Positions 1 to 64,000 of a stretch of 64,000 bases of DNA are shown here, in pieces. This DNA is from Cohnella thermotolerans DSM 17683. GTDB lineage: Bacteria > Bacillota > Bacilli > Paenibacillales > Paenibacillaceae. Made by a program: the position numbers and the translations under genes. The notes under the pieces are model-generated. The model had not been told where the DNA came from. It did not search any database and saw only the letters and a program-made list of their open reading frames with translations. Where the stretch lies: NCBI RefSeq assembly GCF_000429825.1, contig NZ_KE386955.1:62001-126000 (forward strand), written 5' to 3'. How positions within the stretch are numbered: the first letter of the stretch is position 1; every line of letters begins with the position of its first letter.

Positions 1-7
1 GCTTCAT
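1..7 (-). CDS. Start of next gene, probably bshA (partial)
   Basis: Only the first two codons (ATG AAG) are inside the window. A strong ribosome site (AAGGAGG, plus-strand 15-21) sits seven bases before the ATG at position 7, which favours it over the in-frame ATG at 13 that directly abuts the site. In Bacillus the gene after mgsA-bshB1 is bshA, the bacillithiol glycosyltransferase, so bshA is inferred from order alone. Bases 8-124, between this start and bshB1, show no gene. Confidence 0.35.
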
Positions 8-124
8 TCGCATTCCTCCTTCCTGTATCTTATTCCCCGGACGCTTGCCTTCTTGCCCCGGTCCGGGCTTCGATCCGCCCGATTCGGCATTTGGCGCGCC
101 ATGCCGTCTTAAAGCGCCGATCGT

Positions 125-841
125 TCAGAAACCGTCGATTGCAACCGGTCCCTTCGGAATAAAGCCTTCGGCGTAGGCGAACCGCTTCGGCTGTCCGAAC
201 AGCCGGTCTCTCGCGATTACGTTGTCCAGATAGCCTTGCGTGAGCGGGGTTTGCACCCAATCCTGCTGATCGCCGGACGGTTCGAATTGCGAGCGGTAAG
301 CTCGCAGCGCTTTCATTTTCTGCTCGTGAACGTCCGTGACGTCGAGCACAAGCTGAGGCGCATGAACGTCATTTATAAAGTAGAAATAGAGCATGTCGGC
401 CGTCCACGCCGGCTCGTCGGGCTTATAGCGCCGGAGCTTGGCGTTGAACACCGCTTCTTCGACCATGCGGCTGCACTTCACATGGTCCGGATGGCGGTCG
501 ATATAGTAAGGCGCGAACACGTTGCGGGGCCGGTAACGGCGAATCGCCGACACGAGCTTGTCCACCTGGCTTGCTTCCAGCCGCAAGCCCCGGTCCGGCA
601 AGCCGAGGTTTTCCCGCACGGTGAGGCCCAGCACGGCAGACGCTTCCCGCGCCTCTCTCTGACGCGTGTCGACGTCGCCGTTGGACGACATTTCCGCGTA
701 CGTCAAATCGATCAAGCCGACCTTGAGGCCGTCCCGGATCGACTTGGCGATCGTTCCGCCCATGCCGATCTCCGCATCGTCCGGATGCGCCGCGAACACG
801 AGCATATCCAAGCCGTAATCGTAGGATGCCTTCGCGCTCAT
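125..841 (-). CDS. bshB1: Bacillithiol biosynthesis deacetylase BshB1
   Basis: A 238-residue LmbE/PIG-L family zinc deacetylase. In bacillithiol synthesis BshB1 removes the acetyl group from GlcNAc-malate made by BshA, giving GlcN-malate. The family metal motif [10 protein letters not shown] is at residues 17-26, and a second conserved HPDH block follows in the middle of the protein. The start was placed at [10 protein letters not shown] because the metal motif must lie near the N-terminus; the frame stays open upstream only as an antisense-like extension into mgsA. The ATG overlaps the mgsA stop by four bases (ATGA), so the two are translationally coupled. Order mgsA-bshB1 matches B. subtilis. 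Confidence 0.93.
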
Positions 842-1260
842 TCTTCGATCCCCGGCTTGTATTTGTGAACGAGCTCCCGCCAGGCGAAGTCGCCCCGCTC
901 CAGGCACTTCACCAGCAATTCGGCCGTGGCGATGTTGGTCGCCACCGGAATTCCCTGCACGTCGCAAAGCCGCAGCAAAGCGGTAATATCCGGCTCGTGA
1001 GGCTGCGCCATGAGCGGGTCGCGCAGGAAAATAATGAGATCCATCTCGTCCTGCGCGACGAGCGCTCCGATCTGCTGGTCGCCGCCCAGCGGCCCGGACA
1101 TGAAGCGGTGGACGGAGAGCGAAGTGCTCTCCATGATCCGGGTGCCCGTCGTCCCCGTGGCATACAGCTTGTGCGGTTTCAGAACATGCTCGTAAGCGAT
1201 GACGAAGTTGACCATTTCGTCCTTTTTGCGGTCGTGCGCGATCAATGCGATTTGCATCAT
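838..1260 (-). CDS. mgsA: Methylglyoxal synthase
   Basis: A 140-residue cytosolic enzyme converting dihydroxyacetone phosphate to methylglyoxal and phosphate, a bypass that relieves phosphosugar stress. Characteristic blocks are present: the N-terminal [10 protein letters not shown], the phosphate-binding [19 protein letters not shown], the catalytic region [15 protein letters not shown] and the C-terminal [11 protein letters not shown]. Length is normal for the family. Two adjacent ATGs (1260, 1257) are possible starts; an AAAAGGGG site lies about eleven bases upstream of the first. It sits between dapB and bshB1 in the usual Bacillus order, and bacillithiol detoxifies methylglyoxal, which makes the coupling to bshB1 sensible. 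Confidence 0.94.
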
Positions 1261-1287
1261 GGCAACCGTATCCCCTTTTCCTCGGCG

Positions 1288-2091
1288 TTAGTCTAGAAAA
1301 TGCTCGAAGCCGTAAACGAGCCCCGTCGTCTCCATCACTTTTTTGATAGCGGTATTGACCCCCGGCATATAGCCGGCGCGCTCGTAGGAATCGTGGCGGA
1401 TTTTGAGCGTTTGCCCGTGGCCTCCGAACACAACCTCCTGCTGCGCGAATACGCCCGGCAGCCGGACGCTATGTATGCGGAACCCGTTGTAGTATCCGCC
1501 TCGCGCCCCTTCGAGAATCTCTTCCTCGTTCGGGTTCCCCTGGCGGAACTCGCGTCTCGCCTCCGAGATCCATTCCGCCGTCTTGATCGACGTTCCGGAT
1601 GGGGCGTCCAGCTTCTGGTCTCCGTGATATTCAATAATTTCGACATGAGGTAAATATTTGGCCGCCATTGCGGCAAACTTCATCATAAGGATCGCCCCGA
1701 TGGAGAAATTGGGCGCGATCAGGCCGCCGATGCCGCCGGCTCGGCACTGCTTGTCCAATTCGGCGATTTGCTCGGGGGTAAATCCCGTCGTCCCGATGAC
1801 CGGACGAACGCCTCGGCGGATAGCCGCTTCGGTGTGCGGAACGGCGAATTGCGGGCTGGTAAAATCGACGAGCACGTCGGGCTTCGCCGCGTCCAGCGCG
1901 GCTTCCAGGTCGGCCGTCACGATGACGCCGGTATCCGGCTTGCCGACGAGAGAGCCGGCGTCGACCGGTCCGGCCGACCTGGCGATGGCCGCAGCCAGCT
2001 TCAGTTCGGGATCTTCGAGCACCATTTTGACGACTTCGCGGCCCATGCGCCCGGAGGCGCCCGCAACCGCGACGGTAATGCGTTGCGACAT
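1288..2091 (-). CDS. dapB: 4-hydroxy-tetrahydrodipicolinate reductase
   Basis: A 267-residue NAD(P)H-dependent reductase of the diaminopimelate/lysine pathway, which also feeds dipicolinate synthesis in spores. The Rossmann motif GASGRMGREV is near residues 10-19; GTTGFT, APNFSIGA and the substrate loop KLDAPSGTS follow. In the usual catalytic block with two adjacent histidines, this protein reads EYHGDQK, so the first His and the Lys are kept but the second His is Gly. The start MSQRITVAV was chosen because an open extension upstream overlaps the TPR gene in another frame. It follows the TPR gene by five bases. Confidence 0.93.
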   Translation of the reverse strand: MSQRITVAVAGASGRMGREVVKMVLEDPELKLAAAIARSAGPVDAGSLVGKPDTGVIVTADLEAALDAAKPDVLVDFTSPQFAVPHTEAAIRRGVRPVIGTTGFTPEQIAELDKQCRAGGIGGLIAPNFSIGAILMMKFAAMAAKYLPHVEIIEYHGDQKLDAPSGTSIKTAEWISEARREFRQGNPNEEEILEGARGGYYNGFRIHSVRLPGVFAQQEVVFGGHGQTLKIRHDSYERAGYMPGVNTAIKKVMETTGLVYGFEHFLD

Positions 2092-2096
2092 TCGAT

Positions 2097-2645
2097 TCAC
2101 CTGTCCCTTTTTCGATGGTTGGATGGATTGAGCTGTTTGAGCTTTCTTCGGCGTTCGGATCGCACCTCGTGAAGCAATCTTCGCGCCTCTTCGTATTGCG
2201 GATTGAGCTGGAGAGCGTCCTGAATCGCCTCCAAGGCTTGGCCATAATCGCCCAGCAGTCGGTAAGCGGCGCCGAGCAGCAGCCGGGCGTCGGCCGCCAG
2301 CGGATCCAGCCGGAACGCCTCGCGCAGCAGCCCGACCGCCGGTTTCGCCTGCGGAGGGCTTTGCGTAAGCAGCGCCTGCGCCTCCGCGATCTTCTGCCGA
2401 GACTGCAGCAATCGCAATTGAAATGCATAGGCCGGTTCGTACGGAGCCAGTTCCGCCGCCCGGCGGGCGTACGCCAGGGCCGAAGCCAATCTGCCGCTTC
2501 TGGCAAGCGTAATCGAGCCTCTGTAATAGTAGGACGGATTGTTGGGATCCGCTTCCACCGCACGTTCGAACCAAGCCGCCGCCGCTTCGAAATCGCCGCG
2601 GAAGATCGATTCGTACGCTTGTTGAACGCAGCTCTCCCCGTTCAT
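2097..2645 (-). CDS. TPR-repeat protein
   Basis: A 182-residue tetratricopeptide protein with no enzymatic motif. TPR-like helices are seen at about residues 5-40 (AYESIFRGDFEAAAAWFERA, then VEADPNNPSYYYRGS), 45-70 and 115-150 (LLGAAYRLLGDYGQALEAIQ). The C-terminus is Arg/Lys rich. The start at 2645 has GGAGG about ten bases upstream. It sits between the MazG-type pyrophosphohydrolase and dapB, probably co-transcribed with both. A partner-binding role is typical of TPR proteins, but nothing here shows the partner. Confidence 0.8.
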   Translation of the reverse strand: MNGESCVQQAYESIFRGDFEAAAAWFERAVEADPNNPSYYYRGSITLARSGRLASALAYARRAAELAPYEPAYAFQLRLLQSRQKIAEAQALLTQSPPQAKPAVGLLREAFRLDPLAADARLLLGAAYRLLGDYGQALEAIQDALQLNPQYEEARRLLHEVRSERRRKLKQLNPSNHRKRDR

Positions 2646-2698
2646 GCCGGACCATCCTCCTCTCTTGCTTGCCTTGGGGATGGTACAGCATATGATCG

Positions 2699-3067
2699 CT
2701 ACGGATTGTCGGTGTCCTTCTTCGTCCAACGGTTCGCGTCCCGCGTATTGAATTTATGCATAACCCGATTGTGCGCTTCCGTCAGGTCGATGCCTAAGGA
2801 ATTGGCGAAGCAGAGGACGATGAACAGGACGTCGCCCAGCTCCATCTCGACCGAATTGTCGGCTTCCTCCGCCTTCTTGGGCTTCTCTCCGAATTGGTGA
2901 TTGACTTCCCGGGCCAGCTCGCCGACTTCTTCGGTCATTCTCGCCAGCAAGGCAAGCGGAGAAAAGTAGCCTTCTTTGAATTGGGTTATGTAAGCGTCCA
3001 CTTCACGCTGGATTTCGGCCAGCGTCTTCTCGGCGAGCGGTTTGCCGACGATTCGAGACTCTCCCAT
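2699..3067 (-). CDS. ypjD: MazG-like nucleotide pyrophosphohydrolase (YpjD)
   Basis: A 122-residue all-alpha NTP pyrophosphohydrolase of the MazG superfamily, expected to hydrolyse non-canonical NTPs to NMP and pyrophosphate. The two magnesium-binding helices are clear: EEVGELAREVN around residues 46-56 and EMELGDVLFIVLCFAN around 74-89. Length and position immediately before dapB match B. subtilis YpjD. An AAAGGAAG ribosome site precedes the ATG at 3067. The upstream region shared with the divergent ypjC contains a perfect 12-bp palindrome, CGATTATAATCG at 3095-3106, that holds a TATAAT but has no good -35. Confidence 0.88.
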   Translation of the reverse strand: MGESRIVGKPLAEKTLAEIQREVDAYITQFKEGYFSPLALLARMTEEVGELAREVNHQFGEKPKKAEEADNSVEMELGDVLFIVLCFANSLGIDLTEAHNRVMHKFNTRDANRWTKKDTDNP

Positions 3068-3234
3068 CGTGCGCTTCCTTTCTTTGGAGCATTCCGATTA
3101 TAATCGATTTGAACGAGTCGCTTCGCGCGTATCGCCTTCGACAGATATCGGGCGCAGGCGACCGCCGGAAGCGTGTCAATCCTATGTTAGCCTAAGATGC
3201 CGGCAAAGACAAATGCAATTTCGTACGGGGAGCC

Positions 3235-4113
3235 ATGTCTATGAACGGAATGCGATACAAAGAAGCTTTGCGGACCTGGACCGTTCTCGCCCTGGGAGCG
3301 GCCATCTATGCGTTCGGAATCGAATACTTTATTCTTCCCAATAGGCTGATGGAAGGCGGCGTTACCGGGATAACCGTCTTGCTGCAATACGCGGCGGGAT
3401 TGCCGCCGGCCGCGACGACGCTCGCCATCAACCTCCCTTTGTTCGTGTTCGGATGGCGCAAACTCGGGCGCGAAGCGATGATTTATACGATCGGCGGCAC
3501 GCTGCTCTTGTCCTTGTTCCTGTGGATTTGGGAACAGACGATCGATCGGGGCTGGATCAAGCCGTTCACGACCGAGCACGATTTCATCCTGGTCGTCCTG
3601 TACGCGGGCGTCACGCTCGGAGCGGGGCTCGGGCTCGTCTTCCGCTCTGGCGGTACGACGGGAGGCGTCGATATTATCGCACGGATCGTCCATCGCTGGC
3701 GGGGATGGAGCATGGGGCAAATCATCCTGGCGATGGACATCGTCATTCTCGGCAGCTCCCTGCTGTTCATTCCGAAGGAGAAAGTGCTGTATACGCTGGT
3801 CAGCGTCTTTATCTCGTCCCGGGTCATCGACTTCATCCAGGAAGGCGCTTATGCGGCCAAAGCGTTCTCGATTTTGTGCCGGGAGCCCGAGAAGCTGGCC
3901 GCGACCATTACGCGAGAGCTGGACCGGGGCGTGACGCTGCTCTCCGGTATCGGAGCGTATTCGGGCGAACGGCGCATGATGGTGTACTGCGTCGTCAGCC
4001 GATTCGAGATCCGCAAATTAAAAAGCCTGGTCCGCCAGCATGACAGACAGGCTTTTATCGTTATAGCCGACGTGCACGATGTGCTAGGGGAAGGCTTCCG
4101 CGAGGAGGAATAA
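3235..4113 (+). CDS. ypjC: YitT-family membrane protein (YpjC, DUF2179)
   Basis: A 292-residue integral membrane protein of the YitT/YpjC family. Five or six hydrophobic segments fill residues 12-200, with the family signatures ILPNRLMEGGVTGI and GLGLVFRSGGTTGGVDIIA. A soluble C-terminal DUF2179 domain (residues about 210-292) contains RGVTLLSGIGAYSG and ends in ADVHDVLGEGF. The ATG at 3235 has GGGGAGCC just before it. It is the only plus-strand gene in the first 57 kb, flipped relative to its ypj neighbours, and its 3' end overlaps convergent ypjB by 53 bases. The molecular function of the family is not established. Confidence 0.86.
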   Translation: MSMNGMRYKEALRTWTVLALGAAIYAFGIEYFILPNRLMEGGVTGITVLLQYAAGLPPAATTLAINLPLFVFGWRKLGREAMIYTIGGTLLLSLFLWIWEQTIDRGWIKPFTTEHDFILVVLYAGVTLGAGLGLVFRSGGTTGGVDIIARIVHRWRGWSMGQIILAMDIVILGSSLLFIPKEKVLYTLVSVFISSRVIDFIQEGAYAAKAFSILCREPEKLAATITRELDRGVTLLSGIGAYSGERRMMVYCVVSRFEIRKLKSLVRQHDRQAFIVIADVHDVLGEGFREEE

Positions 4114-5020
4114 CCCATAGCCATCGGCGTCCCCGGCCGGCCCCGTCTTGAGCGCCGCCGCTGCCGCCCTTCGGGTGATCCCGGTCGTAGCGGTAACGCC
4201 GCCATCCCGCCCAGGACAAAATCGTGACGATGATCGATCCGATCGTTGCGGTAAAGCCCCAGGTCGGGGGCATAACCGCCGGAACCGCGGTCGGCTCCTC
4301 GTTCCCGGATGGGAACAACCCCTCCATCGCCTCGCGTATGTTCGCAGGCAAGCCCTTCAGCAGCTTCGGATCGGGCCGGTCCGGCTTCAACACCCGTTCC
4401 GCGTACCGCATCACCGAATCCGCGCGCTCGATCACGTAGGGCTCCCGGCTCAGCGCGGCCGCCGTCCGGATCAACCGGTAATGCTCTTCGACCGACTCGA
4501 ACGCCTTGCGCGCCGCCGGCGATGCCGATTCGGGCTTCGTCCCCAATCCGGCTTCCAGCGACCGCACATCTTCCCTTAGGATCGAACGATATTGCAGCCA
4601 GATCGGCTTCTCCGGATTCGCCAGCGCATCCGCTGCCAGCCGCAGCGCGCCGGCCGCCTGCTCGATCCGATCATCGTCGGGCGTCACGGACGCGAGCGCC
4701 CGCTTCATCTCCGTCACACTTCCCGCGAGCGCCTGAACGCCTTCCGCCGTGGCGATCCCGGTCATGGGCAAGCTGCGGAACGCGTCCTCCAGCTCTTTCA
4801 GCGCCCGGGTCGCCTGCAGCCTGTCCGTTTGACGCAACGCCTCGTACAGCGATTCGGCCGACCGGTGGAACGCGCCGATCGCCGCAGCCCCCGATTCGCC
4901 GGCGGCTGCAGGTTCCGCGGAAGCGGCCGCCGGACCGCCGAGCAGCGCCAGCGCCGCCAGCAGGGCGAGCGCGATGTTCCGAATCCATGCTCCGCTCTCG
5001 CGCGTCTCCGAATATGGCAT
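4061..5020 (-). CDS. ypjB: Sporulation protein YpjB
   Basis: A 319-residue membrane-anchored protein with an N-terminal signal or anchor segment (IRNIALALLAALALLGG), a helical extracytoplasmic domain and a C-terminal transmembrane segment (FTATIGSIIVTILSWAGW) followed by a basic tail. The call rests on this architecture and on its place between ypjA and ypjC as in B. subtilis, where ypjB is a sporulation gene. Start 5020 was preferred to the in-frame ATG at 5026 because the GGAGGGG site ends directly against the latter. The start codon lies in a hairpin (5020-5060). The last residues are encoded in the overlap with convergent ypjC. Confidence 0.8.
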   Translation of the reverse strand: MPYSETRESGAWIRNIALALLAALALLGGPAAASAEPAAAGESGAAAIGAFHRSAESLYEALRQTDRLQATRALKELEDAFRSLPMTGIATAEGVQALAGSVTEMKRALASVTPDDDRIEQAAGALRLAADALANPEKPIWLQYRSILREDVRSLEAGLGTKPESASPAARKAFESVEEHYRLIRTAAALSREPYVIERADSVMRYAERVLKPDRPDPKLLKGLPANIREAMEGLFPSGNEEPTAVPAVMPPTWGFTATIGSIIVTILSWAGWRRYRYDRDHPKGGSGGAQDGAGRGRRWLWVIPPRGSLPLAHRARRL

Positions 5021-5060
5021 GGACATCCCCTCCTGCCAACAGCCTATGAGGGGATGTCCA
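5020..5060 (-). promoter_or_regulatory. Hairpin sequestering the ypjB ribosome site
   Basis: A perfect 12-base inverted repeat (TGGACATCCCCT at 5020-5031 and AGGGGATGTCCA at 5049-5060) with a 17-base loop. In the minus-strand mRNA the 3' arm contains the AGGGG of the Shine-Dalgarno and reaches the first base of the ypjB ATG. The 5' arm starts three bases after the ypjA stop codon. A ribosome finishing ypjA would open it, so it probably enforces coupled translation. Confidence 0.65.
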
Positions 5061-5063
5061 TCG

Positions 5064-5732
5064 TTAGAACCGCTTGTTCGGAACGAGCGCGGCGCCGCGC
5101 TTCATTCCCGGCGCGAACCGGGCCCACGCCGCGACCGCAACGCTGAGCGCGGTCAACATAAACGTAAACCACGCTACGCCGGCCAAATCGTCCTGAAGCT
5201 CGAACGGAAGATAGGGATAAACGCCGAAGCCGTAGTCCACGGCGTCGTTCAGGAACGTCCATGCCGCGGCGGCGGCAAGCGCCGCCCCGCCGAAGCCGAA
5301 AAATCGCGCATACAGAACCGCGCAGATCGCCATCGCGCCGTGAGAGACGACCAACATCCAATGCTGCCAGACGAGAACGTCCCCTTGCGCGGCCCCCGCA
5401 AAAATGATCGCGGCCGCCCAAACGCCGTATTTGATCGAGGTGACGACCGCCAGCGCCTCCACAAGGCTGCGGACAGCCCTTCCCCCACTGGATGCGGGCC
5501 GCTGCGGACGAATCCACAGCCAGAGAAGCGCGATCGTGAAGAACAGCGACGCCGTCGGGCTGTCGGGAACGAACGGGAGCTGCCAATGCGGATGCTCGTT
5601 CCAAGTGTCGTTCAGCTGATCCCGATACCAGAGGTAACCGTATACCGTGCCCGGAACGTAAAAAATCGTCAGCAGCGTCAGCAGCGTCGGATGAAGCAGG
5701 AACGCCTTCGAGAAATAATACCTCAAGCCCAT
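5064..5732 (-). CDS. ypjA: DUF1405 membrane protein YpjA
   Basis: A 222-residue polytopic membrane protein with about six hydrophobic segments, for example LLTLLTIFYVPGTVYGYLWY, SLFFTIALLWLWI and WMLVVSHGAMAICAVLYARF. Length, topology and order after qcrC match the DUF1405 protein YpjA of B. subtilis. A role is not established; conservation beside qcrABC and ypjB suggests an envelope or respiration-linked function. It lies 84 bases after qcrC across an intrinsic terminator, so it is transcribed by read-through or by an unseen promoter. Confidence 0.82.
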   Translation of the reverse strand: MGLRYYFSKAFLLHPTLLTLLTIFYVPGTVYGYLWYRDQLNDTWNEHPHWQLPFVPDSPTASLFFTIALLWLWIRPQRPASSGGRAVRSLVEALAVVTSIKYGVWAAAIIFAGAAQGDVLVWQHWMLVVSHGAMAICAVLYARFFGFGGAALAAAAAWTFLNDAVDYGFGVYPYLPFELQDDLAGVAWFTFMLTALSVAVAAWARFAPGMKRGAALVPNKRF

Positions 5733-5774
5733 CGATGTCCCTCCGTTCGTTCGGACGGCTTGTCCTGTCGATTG

Positions 5775-5803
5775 TGAAAAAACCTGGCCAGGGCGGCCAG
5801 GTT
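5775..5803 (-). terminator. Intrinsic terminator of qcrABC
   Basis: On the minus strand AACCTGGCC, a five-base loop, GGCCAGGTT and then a run of T. It falls between qcrC and ypjA and closes the qcr operon. Confidence 0.85.
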
Positions 5804-5816
5804 ATTCTCCTTGCGG

Positions 5817-6689
5817 TTATTCGGCGGCTTCCGCCTTCTGCTGGGACAGCCAGGTCGCGATTTGGTCGATCTCCGCCTCGCTAAGCTGACCTTTGAAGGA
5901 AGGCATCGCGCCGTTCGCGCGTCCGTTCGTAATCGTGTCGACGATCTCGTCCTTGCTGAGCTTGTCGCCGATACCGCGAAGCGAAGGACCGCCTCCGCCT
6001 TCCAACTCGTTGCCGTGGCAGGCGATGCACTGCGCCTTCTGCATGAGCGAGAACGCGGGATCGTCGGCCTTGACCAGAGCGACTTCCTTCTCCTTGCCGG
6101 GAATCCAGCGTCCCTTGCCTTGCTCGATGGACTCGCGGTTCTTCTCTTCCCGTTCGATATGCTCCGGCGTGACGCCGTTCTTCTCCAGCTCTTCCTGGTA
6201 GTGATCCCAGGATACCCACGTGAGGTAAAAGCTGGCGATAAGCGAGACGATCATCAGCGACGAAGCGATCGGACGGCGGTAGAAGCGGCGCTCCTTGCCG
6301 GTGTCGAGGAACGGCGCCAGGAGCAGGCCGATGAACGCGATGCCCGGGATGCCGATCGTGCCGAGCACGACGTAATTTTCCGACGTGTACGGATATTTCA
6401 GCAATTGATAGATGAACAGGAAGTACCAGTCCGGCATCGGAATGAACGACCCGTTCAGCGGATCCGCCGGATAGCCGAGCGGCGCCGGTTCCGCGATCGT
6501 CAAGACGAGGAACCCGACCAGTACGACGACGCCCGCCATCCATTCCTTGAGCAGGAAGTTCGGAATGAACGCTTCCGACTTGCCCGGAAAGGCGGTGTAG
6601 TCAGGCGGCGCCGGTCGGTTGCCCGGCTTGCGTATGCGGGAGTCGCCGACGTAGACGACTTTCTCGTTAGGGTTATGTCCGTGTGCCAA
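5817..6689 (-). CDS. qcrC: Menaquinol:cytochrome c reductase subunit QcrC (b/c fusion)
   Basis: A 290-residue fusion of the cytochrome b6f subunit-IV domain (residues about 40-160, three membrane segments, with the PDWYFLF quinol-site motif at 87-93) to a C-terminal membrane-anchored class I cytochrome c domain. The heme c site CIACH is at 221-225 and the likely axial Met is in AMPSFKG at 262. This is the standard Firmicute bc complex layout. The start is TTG at 6689, with GAGAGGAGAG about ten bases upstream. It is the last gene of the qcrABC operon and acts in the membrane electron chain from menaquinol to cytochrome c. Confidence 0.95.
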   Translation of the reverse strand: MAHGHNPNEKVVYVGDSRIRKPGNRPAPPDYTAFPGKSEAFIPNFLLKEWMAGVVVLVGFLVLTIAEPAPLGYPADPLNGSFIPMPDWYFLFIYQLLKYPYTSENYVVLGTIGIPGIAFIGLLLAPFLDTGKERRFYRRPIASSLMIVSLIASFYLTWVSWDHYQEELEKNGVTPEHIEREEKNRESIEQGKGRWIPGKEKEVALVKADDPAFSLMQKAQCIACHGNELEGGGGPSLRGIGDKLSKDEIVDTITNGRANGAMPSFKGQLSEAEIDQIATWLSQQKAEAAE

Positions 6690-6710
6690 AGCTTGCCACT
6701 CTCCTCTCTC

Positions 6711-7382
6711 TTACAGCGGCCCGGAAATGCCCTGTTTTCGAATCATGAAGAAGTGTGCGGCCAGCAGCGTCAGCAGCACGCCAGGCAAGAAGAACACGTG
6801 GATCGCGAAGAAACGGGTGAGCGTTTGCGCTCCGACGATCGTGCCTCCCGCCAACAACTCCTTGATATAACTCCCGATCCAAGGAACCGAGCCCGCGATT
6901 TCCATGCCGACCTTGGTGGCGAAATACGCCTTGTTGTCCCACGGCAGCAGGTAGCCCGTGAATCCGAGGCCCAGCATGACGAAGAAAATGAGCATGCCGA
7001 CGACCCAGTTCATTTCGCGCGGCGCTTTGTAGGAACCGGTAAAGAACACGCGCAGCGTATGTAAGAACATCATTACGATAACCAGACTTGCGCCCCAGTG
7101 GTGCATGCCGCGGACGATGCCGCCGAATGCGACCTGATGCTGGAGATAGTCGACGCTGTAGTAGGCGTTGATAATGTCTGGCACGTAATACATCGTCAAA
7201 AACATCCCCGAAAGGATCTGAATGACGGTGATGAAAAACGTCAGGCCGCCGAAGCAGTAAACGAAAGCGGAGAAGTGATGCGCCGGGTTGACGTGCTCAG
7301 GCACCTCGTGATCGGCGATGTCCCTCCACATCGGCGTGACATCCAGACGTTCGTCAATCCAATTGTACATGCTTTTGAACAT
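6711..7382 (-). CDS. qcrB: Cytochrome b6 subunit QcrB
   Basis: A 223-residue four-helix cytochrome b of the menaquinol:cytochrome c reductase. The heme-ligand histidines lie in the helices containing MHHWGASLVIVMMFLHTLRVF and TRFFAIHVFFLPGVLLTLLAAHFFMI. The Cys that in B. subtilis QcrB and cytochrome b6 binds an extra covalent heme is present at residue 43 (FVYCFGG). The quinol-site region GLGFTGYLLPWD is intact. Length is normal. It is 17 bases from qcrA and 21 from qcrC. Confidence 0.96.
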   Translation of the reverse strand: MFKSMYNWIDERLDVTPMWRDIADHEVPEHVNPAHHFSAFVYCFGGLTFFITVIQILSGMFLTMYYVPDIINAYYSVDYLQHQVAFGGIVRGMHHWGASLVIVMMFLHTLRVFFTGSYKAPREMNWVVGMLIFFVMLGLGFTGYLLPWDNKAYFATKVGMEIAGSVPWIGSYIKELLAGGTIVGAQTLTRFFAIHVFFLPGVLLTLLAAHFFMIRKQGISGPL

Positions 7383-7399
7383 GAGACGAAACGCCCCCC

Positions 7400-7936
7400 T
7401 TATTTAACCCGTGTGTTAGGCTCGAGCGGACCGAGGTATACCCAACCGTTCTCGACTTTCACTTCGTACTCGTCCAACGGCTTGGGCGCCACCTTTAAAT
7501 TTTTCCCGTCCTTCGTATATCGTGCTCCGTGGCAAGGACAGTGGTACAGGTTCGGCGCCTCCGAACCGCTCCAGCTAATCGTACAGCCGAGATGCTTGCA
7601 CACCGGAGACAAGGCGAAAATCTTGCCGTCGTCCCCCTTGGCGATGTAAGCTTCCAGCTTCGGATCGCTCTCGTACCAGCCGTCAACCTGGTGAACTTTG
7701 AAAGACACCTGCTTCGGTTCCGTGGTGACGTCCTTCTCTTCGATAACCTTCACGAACGCGCCGGTCTGCTTCTTCGTCAGAATCGGATCGACGGCAAACC
7801 GCAGCATCGGCAGAACGGCTCCCATACTCATGAATGCGGTTGCGCCGCCCAGCGTATAAGACAGAAACTGTCTCCGTGTCATTTCTTTGCGCTTGATCGG
7901 CTTGTGCGCGGTTTCATGCTGCTCTTTGTGGTCCAT
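7400..7936 (-). CDS. qcrA: Rieske iron-sulfur subunit QcrA
   Basis: A 178-residue Rieske protein. The N-terminus has a twin-arginine type anchor (TRRQFLSYTLGG, residues about 20-31), so the folded cluster domain is exported through Tat and stays anchored. The 2Fe-2S ligand boxes are CKHLGC and CPCHG, with the usual disulfide cysteines inside them. It carries electrons from menaquinol to the cytochrome c domain of QcrC. It is the first gene of the operon; a ribosome site AAAGGGGG lies eight bases upstream and a sigma-A promoter about 75 bases upstream. Confidence 0.96.
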   Translation of the reverse strand: MDHKEQHETAHKPIKRKEMTRRQFLSYTLGGATAFMSMGAVLPMLRFAVDPILTKKQTGAFVKVIEEKDVTTEPKQVSFKVHQVDGWYESDPKLEAYIAKGDDGKIFALSPVCKHLGCTISWSGSEAPNLYHCPCHGARYTKDGKNLKVAPKPLDEYEVKVENGWVYLGPLEPNTRVK

Positions 7937-8011
7937 ATGTTCAACCCCCTTTGCCCACCAATGTCGCGTCCCCTTCTAGGACTTCACTGTATGTTCACAA
8001 AAGACATAACT

Positions 8012-8040
8012 ATAATAGCCCAGGCTTATGGGGGCGTCAA
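8012..8040 (-). promoter_or_regulatory. Sigma-A promoter of qcrABC
   Basis: On the minus strand TTGACG (8035-8040), a 17-base spacer and TATTAT (8012-8017), upstream of qcrA. The remaining 8041-8199 up to ypiF holds only a weak hairpin (GAAGGCG arms near 8142-8168). Confidence 0.75.
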
Positions 8041-8199
8041 GAATTGCCAAAGGCGATTTGACGGAACTGTGAAAACGCCGGACTAAAATGTTCTCAATTT
8101 GTCACAATTCGCCTCGGTTTCCTCTCGCTTATTGTTGACACCGAAGGCGGAATCTTATTCGCCTTCCGCATACAATCGCCGCACGCTCGTTTTAAGCGC

Positions 8200-8628
8200 T
8201 TACGCTCCGTTATTCTTCCACATCGACGTGACCGCCTGCCGGATCGCTTCCGTATCGGGAAGGGCTTCGGCGCTGCCGGGCCCGACAATCAAATCGGCGA
8301 ACGGAAGCGATTCGGCCGTAAGCAGACGCTCTCCCGAGACGATGACGAGATAGCGGAAGCCGACGCTCTTGACCTTGGCGCAATAGCGCTCCAGCCGCCT
8401 CGTCTCCGCTTCGTCCTCCGGATCGTAATAATGGTAGGCCGGCAGCGTGACCGTTCTTCCGCGGAACGCCGTCTCGATCGGCGCCAGCCAGTCGCCGGCA
8501 GCGGCGATCTTGTCCGTCGCTTCGGCCGGCGTCTCCCGCCCGTTCAAACCGGAGACCGGGAGCAGGCAAGTGTCCAAATAAGGCTGCAAATCCGCCCATC
8601 GATCCGTATCCAGCTCGCTGAATTTCAT
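8200..8628 (-). CDS. ypiF: DUF2487 protein YpiF
   Basis: A 142-residue soluble protein starting MKFSELDTDRW with the mid-section WLAPIETAFRGRTVTLPAYHYY and the tail VTSMWKN. Length and position directly before qcrABC match YpiF (DUF2487) of Bacillus, whose function is unknown. The start is placed at 8628; GGGAGGA lies about twelve bases upstream, a long spacing. It sits 22 bases after the esterase gene, on the same strand. Confidence 0.78.
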   Translation of the reverse strand: MKFSELDTDRWADLQPYLDTCLLPVSGLNGRETPAEATDKIAAAGDWLAPIETAFRGRTVTLPAYHYYDPEDEAETRRLERYCAKVKSVGFRYLVIVSGERLLTAESLPFADLIVGPGSAEALPDTEAIRQAVTSMWKNNGA

Positions 8629-8650
8629 AAACGTTTGACTTCCTCCCGCG

Positions 8651-9613
8651 TTAGAGCATTTCCTGGAAAAAGGCCATCGCCTTCTCGTCGAAGCCCGGCA
8701 GCCATTCGTGGCCGAAATCGGGATAAACGACGAACCGTTTGGGCGCCGTGATTTTGTTATAAGCCGCGAATTGGGTCGACGGCGGCGTGATCGTATCCAT
8801 GAGGCCGACACCCATGAGCACTTCTCCCCGAATGCGCGGAGCGAGATGCTGGACGTCGATATAGCCTAGCTGACGGAAAAAGGCGTCTTCCCGCTCGTGC
8901 GTCGGATCGAACTTCCGGAAATAGTCCCGGATCTCCTCGTAGGCGTCCTTGGCCAAATCCATCTCCCATACCCGGCGGTAATCGCTAAGGAACGGATAAA
9001 CGGGCGCGAGCCTCGCGATCCGCGGCTCCAACGCGGCGCAGGCGAGCGTCAAAGCGCCTCCCTGGGAAGCGCCGCTGGCGGCGACGCGCTTCGGATCGAC
9101 TTCGGGCAATTCCATCGCGATGCCGGCCAATTGGGCCGCGTCCAGGAAGACATGCCGGAACAGCAGGTTGTCCGGATGGTCGTCCGCTCCGCGGATAATA
9201 TGGCCGCGCAGCGTGTTCCCTTTCACGCCGCCGGTATCTTCGGACTTGCCGCCTTGCCCTCTGACGTCCATCGCGAGAACCGAGAAGCCAAGCGCGGCGT
9301 ATCCGAGTCTCGACGTCCAGTCCCCTGAATTGCCGGCATAGCCGTGAAACTGAACGATGGCCGGATGCGGCTCCTTGGCCTGCTTCGGCTTCACGTATTG
9401 CGCGTAAATGCGGGCTCCACGCACCCCGGTAAAATATAAATCGTAGCATTCGGCAAAAGGCACCTGGAACGAAGCGGGCGTTATCGAGAGCTGCGGGTCC
9501 ACTGCGCGCATCTCTGCGATGGCGCGATCCCAGTAAGCGTCGAAATCGTCCGGCTTCGGATTGATCCCCCCGTATTGCTGCAGTTGCTCCAGAGGCATAT
9601 CGACCAATGGCAC
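8651..9613 (-). CDS. Acetylxylan esterase (AXE1 / cephalosporin-C deacetylase family)
   Basis: A 320-residue alpha/beta hydrolase of carbohydrate esterase family 7. The nucleophile elbow GASQGG puts Ser at 183; the charge relay is likely Asp 273 (GLMDTITPP) and His 302 (DFGHEWLP). The N-terminal MPLVDMPLEQLQQYGG and the RGQGGKSEDTGG block are typical of the family. It has no signal peptide, so it should act in the cytosol on acetylated xylo-oligosaccharides or similar esters. The start is GTG at 9613 with AAAGGG upstream. It does not occur here in B. subtilis, so it is an insertion into the ypi region. Confidence 0.9.
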   Translation of the reverse strand: MPLVDMPLEQLQQYGGINPKPDDFDAYWDRAIAEMRAVDPQLSITPASFQVPFAECYDLYFTGVRGARIYAQYVKPKQAKEPHPAIVQFHGYAGNSGDWTSRLGYAALGFSVLAMDVRGQGGKSEDTGGVKGNTLRGHIIRGADDHPDNLLFRHVFLDAAQLAGIAMELPEVDPKRVAASGASQGGALTLACAALEPRIARLAPVYPFLSDYRRVWEMDLAKDAYEEIRDYFRKFDPTHEREDAFFRQLGYIDVQHLAPRIRGEVLMGVGLMDTITPPSTQFAAYNKITAPKRFVVYPDFGHEWLPGFDEKAMAFFQEML

Positions 9614-9703
9614 GTTGTTTCATCCCTTTCACGGTATGTATAGGTAGGAAACATTCCTAGTCCATCCTACTTCAAATACCGGCGGGAGGAAAGCACTTTC
9701 GCG

Positions 9704-9761
9704 GAAAAAAAAGAACCGCCCGCCGGGCGGAAACCATCGGTTTCCCGTCCCGGCCGGGCGG
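9704..9761 (-). terminator. Intrinsic terminator after the IDEAL gene
   Basis: On the minus strand CCGCCC-GGC-GGGCGG is followed by TTCTTTTTTTT; an outer arm at 9755-9761 can extend the fold. It lies between the IDEAL-domain gene and the esterase. Confidence 0.8.
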
Positions 9762-9795
9762 AACGCTGTTTGAGGCTCGCCGGCTTGCGGCGGCT

Positions 9796-9975
9796 CTACG
9801 GTTGCAAGGTCTTCAACTCATCGGTGAGACGCAGGAACGTCTCCGCGTCTCCCTTCGCCAGCGCATCGTCGATCGCCTCGTAAATCTTTTCCGTCCGGTG
9901 TTTGCGCAGCGCCTCGTCAAGGACCATTTCCGCCGCCAAACCCAGTAACGTCTCATAGGCGACTTTCATGTCCAT
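9796..9975 (-). CDS. Stand-alone IDEAL-domain protein
   Basis: A 59-residue protein made almost entirely of an IDEAL domain: YETLLGLAAEMVLDEALRKH, then YEAIDDALAKGDAETF and LRLTDELK. In B. subtilis the gene at this position is ypiB (UPF0302), whose C-terminus carries such a domain, so this may be a reduced relative. The start ATG at 9975 is set by GGAGGT seven bases upstream; an in-frame TTG at 9990 lies inside the site and is rejected. Its function is unknown; IDEAL domains are found in small regulatory proteins. Confidence 0.75.
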   Translation of the reverse strand: MDMKVAYETLLGLAAEMVLDEALRKHRTEKIYEAIDDALAKGDAETFLRLTDELKTLQP

Positions 9976-10155
9976 CGGTTGCACCTCCAAATTCCGGCGT
10001 AAAGGGCTCCTTAGGGGTTGGCGTTCGGATAACCTTTCTCCGCGTTGCTGGCCGCCGTGCGCCGCATGCTTCGCAAAACGGTGTCGTCCTCTCCCGCACC
10101 ATGGCGGCGGAAGATTCCATGCGGTGCGTTTTCAACGGCATGAACGGTCGCCCGG

Positions 10156-10287
10156 TTAGATCGCGCCGGCTCCCACTAAAGCATATTCATCGATGTCGGC
10201 CCCGTTCAGGACAATGGCCCCCATGCCGATCAATGTACCTTTGCCTATGCGGCCATCCCGGAAGATCGCCGCTTGCTCGCGGCGCCG
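10156..10287 (-). pseudogene. Remnant of a gamma-carbonic-anhydrase-like gene
   Basis: On the minus strand this stretch reads RIGKGTLIGMGAIVLNGADI and then DEYALVGAGAI before a stop. That is the left-handed beta-helix repeat near the C-terminal third of gamma-carbonic anhydrases (YtoA/PaaY type, usual form IGMGAIVLDGA). A stop at 10288-10290 and unrelated sequence upstream leave only about 43 codons of about 170, so it is a decayed fragment. The rest of 9976-10342 shows no gene. Confidence 0.55.
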
Positions 10288-10342
10288 TCACGCTCGCTGC
10301 TGCGGCGGCCCGCCGCCTTGCCCGCTCTTCCCGCTTCCCGCC

Positions 10343-11539
10343 TTAGACGCCCGACCATTGCAAGCGGTCCTCGAAGCGAACTTCGTTGCCGGTCACCATT
10401 CGCCTTCCTTGCGGCGTCATCCGGACGACCGGCTCTCCGCCTTCCGTCTCGCCCCACATCAGCAGCCCCAGATGCATCATCGAGCCGAGCACCCTTTTCC
10501 GAAGCACGTCCTGGGGAGTGTCGTAGTAGAAGGGCTTGACGAGCGGGAGCAGAATACGCTCGATCGACTCGACGGTCGTCCATTCGCCCGCCAGCCGGGA
10601 CACCCATTGGACGAGCGAGATGAGGTTCGGCACCGGGGTTTTGTACAGCTTGAGCCAAAACCGGTAGAGGGCGGAAGGATCGACGCGCTCGCTTCCAGAT
10701 GCCCGGCGCTCGCCTTCGGCTGTCAGCGCAAGGCGGTCCGGCAGCTCCTGCAGCCAATTCTCAAAGCAGCAATAATCGTACAGCAGGGAGAAGCGGTCCG
10801 GGTAATCCCGGTACCTGCGACCGTAGCCGAACCGCCATGCGCTCCGCCCCGGCGCCGTCTCGGCGACGTTCATCAGCTCGAGCGCCTGCTGCAGCTGACG
10901 CTTGTACATAACGCTGTCGGCCGTCAGCGGGACGTCGTTGTCCCGCACGAAGAGGAGCAGCGCCCGGACGTCGTCTTCCGCGAGCCCTCTCTCGTCGCGG
11001 TAAACGCTAGGTTCGCCGCGAACGTCGAGCGACGCGCGGAATTTGCGGTCGAGCGCTTCGCACAAGCGCCTTTTTACGTCGTCCGGTACGTGATACAGAA
11101 ACCGCGTTTGGTGCGAGAAGCCATTGAACAGCCACCCGAACCTTTTGAATCTCGCGATCGCGCTTCGCGCCGAGTTTTCCGGCTCCGGCGGAGGCGGCTC
11201 CGCCCGCTTCGGGCGTTTGCCGCGCCCGTCCGGCTTCTGAAGCTGCGGCGGCTCGGAAGCTTGCAAGGCCGGCTCGGGCGCCGGCAGTTGCGCCCGAGCG
11301 GCCAGCTCTTCCAGGCTGTAAGCCGCGCGCTGCTCGAACAGCAGCGAGTTCAGAAAGCGCAAATCCTCGAGGCTGATGTCCTGGACGCGGGATTCGAGCA
11401 CATCGCGCCTTTGAACGGTCGACAGAATCGTCTGGATCAGCTCGTTCTTGGAATGGCTGCTGCACTCGCACCGGTACGTGTCGGCGATGCGGGTCAACTG
11501 GTCGATATCGGCGTAACAAAGCATATCCGCCAAATTCAT
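10343..11539 (-). CDS. Protein of unknown function, 398 residues
   Basis: I do not recognise this protein. It begins MNLADMLCYADIDQLTRIAD and has an all-helical N-terminal domain of about 90 residues that resembles a small DNA- or protein-binding fold. A Pro/Lys-rich linker (about 95-130, KPDGRGKRPKRAEPPPPEPE) follows, then a long helical C-terminal part with many Trp and Tyr (GWLFNGFSHQTRFLYHVPDD, FGYGRRYRDYPDRFSLLYDY). The last 60 residues look like a winged helix (LGSMMHLGLLMWGETEGGEP). No signal peptide or membrane segment. Start 11539 has CGGGGA six bases upstream; the in-frame ATG at 11545 does not. Confidence 0.7.
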   Translation of the reverse strand: MNLADMLCYADIDQLTRIADTYRCECSSHSKNELIQTILSTVQRRDVLESRVQDISLEDLRFLNSLLFEQRAAYSLEELAARAQLPAPEPALQASEPPQLQKPDGRGKRPKRAEPPPPEPENSARSAIARFKRFGWLFNGFSHQTRFLYHVPDDVKRRLCEALDRKFRASLDVRGEPSVYRDERGLAEDDVRALLLFVRDNDVPLTADSVMYKRQLQQALELMNVAETAPGRSAWRFGYGRRYRDYPDRFSLLYDYCCFENWLQELPDRLALTAEGERRASGSERVDPSALYRFWLKLYKTPVPNLISLVQWVSRLAGEWTTVESIERILLPLVKPFYYDTPQDVLRKRVLGSMMHLGLLMWGETEGGEPVVRMTPQGRRMVTGNEVRFEDRLQWSGV

Positions 11540-11630
11540 CGGCATTCCCCGTTTCCGGAGGATTTATCTACCATTATGGGTGGATCGCCGTTCGTTTAAA
11601 CGTTGCGGGACGCAATTGACGAGAATAACG

Positions 11631-11678
11631 ACAAAGAGGGCAATCCTTGGAGGCTGAATCGCCTCGCTGGATTGCCCT
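11631..11678 (-). terminator. Probable terminator of the sigma-factor operon
   Basis: A perfect 10-base inverted repeat (AGGGCAATCC at 11637-11646, GGATTGCCCT at 11669-11678) with an inner AGGC/GCCT hairpin. On the minus strand it is followed by CTTTGTCGTT, a weak U-rich tract. It lies 60 bases after the histidine-phosphatase gene. Confidence 0.55.
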
Positions 11679-11740
11679 GCCGTATCGGCGCATATTCGCG
11701 CTATGCAGCACGTCCTACATATGTATAGAACCCGCCGATC

Positions 11741-12337
11741 TCAAACGGGTGTATCGTTCAAATGGGCGGTGCAGTTATGCAAAATCGGAACCCATCGTCC
11801 GTCCTCGCGGTCGAGAATGGTGAGCGACAAATTCGAAATGTGCGAATCGTCCACGCCCGTCTGCAGCGCCTGGAGCATCTGCGCGAGGAAGCTGCCGTGC
11901 GTGACGACGAGCCAGCTCTCCCCCGGATGAAGATCGGCGAACTGTTCGACGAACGCAAGCCCCCTGGCCCTCACCTGCGCGTCCGTCTCCTGGTCCGGCA
12001 CAAGGCGGCGCCAGTCTTTGCCCCAGCGGGCCAACCGTTCCGCTTCGGTCGTGCCTTCCGCTTCGCCGAAGCTACGCTCCCTCAGCCGCTCGTCCATCAG
12101 CAGCGGAATGCCGAGCCGCTCCGCCAGAATATGTCCCGTCATCGCCGCCCGCTGGAGATCGCTCGCGACGACGCCGTGCCATACCCAGCTCTCCTGGGTT
12201 AACCGGTGCGCCAGCCGATGGGCCTGCATTTTCCCTTCCGCGCTTAAGGGGATGTCCGTCGTGCCTTGGATTTTGCCCGCTTTGTTCCAAGAAGTCAAGC
12301 CGTGACGCACCCATCCCATCCTCATATATGAGCTCAT
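11741..12337 (-). CDS. Histidine phosphatase (phosphoglycerate-mutase-like)
   Basis: A 198-residue branch-1 histidine phosphatase. The phospho-acceptor motif RHG is at 11-13 (VRHGLTSWNKAGKIQG), the acid/base Glu lies in LRERSFGEAEG, and the second catalytic His is in VVTHGSFL. These enzymes are cytosolic and dephosphorylate small metabolites or proteins; the substrate cannot be read from the sequence. Its ATG overlaps the stop of the anti-sigma gene (ATGA), so it is the third gene of the sigma operon. That linkage suggests expression with the sigma factor rather than with central glycolysis. Confidence 0.88.
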   Translation of the reverse strand: MSSYMRMGWVRHGLTSWNKAGKIQGTTDIPLSAEGKMQAHRLAHRLTQESWVWHGVVASDLQRAAMTGHILAERLGIPLLMDERLRERSFGEAEGTTEAERLARWGKDWRRLVPDQETDAQVRARGLAFVEQFADLHPGESWLVVTHGSFLAQMLQALQTGVDDSHISNLSLTILDREDGRWVPILHNCTAHLNDTPV

Positions 12338-12942
12338 GCGCGCACTCTCGTAAACCAGTTCAGAATGAGCAGCGTCATCATGACGCCGAGCAAACTCAAC
12401 GCGATCCAGTATTCGGGCATAACCGGATTTACGTGAAGCACGATCGGGTCGCTAAGGCTGGCGACGGGAACGTCGATAAACATGTTGCTGGCCAGGCGGT
12501 TGCCCGACTCGTAGGCGTCGGCGGTCTCCATGACGCCCCCCGCGGGAGCGCCCGAACCGTGTATCCGATTGTAAACCGTATAAAACAGTCCGCCCATAAA
12601 AATGGTCAGAATCGCCGCGAGCAGTCCTCCGACTTTGAGCCGGAACCTTCCCGTGAACGAGTAGGTGCGCCGCACCGCCGGCATGAACCAGCTCTGCTCC
12701 GCGTATATCCGTTGCATGACGTTCTGGTTCACTTCTTCGTCGGTGGCGATGTCAACCGTCAAGGCGTCGCCGAGCTGCAAGTCGCGGATCAGCTTCGAGC
12801 TCTCTTCCCACAGGCGGAATTCCTCGGAGCAGGCCGGACAAACGGCCAGATGCTCCTCGATGAACAACCGCTCGGAAGGCTCCGCCAAGCCGTCCCAATA
12901 ATCGTTAAACCGCTCCTGGATGAGGTCGCAGTCGCTTTTCAT
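12334..12942 (-). CDS. Membrane anti-sigma factor with zinc-finger (zf-HC2)
   Basis: A 202-residue protein. The N-terminal cytosolic zinc anti-sigma domain has the HxxxCxxC signature (EEHLAVCPACSEEF, residues about 29-42). A transmembrane segment follows near residues 100-120 (GGLLAAILTIFMGGLFYTVY), then an extracytoplasmic stretch and a second C-terminal membrane segment (WIALSLLGVMMTLLILNWF). Such proteins hold an ECF sigma at the membrane until a signal triggers release. The start at 12942 overlaps the sigma-factor stop (ATGA). The two-helix topology is slightly unusual for this class. Confidence 0.85.
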   Translation of the reverse strand: MKSDCDLIQERFNDYWDGLAEPSERLFIEEHLAVCPACSEEFRLWEESSKLIRDLQLGDALTVDIATDEEVNQNVMQRIYAEQSWFMPAVRRTYSFTGRFRLKVGGLLAAILTIFMGGLFYTVYNRIHGSGAPAGGVMETADAYESGNRLASNMFIDVPVASLSDPIVLHVNPVMPEYWIALSLLGVMMTLLILNWFTRVRA

Positions 12943-13535
12943 CGAACTTTCATCTCCTCGTAATCCTGCACGAATGCCGGTTCGTTGAAATAGGGCTCCA
13001 TCTGCGTCTTGACGCTCGCGCGGGCGCGGAACAACAGCGACTTCACGGCGCTGACCGTCTGACCCAATATGCTGGCGATCTCCTGATAATCCAACCCGTC
13101 GTATTCCCGGAGAATAAGCGCGGACCGCTGCTTCTCGGGCAGGTTGTTGATCGCCTCCCGAACCATCGTGACCTTCTCGTTGCGCAGCAGCGTCTGTTCC
13201 GGGGCCGCTTCCGACGGGGCGGCCGGTATGTACGCGCTGTCGTCCAGCGACATATGCGCAGCTTTGTGCTTGCGAAGCTCGCTGAGCACCGTATTGCGAG
13301 CGATCGTATACAGCCAGGTGGAGAATGACGCATCGATCTCCCGGAACGAATGCAGGCTGCGGTAGGCCTTGTAAAACGTCTCGGAGCATAGGTCTTCGGC
13401 CATCAGCTCGAGCCTTGCGCTTCGGAGCATTTGATATATGAAGGAAAGAATTTTCTTCTGGTATCTTGCCATCAATATCGAATATAAATCCACATTGCCG
13501 TCCTTGATCTCCCGAATTAACTGAGAATCGGTCAT
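12939..13535 (-). CDS. ECF sigma-70 family RNA polymerase sigma factor
   Basis: A 198-residue ECF sigma factor. Region 2 includes the -10 recognition helix around AEDLCSETFYKAYRSLHSF and STWLYTIARNTVLSELRKH. Region 4 includes LPEKQRSALILREYDGLDYQ and EIASILGQTVSAVKSLLFRAR, the -35 helix-turn-helix. It heads a three-gene operon with its anti-sigma factor and a histidine phosphatase, all joined by four-base overlaps. It resembles the SigX/SigW/SigV group, but its regulon cannot be told from here. A 12-bp inverted repeat lies in its leader. Confidence 0.9.
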   Translation of the reverse strand: MTDSQLIREIKDGNVDLYSILMARYQKKILSFIYQMLRSARLELMAEDLCSETFYKAYRSLHSFREIDASFSTWLYTIARNTVLSELRKHKAAHMSLDDSAYIPAAPSEAAPEQTLLRNEKVTMVREAINNLPEKQRSALILREYDGLDYQEIASILGQTVSAVKSLLFRARASVKTQMEPYFNEPAFVQDYEEMKVR

Positions 13536-13573
13536 GGACTCCGCGATCCTCCCCCCTGCCAGGGTGGTCGTTC

Positions 13574-13601
13574 AGGGCCGGTATATCCTTATACCGGCCC
13601 T
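13574..13601. repeat. 12-bp inverted repeat in the sigma-operon leader
   Basis: AGGGCCGGTATA and TATACCGGCCCT are perfectly complementary around a four-base loop, 39 bases upstream of the sigma ATG. On the minus strand no U-tract follows, so it is not a normal terminator. It may be an operator or an RNA hairpin. A second small repeat (GCGCGT/ACGCGC) lies at about 13615-13630. Confidence 0.6.
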
Positions 13602-13677
13602 AAACGCAAAAGTTGCGCGTCTCACGCGCAGTTGAATTGAAAACAAGTCCAGTATTTTACATAACTAAAGGTATTGT

Positions 13678-13706
13678 ATCATATCGGGCGCGCTTCTTTG
13701 CTTAAA
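13678..13706 (-). promoter_or_regulatory. Candidate promoter of the ECF sigma operon
   Basis: On the minus strand TTTAAG (13701-13706), a 17-base spacer and TATGAT (13678-13683). The -10 is good and the -35 weak. It would give a leader of about 135 bases that includes the inverted repeat at 13574-13601. Confidence 0.4.
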
Positions 13707-13862
13707 AAATATTAAAATTGAACGTTCCAAAGTTCTCCAATCGGCCCGTTCTCGCCTGTCCCTTCCCCGCACGCCGGTTCTCATGAACCTCTTACCCGGG
13801 CAAAAGCCGCAATTCCGCCCATGTGAAGAAGCCCGTTCCTCTCTTCCGCCCACTGCGCCGCA

Positions 13863-13893
13863 CAAAACAAAAAACGCCGCTAAAATAGCGGCG
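13863..13893 (-). terminator. Intrinsic terminator of the small RNA
   Basis: On the minus strand CGCCGCT-ATTTT-AGCGGCG is followed by TTTTTTGTTTTG. It is the 3' end of the predicted small RNA and is separate from the tyrA terminator 190 bases upstream. Confidence 0.88.
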
Positions 13894-13949
13894 CGAGCGT
13901 TACGTCGAACACTCAATTATTGGATAGGAGTGGAGAGAAACCATACTGT
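13863..13949 (-). ncRNA. Predicted small RNA, about 85 nt
   Basis: A minus-strand unit with a consensus promoter, a predicted start near 13949 and a strong intrinsic terminator at 13863-13893, with no convincing gene between them. The RNA would carry an unpaired CU-rich stretch (TCTCTCCACTCCTATCC) that could pair with Shine-Dalgarno sequences, a small CACTC/GAGTG hairpin, and the terminator stem CGCCGCTA/TAGCGGCG. A 14-codon frame starts at the ATG at 13944 but has no ribosome site. It matches no RNA family I know. Bases 13707-13862 show nothing else. Confidence 0.6.
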
Positions 13950-13955
13950 ACTTTT

Positions 13956-13996
13956 ATTATATGTATCCGTTTCCAATTTGTCAATAAGCGCTTTCA
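13956..13996 (-). promoter_or_regulatory. Consensus sigma-A promoter with overlapping cre-like site
   Basis: On the minus strand TTGACA (13979-13984), exactly 17 bases, TATAAT (13956-13961): a perfect sigma-A promoter. Overlapping the -35 is TGAAAGCGCTTATT (13983-13996), which fits the CcpA operator consensus TGWAARCGYTWNCW at all positions but one. An operator there would be expected to repress. This is the only fully consensus promoter I found in the window. Confidence 0.75.
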
Positions 13997-14081
13997 AAAA
14001 TTTTGCGAACGTTTTCTCGGCAGCATTCTCTTTTAGCATCAAGCCGCCCGATCCCGAACGCTATAAAAATGATGACCAAGC

Positions 14082-14115
14082 AAAAAAGCCTCCGCCGTTC
14101 CGGGACGGCGGAGGC
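14082..14115 (-). terminator. Intrinsic terminator after tyrA
   Basis: On the minus strand GCCTCCGCCG, an eight-base loop, CGGCGGAGGC and TTTTTTG. It closes the hisC-tyrA transcript. Between it and the small-RNA promoter (13997-14081) nothing else is seen. Confidence 0.9.
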
Positions 14116-14136
14116 GCTTGGCAGGCAGCATTCCGA

Positions 14137-15285
14137 TTAAAAATAAACTTCATAATGCATGGATCGGATCAGGGCCACCGCCCGCTCCAAATCTTCCCGC
14201 TCCCTGAACGACAGGCGCAGCACGCCGGGGACGTCCTCCCGGCTCTCGATAATGTGCAGGTTGCTCAGGTTGATCCGCGCCTGCCCGAGCTCGGTGGCGA
14301 TACGGCCGACGACGCCCGGCTGGTCGGGGACGTTCACATAGCATTCGTGCAGCGAGGTGATCATGCCTTTGCGCCGCTCCGGCAGCCGGTTGCGGAAGTC
14401 GTTCGCCTTGCGGAACTGCTCCTCGACGCCCTCTCCATCTTCTTCCCGGAGCAGCCGGGTGAACCGATCCATCTCCTTCCGCCAATCGTCGAGCAACTTG
14501 AGGAGCACGTCTTTGTTGCTCACCAGAATGTCGCGCCAAATTTTCGGGTCGCTGGAGGCGATTCGGGTAATATCGCGAAACCCTCCCGCCGCCAGACTGC
14601 GGTACAGATCGTTCGACTCGTTGTACCCGGCGATCTGGTTGACCAGCGCGACCGCGATAATATGCGGAAGGTGGCTGATCGCGCCCACGATGCTGTCGTG
14701 GCCCGCGGCATCCGTCTTGACCACCTTCGCCCGCGTCCAGCGGAGCAAATTCTCCAGGGAGGCGACGGCTTCCGGAGGCGTCGCCTCGGTCGGCGTCAGC
14801 ACGTAGTAGGCGTTCTCGAACAGGTCCGCGCTTGCCGCCTCCACGCCCGAGCGCTCCGAGCCCGCCATCGGATGGCCGCCGATGAAGACGGCTCCTTGCA
14901 AGGCGAGCCGCTCCGCGTGAGCGACGACCGACGCCTTCGTGCTCCCGACGTCGGTCAGAATGCAGCCGGGCTTGAGCGGAAGCTTGGACAGCTCGTCGAT
15001 ATAATCGTTCAGCCGCCCGACCGGCACGCACAGGAAAATAAAGTCGGCGTCCGCCGCGGCGTCCGCGAGCGAAGTCGTCCCTTCGTCCACGACGCCGAGC
15101 GAGACGTATTTCTCCACCGATGCGGCGTTGACCGAATGGCCGACGACGCGCAGGCCCGGCTTGCCCTTCCAGCAAAGCGCGAGCGAGCCGCCGATCAGGC
15201 CGACGCCGAAGATGGCGATCTTCGTTGCCGCCCGCGGGGCTGCGGGCGGTTTCAAGCCGCTAAAGCCGCTGTTGTCTGCGCCCAT
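14137..15285 (-). CDS. tyrA: Prephenate dehydrogenase with ACT domain
   Basis: A 382-residue NAD-dependent dehydrogenase converting prephenate to 4-hydroxyphenylpyruvate for tyrosine. The Rossmann motif GVGLIGGSLAL is at about 27-37. The catalytic region contains GGHPMAGSERSGVEAA with the conserved His, and SHLPHIIAVAL. A C-terminal ACT domain (about 310-380, CYVNVPDQPGVVGRIATELG) implies tyrosine feedback control. The first 20 residues (rich in Pro and Ala) precede the Rossmann fold and may be dispensable. It starts three bases after the hisC stop and is the last gene of the unit. Confidence 0.94.
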   Translation of the reverse strand: MGADNSGFSGLKPPAAPRAATKIAIFGVGLIGGSLALCWKGKPGLRVVGHSVNAASVEKYVSLGVVDEGTTSLADAAADADFIFLCVPVGRLNDYIDELSKLPLKPGCILTDVGSTKASVVAHAERLALQGAVFIGGHPMAGSERSGVEAASADLFENAYYVLTPTEATPPEAVASLENLLRWTRAKVVKTDAAGHDSIVGAISHLPHIIAVALVNQIAGYNESNDLYRSLAAGGFRDITRIASSDPKIWRDILVSNKDVLLKLLDDWRKEMDRFTRLLREEDGEGVEEQFRKANDFRNRLPERRKGMITSLHECYVNVPDQPGVVGRIATELGQARINLSNLHIIESREDVPGVLRLSFREREDLERAVALIRSMHYEVYF

Positions 15286-15288
15286 CGG

Positions 15289-16386
15289 TCACACCTTCAC
15301 CGCGATTTCCTGAAGCACGGCTTCCAGGGCGGCGATGACCTTCGCGTTCTGCTCCGCGCTTCCGACCGTAATGCGAATGTGCGTCGGGTACAGCTTGTGG
15401 CCGGCTCTGACGATGACGCCTTTGCGAAGCAGCGCCTCGAACACCTCTTGAGCGGGCCGCTTCACGTCGACCATAATGAAGTTGCCGTACGCCGGGAATG
15501 CCGGCAAGCCGAGGCGGTCGAAGGCGGCGCGAAGCGTAGCGAGCCCTTCCTTGTTCGCTTTGCGGCAGCGGGCGATGAAGTCTTCGTCCTCCAGAGCGGC
15601 CAATGCGGCCGCCTGGCCGAAGCGGGACGTATTGAACGGCTCGCGCACCTGGTTGATCGAGCGGATGAGCTCCGGACGGCCGATGCCGTATCCGATGCGC
15701 AGCGACGCCAAGCCGTAAATTTTCGAAAAGGTGCGCAGCAGCACGAGATTCGGGTACTTCTTGAGCAGCGCGAGACCGTCCGGGAACGAAGGATCGTCGA
15801 CATATTCGCAGTAGGCTTCGTCCAGCACGACCATGACGCTCGGCGGCACCTGGGAGAGGAACCATTCCACTTCGTCGTGGGTGACGATCGTGCCGGTCGG
15901 GTTGTTCGGGTTGCAAATCCAGACGATTTTCGTCTTCGGATTCACCTTGGCCAGCATGCCTGGCAAATCGTGGGTGCCGTTCTTCAGCGGAACCTCGATG
16001 ACAACGCCGTTCTCGATCTCGATGTTATGCCGGTATTGCGGGAACGTCTGGTCGGCCGTAATATTCTCGTCGCCGGGCAGCAAGAACGCGCGGGCGATCA
16101 TCAGGATGACTTCGTCCGATCCGGCGCCGAAAATGATCTGGTCGGGCTCGACGCCGAGCTTCTTGGCGAGCGCCGCGGTCAAATCGACAGCCGCGCCGTC
16201 GGGATAAATGCTGACGTTGTCCAGCTCGCGCCGGATCGCCTCGACCGCTTTCGGCGAACAGCCGAACGGATTCTCGTTGGACGCCAGCTTGACGACCTCG
16301 GTCAGTCCGAGCTCGCGCTTCACTTCCTCGACGGGTTTGCCCGGCTGGTAGACCGGCAGATGAACGATATTCGGTTTCGGTTGCAT
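15289..16386 (-). CDS. hisC: Histidinol-phosphate aminotransferase
   Basis: A 365-residue fold-type-I PLP aminotransferase. In Firmicutes with this layout HisC serves histidine and also tyrosine/phenylalanine synthesis. Seen are the N-terminal KLASNENPFGCSPKA, the cofactor region ICNPNNPTGT, VVLDEAYCEYVD, the Schiff-base Lys in LRTFSKIYGLASLRIGYG, and the C-terminal Arg for the substrate carboxylate in HIRITVG. Start 16386 has AGGAGG seven bases upstream, which rules out the longer open frame to 16449. The trp terminator separates it from trpA, so it relies on read-through or a promoter I did not find. Confidence 0.93.
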   Translation of the reverse strand: MQPKPNIVHLPVYQPGKPVEEVKRELGLTEVVKLASNENPFGCSPKAVEAIRRELDNVSIYPDGAAVDLTAALAKKLGVEPDQIIFGAGSDEVILMIARAFLLPGDENITADQTFPQYRHNIEIENGVVIEVPLKNGTHDLPGMLAKVNPKTKIVWICNPNNPTGTIVTHDEVEWFLSQVPPSVMVVLDEAYCEYVDDPSFPDGLALLKKYPNLVLLRTFSKIYGLASLRIGYGIGRPELIRSINQVREPFNTSRFGQAAALAALEDEDFIARCRKANKEGLATLRAAFDRLGLPAFPAYGNFIMVDVKRPAQEVFEALLRKGVIVRAGHKLYPTHIRITVGSAEQNAKVIAALEAVLQEIAVKV

Positions 16387-16433
16387 GGGATAACCTCCTG
16401 TAATGACGCTAGCGATACGTTTACGATTGCAAT

Positions 16434-16462
16434 TCAAAACGGAGCGCAAGAAACACGCTCCG
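16434..16462 (-). terminator. Intrinsic terminator between trpA and hisC
   Basis: On the minus strand CGGAGCG, a nine-base loop, CGCTCCG and TTTTGAA. A further hairpin (AAAGTCC/GGACTTT) lies at about 16513-16533. Together they should reduce read-through from the trp operon into hisC-tyrA. Confidence 0.7.
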
Positions 16463-16541
16463 CGAGTTCATCTGTTTTCTATTGTGACACAAGGAAGGAA
16501 AGCTGTACAGATGGAAAAGTCCGAACCGGACTTTCCGGCTG

Positions 16542-17384
16542 TTACGAGCGCCGGGAACGCGGCTTCAAACCGGCGATGAACGAACGGACCGCATCCACGC
16601 CGGCGCGGCGGACGGCCTCGTCCGGGCTGCGCAGCTGAGGCAGCGCTTCTTCGACCTGGCGAACGATGGCGCTGCCGACGATGACGCCGTCGCAAAGGCC
16701 GGAGAACCGTTCCGCCTGCTCGCGGGACGAGATGCCGAAGCCGACGCAGATCGGCACGCTGGCCGCATTGCGTACGGTCGCGAGGAACGATTCGATGCCT
16801 TCGTGGAACGACGACCGGACGCCCGTCACGCCGAGGGACGAGACGCAATAGACGAAACCGCGCGCCTTGGAGGCGATGCGCTCCACCCGCGCCTCCGAAG
16901 TCGGGGCGACGAGCGGGATGAGGTGAATGCCGGTCCGTTCCGCGATGGCGCGAACCTCTCCGTCTTCTTCGATCGGCAGGTCGGGAATGATGACGCCGCT
17001 GAAGTCGTGCTCCTTGAGCAGGGCGAAAAACCGTTCCAGCCCGAGCTGCAGCGCCGGATTAAAGTACGTGAACAGGATGAAGGGCATTTGCACGCCGCGC
17101 CGGCGGGCTTCGGCCGCAACCCCCATGCAGTCGATCAGGCTGATCTTGTTCGTGAGCGCGCGTTCGGACGCCCGCTGAATGACCGGCCCGTCGGCAAGCG
17201 GATCGGAGTATGGAACGCCGAGCTCGATCATGTGCGCACCGGCGGCTTCCGACGCCTGCACGAGCTCGACCGAGACGGCGAGGTCCGGATCGCCCATCGT
17301 CAGGAACGGAATGAGCGCCGTCTCGCCCTTCGCCTTCAATTCGGCGAAGACGGCGTCGATTTTGTTTGCGGTCGCCAGACTCAT
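16542..17384 (-). CDS. trpA: Tryptophan synthase alpha chain
   Basis: A 280-residue TIM-barrel subunit that splits indole-3-glycerol phosphate to indole and glyceraldehyde 3-phosphate and passes indole to TrpB. The catalytic Glu is in [20 protein letters not shown], and the second acid is in [15 protein letters not shown]. The phosphate-binding end VCVGFGIS type loop ([17 protein letters not shown]) and [11 protein letters not shown] are present. The C-terminal tail is Arg-rich. Its ATG overlaps the trpB stop by four bases. Confidence 0.96.
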
Positions 17385-18577
17385 TTCGCGTCCCCTCCCA
17401 CATAAGGCATAATCGCTTCGACGTCCTTGTCGCCGCGGCCGGACAAGCTGACGACGACGATGGCGTCCTTCGGCAGCGTCGGCGCCAGCTTGATCGTCTG
17501 GGCGATGGCGTGCGACGACTCGAGCGCGGGGATGATGCCTTCCTGCCGGGACAGCAGCTGCAGCGCTTCAAGCGCTTCGGCGTCGGTAATCGGCACGTAC
17601 TCGGCCCGCTTCGTATCTTTGAGGTAGGCATGCTCCGGACCGATGCCGGGGTAGTCGAGGCCCGCCGAGATGGAATGGGCTTCCTGCACTTGCCCGCCTT
17701 CGTCCTGCAGCACGTAGCTCATCGAGCCTTGGAACACGCCGGGGCGGCCCTTCGTCATCGTCGCCGCGTGCTTGTCGGTGTCGACCCCGCGTCCGGCGGC
17801 TTCAACGCCGATGAGACGGACGGACGCGTCGCCGACGAAGTCGTGGAAGATGCCCATCGCGTTGCTGCCTCCGCCGACGGCGGCCACGATCGCGTCCGGC
17901 AGGCGCCCTTCCTGCTCCAGAATCTGCTCCTTCGTTTCCACGCCGATAATCCGCTGGAAATCGCGAACCATCATCGGATAAGGATGCGGCCCGGTGACGG
18001 AGCCGAGAATGTAATACGTGTCGTCCACATGGCTGACCCAGTAGCGCAGCGTCTCGTTGCAGGCGTCCTTCAACGTCCTCGTTCCGGAAGTGACGGGAAC
18101 GACTTCGGTACCGAGCAGATTCATCCGGAACACGTTCAGCTTCTGGCGCTTCGTGTCTTCCTCGCCCATGAACACCTTGCACTCCATGCCGAGCAGCGCC
18201 GCCACCGTCGCGGTGGCCACGCCGTGCTGGCCGGCTCCGGTCTCCGCGATCACTTTCTTTTTGCCCATCCGCTTCGCCAGCAGCGCTTGTCCGAGCGCGT
18301 TGTTGATCTTGTGCGAGCCGGTATGGTTCAAATCCTCGCGCTTCAAATAAATTTTGGCGCCGCCGAGATGCTTCGTCAGCCTTTCCGCGTAATAAAGCGG
18401 CGAAGGCCGTCCCGCATATTGTTTAAGCAAATAGCGGAGCTCCGCCACAAAATCGGGATCGTCCTTGTATCGGTTATACGCTTCTTCGAGCTCGATCAGC
18501 GCGTTCATGAGCGTCTCCGGCACGTACCGGCCGCCGAACGGCCCGAAGCGTCCGTAAGTATCAGGTACCTGGTTCAT
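17381..18577 (-). CDS. trpB: Tryptophan synthase beta chain
   Basis: A 398-residue PLP enzyme that condenses indole with serine. The PLP-lysine motif [20 protein letters not shown] is at about 96-115. The phosphate loop GGGSNAMG and the C-terminal SGRGDKDV are intact, as is the [11 protein letters not shown] channel region. Length is typical of the TrpB1 class that works with TrpA. It is coupled to trpF upstream and trpA downstream by ATGA overlaps. Confidence 0.97.
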
Positions 18578-19275
18578 ATCGATTGCTTCACCCTTTCCGC
18601 GAAAGCGGCGATTTTGGCGTTGTCTTTGACGCCTTCGGTCTCCACGCCGCTGGAGATGTCCACGCCGTCCGGCGCGTACCGCGCGAGAAGCTCCCCTACG
18701 TTGTCGGGGCTAAGGCCTCCCGCGACGAACAGCTTCAGCCCCAGCTTGCGGGCTTCTTCCTGATAATCCGGGATCAGATCCCAGCGGAACGTCTTGCCCG
18801 TGCCTCCGCCGGCGGTGTCGATCAGCACGGCGGATACCGCGCCGCGATAGGCTTGAAGCCGGGCCGCGCCGGCTTCTTCTTCCGCGGATGGCGACGCTTC
18901 GTCCGCCTCGCTCCCTTCGGCGGGCAAGGCGCGCCATATTTCGACGCCGAAGCGCGCCGCCGCTTCGCGGCAAAACGCGGGCGTCTCCCGCCCGTGCAGC
19001 TGCACGACGTCGAGCCGGACCGTGCGAAGCGTGTCCGCGAGCTCTTCCATCGTCGGATCGACGAACACGCCGACCGCCCGCGGAGGCCGCCCTCCGGCCA
19101 TCGTCGTCCGCGACGCCGTCTCCAGCAGCGCCGCCGCACGGGACGGCGTTACCTGGCGCTTGCTCTTCGCGAACACGAAGCCGACGTAGTCGACCGGCAA
19201 CCCGTTCATGCCTTCCAGCGTGCGCTCCTCGCGGATGCCGCATATTTTGACCAGCGGACGCGTCGAATCCCTCAT
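18574..19275 (-). CDS. trpF: Phosphoribosylanthranilate isomerase
   Basis: A 233-residue TIM-barrel isomerase of tryptophan synthesis. The catalytic Cys is in [14 protein letters not shown] and the general acid Asp in [34 protein letters not shown] and the C-terminal phosphate site [15 protein letters not shown] are all present. An Ala/Glu-rich insertion ([22 protein letters not shown]) makes it slightly longer than the usual 205-215 residues. Four-base overlaps join it to trpC and trpB. Confidence 0.95.
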
Positions 19276-20084
19276 CGCCGCGAGATTCCCTTCGCCGCCG
19301 GACCGAGCAAGGCGTCGACCGCCTCGCCGACGTCGCGCTGCCGCATAAAATGCTCGCCGACGAGCACCGCCTGCGCGCCCGCCCGGCGCACGAACGCGAT
19401 GTCGTCCGGCGTGGAGATGGCGCTCTCGCTCACCGCCGTCACGCCTTGCGGGAGCAGCCCGATCAGCTGCTCGGTGACGTTCAGGTCGGTGACGAACGTA
19501 TGCAAGTCGCGGTTGTTGACGCCGATCAGCGTCGCTTTGCCGATGTCCAGCACCGTCTCCAGCTCGGCGCGGTTATGCACCTCGACGAGCACATCCAATC
19601 CGAGGGAGCGCGCGAGATCGTGGAAGGAGCTCAGCTGCTCCTTCGTCAAGATGGCGGCGATGAGCAGCACCGCGTCCGCGCCGATCAGGCGAGCCTCGTA
19701 AATTTGGCGCTCGTCGATCGTGAAATCTTTGCGCAGCAGCGGGACGTTCGTCTCCGCCCGCACCCGGGTCAAATACTCGTTGCTGCCTTGAAAATATTCC
19801 ACATCCGTCAGCACGGAGATGCAGTCCGTTCCCGCGGCCTCGTATGCCTTCGCCAGCGCGACCGGCTCGAAGTCCGGCCGGATGAGCCCTTTGGACGGGC
19901 TCGCCTTCTTCACTTCCGCGATCAGGCCGACCGGCCGCTTGCGCCGCCCTTCCCGCAGCGCCGACTCGAAGCCGAGACACGCGGGCATGGACGCGATCGT
20001 CCGCTCCGCTTCCGCGATTGTGAGCCGATCCTTCAGACGCTCCGCCTCTTGCCGCTTCGTGGCGACTATCCGATCAAGAAACAT
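19272..20084 (-). CDS. trpC: Indole-3-glycerol phosphate synthase
   Basis: A 270-residue TIM-barrel lyase closing the indole ring from carboxyphenylamino-deoxyribulose phosphate. Seen are the catalytic Lys in LIAEVKKASPSKGLIR, the second Lys in LLRKDFTIDERQIYEARLIGADA, VEVHNRAEL, GVNNRDLHTF and the C-terminal SESAISTPDDI and LVGEHFMRQ. Length is normal. It overlaps trpD by 11 bases and trpF by four. Confidence 0.96.
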   Translation of the reverse strand: MFLDRIVATKRQEAERLKDRLTIAEAERTIASMPACLGFESALREGRRKRPVGLIAEVKKASPSKGLIRPDFEPVALAKAYEAAGTDCISVLTDVEYFQGSNEYLTRVRAETNVPLLRKDFTIDERQIYEARLIGADAVLLIAAILTKEQLSSFHDLARSLGLDVLVEVHNRAELETVLDIGKATLIGVNNRDLHTFVTDLNVTEQLIGLLPQGVTAVSESAISTPDDIAFVRRAGAQAVLVGEHFMRQRDVGEAVDALLGPAAKGISRR

Positions 20085-21126
20085 AGGTGGTCACTTCTCC
20101 TGTCGTCGCAATCCATTGCTGTAACTTGTCCAGAGCGGCGCCCGAATCGATCGTCCGCGCCGCCAGTTCGACTCCGCTTGCCAGCGTCTCCGCCCGGCCC
20201 GCCACGTAAAGGCAGGCGCCCGCGTTCGCCAGCACGACTTCGCGGTAAGCGCTGCGCTCCCCGCCCAGCACCCGGCGGATGATCGCCGCGTTCTCGGCGG
20301 CGTCGCCTCCCTGCACCTCGCCGAGCGGCACGGTCTTCAACCCGAGCTGCTCCGGCGTAATATCGTAAGTCGTCACTTCGCCGTCCTTCAGTTCGGAGAT
20401 TCGCGTCGGCGCGGAGATGCTGATCTCGTCCAGCCCGTCGTGGCTGCCGACGACCATCGCGCGCTTCAGGCCGAGCCGTCCGAGCACCTTCGCGACCGTC
20501 TCGGTTTTCGTCCGGTCGTACAGCCCCATCAGCTGACGATCGGCGTTCGCGGGATTGGCGAGCGGCCCGAGCATGTTGAAGATCGTCCGAACGCCCAGCT
20601 CCCGGCGCGGCACGGCCGCGTGCTTCAGCGCGGGATGGTAGAGCTGCGCGAACATGAAGCAGATGCCGGTCCGCGCCAGACAATCGGCCGCTTGCTCCGC
20701 CGTGAGCGAGATGTTGACGCCGAGCGCCTCCAGCACGTCCGCGCTGCCGGCTTTGCCCGACATGGCGCGGTTGCCGTGCTTGGCGACGCGGGCTCCGGCC
20801 GCAGCCGCGATGATCGCCGAGGAAGTCGAGATGTTGAATTTGTGAATGCCGGAGCCTCCGGTGCCGCAGGTGTCCAACAGGTCTTCGTTCTCCGTGCGGA
20901 CGCGATCCGAGAACGAGCGCATCGCTTCGGCGAAGCCGGTAATCTCGTCCACCGTCTCCCCCTTCATCCGCAGAGCGACGACGACTCCCGCGATCTGCGA
21001 CGGGGTCGCTTCGCCGCGCATAATCAGGCTCATAACCGCCTTCGCTTCCTCCAGCGTCAAATCGCCGCCGCTCGTCAGCCTGGCGAGCGCCTGCGGCATA
21101 CTCATCATTTGCTCATCTCCGCTCAT
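20074..21126 (-). CDS. trpD: Anthranilate phosphoribosyltransferase
   Basis: A 350-residue transferase joining PRPP and anthranilate. The PRPP motif DTCGTGGSGIHKFNIST is at about 82-98, followed by the KHGNRAMSGKAGSADVLEALG anthranilate-binding region and HPALKHAAVPRRELGVRTIFN. The start has GGAGGAG five bases upstream and lies 35 bases after trpE. No TrpG amidotransferase is fused or encoded here; as in B. subtilis, the shared PabA/TrpG subunit is expected elsewhere. Confidence 0.96.
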   Translation of the reverse strand: MSGDEQMMSMPQALARLTSGGDLTLEEAKAVMSLIMRGEATPSQIAGVVVALRMKGETVDEITGFAEAMRSFSDRVRTENEDLLDTCGTGGSGIHKFNISTSSAIIAAAAGARVAKHGNRAMSGKAGSADVLEALGVNISLTAEQAADCLARTGICFMFAQLYHPALKHAAVPRRELGVRTIFNMLGPLANPANADRQLMGLYDRTKTETVAKVLGRLGLKRAMVVGSHDGLDEISISAPTRISELKDGEVTTYDITPEQLGLKTVPLGEVQGGDAAENAAIIRRVLGGERSAYREVVLANAGACLYVAGRAETLASGVELAARTIDSGAALDKLQQWIATTGEVTTYVS

Positions 21127-21161
21127 CTTTTCTCCTCCTCATCCATTCGCTTCAAGATCCG

Positions 21162-22724
21162 TCAGGCGTAATCCAGATTCGTCCGCCGTTCGCCGGCCGC
21201 GGCCAGCTTATCCCGCTTCGGGAACGCCGCCTCCGCGGCGCGAATCGCCTTCAGCATGCCTTTGGCTTTGTTGACCGTCTCCTCGTATTCCTTCTCGGGC
21301 ACCGAATCCCAGACGATTCCCGCGCCCGCTTGCACATAAGCCTTGCCGTTCTTGAAAATGATCGTGCGGATCGTAATGCAGGTGTCGAGGTTGCCCGAGA
21401 AGCCGAGATAGCCGATCGCGCCGGCGTACGCGCCGCGGGCTTCGCTCTCCAGCTCGGCGATAATCTCCATCGCCCGCAGCTTCGGCGCTCCCGATACCGT
21501 TCCCGCCGGCAGGCAGGAGAGGAAGGCGTCGAAGAAATCTTTGTCCTGCCGCAGCTTGCCGGTCACGTTGGACACGATGTGCATGACGTGGGAATAGCGC
21601 TCGATCTCCATGTAGGAATCGCACTTGACCGTGCCGTAGTCGGATACTCTTCCGAGGTCGTTGCGTCCCAAATCGACGAGCATAACGTGCTCGGCCCGCT
21701 CTTTCTCGTCGGCCAGCAGTTCCCGTTCGAGCGCCTTATCCTCTTCCGGCGTCTTGCCGCGCGGCCGCGTTCCGGCGATCGGGCGCGTCTCCACGCGGTC
21801 GCCGTCGACCTTGACGAGCAGCTCCGGCGACGTGCCGACGATCACTTCTTCGTCCAGCTTCAACATGTACATGTACGGCGACGGGTTCATCGTTCGAAGC
21901 ACCCGGTACACGAGCAGCGGATCGACCTCCGTCTCGATGTGGAACCGCTGCGAGAGCACGACCTGGAAAATGTCGCCCGCCCGGATATATTCCTTCGCCC
22001 GCTCCACGTTGCGGATGAACTGCTCCTTGGTCAGGTTGGAGCGCACGTCTCCGAGATCCGGATCGGCCGGAGGCGCGCCGGCCGCCGATGCCGCCGGAGC
22101 CGCCGGACTTTGCAGGCGCCGAATCGTCTCCTCGATGCCGAGGCAGGCATCCTGGTACGCGATGCGGATGTCCGCTTCGGAGGCGCCGTCCTTGACGTGC
22201 ACGTTGCCGATGACGAGCACCTGCTGCTTCAGATGGTCGAACACGACGACCCGGTCGCAGAACAGGAAGTGCATGTCGTCCATCACCAGATCGTCGACAG
22301 GGTGAGACGGCAGCTTCCGTTCATAATATTGCAGCAGATCGTAGCCGAAAAATCCGATCGCTCCTCCCGTAAACGGAGGCAGCTCCGGCAGCGCGGGGCT
22401 GCGATAGCTGCGCAGCCGCTCCCGCAGCAGCTTCAGCGGATCGTCCGTGAAGAACGATTGCGTCCTTTTCCCTTCCGTCAGCGTCGCCTTGTTCTTCTTC
22501 AGCCTGAGGACGAGGAAAGGATCGGTGCCGATGAACGAATATCTCGCCCACTTGATGCCGCCCTCCACGCTTTCCAGCAAGAACGCCCGGCCTTCCCGGC
22601 CCAGCTGCTGAAACACCCGGATCGGCGTTTCCGTATCGGCCATCAGCCGGCGGACGACGGGAATGACGTTGTACCTCTCCGCCAGACGGATCACATTCTG
22701 AAGCTCCTGCTCGCGCTGTTCCAT
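21162..22724 (-). CDS. trpE: Anthranilate synthase component I
   Basis: A 520-residue chorismate-utilising enzyme making anthranilate with the glutaminase subunit. The N-terminal regulatory part has the tryptophan-site LLESVEGGIKWARYSFIG. The catalytic domain has FQVVLSQRF, PIAGTRPRGKTPEEDKALE, LVDLGRNDLGRVS and CLPAGTVSGAPKLRAMEII. It is first in the trpEDCFBA operon. The start at 22724 follows an AAGGA-type site; an open frame continues to 22781 but through leader RNA. Expression is controlled by the TRAP-type leader at 22725-23095. Confidence 0.96.
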   Translation of the reverse strand: MEQREQELQNVIRLAERYNVIPVVRRLMADTETPIRVFQQLGREGRAFLLESVEGGIKWARYSFIGTDPFLVLRLKKNKATLTEGKRTQSFFTDDPLKLLRERLRSYRSPALPELPPFTGGAIGFFGYDLLQYYERKLPSHPVDDLVMDDMHFLFCDRVVVFDHLKQQVLVIGNVHVKDGASEADIRIAYQDACLGIEETIRRLQSPAAPAASAAGAPPADPDLGDVRSNLTKEQFIRNVERAKEYIRAGDIFQVVLSQRFHIETEVDPLLVYRVLRTMNPSPYMYMLKLDEEVIVGTSPELLVKVDGDRVETRPIAGTRPRGKTPEEDKALERELLADEKERAEHVMLVDLGRNDLGRVSDYGTVKCDSYMEIERYSHVMHIVSNVTGKLRQDKDFFDAFLSCLPAGTVSGAPKLRAMEIIAELESEARGAYAGAIGYLGFSGNLDTCITIRTIIFKNGKAYVQAGAGIVWDSVPEKEYEETVNKAKGMLKAIRAAEAAFPKRDKLAAAGERRTNLDYA

Positions 22725-22792
22725 GTTCCTTCTCTCTCCTCTCCAAGCCGCACCGGAATGCGGCTCGCCAATGCGTTGCACAATCGGAACAA

Positions 22793-22847
22793 TTCCCCCA
22801 AAAGTGAAGCCAAGCTTCGATGCCGATTCCGATTACTTTTGGGGGAA
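22793..22847 (-). promoter_or_regulatory. 13-bp hairpin between attenuator and trpE
   Basis: TTCCCCCAAAAGT (22793-22805) and ACTTTTGGGGGAA (22835-22847) are perfectly complementary with a 29-base loop. The C-rich arm nearer the promoter could instead pair with a GGGGG just upstream in the RNA (plus-strand CCCCC at 22848-22852), so two states are possible. It has no U-tract, so it is more likely involved in translation or mRNA stability. Confidence 0.55.
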
Positions 22848-22854
22848 CCCCCGG

Positions 22855-22890
22855 TACAACAAAAAAGCATCCCTGCAGCAGCAGAGATGC
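22855..22890 (-). terminator. trp attenuator terminator
   Basis: On the minus strand GCATCTCTGC, loop TGCT, GCAGGGATGC and TTTTTTGTTG. Bases 22880-22887 (TCTCTGCT in the RNA) are complementary to AGCAGAGA inside the TRAP site (23031-23038), which gives the mutually exclusive antiterminator. Confidence 0.88.
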
Positions 22891-23016
22891 GTTCGTTAGA
22901 CAAAGGTTATTTGACCGGTCCGTCCGACAATCCGCAACCGCAAGGCCGCGCCCGTACGGGCCGTTCCGCCGCCGACTCCCTCGTCCTGAACGCATGCGTT
23001 CCCCGAGGTTCGGCAC

Positions 23017-23044
23017 CTCCGCTCTTCTCGTCTCTGCTCAGCTC
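23017..23044 (-). promoter_or_regulatory. TRAP-binding site: six GAG triplets
   Basis: Minus-strand GAG triplets occupy plus-strand 23042, 23037, 23032, 23027, 23022 and 23017 (each CTC on the plus strand), every one separated by exactly two bases. A seventh GAG at 23067 is in the same five-base register, with degenerate triplets between. B. subtilis trp leader has eleven (G/U)AG triplets, so this is a shorter site. Confidence 0.82.
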
Positions 23045-23101
23045 GCCCGCGCGTAAGTCGTCGTCCCTCCGGCCGACGGTTCCGCGCCAAGCGCTAATGC
23101 C

Positions 23102-23130
23102 ACTATAGCATTTGGAAGGTCAGACGTCAA
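23102..23130 (-). promoter_or_regulatory. Sigma-A promoter of the trp operon
   Basis: On the minus strand TTGACG (23125-23130), 17-base spacer, TATAGT (23102-23107). The -35 overlaps the aroH stop codon, so trp has its own start inside the larger aromatic supraoperon. Confidence 0.85.
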
Positions 23131-23498
23131 CGGGCCGCCGACAAATCCGGACGCAGCGCTTCGGCTCCGCCCAGGTACACGTGCCGCATGTCCGACTGCT
23201 TCAAATCCGTGTTCACCAGCACCATGAACCGGATGCACCGCTCCAGGCTTCCCTTGACGGGAATTTCCACCGAACACATGAGCGGCACGAATTCCCAGCC
23301 TTCCAGCTCCCGGATCGACTTCGCCGGGAACGCCGCGTCGATGTCCTGAGTGACGGTTATAAAAACGCAGCAGATGTCCTCCGGCGATACGCCGTTCACC
23401 TCGACGATCTCGTTCATGAGCTTAACCGACGCGTCCAAAATGAGCTGTCTCTCGTTGGCGTCAACCGTGATGGCGCCGCGTATTCCCCTAACGCTCAT
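23127..23498 (-). CDS. aroH: Chorismate mutase, AroH type
   Basis: A 123-residue monofunctional chorismate mutase of the trimeric AroH (pseudo-alpha/beta barrel) class, making prephenate for Phe and Tyr. Family features include MSVRGIRGAITVDANE, the active-site residues in RHVYLGGAEALRPDL and IEIPVKGSLERCIRF-like text (SVEIPVKGSLERCIRFMVLV). The start at 23498 overlaps the aroB stop (ATGA), with GAGGAGG ten bases upstream. Its stop codon lies within the -35 of the trp promoter. Confidence 0.95.
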   Translation of the reverse strand: MSVRGIRGAITVDANERQLILDASVKLMNEIVEVNGVSPEDICCVFITVTQDIDAAFPAKSIRELEGWEFVPLMCSVEIPVKGSLERCIRFMVLVNTDLKQSDMRHVYLGGAEALRPDLSAAR

Positions 23499-24616
23499 GA
23501 AAAGCCGGCCTCCTCTTTCAATTGCTCGACGATGCCGCGAACCCACTCCGCCGGAACGTCATTCCGGATCTCCACTTCGCCGATGCGCTTCGGCACGATG
23601 AACACCATCCGGCCTTCCTTGAATTTCTTGTCGTGCTGCATCGCCTCCATGATGGCGCCGGTATCGTAGCCGGACGGAATCCGGACGGGCAAGCCGAATT
23701 TGCGAAGCAGCCGTTCGGTCTCCGCCGCAAGCGCTTCCCCGTAGCCGAATTTGGCCGCCAGCCGCGCGGCGCCGACCATGCCGATCGAGATCGCTTCGCC
23801 GTGCAGCAGCTCGTTGTAGCCCGCCACCGCCTCCAGCGCGTGCCCGATCGTATGCCCGAGGTTCAGAATCGCGCGCAGATCGTTCTCCCGTTCGTCGCGG
23901 GAGACGACGATCGACTTGACGCGGCAGCCTTCATACAGCGCATACCCGAGCGCATCCGGCTCCAGCGCGAGCAGACGCCCGGCGTTCTCGTCGCACCACT
24001 TCACGAAAGCTTCGTCCCAGATCAGGCCGTGCTTCACCACTTCCGCCAGGCCCGACCTCACTTCGCGGGGCGGCAAGCTTCTCAGCGTGTCGAGATCGTA
24101 AAGCACGAACTCCGGCTGGTGGAACGCGCCGATGATGTTTTTGGCCAGACGGTGATTGACCGCCACCTTGCCGCCGACGCTGCTGTCGTGCGCGAGAATC
24201 GTCGTCGGCATCTGCACGAACCGGACGCCCCTCATGTAGGAGGCGGCCGCGAAGCCGGCCAAATCCCCGACGACCCCTCCGCCGAGGGCGATGATGGTCG
24301 AGCGGCGATCCAGACCCGCTTCGAGCGCGGCCGTCACGACCTCTTCGAAGACGGCGAGCGACTTCGACTTCTCGCCGGAAGCGACGACCGCTCTCGTCAC
24401 ATTATATCCGGAATCCCTTAGCGATTGTTCCACGTCGCCGGCGTACAAATGCTCCACCGAACGGTCCGTCACGAGCAATATCGGGGATTTAACGGGAAAC
24501 CCGCGCTCCAGGAACAAGCTTCCCGCCCGCTTCAGCAGCCCGGACCCGATCAGAATCGGATAAGACCGTTCCCCCAGATCGACCTTCAGCTCTCTTATAT
24601 CCGTCTCCCCCGCCAT
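23495..24616 (-). CDS. aroB: 3-dehydroquinate synthase
   Basis: A 373-residue NAD- and metal-dependent cyclase making 3-dehydroquinate from DAHP. The NAD-binding region is ASGEKSKSLAVFEEV and ALGGGVVGDLAGFAA. The metal ligands fall in GLAEVVKHGLIWD (Glu), LNLGHTIGHALEA (His) and LLHGEAISIGM (His). PTTILAHDSSVGGKVAVNH is conserved. It overlaps aroC by one base (TGATG) and aroH by four. It is a housekeeping shikimate-pathway enzyme. Confidence 0.96.
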   Translation of the reverse strand: MAGETDIRELKVDLGERSYPILIGSGLLKRAGSLFLERGFPVKSPILLVTDRSVEHLYAGDVEQSLRDSGYNVTRAVVASGEKSKSLAVFEEVVTAALEAGLDRRSTIIALGGGVVGDLAGFAAASYMRGVRFVQMPTTILAHDSSVGGKVAVNHRLAKNIIGAFHQPEFVLYDLDTLRSLPPREVRSGLAEVVKHGLIWDEAFVKWCDENAGRLLALEPDALGYALYEGCRVKSIVVSRDERENDLRAILNLGHTIGHALEAVAGYNELLHGEAISIGMVGAARLAAKFGYGEALAAETERLLRKFGLPVRIPSGYDTGAIMEAMQHDKKFKEGRMVFIVPKRIGEVEIRNDVPAEWVRGIVEQLKEEAGFS

Positions 24617-25785
24617 CAGTATTCCGCCACCTGTCTCAGGTAGTTGTCGTAATTCGCCCGAACCTCTTCCATCGAATCGCCGCCGAACTTCTCGAGGAAC
24701 GCCTTCGCCACTTCCCAGGCGACGACGTTCTCCATGACGACGCTGGCGGCCGGCACCGCGCAGGCGTCCGAACGCTCGACCTGGGCCGTGAACGGCTCCT
24801 TCGTGTCGATGTCGACGCTTTGCAGCGGCTTGTAAAGCGTCGGAATCGGCTTCATGACGCCGCGGACGACGATCGGCATGCCGTTGGTCATGCCGCCCTC
24901 GAATCCGCCGAGCCGGTTGCTGGCGCGATGATAGCCCTTATCTTCCGAATACAAAATCTCGTCGTGCACCTGCGATCCCGGGCGGTCCGCCGCTTCGAAG
25001 CCGATGCCGAATTCGACGCCCTTGAACGCGTTGATGGAGACGACCGCCTGGGCGATTCGTCCGTCCAGCTTGCGGTCCCACTGCACGTGGCTGCCCAGTC
25101 CGACCGGCACTCCCGTGACGATGCATTCCACGACGCCCCCGATCGAATCCCCGTCCGCCTTCGTCTGGTCGATCAGCGCGATCATCTTCGCTTCGGTCTC
25201 CGGATCGGCGACGCGCACCGGCGATTCCTCCGTCCTCGCGATCAGCTCCTCGATCGGCAAGTTCGGCGCGGGCGCCGTAATGCCCCCGATCGAGACGACA
25301 TGGCCGGCTACCCGGATGCCGAACTTCTCGAGCAGCTGCCGTGCGACCGCGCCGACGGCCACGCGGGCCGCCGTCTCGCGGGCGCTGGAGCGCTCCAGAA
25401 CGTTGCGCAAATCCTTCAGATTATATTTAAGGCCGCCGTTCAGATCGGCGTGGCCGGGACGGGGACGGTGCACCCGGCGCTTCGTCTCGTCGCTGCCCTC
25501 GATCGGCTCCACGTTCATGACCGACGTCCAATGTTTCCAGTCGTTGTTGGCGACGACGAGCGCAACCGGCGCCCCCGTCGTCCGTCCGTGCCGGACGCCG
25601 CCGACGATTTGCGCCGTATCCCGCTCGATCTGCATCCGGCGTCCGCGGCCGTGGCCCTTCTGGCGGCGCTGGAGCTGGAAGTTAAGCGCTTCGAAATCAA
25701 GTTCGAGATTGCTCGGCAATCCTTCGATAATGGCGGTAAGCTGCGGCCCGTGCGTTTCCCCCGCGGTCAAATAACGTAAGCTCAA
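24616..25785 (-). CDS. aroC: Chorismate synthase
   Basis: A 389-residue FMN-dependent enzyme turning EPSP into chorismate. The signature [16 protein letters not shown] is at residues 9-24. [47 protein letters not shown] and the C-terminal [14 protein letters not shown] follow. The start is TTG at 25785 ([10 protein letters not shown]), set by GGGAGG eight bases upstream; the longer open frame to 25968 is leader. It is first in an aroC-aroB-aroH unit, called aroF in older B. subtilis naming. Confidence 0.96.
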
Positions 25786-25938
25786 TGTATGAACCTCCCT
25801 TTGATGAAGTCCGACGAACGGCCGGGTTTGCGCCATCGGCGAATTCCCGCTCCCGATGTCGAACTTTGCGCGGCAGACGACAATCATCGATCCCGGATGC
25901 GCGCGCTTTATTGCTTCAACCCGATAACGTCTTTGCTC

Positions 25939-25968
25939 ATTATAGTACAGCTGTGAACTTTTTGACAA
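25939..25968 (-). promoter_or_regulatory. Promoter of the aroCBH unit
   Basis: On the minus strand TTGTCA (25963-25968), 18-base spacer, TATAAT (25939-25944). The -35 sits in the T-rich tail of the preceding terminator, so one transcript ends where the next begins. The leader to aroC is about 145 bases with no GAG array. Confidence 0.75.
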
Positions 25969-25998
25969 GAAAACAGCCCGTCACGAACGGACGGGCTG
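25966..25998 (-). terminator. Intrinsic terminator after the cheR-linked small gene
   Basis: On the minus strand CAGCCCGTC, seven-base loop, GACGGGCTG, TTTTCTTG. The stem overlaps the last codons and stop of the 53-residue gene. Confidence 0.85.
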
Positions 25999-26142
25999 CT
26001 TGTGCAGCGGCAGCGGCGGCTCTAGCGTCGTCTCCCGTATGAAGCCGAGCAAATCCACATTGTCGAGACCGAGGATTTGCGCGCATTCCTGCGAGGAGAT
26101 GAGTCCGCAGCGGTAAGCGGCGATCACTTTGCGCTTATCCAT
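25981..26142 (-). CDS. Small conserved-looking protein, 53 residues
   Basis: A short frame MDKRKVIAAYRCGLISSQEC followed by AQILGLDNVDLLGFIRETT and a Pro/Leu tail (PPLPLHKQP). GGAGG lies six bases before the ATG at 26142 and a terminator follows at once, so it looks like a real gene. The middle resembles a small helix-turn-helix (SQECAQILGLDNVDLLGFI), as in short regulatory proteins. I do not recognise the family. It is 55 bases after cheR and probably co-transcribed with it. Confidence 0.65.
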   Translation of the reverse strand: MDKRKVIAAYRCGLISSQECAQILGLDNVDLLGFIRETTLEPPLPLHKQPVRS

Positions 26143-26197
26143 GGAATTCCTCCGGCTTGGAATTGGATGTCTCTAGTATCGCGCCCCAAGCCCGGGC

Positions 26198-27013
26198 TCA
26201 TACCGTGCGCCGGTAGAAAAAAGTGTCCGCCGTCTCCAGCCCGTACTGTCTCGGCGAGAAAATTTGCTCCGTGCTGCCGACGAACAGCAGCCCGCCCGGC
26301 TTCAAAGCTTTGGCAAACTTCGTGTAAAGCGTCATCTTCGCCTCTTCGGTGAAGTAAATCATCACGTTCCGGCAAACGATCAGATCGAATCGCTCCCCGA
26401 ACGGATCGAGCAGCAAATTTTGCTTCTGGTACCGGACCGCGCGCTTCAGCTTCTCCGCTACCCGGAAGTTTCCGTTCTCCCGCTGGAAATAGTCGCGGAC
26501 GAAATTCGCCGGCACGTCCCGAAGCGAACGCTCCGGATAGACGCCGGCCTTCGCCTTGGCCAGCACGCCCTCGTCGATGTCCGTGGCGAGAATGGCCGAT
26601 GAATCGAGGACGCCCAGCCGGTCGAGAATCATCGCCAGCGTATAAGGCTCTTCGCCCGTCGAGCAAGCTGCGCTCCAGACTTGCAATCGCGGCGTCGTCT
26701 TGATCATCTCCGGGAGAAACTTGTCCAGGAGCACCTGCCAGCGGTTCGGATTGCGCCAGAATTCGGAGACGTTGATCGTCATCCGGTCGAGAAATTCGTC
26801 CATCAGCTTCGGATTCGACTTCAGCGCGGCGAAATAGGAGGCGAAATCCCCAAAGCCGTGCTTGAGCCTGAGCGTCGTCAGCCGACGGCGCATCTGCGTC
26901 TCCTTGTATTGCGACAGGTCGATCGAAGTCGCTCTGCGGATATCGGCCACGAAGCGGTAGAAATCATCGTCTTCGGGCGAAGGATGAAGCGGACGGGACC
27001 CCAAGTTGTTCAT
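26198..27013 (-). CDS. cheR: Chemotaxis protein methyltransferase CheR
   Basis: A 271-residue SAM-dependent methyltransferase that methylates glutamates of chemoreceptors. The N-terminal all-alpha domain has YKETQMRRRLTTLRLKHG. The SAM site is in LQVWSAACSTGEEPYTLAMIL, DIDEGVLAKAKAGVY and FDLIVCRNVMIYFTEEAK. The C-terminal STEQIF block is typical. The position between ndk and the aro genes is the same as in B. subtilis. It should be cytosolic at receptor arrays. Confidence 0.94.
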   Translation of the reverse strand: MNNLGSRPLHPSPEDDDFYRFVADIRRATSIDLSQYKETQMRRRLTTLRLKHGFGDFASYFAALKSNPKLMDEFLDRMTINVSEFWRNPNRWQVLLDKFLPEMIKTTPRLQVWSAACSTGEEPYTLAMILDRLGVLDSSAILATDIDEGVLAKAKAGVYPERSLRDVPANFVRDYFQRENGNFRVAEKLKRAVRYQKQNLLLDPFGERFDLIVCRNVMIYFTEEAKMTLYTKFAKALKPGGLLFVGSTEQIFSPRQYGLETADTFFYRRTV

Positions 27014-27044
27014 TCCGGTTCTTCTGCCTCCAGTGCCGACGCGA

Positions 27045-27488
27045 TCAGATCCAGGGCTGAATGTTTTTCTCGTAATCGAGCAGTTCCGACGGTTCGAAAA
27101 AGATCCCGATCTCGCGCTCCGCGTTGGCTTGCGAATCCGATCCGTGGATCAGGTTGAAATTCGTATGTAAGGCGAAATCTCCGCGAATCGTGCCCGGAGC
27201 CGCTTCGAGTCCGTTCGTCTTGCCGATCAGCTGGCGTGCGGCGGCCACCGCTTCGTCCCCTTGCCATACCATGGCGAAGACGGGACCCGACGTAATGAAG
27301 GCCAGCAAGGGCTCGTAGAAGTCCTTCCCTTCATGCTCCGCGTAATGCTTCTTGGCCTGTTCCGGCGAAACCCGCATCAGCTTGGCGCCGATCAGCTTGA
27401 GCCCTTTGCGCTCCAATCGCCCGACGATCTCTCCGATCAGGCCGCGCTGCACGCCGTCGGGTTTGACCATCAGATAGGTTCTCTCCAT
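27045..27488 (-). CDS. ndk: Nucleoside diphosphate kinase
   Basis: A 147-residue NTP:NDP phosphotransferase. The phospho-histidine is H115 in [10 protein letters not shown]; the N-terminal [20 protein letters not shown] and VRGTIRG-like phosphate loop ([11 protein letters not shown]) are standard. Start 27488 is set by AGGGGGA six bases upstream; the in-frame TTG at 27494 is rejected. It follows hepT by 47 bases and precedes cheR by 31, matching the B. subtilis order. Confidence 0.96.
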
Positions 27489-27535
27489 AACCAATCCCCC
27501 TACATCGGTGAATGCTTTGTCTTATTCTACCATAA

Positions 27536-28510
27536 TCAGTAGCTGCGCTGAGCGACGAATTTCGCAATGTCGGCCAAATTGCGCCTGGCCGGAACGTCGG
27601 GCAGCCGCTCCAATTCCTTGAGCGCCTTCTCCATATAACGCTCGGCCAGCTTCTCCGATTCGCGGATGCCCTTGCTGGAACGGACCAGCTTGACCGCCTT
27701 GGCCGAATCGGCCGCGCCCTCCTTCTCGCGGATGCGCGCAATTTCGGCAAGCAACGGTTCTCGAATCGGCGGTTCCTGCAACGCATACAGCACGGGAAGG
27801 GTTATGTTTCCCTGCCTCAGATCGCTTCCCGGCGGCTTGCCGATTTTTTTCTCCGTGCCGCATATGTCGAGCAGATCGTCGGTAATCTGGAACGTCATGC
27901 CGACCTGGTAGCCGTACCGGTAGAGCGCGTTGCAAATATTCTCCGGCGCACCCGCGGCGATGGCACCGAGCTGGCAGCTGATCGCGATGAGCAGCGCCGT
28001 TTTGCGGCGAATGCGGAGCAAGTAATGGCGGACGGTCTGCTCCGTATTGAAGAAATCGCGGATTTGCTCCATCTCGCCGATGCACATCTGGACGATGGCG
28101 GAGGACAGAATCTGGTGAATCCGCGGATCGCCCAGTTCGCTCGCCACGACGAGCGCCTTGCCGTTTATGTAATCCCCCGTGAACATGGCGATCCGGTTGT
28201 CCCATTTGGCTTTGACCGTCGGCTGCCCCCGCCTCGTGTCGGCGTCGTCGATGACGTCGTCGTGAACGAGCGACGCCATATGAATGAGCTCGAGCGCGGC
28301 CGCGACGTATTTGATCCGGCTCAGATCGTACTCGCCGAATTTGCCGGAGAGCAGAACGAATACGGGGCGCAGCCGCTTGCCTCCGGCCTTGAGCAGATGC
28401 TGGGCGGATTCGTTCAGCAGCGGCAGGTCGGAGGAGACGCTTTGGGCCAGCGTATCCTCGATCGTCTGCAAATCGGACTTCAGCGAAGCATACAGTTGCA
28501 TTAACTTCAT
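27536..28510 (-). CDS. hepT: Heptaprenyl diphosphate synthase component 2
   Basis: A 324-residue trans-prenyltransferase, the catalytic subunit that extends FPP with IPP to heptaprenyl diphosphate, the menaquinone side chain. The first Asp-rich motif DDVIDD is at 84-89, with GGKRLRPVFVLL before it. The second, DDLLD, is at 211-215 (FQITDDLLDICG). It acts with HepS (encoded six genes upstream). Length is normal. Confidence 0.94.
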   Translation of the reverse strand: MKLMQLYASLKSDLQTIEDTLAQSVSSDLPLLNESAQHLLKAGGKRLRPVFVLLSGKFGEYDLSRIKYVAAALELIHMASLVHDDVIDDADTRRGQPTVKAKWDNRIAMFTGDYINGKALVVASELGDPRIHQILSSAIVQMCIGEMEQIRDFFNTEQTVRHYLLRIRRKTALLIAISCQLGAIAAGAPENICNALYRYGYQVGMTFQITDDLLDICGTEKKIGKPPGSDLRQGNITLPVLYALQEPPIREPLLAEIARIREKEGAADSAKAVKLVRSSKGIRESEKLAERYMEKALKELERLPDVPARRNLADIAKFVAQRSY

Positions 28511-28546
28511 AGGTTCACCTTCGGTAGGGATTGTGGCCGATGCTTT

Positions 28547-29401
28547 TTACGCGTGAACGGAATCCGGCCAGTCCGCTAGGGTGACGGGCTTCTCCATGAG
28601 CCCCAGCTCCCTCGCGTATTGAAAGTACAGCGACAGCCCCGCCCGCTGCTCGGGACCGAAATCGTGGCACAGGCCGCGGAAGTAGCCGCGCCAGTAATCC
28701 GCCGTTCCGCCGATCCGGCGGACGGCTTCCTGGGCGAGCGGCTCGGAATCGGCCGCCGACCGCCGCTTGGCGGCGACGAGCGCGGCGTAAATTTCGGCGA
28801 TCGCCTCCGGATGGCGAAGCGCGGCGTCCCGGCGGACCGCCCAGACGGCGAACGTCATCCAGCGGCCCGTCCACAGCCGCCACAGATCGCCCAGATCGAG
28901 CGCGCGGTAACCGGTCTCGCGCCACGACGCCCGGATCGCGTGGTCTCCGATAAGAAGCGCGGCGTCGGCGTTCTCCAGCATCCGGTCCAGGTCCGGCTCC
29001 ATCGTCTCGTAGACGGGATCGCCTCCGTAAAATTTCTTCATCACGATCTTCAGCAGATTGACGGTCGTGGCGGAAGTGGCTGTGAGCGCGATTTTGCCGC
29101 GGCGAACTTGTTCCAACGGGGATTTGAGAAAGAGCAGCAATGATTGAACTTGACCCGGCGCGCTGACCGACAGGTCGGGCAGCAGCAGGTAATCTTCGGA
29201 ATGAATGCCGTAGGCGAAGGACGAGACGGCGGCGACGTCGATCTCTCCGGCTCGCAGCATGCGGTTCAGCTCCGCCGGCATTCCGTAGACGAGCTCCGCC
29301 TCGCAGCGGAGGCGGGAGGGGTCGAAATGGTGAAATACCGGCCACACGTTCGTATAATCGATTCGGCCGATCCGGATCGGTCTCGCGTCAGAATGCATCA
29401 T
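28547..29401 (-). CDS. mqnA: Chorismate dehydratase MqnA
   Basis: A 284-residue periplasmic-binding-protein-like enzyme of the futalosine menaquinone route, dehydrating chorismate to 3-[(1-carboxyvinyl)oxy]benzoate. Recognisable parts are RIGRIDYTNVWPVFHHFD, GMPAELNRMLRAGEIDVAAV, SSFAYGIHSEDYLLLPDLSV and ALLIGDHAIRA. The related MqnD or other MqnA-like proteins are alternatives, but the N-terminus fits MqnA. It overlaps the UbiX-like gene by 14 bases. Its presence shows that this organism uses, at least in part, the futalosine pathway rather than only the classical Men pathway. Confidence 0.85.
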   Translation of the reverse strand: MMHSDARPIRIGRIDYTNVWPVFHHFDPSRLRCEAELVYGMPAELNRMLRAGEIDVAAVSSFAYGIHSEDYLLLPDLSVSAPGQVQSLLLFLKSPLEQVRRGKIALTATSATTVNLLKIVMKKFYGGDPVYETMEPDLDRMLENADAALLIGDHAIRASWRETGYRALDLGDLWRLWTGRWMTFAVWAVRRDAALRHPEAIAEIYAALVAAKRRSAADSEPLAQEAVRRIGGTADYWRGYFRGLCHDFGPEQRAGLSLYFQYARELGLMEKPVTLADWPDSVHA

Positions 29402-30019
29402 CGGATTGTCCCCACCTTCTGTACAATCGGTGCGGAACTCCCATACTGTCCATCACTTTGCCGACCATGAACCGGACGGCGTCGTCGAGCGTCTGCGGCC
29501 CGTAATAGAAAGCCGGCATCGCCGGGAGAATCCGCACGCCGAGTCTGGCCAGCTTCAGCATGTTTTCCAAGTGGATGGCGTTAAGCGGCGTCTCGCGCGG
29601 AACGAGCAGCAGCGGCCGCCCCTCCTTCAGCGTAACGTCGGCGGCGCGCGTCAGCAGATTGTTCGACGTTCCGTGGGCGATCGCCGACAGGGTGCCCATG
29701 GAGCATGGCACGACAGCCATGCCTTCGCAGAGGAAGGAACCGCTGGCGATGGACGCCCCGATATCGCCTTGCGGATGGTAGACGAACCGCGAATCGCCCG
29801 CTTCGACGCCCAGTCCGGCCCGGAGCGATTCCAGGCGCTTGCCGGCATCCCATCCCAATTCTTCCTTCAGCACCCGCCAGGCGGCGTCGGTGACGACCAG
29901 ATGCACGTGGATGCCGGCCGCCAGCAGCTCCTTGCACAACGTGACTCCATAGACGGCTCCGCTCGCTCCCGTCCAGCCGACGACCCAGCGCCGGACGCCT
30001 TCCGGCCGCATTCCTTCCG

Positions 30020-30023
<4 letters not shown>
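29388..30023 (-). CDS. UbiX-type flavin prenyltransferase
   Basis: A 211-residue protein of the UbiX/Pad1 family that prenylates FMN to give the cofactor of UbiD-type decarboxylases. The N-terminal FMN site is WVVGWTGASGAVYGVTL; VVPCSMGTLSAIAHGTSNNL and PRETPLNAIHLENMLKLARLG are the family blocks. The start is placed at GTG 30023 because it overlaps the UbiA stop by four bases (GTGA); an ATG at 30011 directly abuts its purine tract. In the futalosine route a UbiD-like enzyme (MqnL) would use the cofactor, but none is seen here. Confidence 0.87.
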
Positions 30024-30891
<868 letters not shown>

Positions 30892-30895
<4 letters not shown>

Positions 30896-31611
30896 ATTCC
30901 GTCGTTCCCCTTCGTTCCGATATGCAAGGCCGCTACGCCCCCGGTCAGCGGGTAAGCGCGGACGTTGCGCAATCCGGCGCTCCGGAACATCTCGGCCAAC
31001 GTCTGTAGATCGGGGAAATTGACGAGCGACTCGGGCAGCCAGCGGTATTGCTCGTACCGTTTGACCAGCCATTTGCCCATTAGCGGCATGAGCTTCTCGA
31101 AATAAAAATGAAACAACCATTTGAACGGCTGCCATGAGGGCTTGGACACTTCCAGGCACACCACTTTGCCCCCCGGCTTGACGACCCGCTTCATCTCGCG
31201 CAGCACCTGGTTGATGTCGGGCACGTTGCGCAGCCCGAAGCCGATGGTGACGAAGTCGAAGCTGTTGTCCGGGAACGGAAGCTCCATCGCGTTGCCCTGC
31301 ACCAGCTCGATACGGTCGCTCAAGCCGAGCTTGTCGACTTTGGCCTGTCCGATATCGAGCATGTTGCGGCTAAAATCGAGTCCGACCGTCCGGGCGCTCC
31401 CGTTCGCCTTGGCGAGGTCGATCGTCCAGTCGCACGTTCCGCAGCAGATGTCGAGCGCGCTCTGTCCCGCTTGGACATTCATCTTCCGCATCGTGAACCG
31501 GCGCCACGCCTTGTGCCGGCGGAAGCTGATGATGTCGTTCATCATGTCGTACTTCGGTGCGATGCTCTCGAATACGGCATGCACGTGGCTCTTGTCTGAC
31601 CTAGCGTTCAC
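30892..31611 (-). CDS. menG: Demethylmenaquinone methyltransferase
   Basis: A 239-residue SAM methyltransferase (UbiE/MenG) for the last step of menaquinone synthesis. The N-terminal VHAVFESIAPKYDMMNDI, the SAM motif LDICCGTCDWTIDLAKA (Cys in place of the usual Gly at the second position), LDFSRNMLDI, GNAMELPFPDNSFDFVTIGFGLRNV and LTGGVAALHIGTK are typical. The start is GTG at 31611, five bases after GGGGTGA; an upstream in-frame GTG at 31620 would give a four-base overlap with hepS and is the alternative. Confidence 0.92.
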
Positions 31612-31616
31612 TCGGC

Positions 31617-32492
31617 TCACCCCAGTTCTGTCATTGCGGCCGGCATGGGACGGATCGCCTTCAGGAACGGCTCGAGCAGCGTCTGCAATTCCTTGGCCAG
31701 CTCGTCGGACGGCAGCCGCGCGAGCAGCGCCTGAAGCTGGTCCACGGCCTGGTTCAGCAGATCGCTCAGCTTCCCGCGGACGTCGTATTTGTCCATCAGC
31801 TGGAACAGCGTACCCGGATCGTCCCGCCTTTCGACGACGGCGAGGCGATCCTCTTCCGTCCCCTCCTGGAGGATGTGCCATACGCCCCAACTGCCGTCGA
31901 GCCGGTACGGCTTCTCCATGCGGCCCATCTCCTGCAGCAGCAGCTCGCAGCGGACGAAGCGGTCGACGACTTCCGGCCACATCCGTTCGTACAAGCCGCT
32001 CATCAAATGGGTGAAAGACTTAAAAAGGCCGGACTTCAGTTCCGCCCCATGCAGCAAATATTCCTCTGCGTTCAGCTTCATCTGCTTCATTTTCGAATAG
32101 AAAACGACTTTGATCCGATTGAGCTCGCAGATCGCGTCGCCGATCCGACGGACCATCTCGATCTGGCCCGCCTGAGACAGGATGTTGTAGAAGCGGCCGC
32201 TGAAATAATCGCCCGCTAGCACCTTAAGCTGACGGGCGCGCATGGCGAGCAGGCCGCCGCGCTCCGCTGCCGCCTCATTGTCCACCATATCGTGGGTATC
32301 CAGACCCATTTGCACGAGCGAGGCGACCACGGCCAGCATATCCTTCAGGGAAGCGGACGACGGCTGATACGACAGCATCGCGTGCAGCAGCCGGATCCGC
32401 CCCTCCGGAAACTCCGGCAGGTCGGTATGGATTGCGATCATGTCGTAATCCATGTATTGATGGGCCATTTGCGCCAAGTGGTTACGTGTCAT
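31617..32492 (-). CDS. hepS: Heptaprenyl diphosphate synthase component 1
   Basis: A 291-residue non-catalytic subunit of heptaprenyl diphosphate synthase. It has no DDxxD motif, but the helical fold text HAMLSYQPSSASLKDMLAVV, VQMGLDTHDMVDNEA and KVLAGDYFSGRFYNILSQAG fits HepS. Order hepS-menG-...-hepT around the menaquinone genes supports this strongly. The C-terminal half is helical and low in motif content. It leads the menaquinone gene cluster. Confidence 0.86.
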   Translation of the reverse strand: MTRNHLAQMAHQYMDYDMIAIHTDLPEFPEGRIRLLHAMLSYQPSSASLKDMLAVVASLVQMGLDTHDMVDNEAAAERGGLLAMRARQLKVLAGDYFSGRFYNILSQAGQIEMVRRIGDAICELNRIKVVFYSKMKQMKLNAEEYLLHGAELKSGLFKSFTHLMSGLYERMWPEVVDRFVRCELLLQEMGRMEKPYRLDGSWGVWHILQEGTEEDRLAVVERRDDPGTLFQLMDKYDVRGKLSDLLNQAVDQLQALLARLPSDELAKELQTLLEPFLKAIRPMPAAMTELG

Positions 32493-32544
32493 TGTTTAGC
32501 CTCCGAGCCTTCAAAAGGAGCACTGGTCCGTTTGCATGGCTATT

Positions 32545-32553
32545 ATTATAACA
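32545..32553 (-). promoter_or_regulatory. Extended -10 promoter of hepS
   Basis: On the minus strand TGTTATAAT (TGnTATAAT, -10 at 32545-32550), 53 bases before hepS. No good -35 is seen, as expected for an extended -10 promoter. Confidence 0.5.
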
Positions 32554-32589
32554 TATCCGGGCCGTGCCCGCATAAAGCGAAGGCGGAAT

Positions 32590-33135
32590 TCATGAATTCG
32601 CAAAATTTCGCCGCCAGCGCTCCCCGGCCGACGTCCAGACGGAATGAAGCTTGTCGCTCCAATCCGGCGCCGAGCCGTCTGCGGAGGGTTGAAGCTCCGT
32701 TATTTCCAAGGATGACCAGTCGCCGGCCCGCGTATCCGCAGCGAAGAGCAGCGTCTTCCGGCCGTCCGACTCCGAGAAGACGCGAATAAGCAGTTCCTGC
32801 ACGTTGGTCAGCCTGACGAACGCGAGCCGGACCAGCTCCGCGGAATCCGCCCAGACGTCCCGGACGGAGCCGGCGCCCGTCGAATACGTCAAGTCGACCG
32901 ACAATATGTTATGGTCCCAGGCGACCCGGGAAAGACGCGGTTCGAGCGGCAGCGCAATGAAAGCGTCGACGAGCCTGTCGTCCGTCAGCTTCTCCACGCG
33001 CTGAGGCGTGAACACGGCGGCCGCGGCATCGCGCCGTTCCGCCGTCCGTTCGGCCAGCCGCGGCAGCTGTCCGAGCAGCAGGACGACGGCAAATCCGGCC
33101 GCCATCAGCGCAAGCCATCGCCGATCGATCGCCAT
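32590..33135 (-). CDS. Membrane-anchored protein of unknown function
   Basis: A 181-residue protein with an N-terminal anchor (WLALMAAGFAVVLLLG, residues about 7-22) and an extracytoplasmic domain of about 150 residues, rich in beta strands (LSRVAWDHNILSVDLTY, LLIRVFSESDGRKTLLFAAD). I do not recognise a domain; the size and layout recall GerM-like or other spore-envelope proteins, but no signature supports this. It lies between mtrB's terminator and hepS on the same strand. Confidence 0.65.
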   Translation of the reverse strand: MAIDRRWLALMAAGFAVVLLLGQLPRLAERTAERRDAAAAVFTPQRVEKLTDDRLVDAFIALPLEPRLSRVAWDHNILSVDLTYSTGAGSVRDVWADSAELVRLAFVRLTNVQELLIRVFSESDGRKTLLFAADTRAGDWSSLEITELQPSADGSAPDWSDKLHSVWTSAGERWRRNFANS

Positions 33136-33183
33136 CCGGGCATCCCCTTCCTCCGTTACCGACTTCCCCCTTTATCATTGTAC

Positions 33184-33209
33184 AAACAAAAAAGGCAGGC
33201 TATGCCTGC
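33184..33209 (-). terminator. Intrinsic terminator of mtrB
   Basis: On the minus strand GCAGGC-ATA-GCCTGC followed by CTTTTTTGTTTG. With the promoter at 33552 it makes mtrB a single-gene transcript. Confidence 0.88.
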
Positions 33210-33292
33210 GTTCCGGACTCCGTACCGAATCCGTTCGGAGCCGGCGGGAGCCGCCTCTGCGGACGGGCTCCCTCGGCCGATTCGGCCCGCCG

Positions 33293-33523
33293 TCAGGCAT
33301 CGGTCTCGACGATCCCGTACTTGGTCATGACCGTCGCCTTCCCCCGGATCTTGATCGCGGACGTATGATCCGTAAATTGCGCGATCAGCACCTCGCCCCG
33401 GTCCAGCTTCTCCGTATGATGAAACCGCGTATCTTGCCCGCGGGTAAGTCCGATTACGTTCACTCCGTTGTCCTTCGCCTTCACGACGATGTACTCCCCG
33501 CTATTCGCCGGCATCGACTCCAT
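33293..33523 (-). CDS. mtrB: Trp RNA-binding attenuation protein (TRAP)
   Basis: A 76-residue protein closely matching TRAP. The core reads [17 protein letters not shown], then [20 protein letters not shown] and [11 protein letters not shown]. The three RNA-contact residues of B. subtilis TRAP (Lys37, Lys56, Arg58) align with Lys39, Lys58 and Arg60, and the tryptophan-pocket Thr residues of TRGxDT and FTxHTS are kept. It assembles into a ring that, with tryptophan, binds GAG/UAG repeats; the site at 23017-23044 is its likely target. The start is 33523 (AGGAGG eleven bases upstream); MPANSG at 33514 is an alternative. Its usual partner mtrA/folE is not adjacent. Confidence 0.93.
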
Positions 33524-33551
33524 GGATGTATCCGCCTCCTCTTTGAATCTC

Positions 33552-33580
33552 ACTATGAACGATGCGCCCTGGCCTGTCAA
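33552..33580 (-). promoter_or_regulatory. Sigma-A promoter of mtrB
   Basis: On the minus strand TTGACA (33575-33580), 17-base spacer, CATAGT (33552-33557). The predicted start leaves a leader of about 22 bases containing only the ribosome site. Confidence 0.7.
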
Positions 33581-33582
33581 CG

Positions 33583-33615
33583 GAAAGACCACTTGCTCCT
33601 AAGAGTAAGTGGTCT
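33583..33615 (-). terminator. Probable terminator of the tRNA transcript
   Basis: AGACCACTT (33586-33594) and AAGTGGTCT (33607-33615) form a nine-bp stem; on the minus strand TTTCCG follows, a weak U-tract. It directly precedes the mtrB promoter. Confidence 0.6.
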
Positions 33616-33660
33616 TCATCGGTGAGCGGGCTTCCATGAAGCGCCGATACTCGTATGTAA

Positions 33661-33737
33661 TGGTCGGAGTAGCGGGATTCGAACCCACGGCCTCATCCAC
33701 CCCAAGGATGCGCGCTACCAGGCTGCGCTATACCCCG
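33661..33737 (-). tRNA. tRNA-Pro (anticodon GGG)
   Basis: The minus strand folds as a cloverleaf: acceptor CGGGGTA/TACTCCG, T-arm GTGGGTTCGAATCCCGC, and anticodon arm CATCC-TTGGGGT-GGATG giving anticodon GGG (proline, CCC/CCU). Discriminator A and an encoded CCA follow at 33661-33664. Confidence 0.93.
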
Positions 33738-33754
33738 AAAGAAGTACGAGAGTG

Positions 33755-33763
33755 ATTATAGCA
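33755..33763 (-). promoter_or_regulatory. Extended -10 promoter of tRNA-Pro
   Basis: On the minus strand TGCTATAAT (TATAAT at 33755-33760), 18 bases before the tRNA. No clear -35 is present. Confidence 0.55.
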
Positions 33764-33821
33764 CAGGCCGAAAGCGATGCGCAACCCCGGAACCATCACA
33801 AAATTAAGCAAAAACCGAGAT

Positions 33822-34094
33822 TTATTTGATGCCTTCTTTCAAAGCTTTACCCGGCTTGAAAGCGGGAATCTTGCCGGCCGGAATCTCGATCTCCACGCCG
33901 GTTTGCGGGTTGCGGCCCTTGCGGGCGGAACGCTCGCGCACTTCAAAGTTGCCGAAGCCTACGAGCTGAACCTTGTCTCCTTTTTGAAGCGCTTCGGAGA
34001 TGACGTCGAATACGGCGTCGACTGCCGCAGTCGCATCCTTCTTGGACAGATCGGTCAGCTCCGATACTCTAGCGATCAGTTCGGTTTTGTTCAT
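33822..34094 (-). CDS. hbs: DNA-binding protein HU
   Basis: A 90-residue histone-like HU protein that binds and bends DNA without strict sequence need. Seen are [45 protein letters not shown] and the DNA-intercalating arm [18 protein letters not shown]. Start 34094 has GGGAGGTGA five bases upstream; the in-frame GTG at 34103 lies in the site. It follows tRNA-Pro (in genome order) and the ABC operon upstream; in B. subtilis hbs is also next to mtrAB. Confidence 0.96.
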
Positions 34095-34152
34095 GACATT
34101 CACCTCCCTGGGCGGATACTGGCTTGTTAACTGTTTATCCGTTTCAACAGAA

Positions 34153-34197
34153 ATTATACACAGAGACCGCGCGAAGTTTCAAGCAAGACGCGCGGTC
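34153..34197 (-). promoter_or_regulatory. hbs promoter inside an inverted repeat
   Basis: On the minus strand TTGAAA (34177-34182), 18-base spacer, TATAAT (34153-34158). GACCGCGCG (34165-34173) and CGCGCGGTC (34189-34197) form a nine-bp inverted repeat around the -35. It may end the ABC-operon transcript, act as an operator, or both; it lacks a proper U-tract. Confidence 0.6.
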
Positions 34198-34210
34198 CCG
34201 GGCTTGTTGG

Positions 34211-35197
34211 TCAAACTTTCCTGCGCGTCAGGTGAATGAACGTGACCGCGAGAGCGAGCACGAGCACCGCGCCTTTGATGATGTCGGTCGTGTAATATTG
34301 GACGTGAAGCATCGTCAGGCCGTTGATCAGAACGCCGGTCAGCACCGCTCCGACGAACGTGCCGAACACGTTGGGGCGTCCGGCCCCGAGCACCGAATAA
34401 CCGACGAACACCGCCGCGACCGCCTCCATGAGCAGCGGCGAACCGGCGTCGATCTGGCCGGACCCGACGCGGGCCGCGAACAGGATGCCGCCGATGGCCG
34501 CGAAGACGCCGGAAGCGACGTAGGCGATCGTGCGGATCTTCTTGACCTTGAGGCCGGACAGCCGCGCCGCCTCTTCGTTGCCGCCGGTCATGATCATCTG
34601 ACGGCCCCAGCGGGTGTACTTGAAGAACAGGTGCGCGCCGATAACCGCAACGATCATGAGAATAACCGGGAACGGAACGCCCAGAAGCTTGCCTTGGCCG
34701 ATCCAGAGAAAGTCCTTCTCCATGACGCCCGGCGCCTTCGTGCCGTCCTGCATTTGCATGTTGCTGTAGATGGAGTAGCCCTTCGTGTACGTCTTGTGAA
34801 TGCCGCTCACGATATACATGACGGCCAGCGTCGCCAGCAGGTCGGGAATGCGAACTTTGACGATCAAGAAGGCGTTCAGCAACCCGACCAGGGCGCCGAT
34901 GACGATCGGAATGACGATGACGAGAACGAGCGGCATCTGGAACCAGACCATCAGCGTCGCGGTGACGACCGTCGACAGCGACACCGTCGAGCCTACGGAC
35001 AGGTCGAAGCCGTCCACCGTCAACGAGATCGTCACGGCGATGGCGACGAACGTGACGATGGAGATGCTGCGAAGAATGTCCGTCAGGTTGCCGTACGTGA
35101 AGAAATATTCGTTGTACAGCGAGAAAAACAGCAGCACGAGGCCGATGAAGATGAGGGCCCCGTATTTGAACGAAAATTGCAGCAGTTTGTTATTCAA
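34211..35197 (-). CDS. Sugar-type ABC transporter permease
   Basis: A 328-residue permease of the RbsC/BPD_transp_2 family with about ten membrane segments. Typical blocks are TVDGFDLSVGSTVSLSTVV, the coupling-helix region GRQMIMTGGNEEAARLSGLKVKKIR and VAAVFVGYSVLGAGRPNVFGTFVGA. It should form the channel for a sugar or related solute taken up with the ATPase and binding protein next door. The start is TTG at 35197, overlapping the ATPase stop (TTGA), with GGGAGG seven bases upstream. Confidence 0.9.
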   Translation of the reverse strand: MNNKLLQFSFKYGALIFIGLVLLFFSLYNEYFFTYGNLTDILRSISIVTFVAIAVTISLTVDGFDLSVGSTVSLSTVVTATLMVWFQMPLVLVIVIPIVIGALVGLLNAFLIVKVRIPDLLATLAVMYIVSGIHKTYTKGYSIYSNMQMQDGTKAPGVMEKDFLWIGQGKLLGVPFPVILMIVAVIGAHLFFKYTRWGRQMIMTGGNEEAARLSGLKVKKIRTIAYVASGVFAAIGGILFAARVGSGQIDAGSPLLMEAVAAVFVGYSVLGAGRPNVFGTFVGAVLTGVLINGLTMLHVQYYTTDIIKGAVLVLALAVTFIHLTRRKV

Positions 35198-36708
35198 GCT
35201 AGTTCCTCCCTGCCCGCGCTGGCGTAGTACAGCAAGTCTTCCTGCGTCGCTTCGCCGCGGGCGAATTGTTTGACGATCCGGCCGTCGCACATGACCAGAA
35301 TCCGGTCCGCGAGGCCAAGCGCCTCGGCGAATTCGCAGGTCAGGTACAGAATTCCTTTGCCCTGACAGGCAAGCTCTCCGATGATGCGGAAAATATCCCG
35401 TTTCGCGCCAACGTCCACCCCTTTGGTCGGCTCGTCGAAGATGAAGACGTCCGCTTCCGTGCTCATCCACTTGCCGATGGCGACCTTCTGCTGGTTGCCC
35501 CCGCTGAGATAACCGGTCAGCTGGCCGGAAGAGGGCGTCTTGATGCCGAGTCGCCCGATCATGCCGTCGGCCAGCTTGCGCTCGGAGGAGCCGGAGATGA
35601 AGCCCATCCGGCTGAGCGGGCGCAGAACCGGCAGGCTAAGGTTGTGCAGCACCGATTCGCCCACGAGAATGCCTTCCTTGCGCCGCTCCTCGGGCACGAG
35701 CACAATGCCGGAAGCGACGGCCGCCGCGGGGCCGGAGAGCTTGGCTTGCTTGCCGCCGACGGTCACCCGCCCCCTCTCGGCTTCGTCCGCGCCGAACAGC
35801 AGGCGAGACAGCTCCGTCTTGCCGGCTCCTACGAGCCCGACGACGGCCACGATCTCGCCGCTGCGGACTTCGAGGTCGACGCCGCGCACCCGATGGCCGG
35901 CCGCCACGCCTTTGACTTCCAGCACCACGTCGCCGATCGAAGCGTCCAGCTTCGGGTATTCCTCGTCGAAGCTGCGTCCGAGCATCGCGCGGATGACGTC
36001 TCCGGGCTGAAGGTTCGTCTTCGGTTCGGTCGTAATCATCCGGCCGTCGCGCATGACGCTGATCGCGTCGCAAACGCGGAATACTTCCGGCAGCCGGTGA
36101 GAAATGAAGACGATGCCGATGCCGGCCGCTTTCAGCCTATCCACGATCAGGAACAGCCGGTCGGCCTCCTCCAGACTGAGCGGAGCCGTCGGCTCGTCGA
36201 GGATGATAAACTTCGCTTCCTCGACGAGGAGCCGGGCGATGAGCACCAGCTGCTTCTCGGCCAGCGTAAGCGAACCCGCCTTTTGCCGGACGGACACCTG
36301 CAAGCCGAGCTGGTCCAATATTTTTTGCGCTTCCGCATACAGGCTCCCCCAGCGCAGCCACGCTTTCCCGCGCGACGACGCCAGCCGGTCCAGCAGAATG
36401 TTCTCCGCCACGCTCAGCTGCGGAACGAGCGAAGTATCGACCTCCTGGTACACGCAGTGAATGCCGGCCGCCTTCGCATCGGCGGGGGAACGGATCTGCA
36501 GCGCCTGCCCGTTAATGCGAATCTCTCCCCCGTCGGCTTCATAGGCGCCCGACAGGATCTTCATCAGCGTGCTCTTGCCCGCTCCGTTCGCGCCGAGCAG
36601 AGCGTGGACTTCGCCGCCCTTCACCCGGAAGTCGACCTGGCTTAACGCCTTGACGCCGGCGAACGATTTCTCGATGCCGTTCATTTCAAGCACATTGCCG
36701 TTATTCAA
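35194..36708 (-). CDS. Sugar-type ABC transporter ATPase (double cassette)
   Basis: A 504-residue tandem ABC ATPase of the RbsA/MglA/XylG type. Cassette 1 has Walker A GANGAGKST (about 37-45), signature SLTLAEKQL and Walker B FIILDEPTAPLS. Cassette 2 has the degenerate Walker A GLVGAGKTE, the signature LSGGNQQKV and FIFDEPTKGVDVGAKRD. Degeneracy in one site is normal in this family. The start is TTG at 36708 with GGAGGGG eight bases upstream. It lies between the binding-protein gene and the permease. Confidence 0.92.
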   Translation of the reverse strand: MNNGNVLEMNGIEKSFAGVKALSQVDFRVKGGEVHALLGANGAGKSTLMKILSGAYEADGGEIRINGQALQIRSPADAKAAGIHCVYQEVDTSLVPQLSVAENILLDRLASSRGKAWLRWGSLYAEAQKILDQLGLQVSVRQKAGSLTLAEKQLVLIARLLVEEAKFIILDEPTAPLSLEEADRLFLIVDRLKAAGIGIVFISHRLPEVFRVCDAISVMRDGRMITTEPKTNLQPGDVIRAMLGRSFDEEYPKLDASIGDVVLEVKGVAAGHRVRGVDLEVRSGEIVAVVGLVGAGKTELSRLLFGADEAERGRVTVGGKQAKLSGPAAAVASGIVLVPEERRKEGILVGESVLHNLSLPVLRPLSRMGFISGSSERKLADGMIGRLGIKTPSSGQLTGYLSGGNQQKVAIGKWMSTEADVFIFDEPTKGVDVGAKRDIFRIIGELACQGKGILYLTCEFAEALGLADRILVMCDGRIVKQFARGEATQEDLLYYASAGREELA

Positions 36709-36753
36709 GGAACAAGCCCCTCCCCACTTCGGAATGCTTCCTCACAGCAGGAA

Positions 36754-36783
36754 ACGGCGCGGCGGAAAACCGCGCCGCGCCGT
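36754..36783 (-). repeat. Strong hairpin between binding-protein and ATPase genes
   Basis: ACGGCGCGGCG and CGCCGCGCCGT form a perfect 11-bp stem with an eight-base loop and no U-tract. Such hairpins behind a binding-protein gene often protect its mRNA, giving more binding protein than ATPase. Confidence 0.7.
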
Positions 36784-36808
36784 GCCGCAAGCCTCATCCG
36801 GCGGATGA

Positions 36809-37957
36809 TTACTTCGCCGCTACGGATTGCTCAAGTTGTTTCAGGTAATCGGTGTTGCCTTGATCGCTCTCGCCCCAGCCTTTGACGTACTGGGACAGGT
36901 CGGCGGTCGTCACTTTCTTGTCCTTCGGAAGCGCGTCGCGGCTTACGTAGATCGGTTCCAGCTCGACGCGGGCATCCGTCTTGTCGCCGTGCAGCTTCTG
37001 GTACAGGTAACGGACTTGAACGCGTCCGATCGTCGTCGGATCGACGGCTGCGGAAGCGATCCAAGGGCTGGTCGGATCTTGGATCATCGCCAAGTCTTCG
37101 TCGCTCATATCGATGCCGTACACTTTAATTTCGTCGCGGCCCGCTTGCTTGATCGCGTTCGCGGCGCCTTTGGCGAATTCGTCCCACGCCGCCCATACGG
37201 CGGTGATGTCGCCTTTCTTCGGATATTGCTTCAGGATCGCTTCCATTTGCGTTTGCGTATCGAGCTGCGGGTTATTCGCGTTGCCGAACGCGGCGATCTC
37301 CTTAATATCCGGATATTTCTCCTGGAACGCCTTGTAAGCGACTTGGCGGCGTTCCATCGGCGCGAAGCCGGCCACCCATACTTTGACGATGTTGCCTTTG
37401 CCGCCGGCGTCGGAAGCGAGCTGCTCCAGCGTTTTCTCGGCCATCACCTGGTCGTTCTGCGCGACGCTCGTCACGCCGTCGATGTTGAGTCCGGCGTCGA
37501 ACTCAACGACCGGGATGCCTGCCGCCAGCGCCTTGTTCACGCCGGCCGTCAGCGCGTCCGCGTTGCCGTGGTCGATCAGGATGCCGTCGAATTTCTGGTT
37601 GACGGCCGTGTCCAGGTTGGAAGCCATCGTGTTCAGGTCGTTGTTGGAGGCGAGTACGGTCACTTCGCCGCCGTATTTGGCGACTTGATCCTTGACGCCG
37701 TCCACGTATTGAGCGGAGAACGTGCCTTGGTTGAATTGCATGATCAGCGCGATCTTCTTCCCTTTCAACGACTCTACCGAGGGATCTGCGGCCGGAGAAG
37801 CCGATGCGGATCCCGAGGCGGATGCGGAAGCGGCAGGCGATGCCGATGCGGATTCGCTCGCTCCGCTGTTGTTGTTCTTGGCGCCGCATGCCGACAGGAC
37901 GAGCCCGAAGGCAAGGGTCAGGGCGAGCAACACACCCAGGCGTTTCGGTTGTTTCAT
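36809..37957 (-). CDS. Sugar-type ABC transporter substrate-binding lipoprotein
   Basis: A 382-residue lipoprotein of the periplasmic-binding-protein 1 (RbsB-like, Peripla_BP_4) family. The signal peptide ends in a lipobox LSAC with Cys at 24, followed by a low-complexity Ser/Ala linker (about 32-58, SASASP units). The binding domain has KKIALIMQFNQGTFSAQYVDG, ILIDHGNADALTAGVNKALA and AAWDEFAKGAANAIKQAG. The Ser/Ala linker resembles those of other lipoproteins in this window. The substrate is not evident. It is the first gene of the three-gene operon and has a good promoter. Confidence 0.9.
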   Translation of the reverse strand: MKQPKRLGVLLALTLAFGLVLSACGAKNNNSGASESASASPAASASASGSASASPAADPSVESLKGKKIALIMQFNQGTFSAQYVDGVKDQVAKYGGEVTVLASNNDLNTMASNLDTAVNQKFDGILIDHGNADALTAGVNKALAAGIPVVEFDAGLNIDGVTSVAQNDQVMAEKTLEQLASDAGGKGNIVKVWVAGFAPMERRQVAYKAFQEKYPDIKEIAAFGNANNPQLDTQTQMEAILKQYPKKGDITAVWAAWDEFAKGAANAIKQAGRDEIKVYGIDMSDEDLAMIQDPTSPWIASAAVDPTTIGRVQVRYLYQKLHGDKTDARVELEPIYVSRDALPKDKKVTTADLSQYVKGWGESDQGNTDYLKQLEQSVAAK

Positions 37958-38005
37958 GATTTCTGTTTCCTCCCCGAGAATAACATGTCTCTTTGAATAA
38001 AACTA

Positions 38006-38034
38006 ATCTTATGCCCAATAACCTACTATGTCAA
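38006..38034 (-). promoter_or_regulatory. Sigma-A promoter of the ABC transporter operon
   Basis: On the minus strand TTGACA (38029-38034), 17-base spacer, TAAGAT (38006-38011), about 45 bases before the binding-protein ATG. No operator is obvious. Confidence 0.8.
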
Positions 38035-38452
38035 TCGGTTTTTAAGATATACTAGAGCAAGAGGCTCACAAAATCAAATTTTATGCGAAATTTGTCGAAA
38101 TAACAAGCTTTTCTTCGTTATTTTCGCTAATGCTGCCTGGAATGGGAGAAACGCAACCTCGAAAATTGCCCAGACAGCGCTGGTTGCGGCCGCAGGCAGA
38201 TGGATGCCGAACGCCGATTGTGGAATTCATGCCAGTGGGGTGCCGCCCACTTTGAGCACAAGAGAAGCTTGCATCGGCTCGTCGATCGGCAGATGTTGGC
38301 CGTGGCGGGCGGACGGGAGTCCACCGGACGTACCAAATCCGGCTGCGAGCGAGGGATGCGGGGCAGGCGCATTTATAACGAACTTAGGTGACGCCGGAGG
38401 CGAACGGGACTTGTTCTCGAATTGCAGAAGGCACAGGACTTCCCGCCCATCG
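38035..38452. other. Gene-poor stretch
   Basis: Between the ABC promoter and the repeat cluster I see no gene with a ribosome site and a plausible protein. A small hairpin (AGTGGG/CCCACT near 38234-38250) is present. Open frames here (for example the minus-strand frame from 38535) run through the palindromic repeats and have no recognisable protein. Confidence 0.5.
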
Positions 38453-38636
38453 TAACGGACATACGTTCCGTTATTTATCGAAAATGCCTTGATATGGAAG
38501 GGTTGACGGACCGTGGTTCCGCTATTTGAAGCCAATCAGTAAAAAGTGACGTCTCTGACCGCAAATAGCGGATCGTCTGTCCGTTAAATTCTTAAAGAGA
38601 GACTTTGGAAAAAGATAACGGAACTACGGTCCGTTG
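38453..38636. repeat. Four copies of a 24-bp imperfect palindrome
   Basis: Copies lie at 38453-38476 and 38504-38527 in one orientation and at 38563-38586 and 38613-38636 in the other. The common form is TAACGGACngnngwTCCGYT followed by ATTT; the ends AACGGA and TCCGTT are complementary, so each can form a hairpin. Start-to-start spacing is 51, 59 and 50 bases. Sequences between the copies are unrelated. They look like REP-type elements. Confidence 0.7.
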
Positions 38637-38840
38637 GACAACGAACGCCTTGGGAGGAGGTGACGCTGGAGGCGGGGTAGACGAAAGCGGGGGCGAAAGC
38701 GCAGACCAAGGCCAAGGTTCAAAAAGGCACAGGCCGAAGCAAAAACGCCAAGCCGTCCATGGACGGCAGCGGAGTCCATTCAGAAACGCGGAGCGTATTC
38801 TTCGTAGAGTAAAGGGCTGGGCTTCCAGCCCCTCCTCATC

Positions 38841-38872
38841 AAACCGGACATGAGGTTTTCCCTCATCCGGCT
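38841..38872 (-). ncRNA. Group II intron domain V
   Basis: On the minus strand AGCCGGATGAGG, GAAA tetraloop region, CCTCATGTCCGGTTT. The AGC catalytic triad and the two-base bulge expected of domain V are visible. Confidence 0.8.
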
Positions 38873-38911
38873 TTCCGATGTTCTTCTTCCTTCGGCATTA
38901 CGATACTTTCC

Positions 38912-40216
38912 TTAGCCGGCGAGTTTCTTGAGTCCGGCAAGTTCGGCCAAAATGGCTGTCTGCCCGGACTTGCTGTGTTTGTTTCGACGATTGTGTTTCT
39001 TGTTCCAGAACAGAGTGAGGCGTTTACGGATGTACCAGTCGATTTTGTTCAGGAATTTATCGGCAAAGGAGTCCAAACCGTAATAGTTCTTCCACCCTTG
39101 AATCATTGGGTTCAATTCGTCCACCATCCGGTTCATCGTCCAATGCAGACGATGGCGCGGTTCGGTCACTTCCTTTACCTTCTGCCTCATGTTCTTCATC
39201 GCTTTCTTGGACGGATAGCTACGAAGAACGAAGACTTCTTTGTTCCCTTTCATCCTCTTTGGTATTTTCCGGTGATGCATCCCCAGAAAGTCGAAGCCTT
39301 GCCCGTCTCCCCACAGGTTTACAAGCTTGGACTTCTTCTTGTTCATCTCCAGTTCCAGCTTTGCGAATACCGCTTTGAGGACATCGATCGCCCTCAGGGC
39401 TTGTTCTTTGCTTTTGCAAAGGACCACAAGATCGTCGGCGTATCGCACCAGTGTCCCGATTTCTGCGAACTTCTTCTCCCAGATCGTGTCCAGGTAGTTC
39501 AGATAAATGTTCGCCAGCAGCGGACGGATGACGCCGCCTTGCGGACTGCCCATTTCGGTTTCGTGAAACTGATCATCTTTCACGAACCCCGCTTTCAGCC
39601 ATTTGCGTATCAGCTTCAGCACCCTACGGTCGCTGATGCGCTGTTCCGCCAGTTGCATCAGCTTCCCGTGCGGTATGTTGTCAAAGTAGCCGGTGATGTC
39701 GATGTCCACGACCCAGTAAACGCCTTTCTTGACTGCCCGCCGAATGTGCCGAATTGCGTCATGGGCGCTTCGCTTCGGCCGGAATCCGTAAGAGCAGTCC
39801 TTGAAGTCCGCTTCAAAGATTGGCTCCAGTACCATCTTCGTCGCCATTTGCACGACTCTGTCCCGAATGACGGGGATGCCCAGCGGACGCATCTTGCCGT
39901 CTTGCTTCGGTATCTCCTTCCGTCTTGCGGGCTGTGGATGATATTTTCCGTTTCTTAAGGCGTCCTGGATTTCGCTGACGAATCGTTCTTCACCATACTC
40001 CTTGACGATGTATTCGATGGTTACGCCATCCACACCGCCACTTCCGCCGTTCGCCTTGACCCGTTTCCATGCTTCCCAAAGAATATCGCCGCGGTGCACT
40101 TTGTCGTACAGCGCGTGAAACCGCCGCCTCGGGTTTCCCTTGGCCGCAAGGTATAGTGCGTTTTGGAGTTGTCGAGCTTTCGCTTTGGCGTAGTTAGCAG
40201 GTTTGACTGCATTCAC
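38912..40216 (-). CDS. ltrA: Group II intron reverse transcriptase/maturase
   Basis: A 434-residue intron-encoded protein. The RT domain has RT0-7 blocks: GGVDGVTIEYI, MRPLGIPVIRDRVVQMA, CSYGFRPKRSAHDAI, VVDIDITGYFDNIPH (first Asp pair), GSPQGGVIRPLLANIYLNYL and the catalytic YADD (in LVRYADDLVVL). The maturase X domain is near 330-400 (WTMNRMVDELNPMIQGWKNY). No HNH endonuclease domain is present. In RT5 the usual ISPLLANI is IRPLLANI. The frame is intact, so the element may be active. Confidence 0.92.
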   Translation of the reverse strand: MNAVKPANYAKAKARQLQNALYLAAKGNPRRRFHALYDKVHRGDILWEAWKRVKANGGSGGVDGVTIEYIVKEYGEERFVSEIQDALRNGKYHPQPARRKEIPKQDGKMRPLGIPVIRDRVVQMATKMVLEPIFEADFKDCSYGFRPKRSAHDAIRHIRRAVKKGVYWVVDIDITGYFDNIPHGKLMQLAEQRISDRRVLKLIRKWLKAGFVKDDQFHETEMGSPQGGVIRPLLANIYLNYLDTIWEKKFAEIGTLVRYADDLVVLCKSKEQALRAIDVLKAVFAKLELEMNKKKSKLVNLWGDGQGFDFLGMHHRKIPKRMKGNKEVFVLRSYPSKKAMKNMRQKVKEVTEPRHRLHWTMNRMVDELNPMIQGWKNYYGLDSFADKFLNKIDWYIRKRLTLFWNKKHNRRNKHSKSGQTAILAELAGLKKLAG

Positions 40217-40746
40217 GGACTCTTACCTCCTCTGGCACATGAACAAAGTGGGGTATTGGCTTTCGCCGCCCTTCCCTCCATGAGGTTTTGTTGTCCTCAC
40301 TTCTCAGGTAATATGGCCCCCTCCGACTCCCTTCCTGCAGCTTCCCACTTCACCTTTCGGGCTTATAAGGTCACTCTTTACGGCGTCTGCCGTGCAGGGG
40401 AGGGTCTCCCTAGTTCCAGACACAACTTTCTCAGCATGCCGATCCCTTTACACCGGAGAGTTCTTCCGCGCTGCGTTTCCAAGGTCTTGACGCGTTCCAT
40501 GGCCTTCACCCATATCCCCGGGGCTCGGCTCTCTCTTGTCCCTTTCGGTTCTTTTTGACGATGCGGCAGGATTCACTTCATGTTACGGCCTGCTGATTTG
40601 CTCGCACTCCCGCAGGAGTTACTTTGTCACGGGGCTTCAGCCTTAGGATCTCTCCACCAGCTGCCCGTCAGCTACGAGGCGACTTGGCTCTTACCTCGAC
40701 CGGACTTGCACCGGCTAGTTGTGCCTAGCTTGGCTAGGCGCGCGGG

Positions 40747-40785
40747 AAAATAAAAATCGCGCCTTCCCTTGGCGGGAAAGCGCGA
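40747..40785 (-). terminator. Intrinsic terminator of spoIVA
   Basis: On the minus strand TCGCGC-T-TTCCC, loop, GGGAA-G-GCGCGA and TTTTTATTTT. The group II intron begins about three bases beyond the T-tract. Confidence 0.85.
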
Positions 40786-40801
40786 GGCGGTGGAGCGGAC
40801 T

Positions 40802-42280
40802 TCAGAGGATGATGGCGATCAGGCCGCCCGAGCCCTCGTTGATAATGCGGCCGAGCGTCTCTTGCAGCTTGTAGCGGGCGTTGTCCGGCATCATCGCGAT
40901 TTTGCCCTGAATGCCTTCGCGGACGATGGAATGGAGCGAACGGCCGAAAATGTCGGACTCCCAAATTTTGATCGGGTCTTTCTCGAAATCTTGCATCAGG
41001 TAGCGGACGAGCTCTTCGCTCTGCTTCTCCGTCCCGATGATCGGCGCGAACTCGGATTCGACGTCGACGCGGATCATATGGATGGACGGAGCCGTCGCTT
41101 TGAGCCGGACGCCGAAGCGGGAGCCCTGGCGAATGAGTTCCGGCTCGTCGAGCTGCATCTCCGCCAGCGTCGGGGCCGCGATGCCGTAACCGGTCGTCTT
41201 CACCATCTCCAGCGCCTCCGCGAACCGGTCGTATTCCCGCTTCGCATGGGCGAATTCCTGCATGAGCTGCAGCAGGTGATCCTTGCCGCGAATTTCCGTG
41301 CCGACGACTTCCTGCAGAATCCGGTCATACAATTCGTCCGGCGCGTACAGGTCGATCTCGGCGACGCCCTGGCCCATGTTCATGCCGCTAAGCCCGGCTT
41401 TGGCGATGAAATCGTACTCCAGGAAGCTGGAGACGACGCGGTCGACGTCGCGCAGACGGCGAATGTCCTTCACGGTGTCGCGGACGGAATTCTCGAAGCT
41501 GGAACGCAGCCAGTGGCGATCGTTCAGCACCATGACCCAGCTCGGGAGATTGACGTTGACTTCGTGAACCGGGAATTCGTACAGCACCTCGCGCAAGACG
41601 CTCATGACTTCCTCTTCGCCCATCGTGGCGACGCTGAGCGCAATGACGGGAATATCGTATTTGGCAGCCAGATCGTTCCGGAGCGACAGCGTTTCGTCGC
41701 TGCGCGGCCGGGTCGAGTTGACGATGAGCACGAACGGTTTGCCGACTTCCTTGAGCTCCTGGACGACCCGCTCCTCCGCCTCGACGTAAGCGCTGCGGGG
41801 AATTTCGGCGATCGTGCCGTCGGTCGTGACGACGACGCCGAGCGTCGAGTGCTCCTGAATGACTTTGCGGGTTCCGATCTCGGCCGCTTCCTGGAACGGG
41901 ATCGCCTCTTCGAACCAGGGCGTCGAAATCATGCGGGGACCGTTCTCGTCCTCGTAGCCCTTCGCCCCTTCGACCGCATAGCCGACGCAATCGACGAGCC
42001 GGACGTTCACCTCGAGCCCTTCCGCCACCTTGATCTGCACCGCGGTGTTGGGTACGAACTTCGGTTCCGTCGTCATGATCGTACGGCCCGCCGCGCTTTG
42101 AGGCAGCTCGTCGATCGCACGCACCCGATCCGCTTCATGCGCGATGTTCGGCAGGACGACAGTTTCGACGAACCGTTTGATAAAGGTCGATTTGCCCGTC
42201 CGGACGGCGCCGACGACCCCGAGGTAGATATCGCCTCCCGTGCGCTCGGCGATATCCTTGAAAATGTCCACTTTTTCCAA
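40802..42280 (-). CDS. spoIVA: Stage IV sporulation protein A
   Basis: A 492-residue ATPase, the same length as B. subtilis SpoIVA, that polymerises on the forespore surface as the base of the coat. It starts MEKVDIFKDIAERTGGDIYL; Walker A GAVRTGKST puts the Lys at 30, and STRPRSDET-type Walker-like and sensor regions follow. The C-terminus GLIAIIL is the membrane-docking tail bound by SpoVM. The start is TTG at 42280 with GGGGAGGG upstream; the open frame to 42346 is leader. A sigma-E-type promoter lies about 85 bases upstream. Confidence 0.97.
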   Translation of the reverse strand: MEKVDIFKDIAERTGGDIYLGVVGAVRTGKSTFIKRFVETVVLPNIAHEADRVRAIDELPQSAAGRTIMTTEPKFVPNTAVQIKVAEGLEVNVRLVDCVGYAVEGAKGYEDENGPRMISTPWFEEAIPFQEAAEIGTRKVIQEHSTLGVVVTTDGTIAEIPRSAYVEAEERVVQELKEVGKPFVLIVNSTRPRSDETLSLRNDLAAKYDIPVIALSVATMGEEEVMSVLREVLYEFPVHEVNVNLPSWVMVLNDRHWLRSSFENSVRDTVKDIRRLRDVDRVVSSFLEYDFIAKAGLSGMNMGQGVAEIDLYAPDELYDRILQEVVGTEIRGKDHLLQLMQEFAHAKREYDRFAEALEMVKTTGYGIAAPTLAEMQLDEPELIRQGSRFGVRLKATAPSIHMIRVDVESEFAPIIGTEKQSEELVRYLMQDFEKDPIKIWESDIFGRSLHSIVREGIQGKIAMMPDNARYKLQETLGRIINEGSGGLIAIIL

Positions 42281-42363
42281 TGAGATTCCCTCCCCTTCGT
42301 AATCGCGAAGCCTGCGTGGATCCGTCAGCGCGACGGACTCGTACACGAACTTGGACTGCTATC

Positions 42364-42391
42364 ATTCTATGTGCGTATGCCTGGAATATGA
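42364..42391 (-). promoter_or_regulatory. Sigma-E-type promoter of spoIVA
   Basis: On the minus strand TCATATT (42385-42391), 13-base spacer, CATAGAAT (42364-42371), against the sigma-E consensus MATATT and CATACAMT. spoIVA is transcribed by sigma-E in B. subtilis. The remaining 42392-42558 shows nothing else. Confidence 0.75.
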
Positions 42392-42558
42392 CGCAGCCGA
42401 AGAAGAAATCCCCCCATAAATCGCGACGCCGCGCGCGAACCGGCTCCGACCGGCTCCGGGGAACCCCGTTGATTCGTTTGGATGACCGCGCACGCCCGCG
42501 CCCCTCCCGTTCCTCATGATCTTATGAGCGGAATGCGGGACGTATGTCGCCGCAATGC

Positions 42559-42592
42559 AAAAAACCGTCCTTCCGCATAAGGAAGAACGGTT
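42559..42592 (-). terminator. Intrinsic terminator after the yphF-like gene
   Basis: On the minus strand AACCGTTCTTCC, six-base loop, GGAAGGACGGTT (one G-U pair) and TTTT. Confidence 0.88.
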
Positions 42593-42607
42593 GGCGATCG
42601 ATTGGCG

Positions 42608-43363
42608 TCAGCCAGCCGCAACGGCGACGGGTTCCCCGCCGACCCAATGGTAGACGGGCGCCTTAACCGGGACGAAATAAGATTCGTCGACGAGGACGCG
42701 CCGCAGGTCGTCCGTCTCGCCCGGCGTCTTGGACGATTTGCGGACGGCCGTCGCGATATCGAGCGCGTAGTCGATGAACACGCTGCCCGACTCGTTCAGC
42801 ATAAAGGACAGCGTTTGCCCGGAAAACATGCTTTGCACTTCCGGCTCGGACGTTCCGAGCTTCTTGAAATCGACGCGCCAGAAGCCGGGGTAAACCTGTT
42901 CGCCCGCCGGCGTCTTGCCTCCGTGCTTGTCCATATAATCGCTTACTTTGCCTTGCACCGTAAGCGCTTGCTGATAGACGGGGATGCTTAGCAGCTTCAC
43001 GGCCGGCTTCGTCTCTTCGTCGATGATGAGAAACTGGTTGCTTCCCCCGCTCTCGAAGGCGACCCCCGGAATGCTGCCCAAGTAGCCCATCCGCTTCAGC
43101 TTGCCCAAGTCGATCTTGAACTTCTCGTAAACCGGCACCGATTCGTCCGCGCTGACGATCGGCAGCAGCCCCGTCGCCTCCTTGTACCGGTCGACGGCGT
43201 CCTGAACCGCCATCACCGCCTGTCGGGCGGAAGCGTCGTACCCCGGCGTCGCGTCTTCGGGGTACAGACAGCCCGACAGCGCCAGCACGGCCAGCGCCAG
43301 CATCGCGAACACGGCCATCCGCCGCGGCGCGCGCCGTGCGGCCGCTTGGTTCGTTGCCTTCAT
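42608..43363 (-). CDS. YphF-like lipoprotein
   Basis: A 251-residue lipoprotein with a basic N-terminus, a signal segment (MAVFAMLALAVLALSGC) and a lipobox LSGC at about 28-31. The extracellular part begins YPEDATPGYDASARQAVMAV and ends in VYHWVGGEPVAVAA. The size, lipobox and position next to spoIVA match B. subtilis YphF, whose function is unknown; the assignment is mostly by order. It is co-directional with the two ferredoxins upstream (25-base gap). Confidence 0.7.
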   Translation of the reverse strand: MKATNQAAARRAPRRMAVFAMLALAVLALSGCLYPEDATPGYDASARQAVMAVQDAVDRYKEATGLLPIVSADESVPVYEKFKIDLGKLKRMGYLGSIPGVAFESGGSNQFLIIDEETKPAVKLLSIPVYQQALTVQGKVSDYMDKHGGKTPAGEQVYPGFWRVDFKKLGTSEPEVQSMFSGQTLSFMLNESGSVFIDYALDIATAVRKSSKTPGETDDLRRVLVDESYFVPVKAPVYHWVGGEPVAVAAG

Positions 43364-43388
43364 CTGAATCGTTCAACCTCCCGCCATC

Positions 43389-43748
43389 CTACCATAGATC
43401 ATCATCCGCCTGCTCCGCCAGCCGCCGCCGAACCGCCGCCTTGAGCGGATCCTCCGGGATGCGCACGTCAACGTCTCCCTGAACGCGGGCTTGACACGAC
43501 AAGCGCACGCCATCGTTCAGCAGCGGACCGAGCTTGAGCAGTTCGGCCGGCGTCGGTTCGGACAGCGCCCCGGCCTGTCCCGGCTCCACTGTGACTTTGC
43601 ACATCAGGCAGCCGGCCACTCCGCCGCAGCGGGTCCGAACCGGAGCTTTCGCCTTTCGCGAAGCCTCCAGCAGCGTCGTGCCGCGCCGAACGACGGCCGT
43701 CCGGTCGTCGGGCAGGAAACGGACTCGGATCGGCTTCCCGTCCGCCAT
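43389..43748 (-). CDS. Small 2Fe-2S ferredoxin (1)
   Basis: A 119-residue plant-type [2Fe-2S] ferredoxin. Cysteine ligands are in RCGGVAGCLMCKV (three Cys) and SCQARV (fourth). The usual CxxxxCxxC spacing is met. The C-terminus (EDPLKAAVRRRLAEQADDDLW) is charged. It likely carries electrons for a dehydrogenase or radical enzyme, but no partner is nearby. It is 26 bases downstream of a second ferredoxin gene. Confidence 0.85.
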   Translation of the reverse strand: MADGKPIRVRFLPDDRTAVVRRGTTLLEASRKAKAPVRTRCGGVAGCLMCKVTVEPGQAGALSEPTPAELLKLGPLLNDGVRLSCQARVQGDVDVRIPEDPLKAAVRRRLAEQADDDLW

Positions 43749-43774
43749 TCGGCCGCCTCCTCGCTACTTACGTC

Positions 43775-44068
43775 TTAGAAATAAGTCCGGTTCACCGCCG
43801 ACAGCTCGCCTTCGCGCTTGACGACGGCTTGACAGCCCAGCCGGAAGCCTTGCTCGAGCTCCTCGGGACCGAGGCGGTCCCATTCCGCATCCGTCGGCTC
43901 GTCCAGCAGCTCCGCTCCCGCCCGGATCAGACAGCGGCAGCGGGCGCATGTGCCTCTGGAGCAATTGAATTGCCAATCGACGCCCGCCCGCTTGGCAAGC
44001 TCCAGCAACGTTCGGCCCGTTCCGGATTCGACCGTCTTCGTCAGGGTTCGTCCCGTCAACGTAATCAT
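43775..44068 (-). CDS. Small 2Fe-2S ferredoxin (2)
   Basis: A 97-residue plant-type [2Fe-2S] ferredoxin. Ligands are in FNCSRGTCARCRCL and the fourth in RLGCQAVV. It starts MITLTGRTLTKTVESG at 44068, with CGGGGGA about four bases upstream. The pair with the gene below it may have arisen by duplication (both have a TLLEL/TLLEA and LDEPT/LSEPT block), but they are quite diverged. Neither is in the B. subtilis version of this locus. Confidence 0.85.
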   Translation of the reverse strand: MITLTGRTLTKTVESGTGRTLLELAKRAGVDWQFNCSRGTCARCRCLIRAGAELLDEPTDAEWDRLGPEELEQGFRLGCQAVVKREGELSAVNRTYF

Positions 44069-44087
44069 GCTGTCCCCCGACTCCCTT

Positions 44088-44267
44088 CTATACAATGGAA
44101 ACGAGGCCGCAGATCATGCCCGCGAACAGCATGACGAAGGCGATCAACGACAAGACGAAGCGAAGCGCGCCCCTCGTCTTCATGCGGGTCACCATGATCA
44201 GCACCGCCGACAGAACCATGAGACCGATTCCAACGAACGATACCCACATTTTCATCATCGGATCCAT
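44088..44267 (-). CDS. DUF2768 small membrane protein (YphE-like)
   Basis: A 59-residue protein with two membrane segments: MMKMWVSFVGIGLMVLSAVL and, after a basic turn (MVTRMKTRG), FVLSLIAFVMLFAGMICGLV. Length, topology and place between yphF and gpsA match the DUF2768 protein of B. subtilis. The ATG at 44267 has GAGAGGA about ten bases upstream. It is probably the first gene of the ferredoxin-yphF transcript; a TATAAT is seen at 44313-44318 on the minus strand without a clear -35. Confidence 0.75.
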   Translation of the reverse strand: MDPMMKMWVSFVGIGLMVLSAVLIMVTRMKTRGALRFVLSLIAFVMLFAGMICGLVSIV

Positions 44268-44330
44268 CGATTCATTTCCTCTCCCGGATAGGCCTACAAA
44301 ACGGTGAATATTATACCATTATTAAAATGA

Positions 44331-44371
44331 AATGAAAAGAAAATCCCCTGGCGCCCTAAGGCGCAGGGGAT
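44331..44371 (-). terminator. Intrinsic terminator of spoVIF
   Basis: On the minus strand ATCCCCTG-CGCC, loop, GCGC-CAGGGGAT and TTTTCTTTTC. Bases 44372-44415 are spacer. Confidence 0.85.
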
Positions 44372-44415
44372 CGTGGCGACAAATTCCGCGTCTTGCGGAC
44401 CTCGTCGTCGGAGCT

Positions 44416-44691
44416 TCACTTCTTCATCATCATCTTCATCATGCTCTCGATATTGTCAAGATTCATGCCGCTCTTCTTGACGGCGCTGACGATGCTCTTG
44501 ACGGTCTCTTCCGAGACCGGTACGCCGGCCAGCGTCGACACTTGCTTGATCAGCTGGCGGATTTGCGTTTCGCTCTGCAAGGTGGAAGGCGTGACGTTCG
44601 CGGCGATTTTTTTGAGAGACGTTTCAGAGATCGTTTTGCCCGTTTTTTTATTGACGACATTTAAGACGTCTTTGGATAATTTTTTGTCCAT
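44416..44691 (-). CDS. spoVIF: Stage VI sporulation protein F
   Basis: A 91-residue lysine-rich protein: MDKKLSKDVLNVVNKKTGKT, then ISETSLKKIAANVTPSTLQS and a Met/Lys tail MMKMMMKK. It fits SpoVIF (YjcC in B. subtilis), a late mother-cell coat-assembly protein. A sigma-K-consensus promoter just upstream supports the call. In B. subtilis the gene is not at this locus. It has a dedicated terminator, so it is a single-gene unit. Confidence 0.82.
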   Translation of the reverse strand: MDKKLSKDVLNVVNKKTGKTISETSLKKIAANVTPSTLQSETQIRQLIKQVSTLAGVPVSEETVKSIVSAVKKSGMNLDNIESMMKMMMKK

Positions 44692-44719
44692 GCTTCCCCT
44701 CCTCCGGGTTAATGCACTC

Positions 44720-44747
44720 TATCTTATGTGGAGGAGGAACAAACGGT
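44720..44747 (-). promoter_or_regulatory. Sigma-K-type promoter of spoVIF
   Basis: On the minus strand AC (44746-44747), 17 bases, CATAAGATA (44720-44728), an exact match to AC-N17-CATAnnnTA. It lies between the gpsA stop and spoVIF. Confidence 0.75.
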
Positions 44748-44765
44748 GTGGGCAGGCATGGGTGT

Positions 44766-45800
44766 TCACCGTTTTGGACGCAGAGCGGGGTTCTCGATCT
44801 CGTGGGTGCGGACGCGTCCCATCAACGCGCCGACAGCCTCGGAAGGAGCCTTCCCTTCGAACAGCACTTTGAACAACTCGTTTGTAATCGGCATTTCGAC
44901 GTCATACCGCTTCGCAAGCTTCTGGGCCGCCTGCGTCGTGCGCACGCCTTCGACGACCATGCCCATTCGCCGCAGCGTTTCTTCCAGCCCAAGCCCCTGG
45001 GCCAGCATCGAGCCGGCGCGCCAATTGCGGCTGTGACGGCTCGTGCAGGTCACGATCAGGTCGCCTACGCCGGCAAGGCCGGCGAACGTCAGCGCGTTCG
45101 CGCCCATGGCCGCGCCCAGGCGGCCGATCTCGGCGAGACCGCGCGTGATGAGCGCGGCTTTGGCGTTGTCGCCGAAGCCGAGCCCGTCGGAGAGGCCCGC
45201 TCCGAGCGCGATAATGTTCTTGATGGCGCCGGCAATCTCCACGCCGACGATATCGGGGTTCGTATAGACGCGGAAGTAAGCGTCGTTCATGAACAAGTCT
45301 TGCGCCGCTTCCGCGATTTCGATCGCGCCGGAGGCCACGACGACCGTCGTCGGGTGCCGGTCGATCACCTCTTCCGCGTGACTCGGTCCCGACAGCACGG
45401 CGATCTCTTCCGCGGGACGCCCGAGCTCCTCCGCAAGCACCTCGGACATCCGCTTCAGCGATTCGCTCTCGAACCCTTTGGTCGCGTGCACGACAAGCGT
45501 GCCGCTGTTTATGTACGGGGCGGCGGAACGCGCCACTTCGCGCATCGCCGACGAAGGCGGAACGAAGACGACCGCCTCCGCCTCCGCCAAAGCCGCAGGC
45601 AGATCGGCCGTGGCCGCGAGGCCTTCCGGCAATTGCCCCTCGGGCAAAAACTTCGAGTTACACTTCCGCTCGTTGATTTCCCGCGCCTGATCGGCGTTTC
45701 GCGTCCATAAGGTCACCCTGTGGCCATTGTCGGCGAGAACGCAGGCAAGCGCGGTTCCCCAACTGCCCGCCACAAGGACGGTAACCGATTTAGACGCCAT
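44766..45800 (-). CDS. gpsA: Glycerol-3-phosphate dehydrogenase [NAD(P)+]
   Basis: A 344-residue enzyme making sn-glycerol 3-phosphate for phospholipids. ATKGFE, SGPSHAEEVI, GVEIAGAIKNIIALGAGLSDG (catalytic Lys) and the FAGLAGVGDLIVTC block are intact. The N-terminal NAD motif, normally GAGSWGTA, here reads VAGSWGTA: the first Gly is Val10 (codon GTG). It overlaps plsY by 11 bases, forming a lipid-synthesis pair. The start at 45800 follows an AAGGGAGAA-type site. Confidence 0.93.
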   Translation of the reverse strand: MASKSVTVLVAGSWGTALACVLADNGHRVTLWTRNADQAREINERKCNSKFLPEGQLPEGLAATADLPAALAEAEAVVFVPPSSAMREVARSAAPYINSGTLVVHATKGFESESLKRMSEVLAEELGRPAEEIAVLSGPSHAEEVIDRHPTTVVVASGAIEIAEAAQDLFMNDAYFRVYTNPDIVGVEIAGAIKNIIALGAGLSDGLGFGDNAKAALITRGLAEIGRLGAAMGANALTFAGLAGVGDLIVTCTSRHSRNWRAGSMLAQGLGLEETLRRMGMVVEGVRTTQAAQKLAKRYDVEMPITNELFKVLFEGKAPSEAVGALMGRVRTHEIENPALRPKR

Positions 45801-46410
45801 GCGGTTCTCCCTTCTTGCCGCTGCCCAGTTTGTTTTCCGTGCCGTTCAACAGCTTGACGATATTTTTCCGGTGGCGAAGCACCGCAAGGACGGCAACGAC
45901 GACCGCGCCCCAGACGAGCGCGCGGTCCCACCCTCCGATCGCAAGAATGACGGGAAGCAGCACCGCGAAGATCATCGAGCCGAGCGATACGTATCGCGTG
46001 GAAGCAATAATAATAATGGCTGCAATCCCGGCGATGAGCACCGGCACGAACGAAAGGGCGATCATGGCGCCGATCGTCGTCGCGATGCCTTTGCCGCCTT
46101 TGAAACGGAAGAAAATCGGCCAGTTATGGCCGACGATCGAAGCGAGCCCGCAGGCGACCGGCAGCCAGCCGTAGTCGTCGCCCATGAAGGCGCGGCCGAT
46201 GAGCACGGCGGCGACGCCTTTGGCGATATCGAGCGCAAACACAGCGATCGCCGGTCCTTTGCCGAGCACGCGCAACGTATTCGTGGCTCCCGCGTTGCCG
46301 CTGCCGTGCTGGCGAATGTCGATTTGGCGCAGCCAACGCGCGAACAGAATGCTGAACGATATGGAACCAAGCAAATAACTGACTGCAATTGCAATGATAG
46401 GTGCCGTCAC
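45790..46410 (-). CDS. plsY: Acyl-phosphate glycerol-3-phosphate acyltransferase
   Basis: A 206-residue membrane acyltransferase that acylates glycerol 3-phosphate with acyl phosphate. Three conserved motifs are seen: LGSISFSILFARW, HGSGNAGATNTLRVLGK and GHNWPIFFRFKGGKGIATTIG. About five membrane segments. The start is GTG at 46410, with AGGAGA seven bases upstream. It lies between der and gpsA as in B. subtilis-like genomes. Confidence 0.94.
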   Translation of the reverse strand: MTAPIIAIAVSYLLGSISFSILFARWLRQIDIRQHGSGNAGATNTLRVLGKGPAIAVFALDIAKGVAAVLIGRAFMGDDYGWLPVACGLASIVGHNWPIFFRFKGGKGIATTIGAMIALSFVPVLIAGIAAIIIIASTRYVSLGSMIFAVLLPVILAIGGWDRALVWGAVVVAVLAVLRHRKNIVKLLNGTENKLGSGKKGEPHGV

Positions 46411-46421
46411 AACCGTCTCTC

Positions 46422-47744
46422 CTATTCCTGATCCGACTTGCGGCGCGTGAACAGCCGCAGCGGGGTTCCTTCGAATTCGAATGCGGCCCGGATCTTGTTC
46501 TCCAGGAACCGCTCGTACGAGAAGTGCATCAACTCCGGCTCGTTGACGAAAATGAGCAGGGTCGGCGGTTTGACGGACACCTGGGTCACGTAATTGATTC
46601 GCAGACGGCGGCCCTTGTCGCTTGGCGGCGGCGTTACGGCGACCGCGTCGGACACGACGTCGTTGAGCAGATGGGTCGGCACCCGCATGGCGTGCTGCTC
46701 CGCGACCCGATTGATCACGGGGAACAGCTTGTTCAGCCGCTGCTTCGTCTTGGCCGAGACGAACACGATCGGCGCGTACGTCATGAACAGGAAGTGATCC
46801 CGAATGGCGTTCGTAAAATGCTGCATCGTCTTGTCGTCCTTCTCGACAACGTCCCATTTGTTCACGACAAAAATCGAAGCTTTGCCCAACTCGTGCGCAT
46901 AGCCGGCGATATGCTTGTCTTGCTCGATAATGCCTTCTTCGCCGTTGATGACGATCAGCGCGACGTCCGCCCGTTCGATCGCCTTCATGGAGCGCATGAC
47001 GCTGTACTTCTCCGTCGTCTCGTACACCTTGCCGCGCTTGCGCATGCCGGCGGTGTCGATAAGCACGTATTTCTGCCCGTCCTTCTCGAACGGCGTGTCG
47101 ATCGCGTCGCGCGTCGTTCCCGCGATTTCGCTTACAATGACGCGTTCCTCGCCCAGAATGGCGTTGACCAGGGAAGACTTGCCCACGTTCGGCCTCCCGA
47201 TCAGCGCCACCTTGATGACATCGTCATCGTACTCCTGATCGTCCGCTTCCGGCAGCTTCTCGACGGCGGCGTCCAGCAAGTCGCCGATCCCGATGCCGTG
47301 CGCGCCGGACAGCGCGATCGGATCGCCGAAGCCAAGCGCGTAAAATTCGTAAATGTCGTCCATCCGGCTCAAATTGTCCACTTTATTGACGCCAACGACG
47401 ACAGGCTTGCCCGAACGGAACAAAATTTGCGCGACTTCCTCGTCCGCGTTCGTCAAGCCGGCTTTGGCGTCCACCATGAAAATAATGACGTCGGCCTCCT
47501 CGATGGCCAACTCGGCCTGCATTCTGACCTGACGGAGCAATCCGTCGTCACCGTCGATTTCGATCCCGCCCGTATCGATTACGCTAAAGGGGATACCGTT
47601 CCATTCTCCGGATCCGTATATACGATCCCTAGTGATCCCGGGTTTGTCCTCAACGATGGCCAGCCGGTCGCCGATAATCCGGTTGAAAATCGTAGATTTG
47701 CCTACATTGGGCCGACCTACGATGGCGATGACGGGTCTTGCCAT
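46422..47744 (-). CDS. der: Ribosome biogenesis GTPase Der
   Basis: A 440-residue tandem GTPase for 50S subunit assembly. The two G domains begin [15 protein letters not shown] (about 9-23) and [18 protein letters not shown]3 DTGG and DTAG, and G4 NKVD and NKWD, are present. The C-terminal KH-like domain ends in RRKSDQE. Start 47744 has GAGGAG seven bases upstream. The gene is a standard member of this cluster. Confidence 0.96.
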
Positions 47745-47793
47745 GCTTTCACTCCTCAACTCTCAGCCTATTTGCTCGCAATCTTCATCATAG

Positions 47794-47815
47794 CAAAAAT
47801 AGCCCGCCTTGGCTA
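47794..47815 (-). terminator. Short terminator-like hairpin before der
   Basis: On the minus strand TAGCC, six-base loop, GGCTA and TTTTTGC. The stem is short, so it may be weak. It follows the 59-residue capping protein gene. Confidence 0.5.
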
Positions 47816-47823
47816 ACGGTTCT

Positions 47824-48003
47824 TTATCCCCTGTAAACGATCAGGAACGAATGCTCGTTCAGTTGGTGCGCCGCGGCGTTCAGCAGCTTCTCCAGCAGAT
47901 GGGCGAGCTCCTGCATCTCCTCCTTATCCCGCGCGTAGAACAGCGGAGCCCCGCCTCCTACGCTTTCCTTCTCCGTCGTCACGACCGCCATAATCTTAAC
48001 CAT
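47824..48003 (-). CDS. Capping complex subunit for YIEGIA (59 residues)
   Basis: A 59-residue protein: MVKIMAVVTTEKESVGGGAP, then LFYARDKEEMQELAHLLEKL and NEHSFLIVYRG. Small proteins of this type sit directly after YIEGIA genes in Paenibacillaceae and Clostridia, and the name comes from that association. The ATG overlaps the YIEGIA stop by eight bases, with GAGGCGG upstream. No function is established for it. Confidence 0.7.
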   Translation of the reverse strand: MVKIMAVVTTEKESVGGGAPLFYARDKEEMQELAHLLEKLLNAAAHQLNEHSFLIVYRG

Positions 48004-48919
48004 CGCGAACCGCCTCTTCCTGGGCGCGCCGGTTCGCTTCCACCGGCTTGCGGACGGCGGATTCGAGCAGCGGCACGCTTACGACCGCGCGCAGCGCTTT
48101 TTGCGGGTCCAGTTCCCGCGGCAAGAACAGCAGCCCGAGCTTGCCGGTGGCGAGCCCGAGCTTGGCAAGCGGAAGCAAGGCCGGCTCCCCGTCGTCGCGG
48201 TAAACGCCAAGCCGGGTCGATACGTCGTGCAGAATCGCCTGCCTCTGGCCCAAATTCGCCAGCGTCACTTTGGCGTCGTCGTTTTTGGGCGTCAGCACAA
48301 AACCCATTCCTTGCTTGGCGATAATGTCCCGATTCTCGTCCAGCCCGACGTTCATCATATAGACGTCGCCGACCAGCACGTTCGGCCCTTCCACGCGAAC
48401 GGGAGCGAATTCGACCCGGGCGACGTCGGCGATCGTCTTCCCTTTGCGGAAGCGATAGACGGCCGCCAGGCAGACAAGCCCTGCCGCCACGCCGGCGGCC
48501 CATCCGGCCAGCGATACGACCAGGCTCGTCAGGAACGCCGCGAAAATGGACAAATAATTGCGGCCTTCGAACACGACCGCGATGCCTTCTATGTATGCCG
48601 AGCCGCGCCTCACCAATTCCTGATCGTCCAGCGCGTTCAAGGTGTTCCGCTCCATGTTCCGCACGTCCCGGAACTGCTGCGCCGCCATCGCCAGAAACGT
48701 GATGGCCGTGTAATTTTTGTTCAGCAAGGCCGGCACGGCTACCGCTCCGAGCGCCCCCGCGATCAGACCGAGCGCCATATGGATAATCCAGCCGTGCGGA
48801 TAGGCCGGATATTGCCGGTAATCGCTGCGAAGCATCACATATCGGGTCGTCACGCCAAAAGCGGTTCCGATCGTAACCCCCGCCATATCCGGGTGAACCA
48901 ACAGCCAAGCCGCGTTCAT
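47996..48919 (-). CDS. YIEGIA-family membrane protein
   Basis: A 307-residue membrane protein. The motif YIEGIA is at 109-114 (GSAYIEGIAVVFEGRNY). Membrane segments are seen near 10-25, 45-65 and 120-150, and a soluble C-terminal half carries PNVLVGDVYMMNVGLDENRD and LHDVSTRLGVYRDDG. In B. subtilis the protein at this locus, YphB/SeaA, is a spore-envelope protein, so a sporulation link is plausible by order. The start at 48919 has AAGGAGGAG upstream and overlaps the next gene by four bases. Confidence 0.82.
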   Translation of the reverse strand: MNAAWLLVHPDMAGVTIGTAFGVTTRYVMLRSDYRQYPAYPHGWIIHMALGLIAGALGAVAVPALLNKNYTAITFLAMAAQQFRDVRNMERNTLNALDDQELVRRGSAYIEGIAVVFEGRNYLSIFAAFLTSLVVSLAGWAAGVAAGLVCLAAVYRFRKGKTIADVARVEFAPVRVEGPNVLVGDVYMMNVGLDENRDIIAKQGMGFVLTPKNDDAKVTLANLGQRQAILHDVSTRLGVYRDDGEPALLPLAKLGLATGKLGLLFLPRELDPQKALRAVVSVPLLESAVRKPVEANRRAQEEAVRDG

Positions 48920-49530
48920 GAACGCTCTCCTCCTTTTCTCCAAAGCCGATTTTTCGCGAACGACGGAATCCACAAGGCGACGGCCGACACAAGACGGGCT
49001 CCCATGAAGGCCAGCCACCAGCGAGCCGACCAGTCCCATCCGCCCGCCGTCGCTTTCCAGCCCGATTGCACGATCCAATAGACCGACGCCGCCTCCGCCA
49101 ATACGAGCCCGGCCGTCAACGCAACCCCTTGCTCCGGCGCGGTTCGCAACAGCAAGGGGGTCAGAACGGCCAAAAGAGCCGCTTCGATTCCGATCGGATT
49201 CGCGTCCGACGCCCCCGGTAGAAGCTCGACGATTTTATCGAGGAACAGCACGATGGAAGCGATCAGCATTCCGGCGGCGACCGAAGCGCCCCACTTGACG
49301 CCGTCCAGCCGGATGGCGCCGGCCACCGCACAGCCTATCGTGAGCGGAAGCGCACCGTTCAGAGCGAGCTCGTGACCGCCCCACTCGAGCGCGATCGAAG
49401 TCCGGACGGCAAAGGGCCACGACACCAAAAACAGGGTGATGATTCTCTGCGGAACACCTTCGGCCATCTCCCTTCGCCAGCCGGTCCACCATAAAATGAC
49501 GGCTGACAGCCACACCGAAACCGCCGTCAT
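48916..49530 (-). CDS. YphA-like membrane protein
   Basis: A 204-residue polytopic membrane protein with six to seven hydrophobic segments (VSVWLSAVILWW, IITLFLVSWPF, VAAGMLIASIVLFLDKIV, WLAFMGARLVSAVALWI). Length and place after the YIEGIA gene match B. subtilis YphA, which is uncharacterised. Its stop overlaps the YIEGIA ATG. It heads a three-gene module with the YIEGIA and capping genes. The start at 49530 lies 26 bases before any recognisable purine tract, so it is less certain. Confidence 0.7.
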   Translation of the reverse strand: MTAVSVWLSAVILWWTGWRREMAEGVPQRIITLFLVSWPFAVRTSIALEWGGHELALNGALPLTIGCAVAGAIRLDGVKWGASVAAGMLIASIVLFLDKIVELLPGASDANPIGIEAALLAVLTPLLLRTAPEQGVALTAGLVLAEAASVYWIVQSGWKATAGGWDWSARWWLAFMGARLVSAVALWIPSFAKNRLWRKGGERS

Positions 49531-49604
49531 AGCCTCCCTCCTCTCCGATCGCCCTTAGTATTCGCCCCGGCAAGAAAAGGCATGCTCCTGTTATAGGAAG
49601 AGAC

Positions 49605-49636
49605 GCAAAAACCCCGGGGTTCAAGTCCCCGGGGTT
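49605..49636 (-). terminator. Intrinsic terminator of the S1-protein gene
   Basis: On the minus strand AACCCCGGGG, seven-base loop, CCCCGGGGTT and TTT. A very stable hairpin ending the rpsA transcript. Confidence 0.9.
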
Positions 49637-49646
49637 GCCAGCCATC

Positions 49647-50867
49647 TTATTTGAATTTGCTCAGCTTGTCGCCAAACTTCTCTCCGAGCGTGAAGCTCAT
49701 CGACTCGGCCGGAGGCAGATTCGTCTCTTCCTTCGATCCGCGGCCGCCGCGAGGTCCGCGTTCGCGCTCCGGCCCGGCCGGGGCTTCTTCCGTCTCCTTG
49801 ATAGAGAGGGACACGCGCTTCTCGGCCGGATTGAAGTCCAGAATTTTGGCCTTCACTTCCTGGCCTTCCTTCAGAACTTCATGCGGCGTCGCGATATGGC
49901 GATGGGCGATTTGGGAAATGTGCACGAGGCCCTCAACGCCCGGAGCGATCTCAACGAAGGCGCCGAAGCTTACGAGGCGCTTGACGACGCCCGTGACGAT
50001 CTCGCCGGTGTGGAATTGGCCGGCCGCCGTCTCCCACGGTCCCGGTTGAGCCGCTTTGATGCTCAGGCTGATTTTGCCGATCGAAGGGTCGACTTTGAGC
50101 ACTTTGACTTTAACGCTTTGCCCTTCGGATACGACGTCCGCCGGATGCGCGACATGCTGCCAGGCGATTTCGGATACGTGAACGAGTCCGTCCACGCCGC
50201 CGATATCCACGAACGCTCCGAACGGCGTCAGACGCTGCACGGTGCCTTCGATGATTTGTCCCGGCTCCAGCGAAGCCATAATTTTTTGCTTCTGTTCTTC
50301 GTACTCGGCTTCGAGAACATCCTTCTGGGAGAGGATTACTTTGTTGTTCTCGCGGTCGAGTTCTTTAACTTTGACGCGAAGCGTGCGGCCTTTGTAGCCG
50401 GAGAAATCTTCCACGAAATGGCGCTCGACCATCGAAGCCGGAATGAAGCCGCGAACGCCTACGTCCACTACGAGACCGCCTTTGACGACGTCGGCCACGG
50501 TCACTTCGAACACTTCGCCCTTCTCGAACTTGGCTTGCAGATCGTCCCAAGCGCGGGCGCTGTCGACTTGACGCTTCGAAAGGATGAGGCTTTCTTTCTC
50601 GTCGTTGATGCTGACGACTTTGGCCTCTACTTCTTGGCCGACTTGAACGGCGTCGGATACGCTGTCCAGATTGACAGCGGACAGTTCGCGAAGCGGAATA
50701 ACTCCGTCGTATTTATATCCAAGGCTTACGAACGCTTGGTTATCCTCGATTTTAACGATCGTACCTTTGACGGTATCGCCTTTCTTCAACGATACGACGT
50801 TCTCAAGCGCATCCTGGCTTACCGATTCGGCGGCAGCCGTTTCCTGGACTTTGATTTCCTCAGACAT
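49647..50867 (-). CDS. rpsA: Ribosomal protein S1 homologue
   Basis: A 406-residue protein with four S1 RNA-binding domains, at about 28-95, 112-180, 198-268 and 285-353; each has a GxxxxGxV...GAFV or similar strand pattern (VKGTIVKIEDNQAFVSLG, VQRLTPFGAFVDIGG, VKRLVSFGAFVEIAPG). Firmicute S1 homologues (YpfD in B. subtilis) have four domains against six in E. coli. The C-terminal tail is rich in Glu/Arg/Gly. It is next to plsC and cmk as usual. Confidence 0.93.
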   Translation of the reverse strand: MSEEIKVQETAAAESVSQDALENVVSLKKGDTVKGTIVKIEDNQAFVSLGYKYDGVIPLRELSAVNLDSVSDAVQVGQEVEAKVVSINDEKESLILSKRQVDSARAWDDLQAKFEKGEVFEVTVADVVKGGLVVDVGVRGFIPASMVERHFVEDFSGYKGRTLRVKVKELDRENNKVILSQKDVLEAEYEEQKQKIMASLEPGQIIEGTVQRLTPFGAFVDIGGVDGLVHVSEIAWQHVAHPADVVSEGQSVKVKVLKVDPSIGKISLSIKAAQPGPWETAAGQFHTGEIVTGVVKRLVSFGAFVEIAPGVEGLVHISQIAHRHIATPHEVLKEGQEVKAKILDFNPAEKRVSLSIKETEEAPAGPERERGPRGGRGSKEETNLPPAESMSFTLGEKFGDKLSKFK

Positions 50868-50898
50868 GAAAATACCTCCTCAATTCTACAACAACTTT

Positions 50899-50930
50899 AT
50901 TTAAACCCGCACCTGGGGCGGCGTTTAAAT
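50899..50930 (-). promoter_or_regulatory. Hairpin in the rpsA leader
   Basis: ATTTAAAC (50899-50906) and GTTTAAAT (50923-50930) pair, with an inner CCGC/GCGG extension. On the minus strand it ends 32 bases before the rpsA ATG, ahead of the GAGGAGG site, with no U-tract. It could be a leader element for control of S1. Confidence 0.5.
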
Positions 50931-51005
50931 CGCACGGAATGTCGATAAACCAAATAATACCTGTAGTATGATGGTAATGCCGGCGAATCATGCATGGCTT
51001 GCGGC

Positions 51006-51602
51006 TCACCGGGAAGGCTGGCCGGTTCTCATCATCTCCCGGATTCGGGTCATCATGAAATCGGTCGCCCCGTCCCAATCCTCGGAGCCTTTGACCAAGT
51101 AAGGGCTCAAATCCAAAGGAGCCCCGTAAACCGCCACCATCTTGCGGAAAGGGCGATAATTCCCGACCAGCGCGACGGGAACGACCGCCGCACCCGAACG
51201 GGCCGCCATGCTGACGGCGCCTCGCTTGCCCATTCCGACGCCATCGATCTTCTCCGCATGACGGGATCCTTCGGGAAAGATGCCCATCACCTTGCCCTCG
51301 CTCAAGACGCCGAGAGCGGTGCGGATCGCTTCCTTGCTGACTCCGCCTCTCTTGACCGGAAAGGCACCCAGGGAACGGATCAAAGATCCGAACAGCGGAA
51401 TGCGGAACAGCTCGGCCTTGGCCATATAATGAATCTTGCGAGGGACGGCGATGCCCAGCGTGATCGGGTCCAAATTCGTAAGATGATTGCTGCACAACAC
51501 GACCGGACCGGACCGGGGAACGTTCGAAACTCCCCTGGCTTCGAAGCGGTAGAGAATCCTGAACAGGGTTAGGAGCAGAACCCTAGCGAACCGGTATAAC
51601 AT
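51006..51602 (-). CDS. plsC: 1-acyl-sn-glycerol-3-phosphate acyltransferase
   Basis: A 198-residue membrane-associated acyltransferase. The catalytic HX4D motif is His40...Asp45 (SNHLTNLDP); the glycerol-phosphate site FPEGSRH follows near 110-116. An N-terminal hydrophobic segment (FARVLLLTLFRILYRF) anchors it. It completes phosphatidate synthesis after PlsY. It is three bases from cmk, so they are co-transcribed. Confidence 0.93.
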   Translation of the reverse strand: MLYRFARVLLLTLFRILYRFEARGVSNVPRSGPVVLCSNHLTNLDPITLGIAVPRKIHYMAKAELFRIPLFGSLIRSLGAFPVKRGGVSKEAIRTALGVLSEGKVMGIFPEGSRHAEKIDGVGMGKRGAVSMAARSGAAVVPVALVGNYRPFRKMVAVYGAPLDLSPYLVKGSEDWDGATDFMMTRIREMMRTGQPSR

Positions 51603-51605
51603 AAT

Positions 51606-52310
51606 TTACTTCTCCCCCGCCGAAATGGTTCTTGAAGCCGCCCGTCCCCATTCGACGATCTCGTCCACGATCTGTTCGATCGGGCGTCCCGTCGAATCGA
51701 CGAATCGGGCATCCGGCGCTTGGAGAAGCGGTGCAAGCTCCCGTTCCCGGTCCATTCGGTCGCGTTCGGCGATCTCGCGTTCCAGCTGTTCGAGCGTAAC
51801 GCCCGGCTGCTCGCCCATCTCCCGGTACCGCCGCAATGCCCGTTCCCGGGGGGTTGCCGTCAAAAATATTTTCAGCTCGGCATCGGGAAGAACGTTCGTT
51901 CCGATATCCCGGCCGTCCATCACCACGCCTTTGGCAAGCGCCATTCGCCGCTGGAGGTCGGCCATCTTCTTGCGCACGGCTTCGTAAGCGGCTACGCGGG
52001 ATACGTTGCGGTTCACCTCGAGCGAACGAAGCTTGGAGGTGACGTCCGATCCGTCCGCCAATACGCGCTGCCCTTCGTCTCCCGGCAAAAGCACGATATC
52101 CAGCTCCTCCGCCAGACGGCCGATCGCCTCTTCGTCGTCGGGGGAAATTCCCCGCTCCAGGGCAATCGCCGTGACGGCCCGGTACATCGCTCCGGTATCC
52201 ACGTATACGTACTGAAGCGCATTCGCAACCAGACGGGCGACCGTGCTCTTGCCCGCGCCCGCAGGCCCGTCGATCGCAATGTTGATCGGGTGCTCGGAAT
52301 GTGGATTCAT
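51606..52310 (-). CDS. cmk: Cytidylate kinase
   Basis: A 234-residue (d)CMP kinase. The P-loop GPAGAGKST is at 15-23, VDTGAMYRAVTA at 37-48, and the CMP-site GRDIGTNVLPDAELKIFL near 155-175, all typical. Length is standard for bacterial Cmk. It sits before plsC and rpsA as in B. subtilis. The start is ATG at 52310; upstream is a terminator. Confidence 0.96.
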   Translation of the reverse strand: MNPHSEHPINIAIDGPAGAGKSTVARLVANALQYVYVDTGAMYRAVTAIALERGISPDDEEAIGRLAEELDIVLLPGDEGQRVLADGSDVTSKLRSLEVNRNVSRVAAYEAVRKKMADLQRRMALAKGVVMDGRDIGTNVLPDAELKIFLTATPRERALRRYREMGEQPGVTLEQLEREIAERDRMDRERELAPLLQAPDARFVDSTGRPIEQIVDEIVEWGRAASRTISAGEK

Positions 52311-52345
52311 CAGGAAAGAATAAGCCTCCTAAATCAACTGCCCTT

Positions 52346-52375
52346 AAGAAAAACGCAGGCAAGCTATGCCTGCGT
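52346..52375 (-). terminator. Intrinsic terminator before cmk
   Basis: On the minus strand ACGCAGGC, seven-base loop, GCCTGCGT and TTTTC. It ends the ypfA-ypfB transcript. Confidence 0.88.
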
Positions 52376-52441
52376 GCGAATGAGAAAATTATACCACAGC
52401 CCACCCGGAGATGCAAAAACGGGGCGAACGCGGTCGCCGCC

Positions 52442-52636
52442 TCACTCCGTTACGTAGCGGGTTCCTTCCCAATGTTCGGTTCGGCTCAGAAGCTGTCTCG
52501 CCGCCGGGAAATGCAGCGCCAATTGAGCGAGAACTAGCACGGCTGCCAGCAGAGAGATCCCTCTGACAATCAGCTTCTCCGAGCGGACGAACCATTTCGC
52601 GTCGCGGCGCTCTGCGTTTCTCTTGTCCAAATTCAT
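52442..52636 (-). CDS. Small membrane protein YpfB-like (DUF5359)
   Basis: A 64-residue protein with one membrane segment (IVRGISLLAAVLVLAQLALHF, about 22-42) between a charged N-terminus (MNLDKRNAERRDAKW) and a short tail. The ATG at 52636 overlaps the ypfA stop (ATGA). Size, topology and position between ypfA and cmk match the YpfB small protein of B. subtilis. The function is unknown. Confidence 0.72.
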   Translation of the reverse strand: MNLDKRNAERRDAKWFVRSEKLIVRGISLLAAVLVLAQLALHFPAARQLLSRTEHWEGTRYVTE

Positions 52637-53289
52637 CCATCCCTGCGCAAATCGAGTTGTCGTTCGAAGCAATAGCGGATGACCTTCTGCCGATCGGCAT
52701 CCGTAATTTCCCGGAAGCTCAACATAACCATCAGGTGGTTGGGCTCGGCTTCCTGTACCCGGACCACCTCGCCCACGAACTGGGCATGCTCCACGGTGCC
52801 GGAGCGGTACGGAACGAGCAGCCAGCAAGACAGCGTCATCTGCGGCGTAATCGGCCATTTCCGGTCGCACCGGAAGGAGAGCCCGCCCCCTCCCACGTCT
52901 TCGGTCAAAGCCACGAACCGCAGCTTGTCGGCGATCCGGACCGCCAGCTCGAGCTGCGCTTCCACGCGCAGGAAGCTCCGCCTCTGCTCCCGCGTAATCT
53001 CTTCCGCCGCCGGCATGCGAACTTCGACGAGAGCGACCGTATCTTGCCGGAAGCCGGTGACGGATGTCGTAAATTGATGCTTGACGCCTTCCGACGTATA
53101 GTATGTAACCCGAAATTGCTCGCCGATCTGGGAACGGTAATACCCGCCCGTCTTCTCATCGAGCGGAATTTCGATATAGAGCGAATCCGCGTTCAGATCC
53201 GCCACGCGCGATCGAAGCATAGGCGCGTCTTCAAGTCCGGCATCGGCCGAAGCCTGTATAAACATCGTCTGGTTAACTTTCGGAAGCAC
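52633..53289 (-). CDS. YpfA/DgrA-like PilZ protein (YcgR family)
   Basis: A 218-residue cyclic-di-GMP receptor candidate. An N-terminal YcgR-like domain (MLPKVNQTMFIQ to about residue 90) precedes a PilZ domain with the RxxxR motif in EQRRSFLRVEA. The second motif, usually DxSxxG, reads DVGGGG here, with Ser replaced by Gly. B. subtilis YpfA (DgrA) slows flagella on c-di-GMP binding. The start is GTG at 53289, set by GGAGGG six bases upstream; the longer frame to 53331 has none. Confidence 0.85.
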   Translation of the reverse strand: MLPKVNQTMFIQASADAGLEDAPMLRSRVADLNADSLYIEIPLDEKTGGYYRSQIGEQFRVTYYTSEGVKHQFTTSVTGFRQDTVALVEVRMPAAEEITREQRRSFLRVEAQLELAVRIADKLRFVALTEDVGGGGLSFRCDRKWPITPQMTLSCWLLVPYRSGTVEHAQFVGEVVRVQEAEPNHLMVMLSFREITDADRQKVIRYCFERQLDLRRDG

Positions 53290-53343
53290 CTGGGACCCTC
53301 CGGAGGCGGCATATTCGGCACGGTTTGACACCGCACTTATCCG

Positions 53344-53352
53344 ATTATACCA
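53344..53352 (-). promoter_or_regulatory. Extended -10 promoter of ypfA-ypfB
   Basis: On the minus strand TGGTATAAT (TATAAT at 53344-53349), about 55 bases before the ypfA start. No consensus -35. Confidence 0.5.
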
Positions 53353-53384
53353 TGACGAGTCCGCCCGGACACGCCTCTCTTCCG

Positions 53385-53422
53385 AAAAAAAGCCGCCCGG
53401 CGCTCGGAACGCGTCGGGCAGC
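53385..53422 (-). terminator. Intrinsic terminator of ypeB
   Basis: On the minus strand GCTGCCCG-ACGC, loop, GCG-CCGGGCGGC followed by TTTTTTT. Confidence 0.88.
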
Positions 53423-53434
53423 CGGCTACCGGCG

Positions 53435-54799
53435 TTATTTCAACAGCGCCTTGGTCTTCTTCGGAATTTGCTCGACCGACTCCTCCAGCCCGGAATCGGC
53501 GTTGATATAGATGCGATATTCGTTGCCGTTGACGGACCCGGTGAACTCGTGGCACAGTACCTCTTTGTTTTCCTCGTTCTCGATGACGGCGAGGCTGTAG
53601 TTCTGCACTTTGAAATCGGGGTGAAGCGCTTTTTGCGCCTGTTCCCGGGTCAGCTTCGCCTTCCCGACGGAGAGGTTGCGCGGGGCGAACACATGATCCG
53701 AGGCTTGCAGGCCGACCGCTTCGCCATTGTCCAGGGCGACGCGCACCGTCACTTTGTCGGGATAAATCTTGACGTTGTCCCGAAGGCCGACGAACGTGAA
53801 CACGGAGACGTGATCGTATTCGTCATAGGTGACCGGCGTCATGTTCTTGTAGCCGTGCGAGTCGAGAAATTGCGACGCCCTCGTTCGGGCCGCTGCGAAA
53901 TCCAGCTTGCGCGTCTTCACGGTGCGCGGGTTCATATACCAGAGCAGCTCCCCGCCCTTGCGAGTGTAATCGAGCTGGATGTTCTCGCCGTTCGGACCGC
54001 TGACCGTAACCGTGTAGCCCGGCATATCGGTGTTTTTACCGTTTTCCGTCACGTGAACGTTGCGTCCGATCCCGGAATGAACCGTCGTTCCGAGGAAGGC
54101 GAGCGCTTCTTTGCGCACCTCGTCGGCCGAAACCTCTTGCCCGGACAGCATTTGAACCGAACGGTACCGCTTCGTGGACATCGCGGAAGGACCCCAGTCG
54201 TTCTCGGGATAGGAGGCGATTTTTTTGTCCACCGCTTTAAATCCGTCGATAATCGTATTGTTGTAAGGCTCGTCCTTGCCCGCCATGGCTACTTCGACGT
54301 CCATCCAACGCAGATGATCCTTCATGACGGCATCCTGAATTTTGCCGAGATCCTGGTTGATGTCCGCCGCCTTGGCATACAGCGATTTCATCGTCTTCAG
54401 CTCGTCGTCCGTCAGCGGCTGCTTCGTCAAATCCCGAACCGAAGTGCCGTATGCGAAATCGGAGATACGGGAGAGAAAATTCCCCGCCTTGTTGAAAGGC
54501 AGCATCGCCAAAGGAAGCTGGTTGATTTCGTTTTGCGCCTCGCTGGTCAACCTCCAAACTTTGACGAGACCTTTGCGCTGCATCCCGTGCGACACCGACG
54601 ACACGGCAAGCGTCTGGCCGAGTTCGTCCTGCAACCTGCCCATATAATTCGTCAAATCGTGGAAGGCGCGCTGATATTGGTTCTCCGCCTTGATCAGTAT
54701 CGCATTCTTCTCCTGATGCTCCTGGTAGCCCCACAGGATAGCTCCGACAAACAGCAAAGCCGCGACCGGAAACAACACCGAACTTAAACGCGCATACAT
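53435..54799 (-). CDS. ypeB: Germination protein YpeB
   Basis: A 454-residue spore-cortex protein with an N-terminal anchor (SSVLFPVAALLFVGAILWGY) and two or three PepSY-like C-terminal domains (IQLDYTRKGGELLWYMNPR, VYPDKVTVRVALDNGEAVG-like text, EYRIYINADSGLEE). In Bacillus YpeB is needed to localise and stabilise the cortex hydrolase SleB, normally encoded immediately upstream. Here sleB is absent from that position. A hairpin (TTCCCATACT/AGTGTGGGAA, 54820-54852) precedes the ribosome site. Confidence 0.93.
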   Translation of the reverse strand: MYARLSSVLFPVAALLFVGAILWGYQEHQEKNAILIKAENQYQRAFHDLTNYMGRLQDELGQTLAVSSVSHGMQRKGLVKVWRLTSEAQNEINQLPLAMLPFNKAGNFLSRISDFAYGTSVRDLTKQPLTDDELKTMKSLYAKAADINQDLGKIQDAVMKDHLRWMDVEVAMAGKDEPYNNTIIDGFKAVDKKIASYPENDWGPSAMSTKRYRSVQMLSGQEVSADEVRKEALAFLGTTVHSGIGRNVHVTENGKNTDMPGYTVTVSGPNGENIQLDYTRKGGELLWYMNPRTVKTRKLDFAAARTRASQFLDSHGYKNMTPVTYDEYDHVSVFTFVGLRDNVKIYPDKVTVRVALDNGEAVGLQASDHVFAPRNLSVGKAKLTREQAQKALHPDFKVQNYSLAVIENEENKEVLCHEFTGSVNGNEYRIYINADSGLEESVEQIPKKTKALLK

Positions 54800-54868
54800 G
54801 AAAAGCCGACCCCTTTCATTCCCATACTGCCGTTCGGCGTTAGTGTGGGAATCGGAGGCCGACTTTAT

Positions 54869-55027
54869 TCACGTGCGTTCTTCTTCGATGTCGAATTCGT
54901 CCGTATTGCTGCACAGGCACATTTTGAAGCCGGTATCGATTTTGCCCCGATCCCGGCGGCCCCGCAAGACGAATTTCTCTCCGCAGCGCTTGCAGCGGAT
55001 CGTCACTTTCACCCGTTCGGCCGACAT
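54869..55027 (-). CDS. Small zinc-ribbon-like protein, 52 residues
   Basis: A short frame: MSAERVKVTIRCKRCGEKFV, LRGRRDRGKIDTGFKMCLCS, ending in DEFDIEEERT. Two CxxC-type pairs (CKRCG and CLCS) suggest a zinc ribbon. GGAGGT lies seven bases before the ATG at 55027. It is a gene not in the B. subtilis locus, sitting in the place of sleB between prsW and ypeB. Its function is unknown. Confidence 0.7.
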   Translation of the reverse strand: MSAERVKVTIRCKRCGEKFVLRGRRDRGKIDTGFKMCLCSNTDEFDIEEERT

Positions 55028-55095
55028 TTCTCCTACCTCCAGCTCTCGCGCGGGAACGCGCCCCGCTTCTCCATCTGAAAGTATCGACCGATTCG

Positions 55096-55791
55096 TTACG
55101 GTTTAACCTCTTCCTCGCGCTTCAGCAGGCGGAAAGGCGACACCGAATTGGCCCGGTTGACGCTTCGGATGCCCCTAAGCCACAGCAGCAGCATAAAGGG
55201 CACCATCACCCATAGCCACCCGGAAGGAACGGTTTGCATCATAAAGTCGAAAACGCCGTGCGCGGCGAACGGCAGCAAGAACGAAATCCACAGATGCGCC
55301 TTGATCTGCTTGCCGGAAGAGAACTTGGCTCGTCCCAGTGAATAGCCCATAAACACGCCGAACAGCGCGTGGCCCGACACGGGAAGAAGCGCCCTGGCCA
55401 TCAGCATCCCGAAGGTGACCGGCTCGGTGAAGGCGTACAGCACGTTCTCCAGCGTGGCGAAGCCGAGGGACACCGCCGTCGCATAGACGATGCCGTCGTA
55501 AGGCTCGTCGAATTCGGTATGGTTATATATGATGTGGAACAGCACGAACCACTTGATAAACTCTTCGATGCCCGCCGAGACGATGAAGGAGAACGCGAAC
55601 GGCGACTCCCCGAGCCAAAGCGTAAGCGCCCGCTGAACGATCATGACGGGAAGAACGGTGAGCGCCCCGGTTAGAAACAGCTTGATGACGATCGGTAGCG
55701 GCTCCGCGTCGTAGCGGTCTTTCCAATAGAAATAAGCGAGCAACGCGATGCCCGGCGCGATCGCGGCGGCCAATAGCGAGAAGAGAAGCAC
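55096..55791 (-). CDS. prsW: Membrane protease PrsW
   Basis: A 231-residue polytopic membrane protease of the PrsW family (distantly related to CPBP). The Glu-Glu motif is E76-E77 (AGIEEFIKW), followed by conserved VSLGFATLENVLYA and PVSGHALFGVFMGY. In B. subtilis PrsW makes the first cut in the anti-sigma RsiW. The start is GTG at 55791, with AAAGGAGGG upstream. An ECF sigma/anti-sigma pair lies in this window at 12.3-13.5 kb, but a link is only speculative. Confidence 0.9.
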   Translation of the reverse strand: MLLFSLLAAAIAPGIALLAYFYWKDRYDAEPLPIVIKLFLTGALTVLPVMIVQRALTLWLGESPFAFSFIVSAGIEEFIKWFVLFHIIYNHTEFDEPYDGIVYATAVSLGFATLENVLYAFTEPVTFGMLMARALLPVSGHALFGVFMGYSLGRAKFSSGKQIKAHLWISFLLPFAAHGVFDFMMQTVPSGWLWVMVPFMLLLWLRGIRSVNRANSVSPFRLLKREEEVKP

Positions 55792-55893
55792 CTGGGGCTC
55801 TCCCTCCTTTCCTTGAACCCATTATACAACGTCCGGAGCCGAAGGGCATCCCGATGGAATGAACTGCCTCTGGGCCTTTCGGTCCAGGCGGCA

Positions 55894-55950
55894 AACAAAA
55901 AGCGGACACTTCGCGGTAAACGATCGGCGTTTAGCGCAAAATGTCCGCTT
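55894..55950 (-). terminator. Intrinsic terminator of the mecA-like gene
   Basis: On the minus strand AAGCGGACA, a loop with its own GCG/CGC pairing, TGTCCGCTT and TTTG. It follows the MecA-family gene. Confidence 0.82.
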
Positions 55951-56000
55951 CTAATCAAACTTCAATAGGCGCAAGCCAGTTGGACAAGCATGCGGAATCA

Positions 56001-56600
56001 TCAGAAGTGTTCAGCCAACACCTTGACAGCGTTCGAGGGGATGATCAGCTGTCCGTATTCCTCCAGCACGGCCGGCGTGACGGACGTCACTTCGCCGAAT
56101 TCGGCGAGCACCGCGATCAGCGCGTGGTATCCCGAGCTCTCGAGGCCGGCGGGATCAAAGCAGAGCACCCACTGATTCTGATAGCGATACATCCTTCCTT
56201 CTTCCGTCAGGTGGTTGACAAGCATCTTGGCGGCTCCGATGGCGTCTTCGATGTCGCGAAAACGATATATAATGGCTTCGCTCTGCTCGAGCGTCACTTC
56301 CATTTCGTACACTTCATCCTCGAGATCTTCGTCGGACGACGATTCCACATCGCGGTCCAGCTTCCCTCGCGTGACGATCACGACCATTCCTTGAGCCGGC
56401 ATGGCGAATACTTCGACCGCAAGCGGCCCCGACGCGTCGAACCCGAGCTCGTTATAGGCTTGGTCCATCATTTCGCTGAACAATTCGTGGACTTTCGGTA
56501 TTTCCCGCCACATGTCTTCCTTCTGGATTCCGCGTTCCGACAGATCGTCGAAGGTAAGGAAAATCCTAATCTTGTCCTGGCTAAGCCGCTCCATCCTCAT
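56001..56600 (-). CDS. MecA/YpbH-family adaptor protein
   Basis: A 199-residue ClpC adaptor of the MecA family. The N-terminal substrate-binding domain MRMERLSQDKIRIFLTFDDL SERGI is followed by an acidic linker (SSSDEDLEDEVYEM, about 95-110) and the C-terminal ClpC-binding domain (FRDIEDAIGAAKML to the end). B. subtilis has mecA and the paralogue ypbH; ypbH lies near prsW there. Which one this is cannot be settled. The start at 56600 has AAGGAGG nine bases upstream. Confidence 0.87.
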   Translation of the reverse strand: MRMERLSQDKIRIFLTFDDLSERGIQKEDMWREIPKVHELFSEMMDQAYNELGFDASGPLAVEVFAMPAQGMVVIVTRGKLDRDVESSSDEDLEDEVYEMEVTLEQSEAIIYRFRDIEDAIGAAKMLVNHLTEEGRMYRYQNQWVLCFDPAGLESSGYHALIAVLAEFGEVTSVTPAVLEEYGQLIIPSNAVKVLAEHF

Positions 56601-56732
56601 GACAGGATCCTCCTTCTGCACACGATGGGTGATAACAGCGTATGACGCGGCATATAATGTGTGATTGTTTCTGCTTTACAACATGTTATCACTTCTCTAT
56701 CCGAAATGCACTAGGGAAAACCCACGAAATGC

Positions 56733-56776
56733 AAAAAAACAGCACCGGACCGCCCCTATTCGGGACATCCGAGTGC
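56733..56776 (-). terminator. Probable terminator of the 110-residue gene
   Basis: On the minus strand GCACTCGGA, long loop, TCCGGTGC (one bulge) and GTTTTTTT. Confidence 0.65.
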
Positions 56777-56813
56777 CGTTATCCGCCCAAGCCTTTTGTT
56801 TCGAAAACGTCCG

Positions 56814-57146
56814 TCAAATTTGGTGATGCCCGTTCTGTTCCAAAATTTCGTTGACGCGGCGCTGCACTTCCGAATCCTTCGAAGCCAGATGGGCGACTTG
56901 ATCCAATCCGCCGGAGACGGCCTCGCCGTTCTCGCTCCGCCGCGACGACTCTTTGTCCGAATGGCGGCCGGTGAAGCGCATATTCAGCATTTTGCCGATC
57001 GCCTCTTCCTTCATGCCGCCCATGCGGGACATCAGATTTTGGCCGAGGCTGCCGGCCATGGCCGACATCCGCTTGTTCCGCTGCATGATCATGACCATAG
57101 CGATTCCTGCAAGGCCGCCCACGACGAACGTTCCAACTCTCGTCAT
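56814..57146 (-). CDS. Protein of unknown function with N-terminal membrane segment
   Basis: A 110-residue protein. Residues about 5-22 (GTFVVGGLAGIAMVMIM) form a membrane anchor; the rest is soluble, polar and partly disordered (FTGRHSDKESSRRSENGEAV) with a short helix (LASKDSEVQRRVNEILEQ). It resembles small YtxH-type or spore-associated proteins in layout only. GGAGGTG lies eight bases before the ATG. It sits between the mecA-like gene and a divergent deacetylase. Confidence 0.65.
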   Translation of the reverse strand: MTRVGTFVVGGLAGIAMVMIMQRNKRMSAMAGSLGQNLMSRMGGMKEEAIGKMLNMRFTGRHSDKESSRRSENGEAVSGGLDQVAHLASKDSEVQRRVNEILEQNGHHQI

Positions 57147-57333
57147 CCGCTAAACACCTCCTGTATCCTTGGCCTCCCGAATCCGGGCTGCCGGCATTCT
57201 GTAGTGTGGCCTCAATCGTTGCCGTCATGCTCCATCAAATTAAGGAAGAGGCCCCAGTGTCGGCCGTTGCCGGATATGTTACAATCGGAAGTGACTGTTC
57301 ATTAAAGAAACGATACGCGGAGGAGACGCCCCA

Positions 57334-58221
57334 ATGAACCGCATTGCAGCCGCCCTGACCGTACCTTTCATTCTCGCTTCGCTGTCCTCGCTTGCCGCTT
57401 GCGGCAACGCGACGCCGGAGGCTGCGCCCGCCGCCGTTTCGGCCGAGCCGCCGTCTCCTTCCGCCTCCTCCGCGGCCATACCCGCCGGCAGCGCGAACGC
57501 CTCCTCCGCGGCGGCTGACCCGAAGCCGGACGCGCCGGCGGCCTCCCCTTCGGCTGCGGCCGCAACGTCGGCGGCAAAGCTCTATCGCATGAACAAAAAC
57601 TACGATATCGTTCCGATCGACCCGCAACAAACCGGCGCCAAAGTCGTGCTCCTCACGTTCGACGACGGTCCGAAAGCGGAGGCGACGCTGAAGCCGATTC
57701 TGGACGCGCTGGACAAGCACAAAGCGAAAGCGATCTTCTTCGTCAACGGCTATCGGGTCAAGAAGCATCCGGAGCTGCTCAAGGAAATCGACGCCAGAGG
57801 CCAAACGATCGGCAATCATTCCTGGGACCATATTCAATTGGCCAAAGAAAAGCCCGAAACCGTTCGGGAACAGATCGGGAACGTGCAGCAGATCGTCAAG
57901 GACGTCATCGGCAAGACGCCCGTTTTCTTCCGGCCGCCGAACGCTTCCGGCAACGCGACGACGCACGCCGTCGCGAAGGCGAACGGCCTTATGTATATGA
58001 CCTGGTCCAACGGTTCGCTGGACTGGGAGATGAGCGGCGACAAGATCAAGGACAAGACGGCGGCCATCATCAAGAACGTAAGTGACCAGCTGCATCCCGG
58101 AAGCAACATTCTCATGCACGAGCTCCCCTGGACGGGAGAAGCGCTGGACGCGCTGCTGACCGACCTCGAGAAGCGGGGCTACGCGTTCGTCGATCCGGCC
58201 TCCATCGATACGCAGGCCTAG
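57334..58221 (+). CDS. Polysaccharide deacetylase lipoprotein
   Basis: A 295-residue secreted NodB-homology enzyme. The lipobox LAAC (about 20-23) is followed by a low-complexity Ala/Ser/Pro linker (25-80). The deacetylase domain has the catalytic TFDDGP (about 109-114), the zinc HSWDH (about 160-164) and FRPPNASGNA, where the usual RPPYG has Asn in place of Tyr. It probably deacetylates peptidoglycan or another cell-wall GlcNAc polymer. It is the first plus-strand gene of the final section, with GGAGGAGA seven bases upstream. Confidence 0.9.
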   Translation: MNRIAAALTVPFILASLSSLAACGNATPEAAPAAVSAEPPSPSASSAAIPAGSANASSAAADPKPDAPAASPSAAAATSAAKLYRMNKNYDIVPIDPQQTGAKVVLLTFDDGPKAEATLKPILDALDKHKAKAIFFVNGYRVKKHPELLKEIDARGQTIGNHSWDHIQLAKEKPETVREQIGNVQQIVKDVIGKTPVFFRPPNASGNATTHAVAKANGLMYMTWSNGSLDWEMSGDKIKDKTAAIIKNVSDQLHPGSNILMHELPWTGEALDALLTDLEKRGYAFVDPASIDTQA

Positions 58222-58514
58222 ACGCGCTGATTGCCCCACCACAGCAGCCCGGCCACGAGAGCGATGAACAAGGCGACAAGCACCCGGTAAAACCAGCGGG
58301 TGAGCGTTCCCCTGGAAGAAGGATGAACCGAAGCGCGGGGCGGCAATCCCGTCTCCGGAATGCCGGACGACGCCGCGGCTTCCGCGATGGCCGCCTCCAG
58401 CTCTTCGATCGTCGATAACGCGTTTTTCTCCTCTTCGTCATCCGTCGCTTCGAACGCGCGGCGCTTCGCTTCGATGTAGCGCTCCCACGCCGAAGAACGG
58501 TCTTCCTCTTTCAT
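58218..58514 (-). CDS. Small C-terminally anchored membrane protein
   Basis: A 98-residue protein with a charged, acidic N-terminal helix (WERYIEAKR, EATDDEEEKNALSTIEELEA) and a C-terminal membrane anchor (FYRVLVALFIALVAGLLWWG). It is tail-anchored in layout. The ATG at 58514 overlaps the CPBP-protease stop (ATGA), and its stop overlaps the convergent deacetylase stop by four bases. I do not recognise a domain. Confidence 0.7.
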   Translation of the reverse strand: MKEEDRSSAWERYIEAKRRAFEATDDEEEKNALSTIEELEAAIAEAAASSGIPETGLPPRASVHPSSRGTLTRWFYRVLVALFIALVAGLLWWGNQRV

Positions 58515-59110
58515 GCTTGCGATTCCCTCCGTAATCGGATAATGAGCCCCATGATCAAATCCACCAGAAAATGCGCGACGATCGGAGCCCACAGCGTGCC
58601 CGTGTGCAAGTAGATCCAGCCGAGTGCGTAGCTGATGCCGAACACCATGCCGGTCGGAATCCAGTGCCTCAGGTAGCGGACGTGGATCGCCGCGAACACG
58701 ATGCTCGTCCAATAGGGCCCGATCGCATGCTGAACCGCCCCGCGGAACAGCAACTCCTCGCAGACGCTGACGACCAGGCAAATCAGCACGATGTGCCAGA
58801 TCGGCCGCGTCAGGAAAATCCTCTCGTTCACGCCCCCGTCGTCCATCGCTTCTTCCGGCATCCATCGCGAGACGGCGATGTCCAGGGCGACGACCAAGAC
58901 GGCCAAACCGGCCGCAAATGCGAGAAATCCGGGATTAGCCGGCCATTTGAGCAAAGAAATGGCGTTTCTCCCCTGTAAAATCACCCACAACAATCCGATA
59001 ATGAAAGTAATAAGCTGCGTAAGATACAAATTGATCAGCAGCAGGCGGTCGTCGAGGTCCTGGGCGGATACCTTGCGTATTTTCAAGTTGCGGATGTCGA
59101 ATTTTCTCAT
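58511..59110 (-). CDS. CPBP-family intramembrane metalloprotease
   Basis: A 199-residue membrane protein of the CPBP (CAAX and bacteriocin-processing) protease family. The motif EExxxR is E118-E119...R123 (VSVCEELLFRG); the further conserved His residues are in FAAIHVRYLRHWIP and APIVAHFLVDLIMG. About six membrane segments. It should cleave membrane-bound substrates; in Firmicutes such proteins are often linked to bacteriocin immunity or prenylated-peptide processing, neither shown here. The next gene is divergent. Confidence 0.9.
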   Translation of the reverse strand: MRKFDIRNLKIRKVSAQDLDDRLLLINLYLTQLITFIIGLLWVILQGRNAISLLKWPANPGFLAFAAGLAVLVVALDIAVSRWMPEEAMDDGGVNERIFLTRPIWHIVLICLVVSVCEELLFRGAVQHAIGPYWTSIVFAAIHVRYLRHWIPTGMVFGISYALGWIYLHTGTLWAPIVAHFLVDLIMGLIIRLRRESQA

Positions 59111-59137
59111 ATTCCCTCTAAAAATTTATATTTAATA

Positions 59138-59167
59138 TTGTTCTATACGCCATGCATTCACTATACT
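59138..59167 (+). promoter_or_regulatory. Promoter of the 59.2-kb gene
   Basis: TTGTTC (59138-59143), 18-base spacer, TATACT (59162-59167), 33 bases before the ATG at 59203. An AT-rich region shared with the divergent CPBP gene. Confidence 0.55.
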
Positions 59168-59202
59168 AGACCTACTAATTTGACCGTAAAGAGGAGTAAA
59201 TG

Positions 59203-60126
59203 ATGGAAAAACGTCTAACGCGTACCGATCTCATGTTTGCCCTTGGTTTTCTCTTCATGCTCATCGTCGCGGTAGGAGCTTTCTTCTACGGCGTGAAGAT
59301 CGGCGCTTCCCAAGCCGAAGCCCGCCAGGAGAAGGCGGCCGGGTCGGCAAGCGCGGCAGCGGCGGAGACGGCCGCCGCCTACCAGCTTCAGGATCTCGTA
59401 TCCTTCTATCATACCGTATTTTTGCCTTATCGTGAATTCATGGACGAGTGGCAGTCCGCCGGGCAGAAGTGGCTGACGGACGAGACGGCCGACCGCTCCG
59501 CGTCCCTCAAGGAATTGGCCAAAACCGCGAACAACAAATACGAATCAGCCAAAGTGTCCTACATCCCTCCCGTCTCCCCGCTGCTGAAGGAGGCCCAGGA
59601 CGAATACCTCAAGAGCTTGAAGCTTTACGCGAGCAGTTTGTCTTCCCATGCGGCGGCCGCGAATCAGGGCACAGCCTCCACCGTGCTGAACCAGATTTAC
59701 GACGACGCCTTCTATAAAGAAGGATTGAAGCTCGGCTTGTCCGCCCAGGAGCGGTACTACGAATCCATGGTACAATGGGCCGCGGGCGTCGACATGAACA
59801 TTCCAAGCCATTCCGATTACAAAACGATCGTCGGGCTAACGCAGTGGAAGACGCTCCCGCTCGTCATCAAGAACGGGCTCACCGCCAAATACCTGCAGGA
59901 GCAGTCGATCATGAGCGACTTCCTGCCGCAAGATCTGACCGCCAGAATCGACACCTTCATCGCTTCCGGTCAAGCGGAGCGGATGAAATTGAAATCCATG
60001 AGCGCGATCGCCGATTTGCTGACGCAGACGGACGCGGTTCGCGCGGGAGATTTCCTGAACGCCAAGAACCGCTTCTACGCCAAGCAATTGCTGCCGCAGC
60101 TGCCGTTTTTCTCGTCGGACAAATAA
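59203..60126 (+). CDS. Membrane-anchored protein of unknown function, 307 residues
   Basis: An N-terminal anchor (MFALGFLFMLIVAVGAFFYG, about residues 10-30) is followed by an Ala/Gln/Glu-rich stretch and a helical extracytoplasmic domain of about 250 residues (FYHTVFLPYREFMDEW, LYASSLSSHAAAAN). I recognise no catalytic motif. GAGGAG lies six bases before the ATG at 59203 (the in-frame ATG at 59200 is too close to it). It is between the CPBP gene and serA, on the plus strand. Confidence 0.75.
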   Translation: MEKRLTRTDLMFALGFLFMLIVAVGAFFYGVKIGASQAEARQEKAAGSASAAAAETAAAYQLQDLVSFYHTVFLPYREFMDEWQSAGQKWLTDETADRSASLKELAKTANNKYESAKVSYIPPVSPLLKEAQDEYLKSLKLYASSLSSHAAAANQGTASTVLNQIYDDAFYKEGLKLGLSAQERYYESMVQWAAGVDMNIPSHSDYKTIVGLTQWKTLPLVIKNGLTAKYLQEQSIMSDFLPQDLTARIDTFIASGQAERMKLKSMSAIADLLTQTDAVRAGDFLNAKNRFYAKQLLPQLPFFSSDK

Positions 60127-60163
60127 ACCTCGACACGGCTCGCGATTTGTCGCAGATTGGCCA

Positions 60164-60192
60164 TTGATTTGCCTGTCTCGTTGCTTTAAAAT
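60164..60192 (+). promoter_or_regulatory. Sigma-A promoter of serA
   Basis: TTGATT (60164-60169), 17-base spacer, TAAAAT (60187-60192). It gives a leader of about 138 bases before the serA ATG. Confidence 0.75.
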
Positions 60193-60194
60193 AG

Positions 60195-60337
60195 GAAAGG
60201 CCGTTGGACCTTGGAAAAAGAAGCGACGAATGTTGAAATCAGCTACATCACCCTCAATGCACTGTTCGTTCGCGGAATGCGGACGACGGGGAGGTTGAGG
60301 GTGTTTTCTATACTTATGAACTTTAGGGGGAGCTTAC
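60195..60337 (+). promoter_or_regulatory. serA leader with intrinsic terminator
   Basis: The leader has a 5' hairpin (AAGG...CCTT near 60197-60213) and a terminator at 60249-60307: CACCCTCAA and TTGAGGGTG with TTTTC after it, the loop itself folding (CGTTCGC/GCGGACG). The serA ribosome site (AGGGGGAGC) is downstream of the terminator. I cannot assign the leader to a known riboswitch or T-box class. Confidence 0.6.
60249..60307 (+). terminator. Terminator inside the serA leader
   Basis: Nine-bp stem CACCCTCAA/TTGAGGGTG followed by TTTT, between the promoter and the start codon. Its position implies control by attenuation. Confidence 0.75.
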
Positions 60338-61930
60338 ATGTTTAAAGTGTTGGTATCGGACCCGATCAGCGATTTGGGCATTTCTCTTCTTGCGGAAGCG
60401 TCCGACGTCTCCATCGACAAGAAAACCGGGCTGTCCGAAGATGAGCTGGTCGCCATCATCGGCGAATACGACGCCCTTCTCGTTCGCAGCCAGACGCGCG
60501 TTACCGAGCGGATTATGACCGCCGGCAAGCAGCTCAAGGTGATCGGGCGCGCCGGCGTCGGCGTCGACAACATCGATCTCGACGCCGCCACGAAGCGCGG
60601 GATCGTCGTTATCAACGCTCCGGACGGCAACACGATTACGACTTGCGAGCATACGTTCGCCATGATGATGGCGCTTGCCCGCCACATTCCGCAAGCTTAT
60701 TTGAAGACGGTCGGCGGCGAATGGGACCGCAAATCGTTCGTCGGCGTCGAGCTGCGCAACAAAGTGCTGGGCGTGCTGGGCATGGGCCGCATCGGCAGCG
60801 AAGTCGCCGCCCGCGCCAAGGCGTTCGGCATGACCGTGCTCGGCTACGACCCGTTCCTGACGGAAGAGCGCGCCGAGAAGCTCGGCGTCAAGCTCGCCTC
60901 CGTCGACGAAGTCGTGCGCGAAGCCGACTTCATCACCGTGCATACGCCGCTGACGCCGGAAACCCGGCATATGATCGGCAAAGCCCAATTCGCCCGGATG
61001 AAGAAGGGCGTCCGCCTCGTCAACTGCGCTCGCGGCGGCATCATCGACGAGCAGGCGCTGGTCGAAGCGATCGACGCGGGCATCGTCGCCGGGGCGGCCT
61101 TCGACGTCTTCGAGGAAGAGCCGCCGAAGCCGGACCATCCGTTCCTGAAGCATCCGAAGATCATCGTAACCCCCCACCTCGGCGCTTCGACTGTCGAAGC
61201 GCAAGAGAACGTCGCGATCGACGTATCGGAGCAGCTCCTTCACATTCTGCGCGGCGAGCCGTACAAGAACGCGGTCAACATGCCGGCCGTACCCGCAGAC
61301 GTGCTGTCCAAGCTCGCGCCTTACTTCGAGCTCGGCCGCAAGTTGGGAAGCTTCGCGGCGCAAATGGCCGAAGGCCCGGTCAAAGAGATCGTCGTCGGCT
61401 ACTCCGGCGAGCTGGCGGACGTCGATACGCAGCCGCTGACCCGCTACGTTGTGCAAGGCGTGCTGGCTCACCATCTCGGCTCCGACCAGGTGAACGCCGT
61501 CAACGCCATGCACCTCGCGAAAACCCGCGGCGTCAACATCGTCACCAACAAATCGCACGCCAGCAAAGGCTTCACGAACCTCGTCTCCGTCACGCTGCGG
61601 ACCGGCAAGGAAGAGCGCATGGCGGCGGGCGCCCTGCTCAACGGCTTCGGCGCGCGCATTACGCAAATCGACCAATATCCGGTCGACGTGGCGCCGGAAG
61701 GGCATATTCTGCTCATCTCGCACTACGACAAACCGGGCATTATCGGCCGCGTCGGAACGAGCCTGGGCAGCAACGACGTCAACATCGCCACGATGCAGGT
61801 CGGACGGAAGCTGGCCGGCGGAGCAGCCATCATGGTGCTCGGCGTCGACAAGGCCGTGCCGAAAGACGTGCTCGTCCAAGTCGCCAGCCTGGCGGACCTG
61901 GTCAGCGCCAAGCAAATTCATCTCGTTTAA
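60338..61930 (+). CDS. serA: D-3-phosphoglycerate dehydrogenase
   Basis: A 530-residue enzyme for the first step of serine synthesis. The NAD-binding domain has VLGMGRIGSEVAARAKAFGM (about 147-166); the catalytic Arg-Glu-His set is in NCARGGIIDEQAL, and HPFLKHPKIIVTPHLGAST. An intervening domain and a C-terminal ACT domain (about 455-530, HILLISHYDKPGIIGRVG) make it the long, serine-regulated type. ACT domains imply feedback by serine. The ATG has AGGGGGAGC seven bases upstream. Confidence 0.96.
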   Translation: MFKVLVSDPISDLGISLLAEASDVSIDKKTGLSEDELVAIIGEYDALLVRSQTRVTERIMTAGKQLKVIGRAGVGVDNIDLDAATKRGIVVINAPDGNTITTCEHTFAMMMALARHIPQAYLKTVGGEWDRKSFVGVELRNKVLGVLGMGRIGSEVAARAKAFGMTVLGYDPFLTEERAEKLGVKLASVDEVVREADFITVHTPLTPETRHMIGKAQFARMKKGVRLVNCARGGIIDEQALVEAIDAGIVAGAAFDVFEEEPPKPDHPFLKHPKIIVTPHLGASTVEAQENVAIDVSEQLLHILRGEPYKNAVNMPAVPADVLSKLAPYFELGRKLGSFAAQMAEGPVKEIVVGYSGELADVDTQPLTRYVVQGVLAHHLGSDQVNAVNAMHLAKTRGVNIVTNKSHASKGFTNLVSVTLRTGKEERMAAGALLNGFGARITQIDQYPVDVAPEGHILLISHYDKPGIIGRVGTSLGSNDVNIATMQVGRKLAGGAAIMVLGVDKAVPKDVLVQVASLADLVSAKQIHLV

Positions 61931-61942
61931 GTTTAAGCATGA

Positions 61943-61970
61943 AACAAACCGGCCCTCAGGCCGGTTTGTT
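61943..61970. terminator. Bidirectional terminator between serA and the MFS remnant
   Basis: A perfect 12-bp stem AACAAACCGGCC/GGCCGGTTTGTT with a four-base loop. The T-tract is weak in the plus direction. The stem overlaps the last codons of the MFS remnant. Confidence 0.65.
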
Positions 61971-62453
61971 GCTGTTCTTGGAAGCCGGGCGCACCAGCGC
62001 CGCCATAACGAACTGAAGCAGCGAGGCGCAGACGAGCACGATCGGGAGTGCCGAAGCCGCCGGATCGTCGGCAAACCAAATCAGCGCGAAGATCGACAGC
62101 ACCCGCCCCGCGTTCAGGAACAGCTCCCGGATCACGACCGATTCGATCCGGAACTGGCCCCGCAGCGGAAGAAAGTCCATCAGCCGATAGTAGTGAGAAG
62201 TAAGCGTATTGACCGTCAGCGGGTTGAAAAACGAAAAGACGATCATGTACGCGGTGACCGACCAGGTCCGAATATCGATCAGCAGCAGGCAAGCCGCGGC
62301 CGTAACGCAAGCCGACGTCAGAAGAACGTCCCGCCGGACGTTCGGCTCTCCTCTTCTTCTCGAGACGAGGAACCCCATCGAAATCGTCAGCAGCGAGAAG
62401 AAGACGGTCAGCAGGCCGACCCCCCTCTCGCTTCCTACCGTCTGGTAGAGCAC
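61956..62453 (-). pseudogene. Truncated MFS transporter (C-terminal half)
   Basis: A 165-residue open frame of hydrophobic helices: VGLLTVFFSLLTISMGFLVS, TAYMIVFSFFNPLTV, RVLSIFALIWFA and VLVCASLLQFVMAALV. It reads as the C-terminal six-helix half of a MFS permease; the N-terminal half is missing upstream, where 62454-62563 is unrelated GC-rich sequence. It has no ribosome site. Probably a decayed gene rather than a functional half-transporter. Confidence 0.6.
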
Positions 62454-62563
62454 CCGACAGCCCGGTCCGCTCTGCCGGCCGTTTGTTGTAAGCGGTTTCT
62501 ACATCCCGCGCGCGTTCCCCCCGTTGGCGCGTGCAGCCTTCGCCGCGCGCGCCGTTGTCTCCG

Positions 62564-64000
62564 CTATCGCCGTTCCCCGGACGCCACGGGCTTTCCGCTC
62601 ATCGGCAACCAAATCGTAAACGTCGTGCCGGCCCCCGGCTCGCTCGTCGCCGTAATTTTGCCGCCGTGAGCTTCGACCAGATTTTTCACGATGGCCAGGC
62701 CCAGGCCGGTGCCTCCGTTGTTCTCCCTTTTGCGGGCTTTGTCGGCTTTGTAGAACCGTTCGAAAATGTACGGCAAATCCTCCTGCGGAATGCCCTGCCC
62801 CTCGTCTTCGACCGTCAGCTTCAGCTCTTCGCCCCGCGAGCCGCGCACTTTGTCCGCCGTCATCCGGATCGAAGCTCCGGCGGGCGTATGGCGGATCGCA
62901 TTGTCCAGCAGGTTCGTCAGCACCTGCTCCAGCCGGTCTCCGTCCGCCGTCAGCGTCAAGTCTTCCCGGTCTTCCGACTTGGACAAGAGAATTCCCTTCT
63001 CCTTCGTCAGGGCGGCGAATTTCCGGTAGACCCGGTTCAGCAAGGCGTTCACGTCGAGCGGCTGGAAATGCATCTCCAAATGGCCGGCCTCCATGCGGGC
63101 CAGATCGAGCAAATCCCTGACGAGCCTGCCCATGCGCAGCGATTCGTCGTGAATGACCTGCACGAGCTCCCGGCGTTCCTCGGGAGACGCCGCAATATCG
63201 TCAAGCAGCGCTTCGCTGTAGCCCTGAACCATCGACAGCGGGGTACGGATCTCGTGCGAGACGTTGGCTACGAAATCTTTACGCAGCTTCTCGACGCGAA
63301 ATTCCTCGGTGACGTCCCGCAGGACGGCCACGGCGCCGCGAATGCCGTCCGACGAGACGAGCGGCGTCATGACGACGGAATATACTTCGCTCTGAACGTG
63401 GATTTTGGTCGTCAGCTCCGTGCCCCGCTTGATGACGGTGCGATACGTCTCCAAGAGAGGGCCCGGCACTTCGCCCCTCCGGTCCGGTTCTTCGTCGCTC
63501 CAGTCGACCGAATTCCAGAGTTCGAGCAGATGCTTGCCTTGCGGATTGGTCAAAATCACGCCCCCTTCGGCATTAAAGGAGATGACCGCGTCCGTCATGC
63601 TTCGGAGCACGCTGCTCAGGTGATCGCGCTCGTGCTCCAAAGCGCGGATGAGCGTGTCGATCTCCGACGCCATCGAGTTGAACGTATTGGCGAGTTCTCC
63701 GATCTCGTCGGACGAGCGGATCGCCACCCGGGCCGTATAATCCCCTTGCGCGATTTGATCTGCGGCTTCCCGCATCTCCCGAAGCGGCTGCGTAATTTTT
63801 GTCAACAGAAAAAATGCGAAAAAGGTTGTCAGCAAAAAACCGACAGCCCCCGCGTAAACGAACAAATGTTTGATTTTGCCCGAGTCGACGAACGTAGTAT
63901 CGATATACTTGAGCAGGAACAAGCCGATCGTCGAGATGACGACGGCGACGAGCCCGATGATGGTCAGCCACAGCTTGCCGACTACGCTTCTCCATATCGC
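62564..64000 (-). CDS. Sensor histidine kinase, ResE-like (partial at 5' end)
   Basis: The frame runs off the right edge, so the start is outside. The N-terminus at the edge (WRSVVGKLWLTIIGLVAVV) is a membrane segment like ResE. A second segment follows after only about 12 residues, then HAMP (KITQPLREMREAADQIAQGD), PAS (VLRSMTDAVISFNAEGG), HisKA with the phospho-His in NVSHEIRTPLS, and HATPase_c (N box LLDNAIRHTP, G1 DEGQGIP, GGTGLGLAIVKN). The short loop between membrane segments means little or no extracellular sensor. A cognate regulator (resD) would be expected upstream. Confidence 0.88.
   Translation of the reverse strand, partial: AIWRSVVGKLWLTIIGLVAVVISTIGLFLLKYIDTTFVDSGKIKHLFVYAGAVGFLLTTFFAFFLLTKITQPLREMREAADQIAQGDYTARVAIRSSDEIGELANTFNSMASEIDTLIRALEHERDHLSSVLRSMTDAVISFNAEGGVILTNPQGKHLLELWNSVDWSDEEPDRRGEVPGPLLETYRTVIKRGTELTTKIHVQSEVYSVVMTPLVSSDGIRGAVAVLRDVTEEFRVEKLRKDFVANVSHEIRTPLSMVQGYSEALLDDIAASPEERRELVQVIHDESLRMGRLVRDLLDLARMEAGHLEMHFQPLDVNALLNRVYRKFAALTKEKGILLSKSEDREDLTLTADGDRLEQVLTNLLDNAIRHTPAGASIRMTADKVRGSRGEELKLTVEDEGQGIPQEDLPYIFERFYKADKARKRENNGGTGLGLAIVKNLVEAHGGKITATSEPGAGTTFTIWLPMSGKPVASGERR

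Follow-up and report, generated by a model that had tools for sequence, protein, structure and literature searches.

The protein TRAP is a classic example of how a repeated RNA code is read, in which eleven triplets are set against an eleven-fold ring. On the minus strand of the 64,000-nucleotide stretch of DNA analysed here (the window), which comes from a soil-dwelling Cohnella, the leader of the trp operon carries six triplets in one short array, and this raises the question of how TRAP could control an operon from about half of the textbook repeats. Our analysis points to a likely answer, namely a tryptophan-dependent TRAP attenuator in a compact Cohnella form, where a conserved 5' stem-loop and a switch between alternative RNA pairings would act together with the short array.

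All features of the leader lie on the minus strand, within what we take to be a supraoperon comprising hup, mtrB, a hep/men region, ndk, cheR, aroC, aroB, aroH, trpE, trpD, trpC and trpF. These names were recognised from translations, except for mtrB and trpE; the best named match of AroB is Cohnella lubricantis at 88%. The leader is flanked upstream by aroH (23127-23498) and downstream by trpE (21162-22724; TIGR00564, 591.6 bits), the first gene of the operon, with trpD, trpC and trpF following at 18574-21126; aroH and the three later trp genes were named by recognition, and not by family search. The TRAP gene mtrB (33296-33523) lies 10.8 kb upstream of the leader. Two Rfam matches to group II introns, perhaps parts of one intron, fall on the same strand at 38804-38875 and 40578-40717.

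A promoter-like site, TTGACG-17-TATAGT (23102-23130, minus strand), overlaps the end of aroH with its -35 element and has an extended -10 element (TG before the -10). The pattern scan found one such site against a shuffle mean of 0.3, and similar sites align in other Cohnella leaders. Transcription from this site would place the RNA start just upstream of the 5' stem-loop, which 5-7 (G/U)AG triplets directly follow. The distance between aroH and trpE is 0.5-2.8 kb in 9 of 16 named Cohnella (L005, L007-L011, L013, L068 and L076) and otherwise about 0.3-0.4 kb; in the long-spacer loci the stem-loop, array and terminator still adjoin trpE.

T-box and ribosome-mediated attenuation both control trp genes elsewhere, and a leader of either kind would offer an alternative to TRAP. 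The Rfam search matched neither a TRAP leader nor a T-box, however, where the only match of the leader at E up to 5 was a sub-threshold sRNA, and no T-box secondary structure was found by Rfam in the leader or the window. A leader peptide fares no better: none of the ORFs of at least 5 codons that start in the leader upstream of the terminator reaches a Trp codon ahead of that hairpin. We consider a T-box or leader-peptide attenuator highly improbable and turn to the evidence for TRAP.

Inspection of the leader reveals exactly six GAG triplets with 2-nt spacers (GAG-CU-GAG-CA-GAG-AC-GAG-AA-GAG-CG-GAG; 23017-23044, minus strand), as the preliminary description had read from the sequence. The array holds an exact 5-nt pitch, has no in-register NAG on either side and is conserved. 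At least five KAG triplets at this pitch occur at only two places in the 5.05-Mb genome, the trp leader and an eight-triplet array before a methyltransferase gene, which argues that the trp array is not a product of chance. GAG runs of four triplets are also present on contigs C25 and C28. Runs of TAGGA, GAGAA and GAGTA seen in other genomes were set aside as simple repeats.

The short site extends across the genus. Counted at exact 5-nt pitch, 38 distinct leaders (those of the window's genus plus L164 from another genus, identical leaders being counted once) carry five triplets in 9 cases, six in 21 and seven in 8, which bears out the earlier proposal that the site is shorter than the eleven triplets of B. 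subtilis. TRAP sites are described as carrying 9-11 repeats, as in B. subtilis, in PMC4347634, and PMC4027176 reports stable TRAP binding to RNAs with 7 or more triplets. The Cohnella sites thus fall below the first range and lie at or below the second level. We treat the low number as a variant because triplet number differs between species, reaching 19 NAG triplets in Bacillus halodurans (PMC3184956). The broader claim of the preliminary description, that TRAP attenuates the trp operon through a short site of six triplets, is likewise supported: the genome contains mtrB, trpE follows the leader, and array and terminator are both conserved.

The RNA contacts of the protein itself are intact. 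TRAP from the window retains E38, K39, K58 and R60, which correspond to Glu36, Lys37, Lys56 and Arg58 of B. subtilis, the RNA-contact residues named in PMC4027176. Comparison of 17 Cohnella with 54 other TRAP sequences at nine key positions, five of them of our own choosing, revealed no difference that would explain the short site. Lys15 and Thr72, assuming the same numbering, are present in 17/17 Cohnella and 48/54 other sequences, and PMC3184956 links these residues with 12-subunit TRAP rings such as that of B. halodurans. By analogy, the Cohnella ring probably has 12 subunits, in which case six triplets would cover half of it; Cohnella nonetheless differs from B. halodurans in carrying 5-7 triplets against 19. 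TRAP (PF02081) occurs in 210 of 299 sampled genomes of the class. In contrast to B. subtilis, Anti-TRAP (PF15777) exceeded the cut-off in none of the 37 genomes of the genus, where one sub-threshold match (L201) was seen; the model is not very specific, since it matched the B. subtilis control and also three unrelated controls.

What accompanies the short array is a covarying stem-loop that abuts it (23043-23094, minus strand), which the preliminary description had missed and which is identified by covariation, by a covariance model restricted to this element (R1) and by folding. An outer helix (about 23092-23089 with 23048-23045) reaches the array and is followed by a lower stem (23087-23083 with 23053-23049), an internal loop of GAAC (23082-23079) opposite ACUUA (23058-23054), and an upper stem closed by an NNAG tetraloop, here GGAG (23070-23067). 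Across 17 species in a plain, unfitted alignment, changes on both sides are seen in 7 of 13 pairs; in an alignment of 34 distinct sequences fitted to the model, the count is 9 of 13, in 28 cells. None of 500 shuffles reached as high a value in either alignment, and the signal collapses when the partner is slid by 1-3 columns. The outer helix was left out of the pair count because its register differs between two subclades, and one upper-stem position is mismatched in 28 of the 34 sequences, with U-A, A-U or G-U in the remainder. By energy the signal is modest, where the stem-loop of the window folds with a z of -2.36 (5/200 shuffles as good) and the 119-nt stretch of stem-loop plus array is no more stable than its shuffles (z -0.28).

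The unpaired positions are conserved along with the helices. All 38 leaders share, without variation, GAA of the internal loop, AG of the NNAG tetraloop and CUUACG. R1 finds the stem-loop in 37/37 genomes of the genus and, outside it, in a single genome (G306, E 1e-5), which belongs to another genus. Among the 64 non-Cohnella named loci it returned two matches only (E 0.85 and 5), and six weak matches outside trp (L165-L170) were rejected as chance because no array stands behind them.

The B. subtilis trp leader also begins with a 5' stem-loop, with a GAA internal loop and an NNAG loop, in which G7-A8-A9 and A19-G20 contact TRAP. The same hairpin, letter for letter, precedes the array in two genomes of the class (L191 and L192), and related hairpins precede the arrays of L189, with the loop GGAG, and L187, with GAA and then a stem with the loop ACAG. 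In 79 leaders with an array from outside Cohnella, the 75 nt preceding the array were scanned for hairpins with a tetraloop and at least 5 pairs; 25 leaders have one, and the loop is NNAG in 10 of these 25, against a mean of 1.35 and a maximum of 6 in 300 shuffles. These ten come from a stem scan alone, several are close relatives, and two (L021 and L047) apparently fall within aroH, ahead of the promoter. Together, GAA and NNAG in the Bacillus-type stem-loops and the tetraloop excess suggest that GAA-stem-NNAG is a recurring design of TRAP leaders that looks to have become fixed in Cohnella, where the stem-loop is larger than that of B. subtilis, near-invariant and provided with a CUUA 3' loop.

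Triplet number and stem-loop appear to be related across leaders. The named set holds 79 leaders, that is to say the 78 obtained from 80 named loci (L024 and L026 lacked a trpE match) plus that of the window, with 17 from Cohnella, window included, and 62 from elsewhere; a (G/U)AG chain scoring at least 3.8 is present in all 79. Fewer triplets occur where the Cohnella-type stem-loop is present, with a median of 6 against 9 in the 62 leaders that lack it (p = 4e-9), where the 9 rests on a gap-tolerant count that gives 5-8 for 37 sites of the window's genus, and where 10 of the 62 have only 4-6 triplets. In the 39 of these 62 leaders in which the promoter pattern matched, triplet number falls as the space ahead of the array grows (rho = -0.58, n = 39). 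Because the leaders are related, these comparisons are confounded by ancestry.

The invariant GAA, AG and CUUA and the recurrence of GAA and NNAG in Bacillus-type 5' stem-loops lead us to infer that the stem-loop is a second TRAP site that would compensate for the missing triplets. By analogy with B. subtilis, TRAP would touch its GAA and AG. An unlikely alternative is that TRAP attenuates through the array alone, while the stem-loop serves RNA stability, another protein or pausing. Helices by themselves could stabilise the 5' end of the RNA, contact of TRAP with the stem-loop is drawn from comparison, and 5-7 triplets come near the seven at which PMC4027176 places stable binding. Stability, however, would not call for unpaired GAA, AG and CUUA to be invariant in 38/38 leaders, and GAA and NNAG also stand before the arrays of other Bacilli. 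Both observations favour the stem-loop as part of the TRAP target.

Downstream of the array lies an intrinsic terminator, GCAUCUCUGC-UGCU-GCAGGGAUGC followed by U6 (22861-22890, minus strand; stem 22890-22867, U run to 22861). The preliminary description had placed it about 130 bases from the array, and the distance is 126 nt; in the 38 leaders it ranges over 61-136 nt, a gap that differs from the arrangement in B. subtilis. The pattern scan alone is not significant (1 found against a shuffle mean of 1.0). The hairpin has a folding energy of -18.1 kcal/mol (z -4.95, 0/200 shuffles as good) and is conserved, and its arm GCAUCUCUGC is common to most Cohnella leaders. Between terminator and trpE, at about 22790-22850 on the minus strand, the CCCCCAAAAGT...ACTTTTGGGGG hairpin is a repeat of the genome, with nine matches at up to 1 mismatch, some of them 66-67 bases apart.

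A pairing that could prevent termination joins AGCAGAGA inside the array (23031-23038, minus strand) to UCUCUGCU (22880-22887, minus strand), which overlaps the 5' arm and loop of the terminator. The letters and coordinates of this 8-base complement, reported earlier, hold as given, but taken alone it is weak evidence, since 27% of 30 shuffled arms pair equally with the array of the window. Across the genus the signal is clearer. In transcripts ending before the 3' arm of the terminator, and with seven leaders whose terminators fell outside the search pattern added by hand, the probability that array and arm pair averages 0.74 against 0.45 for shuffled arms, and 35 of 38 leaders exceed the mean of their own control. 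The modelling therefore supports antiterminator pairing at the level of the genus.

For the window alone the proposed antiterminator is less secure. The terminator 5' arm can pair with the array in sequence, but the equilibrium model gives no switch: the terminator has a probability of 0.91 when the array is free and of 0.95 when it is bound, and so wins either way. In 27 of 38 leaders the terminator is at or above 0.88 with the array free. Six relatives behave differently in the same model, where masking the array raises the terminator from 0.03 to 0.97 (L007), from 0.03 to 1.00 (L008), from 0.00 to 1.00 (L076 and L161), from 0.13 to 1.00 (L068) and from 0.18 to 1.00 (L010). With values of 0.91 and 0.95, and with more than a quarter of the shuffled arms pairing equally, the antiterminator of the window's leader stays putative, plausible as a co-transcriptional structure.

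Such results leave some room for a doubtful but weightier alternative, in which the antiterminator is dispensable, TRAP on its site favours termination by itself or together with pausing factors, and the match of array and arm is a by-product of GAG facing CUC. PMC3913778 describes TRAP-mediated termination in B. subtilis that is independent of the attenuator hairpin, which would fit the missing switch in the equilibrium model of the window. The pairing of 35/38 leaders above shuffled arms and the near-full switch in six relatives speak against it, as does the terminator of the window, which looks strongly intrinsic, unlike the weak one described for B. subtilis in the same paper. We therefore retain a switch between antiterminator and terminator as the preferred reading.

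With tryptophan, TRAP would touch the stem-loop through the GAA internal loop and the NNAG tetraloop, and the short array would wrap about half of the TRAP ring. The bound array could then not pair with the 5' arm of the terminator, so the terminator would form and transcription would stop. Without tryptophan, the (C/U)AGAGA segment of the array would pair with UCUCUG and transcription would continue. This scheme resembles the attenuator of the B. subtilis trpEDCFBA operon in its mtrB gene, its tryptophan operon, its 2-nt-spaced (G/U)AG array and its downstream terminator with a putative overlapping antiterminator, and departs from it in using 5-7 triplets in place of 11.

The second array of the genome, likewise overlooked in the preliminary description, extends the question beyond trp. 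It has eight GAG triplets (contig C1 537674-537711; L082 1501-1538, minus strand) and stands just before the predicted start of a gene whose product gives weak methyltransferase matches only, in Pfam and NCBIfam, as a SAM-dependent methyltransferase. Of the 37 genomes of the genus, 26 have the gene (E up to 1e-40), and in all 26 orthologues (upstream regions L253-L277) an array scoring at least 5.3 lies near, and GAGAGGAG lies before, the predicted start. These arrays, in which a gap of about 6 nt often separates two parts, hold 6-11 triplets with a median of 8 and exceed the trp site in triplet number in 26/26 genomes; the stretches searched were about 320-330 nt against 75 nt after the trp stem-loop, and the best 75 nt still hold 6-11 triplets.

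Beyond the genus, 198 of 295 genomes of the family have a homologue (E up to 1e-25). We picked 36 by hand across genera rather than at random (L296-L331; 35 from other genera and one divergent paralogue of the window's genus), and in 34 of these 36 the array beats at least 99 of 100 shuffles, with a score of at least 3.8 in 31. The lower scores belong to L300, L309, L321, L325 and L326, where the last two also fail the shuffle test. Control regions upstream of 15 other genes at the named loci reach 3.8 in 4 of 1073 cases. The gene is thus a probable TRAP target across the sampled Paenibacillaceae. The protein matched no PDB sequence up to E = 1, and inspection of its neighbours by eye at nine loci offered no functional clue.

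B. subtilis trpG, yhaG and others are regulated by TRAP through sites that overlap the ribosome binding site. The methyltransferase arrays resemble these in lying on or beside the start region, and the mechanism outlined for such sites in PMC4347634 suggests that TRAP may repress translation of the methyltransferase. The gene differs from trpG and yhaG in that its product, a methyltransferase, is not among the known enzymes or transporters of tryptophan. A literature search, with subscription papers mostly outside its scope, returned no report of the methyltransferase as a TRAP target or of Cohnella TRAP leaders. The full combination, a bipartite target in which the stem-loop replaces about half of the array on a probable 12-subunit ring reading about six triplets, together with translational repression of the methyltransferase across Paenibacillaceae, is in our estimate evenly poised between right and wrong.

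We regard the leader as a real variant of the TRAP attenuator, a short array joined to a highly conserved stem-loop, accompanied by a probable new member of the regulon. Half of the repeats beside a near-invariant stem-loop amounts to a natural experiment on how the two share recognition by TRAP. The methyltransferase, a probable target, would add to what is a very small regulon and, if the target is real, would hint at a role of this enzyme in tryptophan metabolism, a clue to its function throughout the family.
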